DNA of 18,354 bases, from contig JAGCBE010000014.1 in assembly GCA_017652345.1 (NCBI GenBank), positions 1 through 18,354 of the forward strand, in the 5' to 3' direction. Source of the DNA: Methanobrevibacter sp. Lineage in GTDB: Archaea > Methanobacteriota > Methanobacteria > Methanobacteriales > Methanobacteriaceae. Below are positions 1 through 18,354 of this stretch, piece after piece; within the stretch, counting starts at the first letter, position 1, and each line of letters starts with the position of its first letter. Both the position numbers and the translations under genes were made by a program. The notes beneath the pieces are model-generated. The model had not been told where the DNA came from, did no database searches, and worked only from the letters and a program-made list of their open reading frames with translations.

Positions 1-2045
1 AGACCTGTATTATAAAGATTATACCCATTTTCATTTGCACAATCTATTACAGGAAGACCAAGATATTCAGCAATCTGTTTAGACGCATTATTAACAAGAG
101 TTGTTATTTCATATCTTGAATCTGATGTAAGAGAAGACCGTGTGTATCTTACAAGCAGATAAATTTTAGCATTCTGATTCTCAGAATAGATGTATTCAAT
201 AAGTTGTCTAAGCGCACCCATATACGTGTAAGAATCGCCAAGATCAAGTCTACCAGAAAGACTACCAATATTAGCGTTTGTAACATAACTTGAAGCGCAA
301 CAAATTAAGAATTCATCATACTGACTGAGATCAAGTCCTGCATTAACAATCTTTTTATAGATACTATTAACACCTGCTTCATCACTATTCATATAGAATC
401 CATCACTATATCCATAGCTGTCTACACTTTCGTACCACGGAACAAGATATTCTTGGAATCCACAAATAAGCTGTGATGTTGGTGTTGTATCATACGGCGG
501 TGTAAAATCACCACTTCTCGCAAGCCTATCTATCATAACATTAGATGTACCAATAACGCAAAGTTTTTTATCTTTTTTAACTTCATAGGCAGGGTCTTTA
601 TCTTTAATTACAAGGTTTCCAGTAAGCCACACCAAAAATGCAGGTTTAGATGCAATTCCTCTACGATATGTAGGTCTACAATTTATACGAACATAACTAC
701 AATTCGCAGGAGTTGTAAATTTCCAAATATGCGCATACGTATTATAAGTTCCAGTAGCATCTGGTTTTCTATACTCATATTCTACAAGGTTTTCTTTTCT
801 AATTGTCCCGAGAAATGCTTTATTTGCATCATAAAATCCTGCATATGTTGAAAGTCCATCAATAGATTCAAGATTATCACTTGAAAAATAATCAGTATTA
901 GGACGTACTTTTAAGTATTCTGAGTGATAACCATCTGGACTATATCTACCATCAGAAAGAATCCACCCATCAAGCATTTCAAAATCTGCATATTGTTCAT
1001 AAGCATTATCATTTTCGTCAGCAATATCCAATAATTCCCTATTTGAGTAAGTAAAAGCATCATAGATGCAGAACTTTAATTTTGTATTATTGAATGTGCT
1101 ACCAGCAGTTATATAGAATCTAACTGACATACCAGTGCAATCATTAGGAATTTCAAAAATTGCATCATTATTTGAATTAACATAAATTGTAGGACCACTA
1201 TTAAGAATAGTAAGAGAAGGTATAGCACCACCAGTTTCATCAATTAATACAGGTTTAAGCAGGTATTTTTTACCTTTTTCAAGGAACGTAGGAATACCAT
1301 TTGCTGACTGCCAAATTCCGATAACAGTATTTCCTGTAGCAGTACCATTTACTGTTACAATATCATCGCTCCATGTCCAAGTAAGACCAGCAGTACTACC
1401 ATTATTGAAATTTCCAAAAAGTTTTGTATATTCGATACAGTTATAATCAATTAAAGCATCAGCTAAAAGACCTGTTTGTTTCCGAACAGAATCACCTGCA
1501 TTAGAGTACGTTTTACCATTAAAGCCTACACGAATATCAGCAAGTTCAGCGTCACCAGTAGTAGAACCTTCTGGAAGATTTGTAAATTCATCCATTCTTT
1601 CTTCAAGAACTCTAAGCTGTGTGCTATTAGCTTCTCCAATTTCACCAATACCCTGTGCATAATCAGACAGATTATCTACACGATTTTCAATAGCGGTTTG
1701 TGAACTTTCTAAAATACTAACATCACCACTAAGTTCTGAAGTTTTAGATTCAAGATTAGAAACTCTTACACCAAATCTGCCAACATCATTTTTAGCACTA
1801 TCAGCTGTTGATTTAGCAGATTCAGCTACAGTTTCAGCGTTTTCAATATCACCTTCAAGTCTACTCACATTAGAATCAATTTTATTATCAAGTCTAATAT
1901 CTTCATCTTCAAGTGATTGAATGTCGCCTTCAATTGCTGTAACACGAACTTTTAACTGCTCAGTTTCAGCATTACCCTGTCTTGCAACTTCATCCTTAAT
2001 ATCATAAATAACACCATTTAATTCTATACGAGCAATATCAGCCAT
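1..2045 (-). CDS. Receptor-binding appendage / tail fiber with SGNH-hydrolase-like domain, 3' end cut by window edge
   Basis: An open frame of about 681 codons runs without a stop from ATG at 2045 to the left edge, so the C-terminus is missing. An AAAGGAG site lies 7 nt before the ATG, and the start overlaps the preceding gene by 8 nt. The N-terminus (IELNGVIYDIKDEVAR, residues 7-22) resembles the attachment motif of many Firmicutes phage fibers. Residues about 20-130 are heptad-like and probably a coiled-coil stalk. The middle is beta-rich, like a carbohydrate-binding module. From about residue 493 it looks like an SGNH/GDSL hydrolase: the strand LCVIGTSN (Ser501) aligns with block I, and a later YMGALRQLIEYIYSENQNAK segment followed by LPVIDCANENGYN fits the family. 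The block I Asp is Thr and the usual GxND reads CASSY, so catalysis is doubtful unless other residues compensate. It probably sits at the phi29 gp12 position and binds or trims surface glycans (inference). Confidence 0.75.
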   Translation of the reverse strand, partial: MADIARIELNGVIYDIKDEVARQGNAETEQLKVRVTAIEGDIQSLEDEDIRLDNKIDSNVSRLEGDIENAETVAESAKSTADSAKNDVGRFGVRVSNLESKTSELSGDVSILESSQTAIENRVDNLSDYAQGIGEIGEANSTQLRVLEERMDEFTNLPEGSTTGDAELADIRVGFNGKTYSNAGDSVRKQTGLLADALIDYNCIEYTKLFGNFNNGSTAGLTWTWSDDIVTVNGTATGNTVIGIWQSANGIPTFLEKGKKYLLKPVLIDETGGAIPSLTILNSGPTIYVNSNNDAIFEIPNDCTGMSVRFYITAGSTFNNTKLKFCIYDAFTYSNRELLDIADENDNAYEQYADFEMLDGWILSDGRYSPDGYHSEYLKVRPNTDYFSSDNLESIDGLSTYAGFYDANKAFLGTIRKENLVEYEYRKPDATGTYNTYAHIWKFTTPANCSYVRINCRPTYRRGIASKPAFLVWLTGNLVIKDKDPAYEVKKDKKLCVIGTSNVMIDRLARSGDFTPPYDTTPTSQLICGFQEYLVPWYESVDSYGYSDGFYMNSDEAGVNSIYKKIVNAGLDLSQYDEFLICCASSYVTNANIGSLSGRLDLGDSYTYMGALRQLIEYIYSENQNAKIYLLVRYTRSSLTSDSRYEITTLVNNASKQIAEYLGLPVIDCANENGYNLYNTG

Positions 2046-2391
2046 TACAAATTTCTCCTTTGTATCTAAATGATAAAACGAATCTTTCATCTTCGCTTAT
2101 ATATGTCTCACTTACTATAAATTCTTCTACAGGGTTTATAATAAGTACAAGCCGTTCATCGTCAGAAACATAAAAACTACCTTCAAAAAGTTTATTAATA
2201 TTCTTTCTGACCCATAAGCTAATATCATCATTTAGCAGTTTATTAGTAGCTAACCCAATCTCATTAATTTTATGAACGAGTTTATCAACCACTTCATAAT
2301 AACTAAGAGATTCATCATACACAAGCGGTAAAACCTTTTGCATATAGAAATGTGCAGGTCTTATAGGATTATCATTAAAATGTGTATGCAT
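2038..2391 (-). CDS. Small tail/collar attachment protein (N-terminal appendage-anchor domain as a separate gene)
   Basis: This 117-residue protein lies between the lower collar and the appendage, and its stop overlaps the appendage start by 8 nt, so the two are translationally coupled. The N-terminal RPAHFYMQKVLPLVYDESLS region resembles a motif I associate with the N-terminus of baseplate or fiber proteins in gut Firmicutes phages, where it attaches the fiber to the virion. Here it stands alone. The remainder (EEFIVSETYISEDERFVLSF) is beta-rich with a repeated 'SDDERLVL/SEDERFVL' pair. It is likely a connector between gp11-like collar and the appendage, or an assembly helper. The motif recollection is from memory and the role is inferred from position. 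Confidence 0.6.
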   Translation of the reverse strand: MHTHFNDNPIRPAHFYMQKVLPLVYDESLSYYEVVDKLVHKINEIGLATNKLLNDDISLWVRKNINKLFEGSFYVSDDERLVLIINPVEEFIVSETYISEDERFVLSFRYKGEICNG

Positions 2392-2399
2392 TATTCACC

Positions 2400-3626
2400 T
2401 CACCATATATTAAAGAACAGCAATCTAAGTTCCTTAATAATTAATTCATCAATATTTAAGAAAGTATCTCTAAATTTAAGAAGAGATTCACTGGGATTTC
2501 TTCCTCTATATCCAGTTACTCTTTCCAAATAATCAATAGTATCATGTGCTGTACCATCAGTTTTAACATTACTATCAAATTTATCATTTATATTACTATC
2601 ATAATCTCTAATCTTACCATAATCTAAGGTATCAGTCTTACCATATTCTATTGTATCAGTTCTTTCAACATCTGTATCACTTACCTTTCCATATTCAGTA
2701 GTATCAGTTTTTCCGTAATCAGTTGTATTTGTCTGACCATACTCTGTAGTATCAACTTTTCCATACTCTGTTGTATTAGTTCTTCCATAGTCAGTAGTAT
2801 CTGTTCTTCCATATTCAGTTGTACTATCACTATTTGTACCAAGAGTATCACCAAAAACATGACGAGCATTTGTAAGGTAACCATTATCACCTAAACTGGG
2901 TGAATCTTCTGCTCCTTCTATACCTTTAATGCTACCCTGTGGAGTATCACTATATAAATCCCATGTATTTGTAATATCATTACTATTTAGTGTAGTAGTA
3001 TCTTCACCACCAAGAGTTGTTACATCTTGACCACCAAGTGTTCCAACATCCTGTCCAGTAGTAGAAATAACATCTTGACCACCAAGTGTATTAACATCTT
3101 GACCACCAATTCTATCAACATCGCTTCCACTTAATGTATTGTTTTCTTCACTAACAATATTTGTAACATCTTGTCCACCAAGAGTTCTCACATCATTACC
3201 GCTATTTTGTTCTTTGTCTTTTATATTTTTAACATCTGTATTATCAGTAACAGTCTCATCTTCATGTGTATTATCTTGCTTAATATCTCTATCAGTAAGA
3301 AGGTCAGTATCCCAAAGGGGGTTAAATTTAATTAATTCACTATTATACAGCTGATTATAATAGGGCATAATTTCATTTAATTTAGCACGAAGCCTAAGTT
3401 TCCAAAGGCTATATGTTTCTTCTGAAATTTCCCTTGTATAATAGTGCATTAAAATTTTAGATTCAAGTACTGGTTTATAATCGTTATCAAAAATAGGATA
3501 ATTAAAGTCAAAAATTTTAGGTCTTGCCTTTTCTATTATTTTGTCAACATCAAAATATCCTTTAGATTCACCCATGCCAGAAAGTTGTTCACAAATGAAT
3601 CTTACCTCTGTTGTGTATTTACTCAT
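2400..3626 (-). CDS. Lower collar protein (phi29 gp11-like) with two tandem-repeat arrays
   Basis: The protein has 408 residues, longer than phi29 gp11 (about 293 from memory). Residues 1-110 form a helical N-terminal part (HYYTREISEETYSLWKLRLR). The C-terminus (GYRGRNPSESLLKF...NIDELIIKELRLLFFNIW) matches the helical ending typical of gp11-like collars. Between them are two arrays of nine 8-residue units, GTLGGQDV-type at 147-218 and TTEYGKTD-type at 269-340, separated by a non-repeat segment with YSDTPQGS and GYLTNARH, also typical of this family. The ATG overlaps the portal stop (ATGA) and has AAAGG upstream at about 10 nt. It should form the ring below the portal that carries tail and appendages. 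The extra length is almost entirely the repeats. Confidence 0.8.
   Translation of the reverse strand: MSKYTTEVRFICEQLSGMGESKGYFDVDKIIEKARPKIFDFNYPIFDNDYKPVLESKILMHYYTREISEETYSLWKLRLRAKLNEIMPYYNQLYNSELIKFNPLWDTDLLTDRDIKQDNTHEDETVTDNTDVKNIKDKEQNSGNDVRTLGGQDVTNIVSEENNTLSGSDVDRIGGQDVNTLGGQDVISTTGQDVGTLGGQDVTTLGGEDTTTLNSNDITNTWDLYSDTPQGSIKGIEGAEDSPSLGDNGYLTNARHVFGDTLGTNSDSTTEYGRTDTTDYGRTNTTEYGKVDTTEYGQTNTTDYGKTDTTEYGKVSDTDVERTDTIEYGKTDTLDYGKIRDYDSNINDKFDSNVKTDGTAHDTIDYLERVTGYRGRNPSESLLKFRDTFLNIDELIIKELRLLFFNIW
2607..2822 (-). repeat. Tandem repeat array 2 in lower collar gene (9 x 24 bp)
   Basis: Nine in-frame 24-bp units encode 8-residue repeats of the form TT(E/D)YG(R/K/Q)(T/V)(D/N), residues 269-340. 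Eight of the nine keep the (E/D)YG core; the seventh unit has drifted to DTDVERTD. Units differ at synonymous and non-synonymous positions, so the array is old or under selection rather than freshly duplicated. Confidence 0.9.
2973..3188 (-). repeat. Tandem repeat array 1 in lower collar gene (9 x 24 bp)
   Basis: Nine 24-bp units encode residues 147-218 with consensus xTLGGQDV. The second (TNIVSEEN) and last (TTLNSNDI) are the most diverged. It has the same unit length and number as array 2, but an unrelated sequence. Confidence 0.85.
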
Positions 3627-4570
3627 TGTTTACTAACCTTTCTCATCTGATTTGGGTTTGCTGAATTATTTGATCTAATGTCAACATACATAGGAACGGC
3701 TTTATCATCAGAAGTAACACCAGTAAGCATGAATTCATCATCCTGCTCTCTGAAATCATCCCTATACTCAACATCAACATCAAGACCAAACATATCATTA
3801 ATTTTTTCGCAGGCTTCTTTTCTGGCATTAAGTCTTGAATATCTACTTGCAATAACACCACCAAGATTTCTTGCAACTTCATCAGAAACAAGTCTTTCTT
3901 TTTTCTGAATGTTCAAGTTACTTATGCCAAGATAAGTAAGTGCTTCATTCCAATACTGTGTCTTAAGCATTGTAAGTTTATCAGCAACATAAGGAACACC
4001 AGTTTGAATAGCTTTCAAAGGTGTGTTTTGCAGAGCATTGTCTCCAAAAATAACAGGCTGATTTCCATCATATTGCATATACAAATTTTGTAGAGTAAGT
4101 CTTTGTGTTTCTTCGCATTCAATAAGTATAGGTGTTTTTTGACCATTAACATTAATATCAATTGTTCTGTCAATATTATACAGTCTTCTACTGAACATTT
4201 CAACATCAAGTTTACTGGGTGTTCTTAAGTAGTTATTATAAATCATAACGCTATCATCAATTGTTAGTTCAGCATTATAACCATTACTTGCATAGGCTCT
4301 TCTTCTTAAAGGTATTCTATAGACATTCATCGGACCCATATCACTAACCATCAAAGCCATATATCCAATATCTGGGTCTTTGAAAAATATTGCCTTACCT
4401 TTAGCAAAAAGAACCAGTTCTAAAAAACGTGGGTCGATTTCTTCTGGTAAGTTTATCCATTCAAACATACTTATAGCTAATTCTGTCAACCTATTATAAT
4501 ATTGTATATAGGTTGCATTGTTCATCATAGCACTATCCCAGAAGTTTCTATCTTTAGTTCGTCTACTCAT
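3623..4570 (-). CDS. Portal / upper collar connector protein (phi29 gp10-like)
   Basis: The 315-residue protein is close to phi29 gp10 (309 aa from memory). It forms the dodecameric connector at the portal vertex through which the motor drives DNA. Family-like features are the N-terminal aromatic FWDSAMMNNATYIQYYNRLTE region, the IDPRFLELVLFAKGKAIFFKD segment, the DNALQNTPLKAIQTGVPYVADKL region and the long helix VSDEVARNLGGVIASRYSRLNARKEA. A longer reading could start at GTG 4576, but that GTG lies inside the GAGGTG Shine-Dalgarno, which serves ATG 4570 at good spacing, so 4570 is chosen. The upstream tail-knob stop overlaps that same site. The stop overlaps the next ATG (ATGA). Confidence 0.9.
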   Translation of the reverse strand: MSRRTKDRNFWDSAMMNNATYIQYYNRLTELAISMFEWINLPEEIDPRFLELVLFAKGKAIFFKDPDIGYMALMVSDMGPMNVYRIPLRRRAYASNGYNAELTIDDSVMIYNNYLRTPSKLDVEMFSRRLYNIDRTIDINVNGQKTPILIECEETQRLTLQNLYMQYDGNQPVIFGDNALQNTPLKAIQTGVPYVADKLTMLKTQYWNEALTYLGISNLNIQKKERLVSDEVARNLGGVIASRYSRLNARKEACEKINDMFGLDVDVEYRDDFREQDDEFMLTGVTSDDKAVPMYVDIRSNNSANPNQMRKVSKQ

Positions 4571-4577
4571 AATCACC

Positions 4578-6092
4578 TCAATTTAATGAACGTCTAATAT
4601 TTCTTCTGATCTTAATTCCTCTTTTAACATAAGCATTAAGAATATCATCAACTTCGCTACCATGAAGAAAATCATTACCAGTTTGTAAAAAAGCACCATC
4701 GTCTGTGTTTGCACCTACAAAACCATTTACACTATATCCATAATAAGAAAAGAACTGATCTAATAATTCAGCATCACTTCTGTAATGATGAGAATGAACA
4801 ACATCAATTATAATTTGATTTTGATTATTAAGAATCAGATTACCTGCTGATGTATTAATACCTGCTGTTGGCATAGCACTTTTAGTAATATTTTTGATTA
4901 CACCAAACATATTAAACCAACTATTAATCGCACCGCCAGTTATTTGTCTGTTATCTGGTTGACTAAAATCACGCGAAAAACTGTGACCACCGCCACCACC
5001 TCTACCGCTGAAATAATTTTCTGCATTATGTTGCGTACTACTTATTTGCTGTTCAAACGTCTGATTATATGGGTCGTGCATTCCAGTTTGTAACGAAGCA
5101 ATATGGGCAAAATTTGATATAGCATTACTAATTGTAAAATTATCTTGAAAAGATATAGGAACAGAAGGTAATGGTATCACTAATCCTTCGGCAGTATTTT
5201 CCGCAACACCTTCGTAATTCAAAGGATATATAATTTCACATGGTGCAGGCATAAACATAAATTTAATTCTGAATTCTATAGTGGGTTTATTTGTCCATTT
5301 CATTAAGTCATATTCACGTGCAACACTACCTGCAACAACAGAAATTTTATTATATTGACCACCTTTTAATTTAGCATGATTACCGTAGAATGTTAATGTG
5401 GGTGATATATCAACACTTTGAGGAATAACACCTTGTGACATCGCTTGAGGAACAGCGTAAGCACCAATAATATTACCACCTGCTTCAACAATCTGTTGGG
5501 CATCCTGTGTAGATGGATTAATAATATACTGTATACCAGTATCATAACCAAGAATACTTAAACTATTAGCAGTAAATGTTGTATCACAAGTGAATAGCAT
5601 CATTATAGCACCAAGACTTGTTACATTATGTGATACAACGGTAAACTCTACACCTTTTCCGAAAAAATCAAAATCTTCTTCATTATTTATATAATCATTA
5701 TCTGGGTATTGTGTTTTTCTTATAACATAAGGTATAACATTAGGTGTAGTATCACCAAGATAAGTTGGAAATGGGTCAATAGTAAAATCAATTTCAGTAG
5801 TATTATCATTTATATAAACAAGTTGATCTATAAAACCAAAGAAAATCTTATTTCCATGTGAGTTATTTACAAAACTTAAATAATTACACCCTTCACATTC
5901 TTGAATTGGTGCTTTAACTCTAACATAACTTCTATTTTCTCTGGTATATGAATAATTTGTAAAAGTTCTATATATGTAATCCTGTAACTGAGTCAATGCA
6001 TCTTGCTGATACACATATAGTACTTCAACACCACCCTTAAGAAGCGGTACACCTTTATACAAAATTAAAGAAGTATTAAATGTTGTTGCCAT
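4578..6092 (-). CDS. Distal tail knob protein (phi29 gp9-like)
   Basis: At 504 residues it is shorter than phi29 gp9 (599 aa). The N-terminus (FNTSLILYKGVPLLKGG, then YVYQQDALTQLQDYIYRTFTNY, and DFTIDPFPTY around residue 103) follows the gp9 pattern of 'cgvPLd..y.n.i.F' plus 'yyidp..ty'. The C-terminal SDAELLDQFFSYYGYSVNGF is the usual gp9 signature. Between them, residues about 310-420 are less conserved, with a glycine run at about 363-370 and Ala/Ile/Gly-rich stretches. In phi29 a corresponding long hydrophobic loop plugs the tail and enters the host membrane, so a similar use is plausible. AAGGAG precedes the ATG by 7 nt, directly after the 6107-6130 hairpin. Confidence 0.88.
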   Translation of the reverse strand: MATTFNTSLILYKGVPLLKGGVEVLYVYQQDALTQLQDYIYRTFTNYSYTRENRSYVRVKAPIQECEGCNYLSFVNNSHGNKIFFGFIDQLVYINDNTTEIDFTIDPFPTYLGDTTPNVIPYVIRKTQYPDNDYINNEEDFDFFGKGVEFTVVSHNVTSLGAIMMLFTCDTTFTANSLSILGYDTGIQYIINPSTQDAQQIVEAGGNIIGAYAVPQAMSQGVIPQSVDISPTLTFYGNHAKLKGGQYNKISVVAGSVAREYDLMKWTNKPTIEFRIKFMFMPAPCEIIYPLNYEGVAENTAEGLVIPLPSVPISFQDNFTISNAISNFAHIASLQTGMHDPYNQTFEQQISSTQHNAENYFSGRGGGGGHSFSRDFSQPDNRQITGGAINSWFNMFGVIKNITKSAMPTAGINTSAGNLILNNQNQIIIDVVHSHHYRSDAELLDQFFSYYGYSVNGFVGANTDDGAFLQTGNDFLHGSEVDDILNAYVKRGIKIRRNIRRSLN

Positions 6093-6106
6093 TTTTTCTC
6101 CTTATA

Positions 6107-6130
6107 AGGGGAGTATATTTCAACTCCCCT
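6107..6130 (-). terminator. Intergenic hairpin between capsid and tail-knob genes (attenuator or mRNA-end stabiliser)
   Basis: AGGGGAGT and ACTCCCCT form a perfect 8-bp stem with an 8-nt loop, in the 54-nt gap after the capsid stop. In the transcribed (minus) direction it is followed by TATAAGGAG, not a U-tract, so it is not a classical intrinsic terminator. It may reduce readthrough or protect the 3' end of abundant capsid mRNA. Confidence 0.5.
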
Positions 6131-6146
6131 ATTTAATGTGAAAGAA

Positions 6147-7571
6147 TTAAACAACTTTTGTAAGCGTAATAGTATCACCTGCCACAGTTGCAGGAACAGG
6201 GGTCTGTCCACTGTTATCAGCAACAAGCTGAATATCACCAGCATACTGTTCTTCCATATGATCTACAACAACTTCAAGGGTGTCCTCATCATCAAACACA
6301 CCAGCAGGTACAATGATTGCACCATAAGGATGAATGGCAATACCAAGTTCAGTTGCATCTTCTGTCTGTTCAAATACTACATTATCCTCAGCAAGCGTCA
6401 GCGTATAAATTGTAGCATTATCACTCGTGCTTACAGATTCAACAGTAGCAGTAAGAGTAGCAGGAGCAGTAGGCATAGCAGTATCTTCAATAAATACTAC
6501 AGCGTTGCTAAAGGGCGAATTAGAAACAGTTTTCCAAACATGATAGAAATAATTCCAATACAGACCAGAAGCAACTTCTTTCTCTGTCATAACGTTAAGG
6601 TTATCATAAATCTGGAACCAGCGTTCATCAACAAGAATCGCTTTAACATTTGCCATTACAGCAAGTTCAGTAGAAGTAACCTCTTCAAGACCATCAGATT
6701 CAGCCCTAATAAGTTCAAATCTTTCATTATCAAAAGTTGTCCAATCATCAATAAGATGAAGTTTACCCATAAAAGTAGCTTTATCCATGTTAAAAGCAGA
6801 AGCCAAAACGTTCACATCATAAGATGCGTTAAAATCTGCATCCATGAAAATTCTTACTCTTTCCATAGGTGTTGTAGTTCTTACACCAGATTCAGTATAA
6901 GCATTACTCATAAATCCAAACTTGTTAGCAGTTGCTCTGAAAGCAATACCACCATTTTTCATATCAGTAGAAGTGTCTACAGAAACAGGTTTGAATTTTC
7001 CACTATTAATACCCTTGATGATAAGATACTTAAACAGCAGGAACTCATCATATTCGTTAGAAGTGTAAACCCTGTCTACAATTTCTGCAATTAAATCCTG
7101 CACACCCTGTAATGAAATGAAAGCCTGTCTAAGTGCTTCTCTTTCGATTGTAACAGGGTACATAACTTTCCAGTTAATAGAATGGAAAGCTGTATGAACA
7201 TTCGGAAGATACCGCTTAAGTTCTCTTGCTTCTGCTTTTTCTGCTGAATAAGCAATAGCATTAATAATATCAGTAAATACTTCTTCAACAGTCTCGCCAA
7301 ATTCAATATAACCTTTTTTAAGGTCTGCATAAGCATTATTGAATGTAGCCGAATTAAGTGCTACAAAAGCAATTCTGTTTACAAGAGCATTTACAAATTC
7401 ATTTGCAAGTGCAGGATAACCATACAGCACTTCACCAACTTTAGGGATTTCCACTTCTGTAGTAATAACCGGAATACTTGACTGATACTGTAGTGAAGCA
7501 TTCTGTCTGATCGTATTCAGAATATCAATAGTAGAAGCGTTTAGCTGTGATACAGCAATTCTTTTAGGCAT
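6147..7571 (-). CDS. Major capsid protein (phi29 gp8-like)
   Basis: The 474-residue protein is slightly longer than phi29 gp8 (448). It forms the shell of the prolate head with an HK97-type fold. Family-like stretches are the N-terminal LNASTIDILNTIRQNAS region, the helix-rich TFNNAYADLKKGYIEFGETV and EVFTDIINAIAYSAEKAEAR segment, and the central WFQIYDNLNVMTEKEVASGL / WNYFYHVWKTVSNSPFSNAV. Residues about 365-474 are Thr/Ala/Val-rich and beta-predicted, like the Ig-like C-terminal domain that phi29 gp8 carries for surface decoration. AAGGAG lies 10 nt before the ATG, just after the scaffold gene. No separate head-fiber (gp8.5) gene follows it. Confidence 0.9.
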   Translation of the reverse strand: MPKRIAVSQLNASTIDILNTIRQNASLQYQSSIPVITTEVEIPKVGEVLYGYPALANEFVNALVNRIAFVALNSATFNNAYADLKKGYIEFGETVEEVFTDIINAIAYSAEKAEARELKRYLPNVHTAFHSINWKVMYPVTIEREALRQAFISLQGVQDLIAEIVDRVYTSNEYDEFLLFKYLIIKGINSGKFKPVSVDTSTDMKNGGIAFRATANKFGFMSNAYTESGVRTTTPMERVRIFMDADFNASYDVNVLASAFNMDKATFMGKLHLIDDWTTFDNERFELIRAESDGLEEVTSTELAVMANVKAILVDERWFQIYDNLNVMTEKEVASGLYWNYFYHVWKTVSNSPFSNAVVFIEDTAMPTAPATLTATVESVSTSDNATIYTLTLAEDNVVFEQTEDATELGIAIHPYGAIIVPAGVFDDEDTLEVVVDHMEEQYAGDIQLVADNSGQTPVPATVAGDTITLTKVV

Positions 7572-7585
7572 AATTATTAATCTCC

Positions 7586-7882
7586 TTATGAAAATAAATC
7601 TTCAAACTTTAATACTTTTGGTTCTGGGTCTGGTGTTGGTTTGAATACGTCATCATCATTACCAGAATCATCACCTGTGTTAAAGAACCTGTCACGATAT
7701 TTCTTCTGTAATTCAGAATACTTTGTCTGCAAATCCTTTAACTGTTCTGCATTGGCATTAGTTTCAAGATTTGCGAAAGTGTCAGTAATATCTTCCATGA
7801 AAGAAATATCACTTTCATCTTCCGTCTGTCCAAACCTATCAGCCAATCTTTGATTGAGTTCTTCTTTAGTTAATACCGCCAT
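7586..7882 (-). CDS. Capsid scaffolding protein (phi29 gp7-like)
   Basis: A 98-residue, acidic, helical protein directly upstream of the capsid gene, the same size and position as phi29 gp7 (98 aa). The segment NANAEQLKDLQTKYSELQKKYRDRFF is a coiled coil, and the C-terminus KFEDLFS is the short tail expected to bind the capsid shell. It should template the prohead and leave before packaging is complete. Two ATGs lie six nt apart. AAAGGAG is 9 nt from the inner one (7882) and only 3 nt from the outer one (7888), so 7882 is preferred, though 7888 is possible. The 5' end overlaps the holin 3' end. Confidence 0.85.
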   Translation of the reverse strand: MAVLTKEELNQRLADRFGQTEDESDISFMEDITDTFANLETNANAEQLKDLQTKYSELQKKYRDRFFNTGDDSGNDDDVFKPTPDPEPKVLKFEDLFS

Positions 7883-8291
7883 CTTCATCTTCTCCTTTAT
7901 TTTTTATTTGTACTAAAACATCTTTGAGTTTCTTAGGTACTGGAAGTCCAAGCCTTACAGCGTTTTCTGTTATGGATAAGGTTTCATTCGCTATGTAGTA
8001 TACACAGACCATTGTTCTTAATAATTCTCCTTTGAGAATGTATAGGTCTATCAGATTCGCTACCCCTATTAATGCAAATATAAAAACCTTTTTTGTTAAT
8101 CCCTTAAAGCCTGTTTCGCTTGATAATTTTCTTTCATATACCGCACATAAAATCCCTGTTATATAATCAGCAGATACAACAGCTACCAGAGTATAAAAGA
8201 TTCCGTCAAACCTTCCTATAAACCATGCCAACCATGTACCCAAAGCTGTTAGAAACCATTTTATGTAGAATCTAATTTCTACAGGGTTCAT
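7866..8291 (-). CDS. Phage holin, Cph1/TcdE-type (phage_holin_4 family)
   Basis: This 141-residue protein makes membrane lesions that release the endolysin. Hydrophobic spans lie at about residues 9-27, 31-51, 69-87 and 91-105. The pattern TLVAVVSADYITGILCAV, then a basic KLSSETGFKGLTKK loop, is the classic signature of this holin family in Firmicutes phages and toxin-secretion loci. The cytoplasmic C-terminus contains GLPVPKKLKDVLVQIKNK, also typical, and ends in an acidic tail. The ATG overlaps the endolysin stop (ATGA), with AAGGAAG as ribosome binding site. Confidence 0.92.
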   Translation of the reverse strand: MNPVEIRFYIKWFLTALGTWLAWFIGRFDGIFYTLVAVVSADYITGILCAVYERKLSSETGFKGLTKKVFIFALIGVANLIDLYILKGELLRTMVCVYYIANETLSITENAVRLGLPVPKKLKDVLVQIKNKGEDEDGGIN

Positions 8292-8839
8292 AAATTTATA
8301 CTTCCTTCATAGTTAATCCAAGGTAATCTTCCAGAAAGTGTAAAGTTGGTGCTTCTGCCATCAGCATCATCAAATCTATATTCACGAATACCAACAAATT
8401 CACAGCAACCATCAATTATAAGTCCATTACCTACATCAGCACCAACATGACCTTCTTTCCAAAGAACCTGTCCCCACAAACCGTCTGGTATTGTAGTGAT
8501 ATATCTAAGATTATTTTTTATCCCAAGACTTGACATATCATTTTTTACATAGAAATCATAAATGTCACCTTGACATTGTGAAAAAGCTAATATAAGTGAT
8601 GAACAGTCAAACACTTTTTTACCTTTTACTCTTTCTACTAAGTCTTCAAATTTATAACCTTTTTGTGTTACATATTTTTCAAAGTGTGATGGATATAATT
8701 CCCAATTTTGCTTGCAGAGTTTATAAGCCTTGTCATATGTATCAAGAATTTCACCGTTAGAGTTATACAGATAATCAAAGTCTTGTTTATGTATATACAT
8801 TAGTCTTAAATCTCTAACAAAATGTTGCCATTGTTTCAT
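8288..8839 (-). CDS. Endolysin, NlpC/P60-like cysteine peptidase/amidase
   Basis: The 183-residue enzyme cuts peptidoglycan for host lysis. The motif KVFDCSSLI supplies the likely nucleophile Cys79, and WKEGHVGADVGNGLIIDGC supplies His131. Together these are the core of NlpC/P60 and related papain-like amidases. The N-terminal 70 residues are helical and not recognised. There is no signal peptide, in keeping with release through the adjacent holin. No separate wall-binding domain is apparent; the last 40 residues are too short for a typical one. GAGGT precedes ATG 8839 by about 9 nt. It is the first gene of the late operon, whereas in phi29 the lysis genes come after the structural ones. Confidence 0.85.
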   Translation of the reverse strand: MKQWQHFVRDLRLMYIHKQDFDYLYNSNGEILDTYDKAYKLCKQNWELYPSHFEKYVTQKGYKFEDLVERVKGKKVFDCSSLILAFSQCQGDIYDFYVKNDMSSLGIKNNLRYITTIPDGLWGQVLWKEGHVGADVGNGLIIDGCCEFVGIREYRFDDADGRSTNFTLSGRLPWINYEGSINL

Positions 8840-8860
8840 ATCTACAACCTCTAAATAAAC

Positions 8861-8901
8861 GTGCTGTGTGAAAGAAAAATACTAAAAGAAAAACACAGCA
8901 C
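8861..8901 (-). promoter_or_regulatory. Leader hairpin in the late-operon 5' untranslated region
   Basis: Arms GTGCTGTGT (8861-8869) and ACACAGCAC (8893-8901) are perfectly complementary over 9 bp, with a 23-nt loop that is U-rich in the late transcript. It sits between the predicted late promoter and the endolysin ribosome binding site. It lacks a following U-tract in either direction, so a 5' stabiliser or control structure is more likely than a terminator. Confidence 0.55.
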
Positions 8902-8980
8902 TTAATACGAAAATTACTGACAGCTATATTACAAAAATGAAGGAACATGACAAGTTCAAGTATTTATTCTTTTATTATTT

Positions 8981-9009
8981 ATAATACCACTATTGACAAA
9001 ATTTGTCAA
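8981..9009 (-). promoter_or_regulatory. Sigma-A-type promoter of the late operon (minus strand)
   Basis: Read leftward: TTGACA (9009-9004), a 17-nt spacer, then TATTAT (8986-8981), preceded by TGG as an extended -10. The -35 box is the right arm of the palindrome at 8993-9009. It drives the endolysin-to-appendage operon. Confidence 0.75.
8993..9009. promoter_or_regulatory. 17-bp perfect palindrome shared by two divergent promoters (operator candidate)
   Basis: TTGACAAAATTTGTCAA is a perfect inverted repeat of 8-bp arms around a central A. Each arm contains one TTGACA -35 box, one per strand. A dimeric regulator bound here would block both promoters. Without one, RNA polymerase could hold only one direction at a time. 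Confidence 0.75.
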
Positions 9010-9021
9010 GTACTGTATAAT
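8993..9021 (+). promoter_or_regulatory. Consensus sigma-A promoter of the packaging-ATPase cassette
   Basis: TTGACA (8993-8998), a 17-nt spacer and TATAAT (9016-9021) form an exact consensus promoter, about 27 nt before the start codon and ahead of an AAAGGAGG ribosome binding site. The leader is expected to be only about 20 nt. Confidence 0.85.
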
Positions 9022-9047
9022 TATAGATAGTAAAGGAGGAATGTTTG

Positions 9048-10085
9048 ATGAGTAATTATTATGATGGTACGAAATTATTATCACTCAAGGATATTAACGG
9101 AAATGTTCCAGAGGTTTATATATGTACTTCTAACAGAACCGCTGGTAAAACAACATACTTTAACAGGCTATGCCTTAATAGATTCCTTGATAAAAATGAA
9201 AAATTTATGATAATCTACAGGTTTACATATGAACTTGATGATTGCGCAAATAAATTTTTTAAGGTAATTAACAACCTTTTCTTTCCAGATGGGTATATGA
9301 ATAGTAAAAGAAAAGCACATGGATATTATCACGAACTGTATTATAATGATAAATGCTGTGGATACGCTGTTGCACTTAATTGCGTAGATAATATTAAAAA
9401 GACTTCACAGGTTTTTAGTGATGTTAGAAGAATGCTAATGGATGAATTTCAAAGCGAAACGAATCACTATACATCTAATGAAGTAGATAAACTAATTAGT
9501 TTGCATACCTCAGTTGCGCGTGGTGAAGGTGAACAGGTTAGATATGTTCCAATATATTTAGTAGGAAATCCTGTCTCAATTATTAATCCTTACTATGTTG
9601 CTATGGGAATCTCTGCAAGACTTAATGACAAGGTTAAGTTCCTTAAAGGTAATGGATATGTTTTGGAACAGGGATATAATGAATCTGCTTCAAGAGCGCA
9701 AAAAGAATCTGGGTTTAATAAGGCATTTGCGGGAAATCAATATTTAGATTATAGTGCAGAAGCTGTATATCTTAATGACAATACAGCATTTATTGAAAGA
9801 CCTGCAAGTAAGAACAGCAAATATATTGCTACAATTAAATACAAAGGTACAGAATATGGTTTGAGAGAATATAAAGATTTGGGTATTGTATACTGTGACA
9901 ATAGACCAGATACTTCATATCCTTATAAAATTTCTGTTACAACGGAAGATCACAATATTAATTATGTTATGTTAAGGCAAAACGATTTATTTATTTCACA
10001 GCTTAGGTTCTTCTTTGAAAAAGGTTGCTTTAGATTCAAAGACCTTAGATCAAAAGAAGCGTTACTTACTTGTATATCATATTGA
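9048..10085 (+). CDS. DNA packaging motor ATPase (phi29 gp16-like)
   Basis: The 345-residue protein matches gp16 (332 aa) in size. It is the ring ATPase that pumps DNA into the prohead. CTSNRTAGKTTYFNR (27-41) is a Walker A/P-loop with Lys34 and Thr35, and RRMLMDEF (128-135) is a Walker B with Asp132 and Glu133 by my count. VARGEGEQVR (about 157-166) carries candidate trans-acting arginines, and YLVGNP (170-175) is a sensor-like strand. The C-terminal about 80 residues contain basic and aromatic strands, like the gp16 nucleic-acid-binding domain. The frame could begin at TTG 9045, but ATG 9048 lies 8 nt after AAAGGAGG and is chosen. It is the only protein gene on this strand, and is followed directly by a structured RNA and a terminator. 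Confidence 0.92.
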   Translation: MSNYYDGTKLLSLKDINGNVPEVYICTSNRTAGKTTYFNRLCLNRFLDKNEKFMIIYRFTYELDDCANKFFKVINNLFFPDGYMNSKRKAHGYYHELYYNDKCCGYAVALNCVDNIKKTSQVFSDVRRMLMDEFQSETNHYTSNEVDKLISLHTSVARGEGEQVRYVPIYLVGNPVSIINPYYVAMGISARLNDKVKFLKGNGYVLEQGYNESASRAQKESGFNKAFAGNQYLDYSAEAVYLNDNTAFIERPASKNSKYIATIKYKGTEYGLREYKDLGIVYCDNRPDTSYPYKISVTTEDHNINYVMLRQNDLFISQLRFFFEKGCFRFKDLRSKEALLTCISY

Positions 10086-10201
10086 TATATCTACTGATGT
10101 AAAATTACTTGTAAACCGTGGGTAGCACACTTGGAATATAGTGCCATGGGTTTTAATTCGGTATTGCTAACCGCTTGTAATCAGCATCAGCTATAGATAT
10201 A
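10086..10201 (+). ncRNA. Candidate packaging RNA (pRNA-like three-way-junction RNA)
   Basis: A 116-nt non-coding stretch between the ATPase stop and the terminator folds by eye into a three-way junction. The closing helix pairs 10086-10093 with 10194-10201 (8 bp) and 10094-10099 with 10185-10190 (6 bp), leaving a 3-nt CTA bulge; ATTAC 10104-10108 with GTAAT 10177-10181 extends it. Hairpin A (10113-10153) pairs AAACC with GGTTT and GTGG with CCAT, has a 5'-side GTAG bulge, an inner CAC/GTG stem and a 12-nt loop. Hairpin B (10159-10173) has a CGGT/ACCG stem and 7-nt loop. The bulge TAGC (10123-10126) is complementary to GCTA (10166-10169) in loop B. From memory, phi29 pRNA has the same order: closing helix with a 3-nt bulge, long hairpin with a 5'-side loop, 15-nt hairpin, and loop-loop pairing that joins subunits. 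No sequence identity to phi29 pRNA is claimed. Confidence 0.72.
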
Positions 10202-10203
10202 AG

Positions 10204-10231
10204 AAAAGGGTGGATTTTGCTCCACCCTTTT
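10204..10231. terminator. Strong bidirectional intrinsic terminator
   Basis: AAAAGGGTGGA and TCCACCCTTTT form an 11-bp stem with a 6-nt loop (TTTTGC). T-rich sequence follows on both strands, so it can stop the rightward ATPase/pRNA transcript and the leftward early operon, whose last gene stops 3 nt away. Confidence 0.92.
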
Positions 10232-10233
10232 CG

Positions 10234-10440
10234 TTATTCAATTTTTGTTAATGAGAAAGCTAATACATTGTTCATGTCTACTCTGTTTTCTGTAAATGAT
10301 TTTGATTCCTCTTTGTAGTTATAAAAAACTAATTCTCCATTTGTAAAGTAAGGATTTAAGCAATTATAATATAGGTTACAAGTACCATCTTCTTTATCTA
10401 TAACAATGTTGTATTTATATGGAAATGCTGATCTGTTCAT
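10234..10440 (-). CDS. Hypothetical protein, last gene of early operon
   Basis: A 68-residue protein of unknown function. It is Asn/Tyr-rich (NIVIDKEDGTCNLYYNCLNPY) and probably a small beta-sheet fold, with no membrane segment. AGGAG lies 4 nt before the ATG, which overlaps the previous stop (ATGA). The tight coupling and good ribosome binding site support it as real. It ends directly at the shared terminator. Confidence 0.7.
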   Translation of the reverse strand: MNRSAFPYKYNIVIDKEDGTCNLYYNCLNPYFTNGELVFYNYKEESKSFTENRVDMNNVLAFSLTKIE

Positions 10441-10730
10441 AATGCTCCTTCCGGAATACCATAGAAAATAAATTCTGGTTTTCTACAAAACGCAGTTCTT
10501 TTCCACTTATCTACTACAACAGATTCCTGTGAAGAAGGAAAAGAAAAAATTGTTCTTTCATTACCGCTTGAATCAATATTTTTAATCCATCTGCTGTTAT
10601 TTTCGTTAAAATGATATGTTTTATTTAATTCTGAAATTTTATCTAACCATTCGGATAGATTGTTTGTTCTTAATAAACACACTACATTTTCAGTTTTGCA
10701 ACCATTATGAGCATTTATTATTAGTGTCAT
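10437..10730 (-). CDS. Hypothetical early protein
   Basis: A 97-residue protein of unknown function, beginning MTLIINAHNGCKTENVVCLL. The frame could extend to GTG 10742, but that codon is inside the GAGGTG Shine-Dalgarno that serves ATG 10730 at 9 nt, so 10730 is chosen. The 3' end overlaps the next ATG (ATGA), and the 5' end overlaps the membrane-peptide gene by 26 nt. The mixed alpha/beta pattern (NNLSEWLDKISELNKTY) shows no catalytic motif I recognise. Confidence 0.7.
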   Translation of the reverse strand: MTLIINAHNGCKTENVVCLLRTNNLSEWLDKISELNKTYHFNENNSRWIKNIDSSGNERTIFSFPSSQESVVVDKWKRTAFCRKPEFIFYGIPEGAL

Positions 10731-10836
10731 CTTCTTTATCACCTCTTTTTATTAAGTATCCTATTATAAGTCCTAACATAAACATTGAGTCTGCAAATAA
10801 AATTATAGCAATTACCTGCATGTAATTCAATACCAT
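10705..10836 (-). CDS. 43-residue single-span membrane peptide
   Basis: The reading frame starts MVLNYMQVIAIILFADSMFM, continues hydrophobic to about residue 28, then turns basic/acidic (IKRGDKEDDTNN) to the stop. This fits one membrane helix with a short charged cytoplasmic tail. It overlaps the upstream gene stop by 10 nt and the downstream start by 26 nt, as is normal for this compact operon. AAAGGTG lies about 11 nt upstream. Without this gene the 96-nt stretch between its neighbours would be empty. phi29 uses small membrane proteins (p1, p16.7) to anchor replication; an equivalent role is only a suggestion. Confidence 0.6.
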   Translation of the reverse strand: MVLNYMQVIAIILFADSMFMLGLIIGYLIKRGDKEDDTNNKCS

Positions 10837-11102
10837 AATGCTTTCTTCACCTTTCTTTCAATCTCTCTGCATACTCTGACAAGATTTATATCATCTATGC
10901 CGTAATATTCCTCATCCGCTTTCTTGCATACCTTTTCTTCTCTGCCAATTGACGCGAGGAAAATTCGCTGTTCCATGTCGGTCAGCGGTTCGGGCTGTAC
11001 AGATAAGGCTTTGATGGCTATATCAACAGCTTTACAAAGTTCCTCAAAACAGCTTGATGGATAATTACGTTTCAAAATATCAATCGCCTCTTCTCTCGTC
11101 AT
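10827..11102 (-). CDS. Small hypothetical accessory protein (MTREEA type)
   Basis: The 91-residue protein begins MTREEAIDILKRNYPSSCFE, a helical start common among small accessory proteins of Firmicutes phages and prophages. A further upstream ATG exists at 11132, but AAAGGAG lies 6 nt before ATG 11102, and that start overlaps the preceding stop (ATGA). The protein is mainly helical, with no enzyme motif seen. It belongs to a three-gene block (10827-11630) with visibly more G+C and different codon use than the neighbouring polymerase. Confidence 0.7.
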   Translation of the reverse strand: MTREEAIDILKRNYPSSCFEELCKAVDIAIKALSVQPEPLTDMEQRIFLASIGREEKVCKKADEEYYGIDDINLVRVCREIERKVKKALWY

Positions 11103-11296
11103 TTTGTCTCCTTTCTCATCGACTTGTACCATTCATCCAGCCATTCGCAGTTGTCACAATCGAGTATATTTTCCATATCGCACAAGTACTTAGGGCAATC
11201 AGCTTCGCGTTTCCCATGATGTAAACAGAGAGTGTTATTGCAGTCTTTGCAGAAGCAATCACGGTTGCACTCACTAATTTTAATCTCATATTTCAT
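11099..11296 (-). CDS. Cysteine-rich small protein, probable metal binder
   Basis: The 65-residue protein has nine cysteines (10, 14, 16, 19, 24, 34, 39, 47, 50) and His26-His27, with spacings CxxxCxCxxC and CDNC that suggest one or two zinc sites. The start has AGAGG 9 nt upstream, and its 5' end overlaps the DUF551 gene by 11 nt. It resembles small Cys-rich 'hypothetical' proteins often encoded beside DUF551 in Firmicutes mobile DNA. The function is unknown. Confidence 0.65.
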   Translation of the reverse strand: MKYEIKISECNRDCFCKDCNNTLCLHHGKREADCPKYLCDMENILDCDNCEWLDEWYKSMRKETK

Positions 11297-11630
11297 ATTC
11301 TGTTTCCTCTCTGTACGGCTCTGGTATAGGCATCCATGCTGTCACAAATTTGCCAAACATCATCCATACCCCAAAGTGTGAATAAAAGTCAGTATCAGCT
11401 CTTTTTTCCATTCTGGCTTTCGTAGATATTGACACCAAGTACATTCCATCTTTCTCTGGCAAGCGCTCCGTTACTGGAATCCACCTTGACTCTGGTTCAG
11501 CATCTTCGCACTCCTCTATGCCATCACAAAGATACTGATAAATTGATTCAGCAATCTTTGAATCCTTGAACAACTCCTCGCACTTGCACTCGAGTCCACG
11601 TCTTGCATCCACCAGCTTAATTATTGTCAT
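11286..11630 (-). CDS. DUF551 domain protein
   Basis: The 114-residue protein has the DUF551 signature: WIPVTERLPEKDGMYLVSIS at residues 50-69, a central FGVWMMF strand and VTAWMPIPEPY at 96-106. The domain is widespread in phages and prophages and its function is not known. GAGGTG lies 9 nt before the ATG and contains the polymerase stop, so translation is coupled to the polymerase. Base composition is richer in G+C than the polymerase, suggesting recent acquisition as an accessory cassette with the next two genes. Confidence 0.85.
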   Translation of the reverse strand: MTIIKLVDARRGLECKCEELFKDSKIAESIYQYLCDGIEECEDAEPESRWIPVTERLPEKDGMYLVSISTKARMEKRADTDFYSHFGVWMMFGKFVTAWMPIPEPYREETEYEI

Positions 11631-11637
11631 TCTCTTG

Positions 11638-13512
11638 TCACCTCATTTCATAATAAGAATCAATTAATACAACACCACCTTTTATTCTTTTTGGCATTAG
11701 TTTGCCACTTACTCTTAATCCAATATCAAAATCTTTCAAATCTTTCATATTGGATAAGAATATTCTCTTGCTTTCTTCTGGCATTCCTGCACACTTTACG
11801 TTGTATTCTGGTTCACAATCCTCACCATCCTTCCTTGTAATATGCTCTATGTATGTTTTAGGTCGCACGAACCATCCAACATCCCATTCTGATTCCACTT
11901 TCCAACAGCAGAATTCTTTTTCATCAATTTTTATTCCTTTAATTTCAGAAGGAAGAAGATCACAATGTATACTGTCAGTATCAGCATAAATAAATCCTCT
12001 TGAATTTATACCGTGATAGTTTTTCTGAGCAGCTTTGATTGTGAATTGCCTTGCGTAAGATGTTATTGCACTTCCTACTGCTATGTAACCTGCATCTTTA
12101 TCTTCTTCTTCAATATTTGAATAAGTTATTATGTCATTTTCTACAACAGCTAACTTAAAAGATGAATTTCTGCTACTTGCCATTTTACCATATAAATTAT
12201 TTAAGAATAACTTTGCTAATTCTCTTAATGCTCCTGTGCTTTCCATTTTTAGCTTTTTATATTTATTTATGTATTCATCAAATATACCTATAAAGGCTAA
12301 GAAATAGCAACCATCCAAAATTTCAAATTCTTTAACATCGTAATGTTGTAGAAATAAATAATAATCAGTCTCTGTCATTGTTAGTTTTACAATGCTGTCT
12401 ATTTCAGTACCGTCTTCAAGTCTATATTTTCTTACATACCTGTCTTCTTTCTTTATATAAAAGTCTGATGTTGTAAGCATTTCTCTGGGATTGTATAATA
12501 GATTTGATTTTATCTGAACAAAAGGTAATTTATTTTTCTTTATCTTAAATCTGCACTTAAATCTTATAAAGAAATAATGCCTTCCGTCAGTTGCCTGTTC
12601 TGGTATAAAATTACCACTCCAAAAAGTTGGCTTTCCTGTTGGGTATTTATTTCCACTTTCTGAGTGCATCATAGATGGGTACAAAGAATTAACATCTGCT
12701 GTGCATCCGTTGTATTTCTTTCTTCGTTCTTTACCTTTTACAACATAGCACCATCCACCATGATATGATTTTCGTATGTATTCATCAGCATTAGATGAAC
12801 CGTATACATTTTTATCAATATCTATATCATATAAATCTGGAAACATTCCTCGATATGCTTTGTACCCACCTATTTCTGATTTGTATTCTGATAGACAGCA
12901 TGAACCTATAGTCAATTTATTGTGACCTTCATTAAACATTATTTCTAACGCTTCTTTAATTACTAAAACATCATTCTTTATATATTCTTTTTCTTGATCT
13001 GTAATTTCACATCCAACATATCTAAATCCTTTATATTCCATGTCTAATTTTTTATGCTTAGTGTTAAATGATTTTCCAATCTTTTTAACAGAGAATGGAA
13101 GTAATTTCAAACTGTCTCTGATCTCTATAAAATGGTTATTTATCTTTATGATAATTGAATACCATTGTCCCATATCAGAAATAGTATATTTTATACTTCC
13201 ATTCTCCATGTTTTTCTGATCTAACCATTGTGGAAAAGCAGACTGACTATCATCTACTGCCTGTCTTAATTTTAACTGAATCAACAAATAGTCTATCCAA
13301 AATGCTCCATCAAACTTTAGATTATGATAGTATATTATTACATTTTGCTTCAAAGAAACTAAATAGTTCCACGTATCGTCTATACTATGAAATATTTCTA
13401 CGTTATCTGTGTATAACTCTGCAACAGCACTTGCCCATACATCTGTTCTTTCCTGTCCATCATATACTGTTGTTTCGAAATCTCCCATAAAATAACGATA
13501 GTTAGTTTGCAT
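11638..13512 (-). CDS. Protein-primed family B DNA polymerase (phi29 gp2-like)
   Basis: The 624-residue enzyme (phi29: 575) replicates linear DNA from terminal-protein-capped ends. The exonuclease domain shows Exo I GDFETT (Asp11, Glu13), Exo II YYHNLKFDGAF (Asn64, Asp68) and Exo III YIKNDVLV (Tyr178 region, Asp181). The polymerase domain shows motif A ADVNSLYPSMM (Asp273), motif B KLFLNNLYGKMAS (434-446), motif C YADTDSIHC (Asp511, Asp513) and PKTYI (551-555), followed by KCAGMPEE. The insert between motifs A and B (about 300-430) holds the TPR1/TPR2 regions typical of the protein-primed group. All catalytic residues are intact. The start ATG overlaps the terminal-protein stop (TGATG). Confidence 0.97.
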   Translation of the reverse strand: MQTNYRYFMGDFETTVYDGQERTDVWASAVAELYTDNVEIFHSIDDTWNYLVSLKQNVIIYYHNLKFDGAFWIDYLLIQLKLRQAVDDSQSAFPQWLDQKNMENGSIKYTISDMGQWYSIIIKINNHFIEIRDSLKLLPFSVKKIGKSFNTKHKKLDMEYKGFRYVGCEITDQEKEYIKNDVLVIKEALEIMFNEGHNKLTIGSCCLSEYKSEIGGYKAYRGMFPDLYDIDIDKNVYGSSNADEYIRKSYHGGWCYVVKGKERRKKYNGCTADVNSLYPSMMHSESGNKYPTGKPTFWSGNFIPEQATDGRHYFFIRFKCRFKIKKNKLPFVQIKSNLLYNPREMLTTSDFYIKKEDRYVRKYRLEDGTEIDSIVKLTMTETDYYLFLQHYDVKEFEILDGCYFLAFIGIFDEYINKYKKLKMESTGALRELAKLFLNNLYGKMASSRNSSFKLAVVENDIITYSNIEEEDKDAGYIAVGSAITSYARQFTIKAAQKNYHGINSRGFIYADTDSIHCDLLPSEIKGIKIDEKEFCCWKVESEWDVGWFVRPKTYIEHITRKDGEDCEPEYNVKCAGMPEESKRIFLSNMKDLKDFDIGLRVSGKLMPKRIKGGVVLIDSYYEMR

Positions 13513-14681
13513 CAGAAATAATCCTCATTTTCCTTTATTTCACTTACTGCTAAATACCTCAACCCTTTTGCTATATTTACACTTAACGGTAAGTTGTATT
13601 CATCATCAAACCATGACCATCCATCATATGTTTGCTCTAAGTGTGCAGAAATCATTTCTCCTGTTAATCTGTCTATGAATGTTTCCCTTACAGTCTTATC
13701 TTCCTCATCATCCTCTGACAATTTTCTTTTTTCTTCAAAGTATTTTCTTCCTATTGTGCTTCTTGCTTGAACATGATTAGTACTTGTGTTATAGAAATTT
13801 TCTAAAGGTGTTACACCATTATTTATTAATTCTGTAGCTTTTGAATAACCTTTTGTTCCTGCATATATATTACTCGGCAGATATTTTTCTACTTCTGTTA
13901 TTGCATCTATAAAATCTTGTTGATTCTCATCAAGCCAATTCTTTAGTTCCTCATCATCCATGTCTCTTATCATATCTTCAAATTCCTGTCGAATTGTATT
14001 CATCATATCATAATTTTGATTCCTGTTGAATATATCTTGAATTGTGTCTAACATAGTGTCTCTGTAGTTGTATGGTTCTGCTATATCTTCTGTCCATCCA
14101 AAATCATATGGTGGTTCGGGTTCTTCATATGATTCTGGTTCTTCATATTGTAATTCTGGTTCTGGGTCTGGCTCTGGCTCTGGTTCTGGTTCTCTTACCC
14201 ATTGATATGGTTCTTCGGGTTCTTGATATTTCTCTGCTTCTCTCTCAACTTGTTGTTTCCATGCTTCTGCTTCACCTAATCTTCTATCCCATGCCTTGTC
14301 TATTTCATATTGCTTCTGTTTTCTTGTATAATCTTTCCAGTATCTTTCAAGATTAGGATTATATTCAAAAGCATATTCTTTACCAATCTTATTTAGATAA
14401 CGCTTACTTCTTGCTCTTTCTTCTCTTTCTAATCTTAATTTCCATCCGGGTTGTCCTGTTTCAGTTTTTGCCATTCTGTATAAATCATTTTTAGAAATGG
14501 CTTTTAATCTTCTGATAGTTGCTTCAGTAGGCTTTTTTACAGGCTTTATAATATCATTTAAGGATTGAGAAAAAATACCACCCATTCTCTCAATATCACT
14601 GTAGTTCTTCTTAATCCTTCTTATCTGTTCTCTGTATTGTCTATTTAATCTCTGTTTTTTAGTAGGAGTTTTTCTTGCCAT
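13512..14681 (-). CDS. Terminal protein candidate (phi29 gp3 position)
   Basis: The 389-residue protein sits directly upstream of the polymerase and is translationally coupled to it, as gp3 is to gp2. Terminal protein supplies the hydroxyl that primes synthesis and stays bound to each 5' end. The N-terminus is strongly basic (ARKTPTKKQRLNRQYREQIR), as expected for a DNA-binding domain. Residues 80-150 are charged helix. Residues 154-191 are an acidic Glu/Pro-rich linker (EPEPEPEPDPEPE). The C-terminal half is acidic and helical, ending in a globular segment with a YDGWSWFDDEYNLP turn. The priming Ser/Thr/Tyr cannot be assigned by eye. AAGGAG lies 8 nt before the ATG. Function rests on position, size and charge layout. 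Confidence 0.8.
   Translation of the reverse strand: MARKTPTKKQRLNRQYREQIRRIKKNYSDIERMGGIFSQSLNDIIKPVKKPTEATIRRLKAISKNDLYRMAKTETGQPGWKLRLEREERARSKRYLNKIGKEYAFEYNPNLERYWKDYTRKQKQYEIDKAWDRRLGEAEAWKQQVEREAEKYQEPEEPYQWVREPEPEPEPDPEPELQYEEPESYEEPEPPYDFGWTEDIAEPYNYRDTMLDTIQDIFNRNQNYDMMNTIRQEFEDMIRDMDDEELKNWLDENQQDFIDAITEVEKYLPSNIYAGTKGYSKATELINNGVTPLENFYNTSTNHVQARSTIGRKYFEEKRKLSEDDEEDKTVRETFIDRLTGEMISAHLEQTYDGWSWFDDEYNLPLSVNIAKGLRYLAVSEIKENEDYF
14109..14222 (-). repeat. Glu-Pro-rich low-complexity repeat within terminal-protein gene
   Basis: Degenerate GAA-CCA-type codon pairs encode residues 154-191, with an uninterrupted EPEPEPEPDPEPE core. It is probably a flexible, acidic spacer between the DNA-binding N-terminus and the C-terminal half. 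Confidence 0.8.
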
Positions 14682-14727
14682 GGCTTACTCCTTAAACAGA
14701 TTCCCGCCCTACCACCCTTTGTTTTAT

Positions 14728-15096
14728 TTACAGAATACTACAGGAAATGAAATCCCTACCCGCATAATTCTGGGAAGGTCTTCTGTATACTCTGATTCCA
14801 AATTCTTCATCACCCATTTCTTCTGCAATATCAAACAGCGAATTTCTGAATGAATTGGAACCAGTTGCATAACGTGTACCATCTTCAGCGATTACAATAA
14901 TATTCTGATAATCTGTAGGTGTGGCTTTGTCATTATGAATTTCAATCTCTACAATGTTAGCGATTTTTTCAATAATTACATCGCCTTCCTTTGTTGCTGT
15001 ATCCAGTCTGATTACATCAGTCATATCTTTTAACTGGATTCTTTCTTTTTTGGTGAGTTCTTTGGTGCTTGCGGTTATAGTTGCGGAATAAGACAT
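14728..15096 (-). CDS. Probable single-stranded DNA-binding protein (phi29 gp5 position)
   Basis: The 122-residue protein lies just upstream of terminal protein and directly behind a p6-like gene, the place of SSB gene 5 in phi29. The core IVEIEIHNDKATPTDYQNIIVIAEDGTRYATGSNSF is beta-strand-rich, like an OB fold. The ending (FGIRVYRRPSQNYAGRDFIS) has the basic/aromatic pattern I associate with small phage ssDNA-binding proteins. AAAGGAG lies 6 nt before the ATG, which comes 1 nt after the preceding stop. It is expected to coat displaced strands during strand-displacement replication. The assignment is from context plus remembered pattern. Confidence 0.6.
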   Translation of the reverse strand: MSYSATITASTKELTKKERIQLKDMTDVIRLDTATKEGDVIIEKIANIVEIEIHNDKATPTDYQNIIVIAEDGTRYATGSNSFRNSLFDIAEEMGDEEFGIRVYRRPSQNYAGRDFISCSIL

Positions 15097-15097
15097 T

Positions 15098-15397
15098 TTA
15101 ATTCTCCTTTTCTATAGGTTTTCGTGTTTTTGTATCATACAATTCTGCAAACTGTATGAATCGTGATTCTGAACAACCATACAATGTTTTTGATGTTTCC
15201 CATGATACTACAGAAACAAATTGTAAATTGTTATCAGTATAGTTCTTCTTTACATATCTTTCAACTTGTGGTTTTATTTTGAATTTTTTGTATGGAAGAA
15301 TTATTGTTTTCTTTACAATTGTGTTAGTGTTTATGTCAGCAAGTAAACATTCAATTGTTAGTGTTCTGATTGTTCTGGTTACAATTCCTCTGCTCAT
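15098..15397 (-). CDS. p6-like DNA-binding protein paralog B
   Basis: The 99-residue protein aligns over its full length with the products at 15876-16157 and 18004-18321. Shared points are VTRT(I/F) near the N-terminus, (V)ERYVKKNYTDNNLQFVSVVS versus the matching strand in paralog A, SESRF versus SENKF, and D(T/E)KTRK at the end. Their size and pattern fit phi29 p6 (about 104 aa), which wraps and compacts viral DNA and activates replication and the early-to-late switch. AGGA lies about 10 nt before ATG 15397; a further upstream ATG (15427) has no site. It lies directly before SSB, as gene 6 precedes gene 5 in phi29. Family membership is from memory and not tested by profile search. Confidence 0.6.
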   Translation of the reverse strand: MSRGIVTRTIRTLTIECLLADINTNTIVKKTIILPYKKFKIKPQVERYVKKNYTDNNLQFVSVVSWETSKTLYGCSESRFIQFAELYDTKTRKPIEKEN

Positions 15398-15566
15398 CTT
15401 GTTCAATCCTGTAGAGTTTGTATCCATTGAAAAGATTGAGGTCTATTAAGACTTCCTTGTAGCAATCATAGAGTTTAGCATCCTTTATTTCATCAAAAGT
15501 AAGATTTTTTACTTTCATTCTCTGCTCTAATTCATATGCTCTTTTCCATAATTCTACAATGTTCAT
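15351..15566 (-). CDS. Small hypothetical helical protein
   Basis: A 71-residue, mostly helical protein (MNIVELWKRAYELEQRMKVK) ending in an Asn/Gln-rich tail. GAGG lies 9 nt before ATG 15566; an outer ATG at 15581 contains that site and is rejected as start. It begins 1 nt after the membrane-peptide stop and overlaps paralog B by 47 nt. The function is unknown. Confidence 0.6.
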   Translation of the reverse strand: MNIVELWKRAYELEQRMKVKNLTFDEIKDAKLYDCYKEVLIDLNLFNGYKLYRIEQDEQRNCNQNNQNTNN

Positions 15567-15567
15567 A

Positions 15568-15693
15568 TTAAAATTCCTCATTCTTTACAATCTTGTAAAT
15601 ACAATACGCGACAAGAGATAAGATTATTAATAATGATAATATTATAAAAATCTTAAATCCATCACTTAGCATTGTTAGATTTAGTTTTATCAT
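15568..15693 (-). CDS. 41-residue single-span membrane peptide
   Basis: The frame begins MIKLNLTMLSDGFK, followed by a dense hydrophobic helix (IFIILSLLIILSLVAYCIY, about residues 15-33) and a short charged end (KIVKNEEF). AAGGA lies 7 nt before the ATG. It overlaps the 3' end of the upstream gene and ends 1 nt before the next start, so it fits the operon exactly. A role in anchoring replication complexes to the membrane, as proposed for phi29 p1, is possible but unproven. Confidence 0.65.
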   Translation of the reverse strand: MIKLNLTMLSDGFKIFIILSLLIILSLVAYCIYKIVKNEEF

Positions 15694-15910
15694 TTTTTCT
15701 TCCTTTTTTATTGAATAAGCGAATCAATTCTGAAAATTCAAAATAGGCTAAGGGTTTGATTCCTCTTGCTTTTATAATATCCTCGCATTCAGAATCATTA
15801 TTTGCATCTATAACTAAAACACGCATTTCTTTATATGTGTTTTCGTATAGTACAGCAAATACACCATAACCCTGTTTAGAGTTCTTTTCTGGTTTCCTTG
15901 TCAAGTACAA
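15662..15910 (-). CDS. Hypothetical protein with uncertain start (TTG or internal)
   Basis: The 82-residue frame reads KQGYGVFAVLYENTYKEMRV then LVIDANNDSECEDIIKARGI, a plausible small alpha/beta fold with a basic tail (NKKGRKNDKTKSNNAK). The longest frame begins at TTG 15910, inside paralog A, without a recognisable ribosome binding site. The first in-frame ATG (15826) would remove a conserved-looking beta-strand. It lies in the +1 frame relative to paralog A and overlaps it by 35 nt, so coupling or frameshift fusion is possible. The function is not recognised. Confidence 0.5.
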   Translation of the reverse strand: MYLTRKPEKNSKQGYGVFAVLYENTYKEMRVLVIDANNDSECEDIIKARGIKPLAYFEFSELIRLFNKKGRKNDKTKSNNAK

Positions 15911-16157
15911 CTGAGTTTTCTCGAAATTTATTCTCGCTCATTCCTCTTAATTCAGAAGCATCTGTGAATGATAAAACAGCTACAAATCTGTAGTCAGTAT
16001 CTTTTAAGTACCTTACTACAGCTTTTTCTACCTTTTCTTCATCGTCATATTTTCCAGAAAGGTAGATTTCTTTTTCTGTGGTTGTGTTTGTGGTCTTGTC
16101 GTATACTAAGCATACAACGTTTGTTCCATTAAATGTTCTTGTTACTAATTTTGCCAT
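15876..16157 (-). CDS. p6-like DNA-binding protein paralog A
   Basis: The 93-residue protein begins MAKLVTRTFNGTNVVCLVYD and has GMSENKF at about 72-78. Its layout (N-terminal beta pair, central amphipathic helix EEKVEKAVVRYLKDTDY, strand FVAVLSF, then ...EnKF) parallels phi29 p6 as I recall it (MAKMMQREITKTTVNV..., ...ELPVEKF). p6 binds along the genome as a nucleoprotein filament and stimulates initiation at the ends. AAGGAG lies 8 nt before the ATG. It is the closest of the three paralogs to p6 in size and start. No profile search was possible. Confidence 0.65.
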   Translation of the reverse strand: MAKLVTRTFNGTNVVCLVYDKTTNTTTEKEIYLSGKYDDEEKVEKAVVRYLKDTDYRFVAVLSFTDASELRGMSENKFRENSVVLDKETRKEL

Positions 16158-16184
16158 AATTTTTTCTCCTTTTTAATTTTTATT

Positions 16185-16206
16185 TTGCAGTTTGGCATTT
16201 CTGCAA
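16185..16206 (-). promoter_or_regulatory. Hairpin between tRNA-like element and paralog A gene
   Basis: TTGCAG (16185-16190) and CTGCAA (16201-16206) form a perfect 6-bp stem with a 10-nt loop, in the leader of the p6-like gene and immediately 3' of the tRNA-like element. No U-tract follows in the transcribed direction. Confidence 0.4.
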
Positions 16207-16207
16207 T

Positions 16208-16324
16208 TCCTGCACTGAGGAATCGAACCTCAGATTTCACAAGGCACGGTTTGCTGACATTTTTATTTTCAGAATAAATTGCTGTATGTGCCTTTCTCGT
16301 GTTCTGCCATTGAACTATGCAGGA
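16208..16324 (-). ncRNA. tRNA-like element with extended anticodon arm (possible pseudo-tRNA)
   Basis: Reading leftward, TCCTGCA (5') pairs perfectly with TGCAGGA (3') as a 7-bp acceptor. TA then GTTC-AATGGCA-GAAC forms a normal D arm, and CTGAGG-TTCGATT-CCTCAG a T arm with a canonical T loop. Between D and T arms a conventional 17-nt anticodon arm is missing; instead there is a long arm: CAC, a GAGA bulge, AAGGCAC paired with GTGCCTT, and an AT-rich tip TTTAT-TCTGAAA-ATAAA. If the tip is read as an anticodon loop, position 33 is C instead of the invariant U. No CCA is encoded. The total is 117 nt instead of about 75. It fills most of the 171-nt gap between 16157 and 16329. It may be a broken tRNA, a tRNA mimic, or an RNase P processing signal in the early mRNA. 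Confidence 0.6.
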
Positions 16325-16328
16325 CTAA

Positions 16329-16541
16329 TTAAATATTTGTGTATTCTTTTACTTGATCTGATAAATCAAACATTTGAATTATCTTAAGTGCTGACATTAG
16401 AGATATTATTTTCATTTTATCTACATCAAATTCAGCGTTCAAATACTCGTCCTTGTCTACATCTTTAAGAGTGTCTAATAACATGGATAATGCAACGGCT
16501 AAGGTGTTTTTATCAATTTCATTTAACTGTATTGTTTTCAT
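16329..16541 (-). CDS. Small hypothetical helical protein
   Basis: A 70-residue protein, almost entirely helical (NTLAVALSMLLDTLKDVDKD, then DVDKMKIISLMSALKIIQMF), with a probable helical-hairpin fold. GAGAGG lies 6 nt before the ATG, which comes 1 nt after the preceding stop. No known motif. The tRNA-like element begins 4 nt after its stop. Confidence 0.7.
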   Translation of the reverse strand: MKTIQLNEIDKNTLAVALSMLLDTLKDVDKDEYLNAEFDVDKMKIISLMSALKIIQMFDLSDQVKEYTNI

Positions 16542-16542
16542 T

Positions 16543-16824
16543 TTAACCTCTCTTTCCTGTAAATAGTTTTGATATTTCTGTATCTGCTACAGTAGTTTGT
16601 ATGAATAATCCGTATTTTATGTATTTATTGAAGATTCTTATAAATTCATTTATTGTTTCTTCAAAAAGAATAACATCATCAGCTATATCTTCAAAATCTG
16701 AATCTGTTGGTTGATCTGGTACTGTCCAAATCCATTCTTCATATGCTCTTTCATCATTCATGGAAATGATTATTGCGTTCATTCCTTTGATTAAATCGTA
16801 ATTGTATTCTTTATCATTATACAT
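16543..16824 (-). CDS. Hypothetical acidic early protein
   Basis: A 93-residue acidic protein (MYNDKEYNYDLIKGMNAIII, PTDSDFEDIADDVILFEETI) of unknown function. AAGGAG lies 8 nt before ATG 16824. The longer frame from GTG 16833 would start inside that site and is rejected. Small, acidic early phage proteins are often inhibitors or DNA mimics, but nothing specific supports that here. Confidence 0.65.
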   Translation of the reverse strand: MYNDKEYNYDLIKGMNAIIISMNDERAYEEWIWTVPDQPTDSDFEDIADDVILFEETINEFIRIFNKYIKYGLFIQTTVADTEISKLFTGKRG

Positions 16825-16836
16825 TTTTAACACTCC

Positions 16837-17184
16837 TTAAATATTCATATTATCGTATTCATAAACCCAGTCTTTAATTGCTCCAGTTTCATATACTGTT
16901 TTGATAGGAACGCTCTGATACCAGTGTGAAGGTGTAAAAACGATCAGATAAATACCTCGCTCATCTTCTACTTTGAAAGCACATGAAAAATTCCAGCCGT
17001 TATGTGATAGGATTCTGTAATCTTTACCGTTGAATTTATTTATCATCTGATATTTGATAGTAAATTCAATTGATTTTTTAGAATCAGAAGGTCTTCCATA
17101 TGCTTGCTCTACACAAGTTTCTGTAGAATTAAGATACTGTTCTATCCAATATCTTTCCTGTTTTGTAAGTCTTGTTTTTTTCAT
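16837..17184 (-). CDS. Hypothetical early protein
   Basis: A 115-residue protein with a basic helical start (MKKTRLTKQERYWIEQYLNS) followed by a beta-rich domain with many aromatics (HNGWNFSCAFKVEDERGIYL, PSHWYQSVPIKTVYETG). AAGGAG lies 10 nt before the ATG. Not recognised. The N-terminal helix could bind nucleic acid, but no helix-turn-helix is clear. Confidence 0.7.
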   Translation of the reverse strand: MKKTRLTKQERYWIEQYLNSTETCVEQAYGRPSDSKKSIEFTIKYQMINKFNGKDYRILSHNGWNFSCAFKVEDERGIYLIVFTPSHWYQSVPIKTVYETGAIKDWVYEYDNMNI

Positions 17185-17220
17185 TTTGTTTTTTCTCCTT
17201 TTTTATTTGTATTCTTTTTA

Positions 17221-17249
17221 AGGCAGTTTTACATCATGCCCGGGATGTG
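17221..17249 (-). repeat. 29-bp intergenic element, copy 1
   Basis: It matches 17965-17993 at 28 of 29 positions (AGGCAGTTTTACATC then ATGCCCGGGATGTG; the difference is A versus G at position 5). ACATC and GATGT form a 5-bp stem around a CCCGGG-containing loop. It lies in the 77-nt gap upstream of the gene starting at 17184. Confidence 0.85.
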
Positions 17250-17261
17250 ACAGTAGAACCT

Positions 17262-17513
17262 TTAGAGATATTTTTTAGTTAAATATTCAATTATCTCTGA
17301 TACAATTTTATTTTTTGGAGTATCAGAAATCTTCATTACATATTTTCCATCTTCATCTTTACACGCTGAACCGTCTTCATTGTAAGAGAATGATTTATCA
17401 TATACATAATTATCTAAATCATTCATTACACTTTCCAGAGCATATAATCTGTCGATTTTGTCTGAAAGTTCTGTGATTCTTGCGCTGATTTTTTCATTGT
17501 TTGTTGTTGGCAT
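17262..17513 (-). CDS. Small coiled-coil hypothetical protein
   Basis: An 83-residue protein with a helical heptad start (NEKISARITELSDKIDRLYA) and an acidic middle (NEDGSACKDEDGKYVMKISD) that may be a beta hairpin. AAGGAG lies 8 nt before ATG 17513. A longer frame from 17567 covers that site and the leader and is rejected. The function is unknown. Confidence 0.65.
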   Translation of the reverse strand: MPTTNNEKISARITELSDKIDRLYALESVMNDLDNYVYDKSFSYNEDGSACKDEDGKYVMKISDTPKNKIVSEIIEYLTKKYL

Positions 17514-17572
17514 TGTTTTTTCTCCTTTTTTATTTTTAGTTTTTATTTGAGATTGATTATATCTCATTCATA

Positions 17573-17594
17573 CAGGAAAGATTTTTCTTTCCTG
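17573..17594 (-). promoter_or_regulatory. Intergenic hairpin in early operon
   Basis: CAGGAAAGA and TCTTTCCTG form a perfect 9-bp stem with a TTTT loop in the 98-nt gap between 17513 and 17612. The transcribed strand shows no U-tract after it, so mRNA processing or stability is likelier than termination. Confidence 0.5.
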
Positions 17595-17611
17595 CATTGT
17601 ATCAGATAGAA

Positions 17612-17878
17612 TCACGCATAAAAGATTTTCAAACAGCGGTCAATCACGTTTCCATATACTGCAGAGTGAAGAAAAGATATTGTGTTCCATGAATACTTGT
17701 AGTCCGTTCTTCTCGCAATATCTCGCTCAATAATGTTGTGAAGCGATTCAGTCATGTTGTTGTATTCCATCCAGTCGGAATAATTTGCAGAATACGTTGT
17801 CAGAAAGATCGGCATAACATATTCAGTCGCCTCGTCAATAATTGTTTCCAGTTCCTTGTTAAAAACATCTTCTTTCAT
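17612..17878 (-). CDS. Small hypothetical early protein
   Basis: An 88-residue, mainly helical protein (MKEDVFNKELETIIDEATEY, then TESLHNIIERDIARRTDYKY) with no recognised motif. An AAGGAAGGA site lies about 9 nt before the ATG. The upstream gap carries a long imperfect hairpin and one copy of the 29-bp element. Confidence 0.65.
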   Translation of the reverse strand: MKEDVFNKELETIIDEATEYVMPIFLTTYSANYSDWMEYNNMTESLHNIIERDIARRTDYKYSWNTISFLHSAVYGNVIDRCLKIFYA

Positions 17879-17907
17879 TTTTTTGTTCCTTCCTTGTTTT
17901 ATTTTTT

Positions 17908-17964
17908 GGAAATACTCTGCTTTTCACAGTGCGACTTGTAACGCATCATAGTAGCATTATTTCC
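17908..17964 (-). promoter_or_regulatory. Long imperfect stem-loop in early-gene leader
   Basis: In the minus transcript GGAAATA (17964-17958) pairs with TATTTCC (17914-17908), enclosing TGCT/AGCA and TGCG/CGCA pairs around a TTACAAGT loop. It abuts 29-bp element copy 2 and precedes the 17878 start, so it is probably a folded 5' leader. Confidence 0.4.
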
Positions 17965-17993
17965 AGGCGGTTTTACATCATGCCCGGGATGTG
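17965..17993 (-). repeat. 29-bp intergenic element, copy 2
   Basis: The partner of 17221-17249, identical except for one base. It lies between the p6-like paralog C stop and the next gene, again in the leader of a downstream gene, flanked by hairpins on both sides. Confidence 0.85.
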
Positions 17994-17995
17994 TC

Positions 17996-18015
17996 CAGGG
18001 TGATCATTCACCCTG
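17996..18015. terminator. Hairpin at the end of paralog C gene
   Basis: CAGGGTGA and TCACCCTG form a perfect 8-bp stem with a 4-nt loop across the paralog C stop codon. TTTTT follows only on the plus strand, so it would act as an intrinsic terminator for rightward transcription. For the leftward operon it is at most a pause or a processing structure. Confidence 0.5.
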
Positions 18016-18321
18016 TTTTTCATCTGACTGGTCATCTTCATCATTGAGTACAAAACCGTACTTCATAAAATCAGAATCCCAAATAGCCCATTTTACTTCA
18101 CGCTGAACAAATTTGATTGACATGGGATTGACGGCTTCATACATACCAGAATACTTTCCGCAGATGTATTTTACCATGCTATCTGTATCAAACTTTCCAC
18201 CTACTTTTTCTTCATGCTCTACCAGAGCATTCTTTTCAAAATTGTAGGCTGAGAACGTAACAACATTTTCAATAAATGTTCTGGTTACAAGGTGCTTTCT
18301 CTGTTCTACTGTCAGCTTCAT
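18004..18321 (-). CDS. p6-like DNA-binding protein paralog C
   Basis: A 105-residue protein related to the genes at 15098 and 15876: HLVTRTFIENVVTFSAYNFE matches the paralog A N-terminus, GGKFDTDSMVKYICGKYSGM the central helix, and WDSDFMKYGFVLND the SENKF...VVLD end. It has an acidic tail (DDQSDEKQGE), also a feature of phi29 p6. Starts at 18342 or 18321 are possible; GAGAG lies closer to 18321, so that is used with low certainty. It is the first complete early gene in the window. Confidence 0.55.
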   Translation of the reverse strand: MKLTVEQRKHLVTRTFIENVVTFSAYNFEKNALVEHEEKVGGKFDTDSMVKYICGKYSGMYEAVNPMSIKFVQREVKWAIWDSDFMKYGFVLNDEDDQSDEKQGE

Positions 18322-18354
18322 TTTTATTCTCTCTTTCTCCATGATTTGTGACTC

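What the first reader, a model, noticed from the sequence alone, without database searches (positions are those of the whole stretch)
10086..10201. Candidate packaging RNA placed directly behind its motor ATPase
The 116-nt gap between ATPase stop and terminator folds into a three-way junction whose segments (23-nt 5' strand, 41-nt hairpin, 15-nt hairpin, 25-nt 3' strand) mirror phi29 pRNA. It has a 3-nt bulge in the closing helix, a 5'-side bulge in the long hairpin, and a 4-nt complement (TAGC/GCTA) between that bulge and the short hairpin loop, the arrangement by which phi29 pRNA subunits interlock into a ring. In phi29, from memory, pRNA is encoded at the genome left end away from gene 16; here it would be co-expressed with the ATPase. 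The fold was made by hand; function is inference.
Basis: partly seen in the sequence, partly recalled or inferred. Interest (0 to 1): 0.95.

Follow-up and report, generated by a model that had tools for sequence, protein, structure and literature searches.

The report
Packaging RNA encoded behind its motor
Small phages of animal and human guts carry, directly behind the gene for their DNA-packing motor, a conserved RNA that folds like the packaging RNA of phage phi29 and keeps the paired loops that link phi29's copies, which suggests that RNA-containing packing motors reach well beyond Bacillus phages.

Summary
Of 120 distinct ATPase ends, 104 have a covariance-model match. In 71 of 100 rows at least 4 contiguous Watson-Crick pairs join the hairpin bulge to the short-hairpin loop (shuffled mean 19.3, maximum 30 of 1000). 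In the window these are TAGCA/TGCTA; relatives have TTGCA/TGCAA, TAGGA/TCCTA, CTACA/TGTAG and others.

Rfam's phi29 family (RF00044) does not match at E up to 10. The place is new: a sigma-70 promoter precedes the ATPase, promoter-like matches are not enriched just before the RNA, and a terminator-like hairpin follows. Other lineages (Hungatella, Eggerthella, faecal phages) seem to carry a similar RNA upstream of the ATPase.

Best reading: a functional pRNA that rings the portal and bridges it to the ATPase, made as the 3' part of the ATPase transcript. Structure and loop covariation are shown; ring and packaging are inferred. New variant of a known kind; functional membership could not be tested.

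The parts
8993..9021 (+). sigma-70-type promoter TTGACA-17-TATAAT, 12 of 12 matches, ending 23 nt before the ATPase ORF
   Evidence: the region 8700-10500 has 22 promoter-like sites on both strands against 10.8 in shuffles; this is the only 12/12; 88 of 115 distinct relatives have a match of at least 10/12 in front of the ATPase, against about 10 of 118 random segments
9045..10085 (+). gp16-type DNA packaging ATPase (likely start ATG at 9048)
   Evidence: Pfam Podovirus_Gp16 1e-29, PHROG 2150 terminase 3e-51, PDB chain 7jqq_A 1.4e-22
10086..10201 (+). pRNA-like structured RNA, starting at the base after the ATPase stop codon
   Evidence: covariance model R1, 103 bits, E 4e-18 (the window is one of its 42 building rows); covariation
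10086..10093 (+). closing helix, outer part, 5' strand (pairs with 10194-10201)
   Evidence: helix 1, 97.8% of cells paired
10094..10099 (+). closing helix, middle part, 5' strand (pairs with 10185-10190)
   Evidence: helix 2, 98.0% paired, changes on both sides at all 6 pairs
10104..10108 (+). closing helix, inner part, 5' strand (pairs with 10177-10181)
   Evidence: helix 3, 92.7% paired, changes on both sides at all 6 model pairs
10116..10121 (+). long hairpin, lower stem, 5' strand (pairs with 10144-10149; can extend outward to 10113-10153)
   Evidence: inner two pairs 96.5% paired, outer three only 71.4% (helices 5 and 4)
10122..10127 (+). 5'-side bulge GTAGCA, counterpart of the phi29 right-hand loop
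   Evidence: bulge/loop pairs: 5 pairs, 86.3% paired, covariation 0.496 against shuffled 0.162
10128..10143 (+). long hairpin, upper stem (10128-10131 with 10140-10143) and loop TGGAATAT
   Evidence: helix 7, 98.3% paired; commonest loops GTGAAATATA, TTGGAAGATA, TTTGAATGTA, TTGGAATATA
10159..10173 (+). short hairpin CGGU-AUUGCUA-ACCG; loop 10163-10169 is the counterpart of the phi29 left-hand loop
   Evidence: helix 8, 90.0% paired; loop complementary to the bulge
10177..10201 (+). 3' strand of the closing helix, with 3-nt bulge 10191-10193
10203..10232 (+). 12-bp terminator-like hairpin between the RNA and the converging genes
   Evidence: one search lists it on the - strand only; on + the T run overlaps the stem. 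A loose terminator pattern follows in 96 of 115 distinct relatives against 41 of 118 random segments

Best explanation
The gap encodes a packaging (prohead) RNA of the phi29 kind. The RNA folds into a closing helix with a long hairpin and a short hairpin at a junction. Copies link by pairing the bulge of one with the short-hairpin loop of the next into a ring. The ring sits on the portal (connector gene 3623-4576) and holds and gates the gp16-type ATPase during DNA packaging. It is transcribed from the ATPase promoter as the 3' part of the ATPase mRNA and ended by the terminator hairpin, so one transcript supplies both motor parts. Shown here: the RNA, its structure and its bulge/loop covariation. 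Inferred: intermolecular linking, ring, portal binding, packaging role, and release of the RNA by a cut at or near the ATPase stop codon.
For: The genome has the phi29 motor set: gp16 ATPase, connector, phi29-type capsid and type-B polymerase. Structure: 92.6% of cells paired, covariation 0.729 against shuffled 0.170 on 100 rows; on the MAFFT alignment made without structure 86.6% and 0.568 against 0.172. A scan not told the structure ranked the closing helix, the bulge/loop pairs and the upper stem highest (the lower stem and short hairpin, blurred by gaps, ranked low there). Bulge/loop: 71 of 100 rows with at least 4 contiguous WC pairs against shuffled mean 19.3, maximum 30; own-against-swapped 34 of 43 against mean 9.0, maximum 16. 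R1 at E 0.02 or better finds one site per locus, on the + strand downstream of the ATPase, in 104 of 120 distinct ATPase ends. The order helix, hairpin with 5' bulge, short hairpin, helix is that of RF00044. In phi29 unpaired loop mutants are inactive and re-paired ones active (PMC12670572, section 4 part 1). Promoter before the ATPase, none enriched before the RNA.
Against: No transcript or packaging data. Sequence cannot separate pairing between molecules from pairing within one, and the window's own MFE makes the bulge/loop pairs within one molecule. The junction is more open than phi29's (7 and 9 unpaired nt, or 4 and 5 if the long hairpin extends to 10113-10153; 1 and 3 in Rfam's structure) and the 3-nt bulge is on the other strand. 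No Rfam match. R1 does not find the phi29 pRNA; R2 without filters puts the second of its two phi29 hits on it, at E 9.5, not significant. Of 15 distinct ends missed by R1, three (L109, L129, L163) show no such RNA by eye, and for L050, L079, L126, L127, L155 and L158 my reading by eye was not confirmed by the descriptor. Of 100 rows, 4 have fewer than 3 contiguous WC bulge/loop pairs and 25 have 3.
Confidence: 0.87

Rival explanations
1. A cis-acting 3' UTR element of the ATPase mRNA. The fold, with an internal pseudoknot between bulge and loop, protects the mRNA or binds the ATPase to set its level, and it is not a motor part.
For: The RNA appears to share a transcript with the ATPase, with no promoter enrichment before it, and starts within 10 nt of the stop codon in 90 of 100 rows. 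The MFE pairs bulge and loop within one molecule.
Against: The anatomy is that of phi29 pRNA in order, bulge side and loop complementarity. In L160 a 149-aa ORF (8331-8780) lies between the ATPase and the RNA, which starts at 8784. In other lineages a similar RNA seems to lie upstream of the ATPase, starting where a promoter would start it. A pRNA could also regulate in cis.
Confidence: 0.08
2. A pRNA that works while still joined to the ATPase mRNA, or to its 3' piece with the terminator hairpin, so that translation and motor assembly are coupled. (A variant inside the best explanation; its odds are counted within it.)
For: No promoter enrichment before the RNA; the closing helix abuts the stop codon; the phi29 174-nt pRNA also carries a 3' extension that is not needed for packaging (PMC11476376, passages).
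Against: Purified phi29 proheads hold the 120-nt form (PMC11476376, passages). Nothing here tests for cleavage.
Confidence: 0.15
3. Chance or terminator-related structure without function.
For: From the window alone the fold has a z-score of only -2.37.
Against: Covariation in 100 rows and on the alignment made without structure; one site per locus at a near-fixed place.
Confidence: 0.01

Closest known systems
phi29 prohead/packaging RNA, Rfam RF00044 (Phage_pRNA)
   Same: Closing helix, long hairpin with a 5'-side bulge, short hairpin, 3' strand; 116 nt here, 118 model positions in Rfam; bulge complementary to short-hairpin loop; genome with gp16-type ATPase, connector and phi29-type capsid. 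The long-hairpin loop of phi29 (UUGAGU) recurs in relative L074.
   Different: No RF00044 match at E up to 10. Encoded directly behind the ATPase instead of at the left genome end behind its own promoter; more open junction; 3-nt bulge on the 3' strand; a UUGAAAUAUA-like loop and a nearly invariant UAUC/GAUA end of the closing helix.
Other Bacillus-phage pRNAs (GA-1, Goe4 group, DLc1 group, WhyPhy)
   Same: Low sequence likeness with a kept structure, and loop pairs that change together (PMC12670572, sections 4 part 1, 11 and 21 read; PMC5340915, PMC6266182 and PMC9965433, passages).
   Different: [quoted passage not shown] none is said to lie behind the ATPase.
'packaging RNA' annotated in Actinomyces phage Av-1 (NC_009643, misc_RNA 16295-16402)
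   Same: A deposited claim of a pRNA outside Bacillus phages.
   Different: It overlaps two annotated genes (ORF C and ORF B), 1.5 kb beyond the ATPase; my descriptor did not find it in the fetched stretch. The basis of the annotation was not seen.

Membership tests
phi29-type packaging RNA (pRNA) | Closing helix carrying a long and a short hairpin, in that 5'-3' order | tested here: met
   order as in RF00044
phi29-type packaging RNA (pRNA) | 5'-side bulge of the long hairpin complementary to the short-hairpin loop, changing together | tested here: met
phi29-type packaging RNA (pRNA) | Genome encodes gp16-type ATPase and phi29-type connector | tested here: met
   (window)
phi29-type packaging RNA (pRNA) | Asymmetric bulge in the closing helix, 5' strand in phi29 | tested here: inconclusive
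   The 3-nt bulge at 10191-10193 is on the 3' strand; there is also an internal loop of 4 by 3 nt at 10100-10103 and 10182-10184
Rfam RF00044 (Phage_pRNA) | Match to the RF00044 covariance model | tested here: not met
   None at E up to 10 in the window or in L001, L010, L017, L020. I do not claim RF00044 membership. [quoted passage not shown]
phi29-type packaging RNA (pRNA) | Multimer formation, binding to the connector, need in packaging | not testable with these tools
   Requires wet-lab work
phi29-type packaging RNA (pRNA) | Discrete RNA of about 120 nt on proheads | not testable with these tools
   No transcript data held

The most novel reading that the evidence does not exclude
RNA-containing packaging motors are widespread among gp16-type phages, and the usual home of the RNA gene is beside the ATPase gene: behind it in the clade of the window, in front of it (starting at the promoter) in the Hungatella, Eggerthella and several faecal lineages, with the left-end position of the Bacillus phages as one case among several. 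In the window's clade the RNA is cut from the ATPase mRNA, so that motor protein and motor RNA are made from one transcript.
Probability: 0.5. Interest if true: 0.9.

Novelty: new variant of a known kind. Interest (0 to 1): 0.8.

Why it matters
[quoted passage not shown] About a hundred covarying sequences from another clade, from gut-type metagenomes, would turn one model system into a broad family. That gives natural variation for judging which parts of pRNA matter, how ATPase and RNA evolve together, and whether ring size (five or six, still debated: PMC12670572, section 21) leaves marks. It also predicts that DNA packing motors containing RNA are common in animal and human guts.

Tried and rejected
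Rfam at relaxed thresholds found no RF00044 in the window or in four relatives. The nested MFE fold was weighed as an alternative and rejected (with the caveat that the alignment was fitted to the other fold). Chance structure is rejected. A separate promoter for the RNA was looked for in the last 60 nt of the ATPase: none of 115 has 10/12 or more and 10 have 9/12, against about 1 and 7 in control stretches of the ATPase. In the window, + strand matches of 9-10/12 do occur further inside the ATPase, so an internal promoter is not excluded. Searches for viral contigs relatives of L059, L058 and L065 found none. Note 4 says 77 loci hit; the recount is 78 of 95.

The descriptor gave no hit that convinced me in 44AHJD, Cp-1, ascc-phi28, Weissella, Curtobacterium or Rhizobium phages (top scores 28, 33, 35, 34, 35, 36; within the family none of 55 hits away from the RNA site reaches 36, but 2 of 51 in reversed sequence do). 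It is noisy in GC-rich genomes (10 hits in Eggerthella phage LE1-1, 15 in Curtobacterium phage Reje) and insensitive (19 of 47 genomes in the family's own zone, against about 0.25 expected), so absence there is not shown. In phi29 its top hit overlapped the real pRNA but mis-set the short hairpin and so the loop pair; in KonjoTrouble and WhyPhy its hits were not at the left end. In L074 a hit elsewhere (37) outscored the one behind the ATPase (36). The upstream RNAs of other lineages rest on the descriptor (L062 score 31, L064 37, L065 40, L172 32; the low ones are within the range of chance hits and count only by position) and on reading by eye (L063, L170, L171, L173); they were not tested by covariation.

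Rows dropped: A1 used 42 of the 47 distinct trimmed rows (L014, L015, L049, L050 and L051 left out for odd length or fit). Trimming used the conserved UAUC and GAUA ends, which favours the outer helix. A3 is fitted to the model, which favours the model's pairs but not the bulge/loop pairs, which were not in it. One search kept the best 80 of 241 relatives, so 161 were not seen.

Full report
WHAT THE WINDOW IS. The window is 18,354 b of a small phi29-like phage: Pfam finds Podovirus_Gp16 (9045-10085, + strand), Phi29_MCP, Phage_connector, DNA_pol_B_2 and a holin, and PHROGs agree. The ATPase is on the + strand; the other named genes I scanned are on the - strand. A perfect sigma-70 promoter lies at 8993-9021, just before the ATPase ORF, and a 12-bp terminator-like hairpin at 10203-10232 (listed for the - strand only). 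Between stop codon and hairpin lie the 116 nt of the finding; no ORF of 60 aa or more is listed in the gap. No whole genome is held for the window.

CHECK OF THE OBSERVATION. From the one sequence the evidence is moderate: MFE -30.2, z -2.37, 4 of 200 shuffles as good, and the MFE joins the bulge and the short-hairpin loop inside one molecule. The drawn pairs alone score -26.3, enforced with extra pairs -28.5, and the fold becomes the optimum (-28.8) if the bulge is held unpaired, as it would be if paired to another molecule.

RELATIVES. The ATPase found 53 loci in IMG/VR, 51 of them with the ATPase end. A profile of eight diverse ATPases found 241 stretches in IMG/VR, of which 80 loci were kept, some on contigs seen before, and 19 loci in bacterial genome bins (Lachnospiraceae, Clostridia, Bacilli, Gastranaerophilales and others; many contigs are of phage size, so the host is by binning only). 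Two faecal phage records in GenBank are 61-64% identical. Of 149 loci with an ATPase stop, 120 are distinct in their last 90 nt. A covariance model R1, built from 42 rows of a plain MAFFT alignment with a structure that I gave, hits 104 of these 120 at E 0.02 or better; one of the rest is a contig end and 15 are missed. Apart from these the two searches gave three hits elsewhere, at E 1.7 to 9.6. A second model R2, built from 100 rows, recovers three of the 15 at E 0.018 or better (L108, L120, L121) and two weakly at the right place (L116 0.12, L158 0.43). The descriptor confirms L074, L120 and L145. In L050, L078-L080, L126, L127 and L155 I read complementary loops by eye, not confirmed by descriptor or model; in L109, L129 and L163 I see none. 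In L059, a faecal phage whose ATPase is 40% identical to the window's, a compact version of about 80 nt follows the ATPase stop, with TGCTA/TAGCA loops (R2 E 1.8); for L058 I could not decide. In 90 of 100 aligned rows the RNA starts within 10 nt of the stop codon (median 0). In L160 it starts 472 nt downstream, 3 nt behind a 149-aa ORF that follows the ATPase.

COVARIATION. A scan that was told no structure ranked these helices highest on the MAFFT alignment: closing helix middle and inner parts, bulge/loop pairs, long-hairpin upper stem; the lower stem and the short hairpin, which gaps blur there, ranked low. For the full structure with bulge/loop pairs, 86.6% of cells pair on this alignment and the covariation score is 0.568 against shuffled 0.172; slides by 1-3 columns give 0.113 or less. 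On the 100-row alignment the figures are 92.6% and 0.729 against 0.170. That alignment was fitted to the model's helices, but the bulge/loop pairs were not in the model: 86.3% paired, score 0.496 against 0.162, 86 cells changed on both sides against 24.7 in shuffles (one measure there, number of pairs with a change on both sides, 5 against 4.0, is reached by 134 of 500 shuffles). In 71 of 100 rows at least four contiguous Watson-Crick pairs form; 25 have three and 4 fewer; with loops swapped among genomes the mean of rows with four or more is 19.3 and the maximum of 1000 shuffles 30. Shuffles do not keep relatedness, but slides do, and they fail too. The nested MFE alternative is weaker: its private pairs beside the bulge/loop pairs covary at 0.00-0.43, those of the drawn fold at 0.00-1.29.

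HOW IT MOST LIKELY WORKS. From the literature: in phi29 a pRNA ring with the connector and gp16 makes up the packaging motor (PMC11476376, passages); complementary right- and left-hand loops join the subunits, and unpaired loop mutants are inactive while re-paired ones work (PMC12670572, section 4 part 1 read). Shown here: the same anatomy with loop complementarity kept by compensating changes, and the same motor proteins in the window. Inferred: that pairing is between molecules, that a ring forms on the portal, and that packaging needs it. Expression: of 115 distinct relatives with enough upstream sequence, 88 have a promoter-like match of at least 10/12 before the ATPase (27 of them 12/12) against about 10 of 118 random segments; none of 115 has one in the last 60 nt of the ATPase, and 9/12 matches there (10) are close to the control rate (about 7); a loose terminator pattern follows in 96 of 115 against 41 of 118 random segments. 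So the RNA is most simply the 3' part of the ATPase transcript, and either a cut near the stop codon (not shown) or work while tethered must be assumed.

COMPARISON. phi29 has its pRNA at the left end (RF00044 match 318-201, - strand, 145 bits) and a terminator beginning 29 nt after gene 16. Rfam's structure has the same order of elements, a 9-nt 5' bulge and a 3-nt bulge on the 5' strand of the closing helix. The window's RNA differs in the side of the 3-nt bulge, in wider junction gaps and in sequence; RF00044 does not match it. R1 does not find phi29 pRNA. Without filters R2 has two hits in the phi29 left end; the second lies on the pRNA (L054 315-208, -) at E 9.5, which is not significant. 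I therefore claim that it works like a pRNA and has the class's structure and gene company, not that it is an RF00044 member; functional criteria are untested.

BEYOND THE CLADE. A descriptor search (two hairpins, bulge/loop complement of 4 or more, closing helix) has in the window a single hit, the RNA itself. In the family it hits the zone after the ATPase in 19 of 47 genomes, against about 0.25 expected from its rate elsewhere (55 hits in 658,207 b, both strands; 51 in reversed sequence). Outside, it points to RNAs upstream of the ATPase in Hungatella phage CH17P1 (L062), Eggerthella phage LE1-1 (L064; a small ORF lies between) and its relative L172, and faecal phage MT836502 (L065); scores 31-40, the low ones within the chance range. 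By eye L063, L170, L171 and L173 have similar RNAs there. In L062, L063, L065, L170, L171 and L173 a promoter-like match of 10-11 of 12 ends 5 to 10 nt before the closing helix as I read it, about where transcription would start; in L064 and L172 the distance is 15-18 nt. R2 without filters has its best hit at the L170 site (E 0.14) and one at the L065 site (E 8.1), none at the L062 or L173 sites. On an ATPase tree of 36 rows the window's clade (14 rows labelled 'behind', some by eye, and L058 undecided) has 98/89 support; the upstream cases fall in two groups, one well supported (100/100) and one weakly (85/71), and the left-end Bacillus cases in one (99/89) (long branches, root for drawing only). 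These upstream RNAs are leads, not tested families.

NOVELTY. Seven searches of the open-access library were seen only as far as listed (for example 15 of 51 papers, 10 of 104). Among the listed titles, abstract starts and the passages I read, none describes a pRNA behind the ATPase or in this clade; most subscription papers and all preprints are not held. Claims outside Bacillus exist: the Av-1 record annotates a packaging RNA, and PMC6266182 (passages) speaks of a pRNA of Cp-1 that its model could not reliably identify, citing a 1996 paper that I did not read. A 2025 paper found 12 further pRNAs with phi29, GA-1 and DLc1 seeds (PMC12670572; outline and abstract, sections 4 part 1, 11 and 21, and passages). 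Other papers seen: PMC9965433, PMC5340915, PMC3362512 and PMC8216284 (passages only).

Noticed in passing
L062 13687-13790; L170 2883-2990; L171 2820-2940; L065 1483-1575; L063 5857-5966; L173 1874-1987; L064 12550-12628; L172 1842-1935: pRNA-like RNAs upstream of the gp16 ATPase in other phi29-like lineages (Hungatella, Eggerthella, faecal and IMG/VR phages), ends as read by eye; in six of the eight a promoter-like match ends 5-10 nt before the RNA.
   Followed up: partly
L060 14939 (- strand): In a phage record from vaginal secretion (OP549880) the descriptor gives a high-scoring (40) pRNA-like RNA (GGAAA/TTTCC loops) away from the ATPase; a small annotated ORF overlaps it.
   Followed up: no
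L061 within 4565-4845: Enterococcus faecium phage: the gap before the scaffolding gene holds a hairpin with a UGAAAUAU loop like that of the family; possible pRNA, by eye only (the descriptor and R2 do not hit it).
   Followed up: no
window 16205-16326 (- strand): tRNA-like cloverleaf with 7-bp acceptor stem, D-arm-like hairpin, perfect T arm and an anticodon-like stem enlarged by about 45 nt; ARAGORN and Rfam do not call it a tRNA. The T-arm motif is in 2 of 174 loci (L053, L088).
   Followed up: partly
window 17216-17249 and 17960-17993: Two copies (91% alike) of a 34-nt repeat holding the inverted repeat ACATC...GATGT around CCCGGG, between small genes near the right end.
   Followed up: no
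L063 816-891 (+): Pistol ribozyme above Rfam's gathering score in a phi29-like faecal phage.
   Followed up: no
window 2400-3626 (- strand): The lower-collar-type protein carries runs of GGQDV-like and TTEYGK-like repeats in its middle (translation).
   Followed up: no
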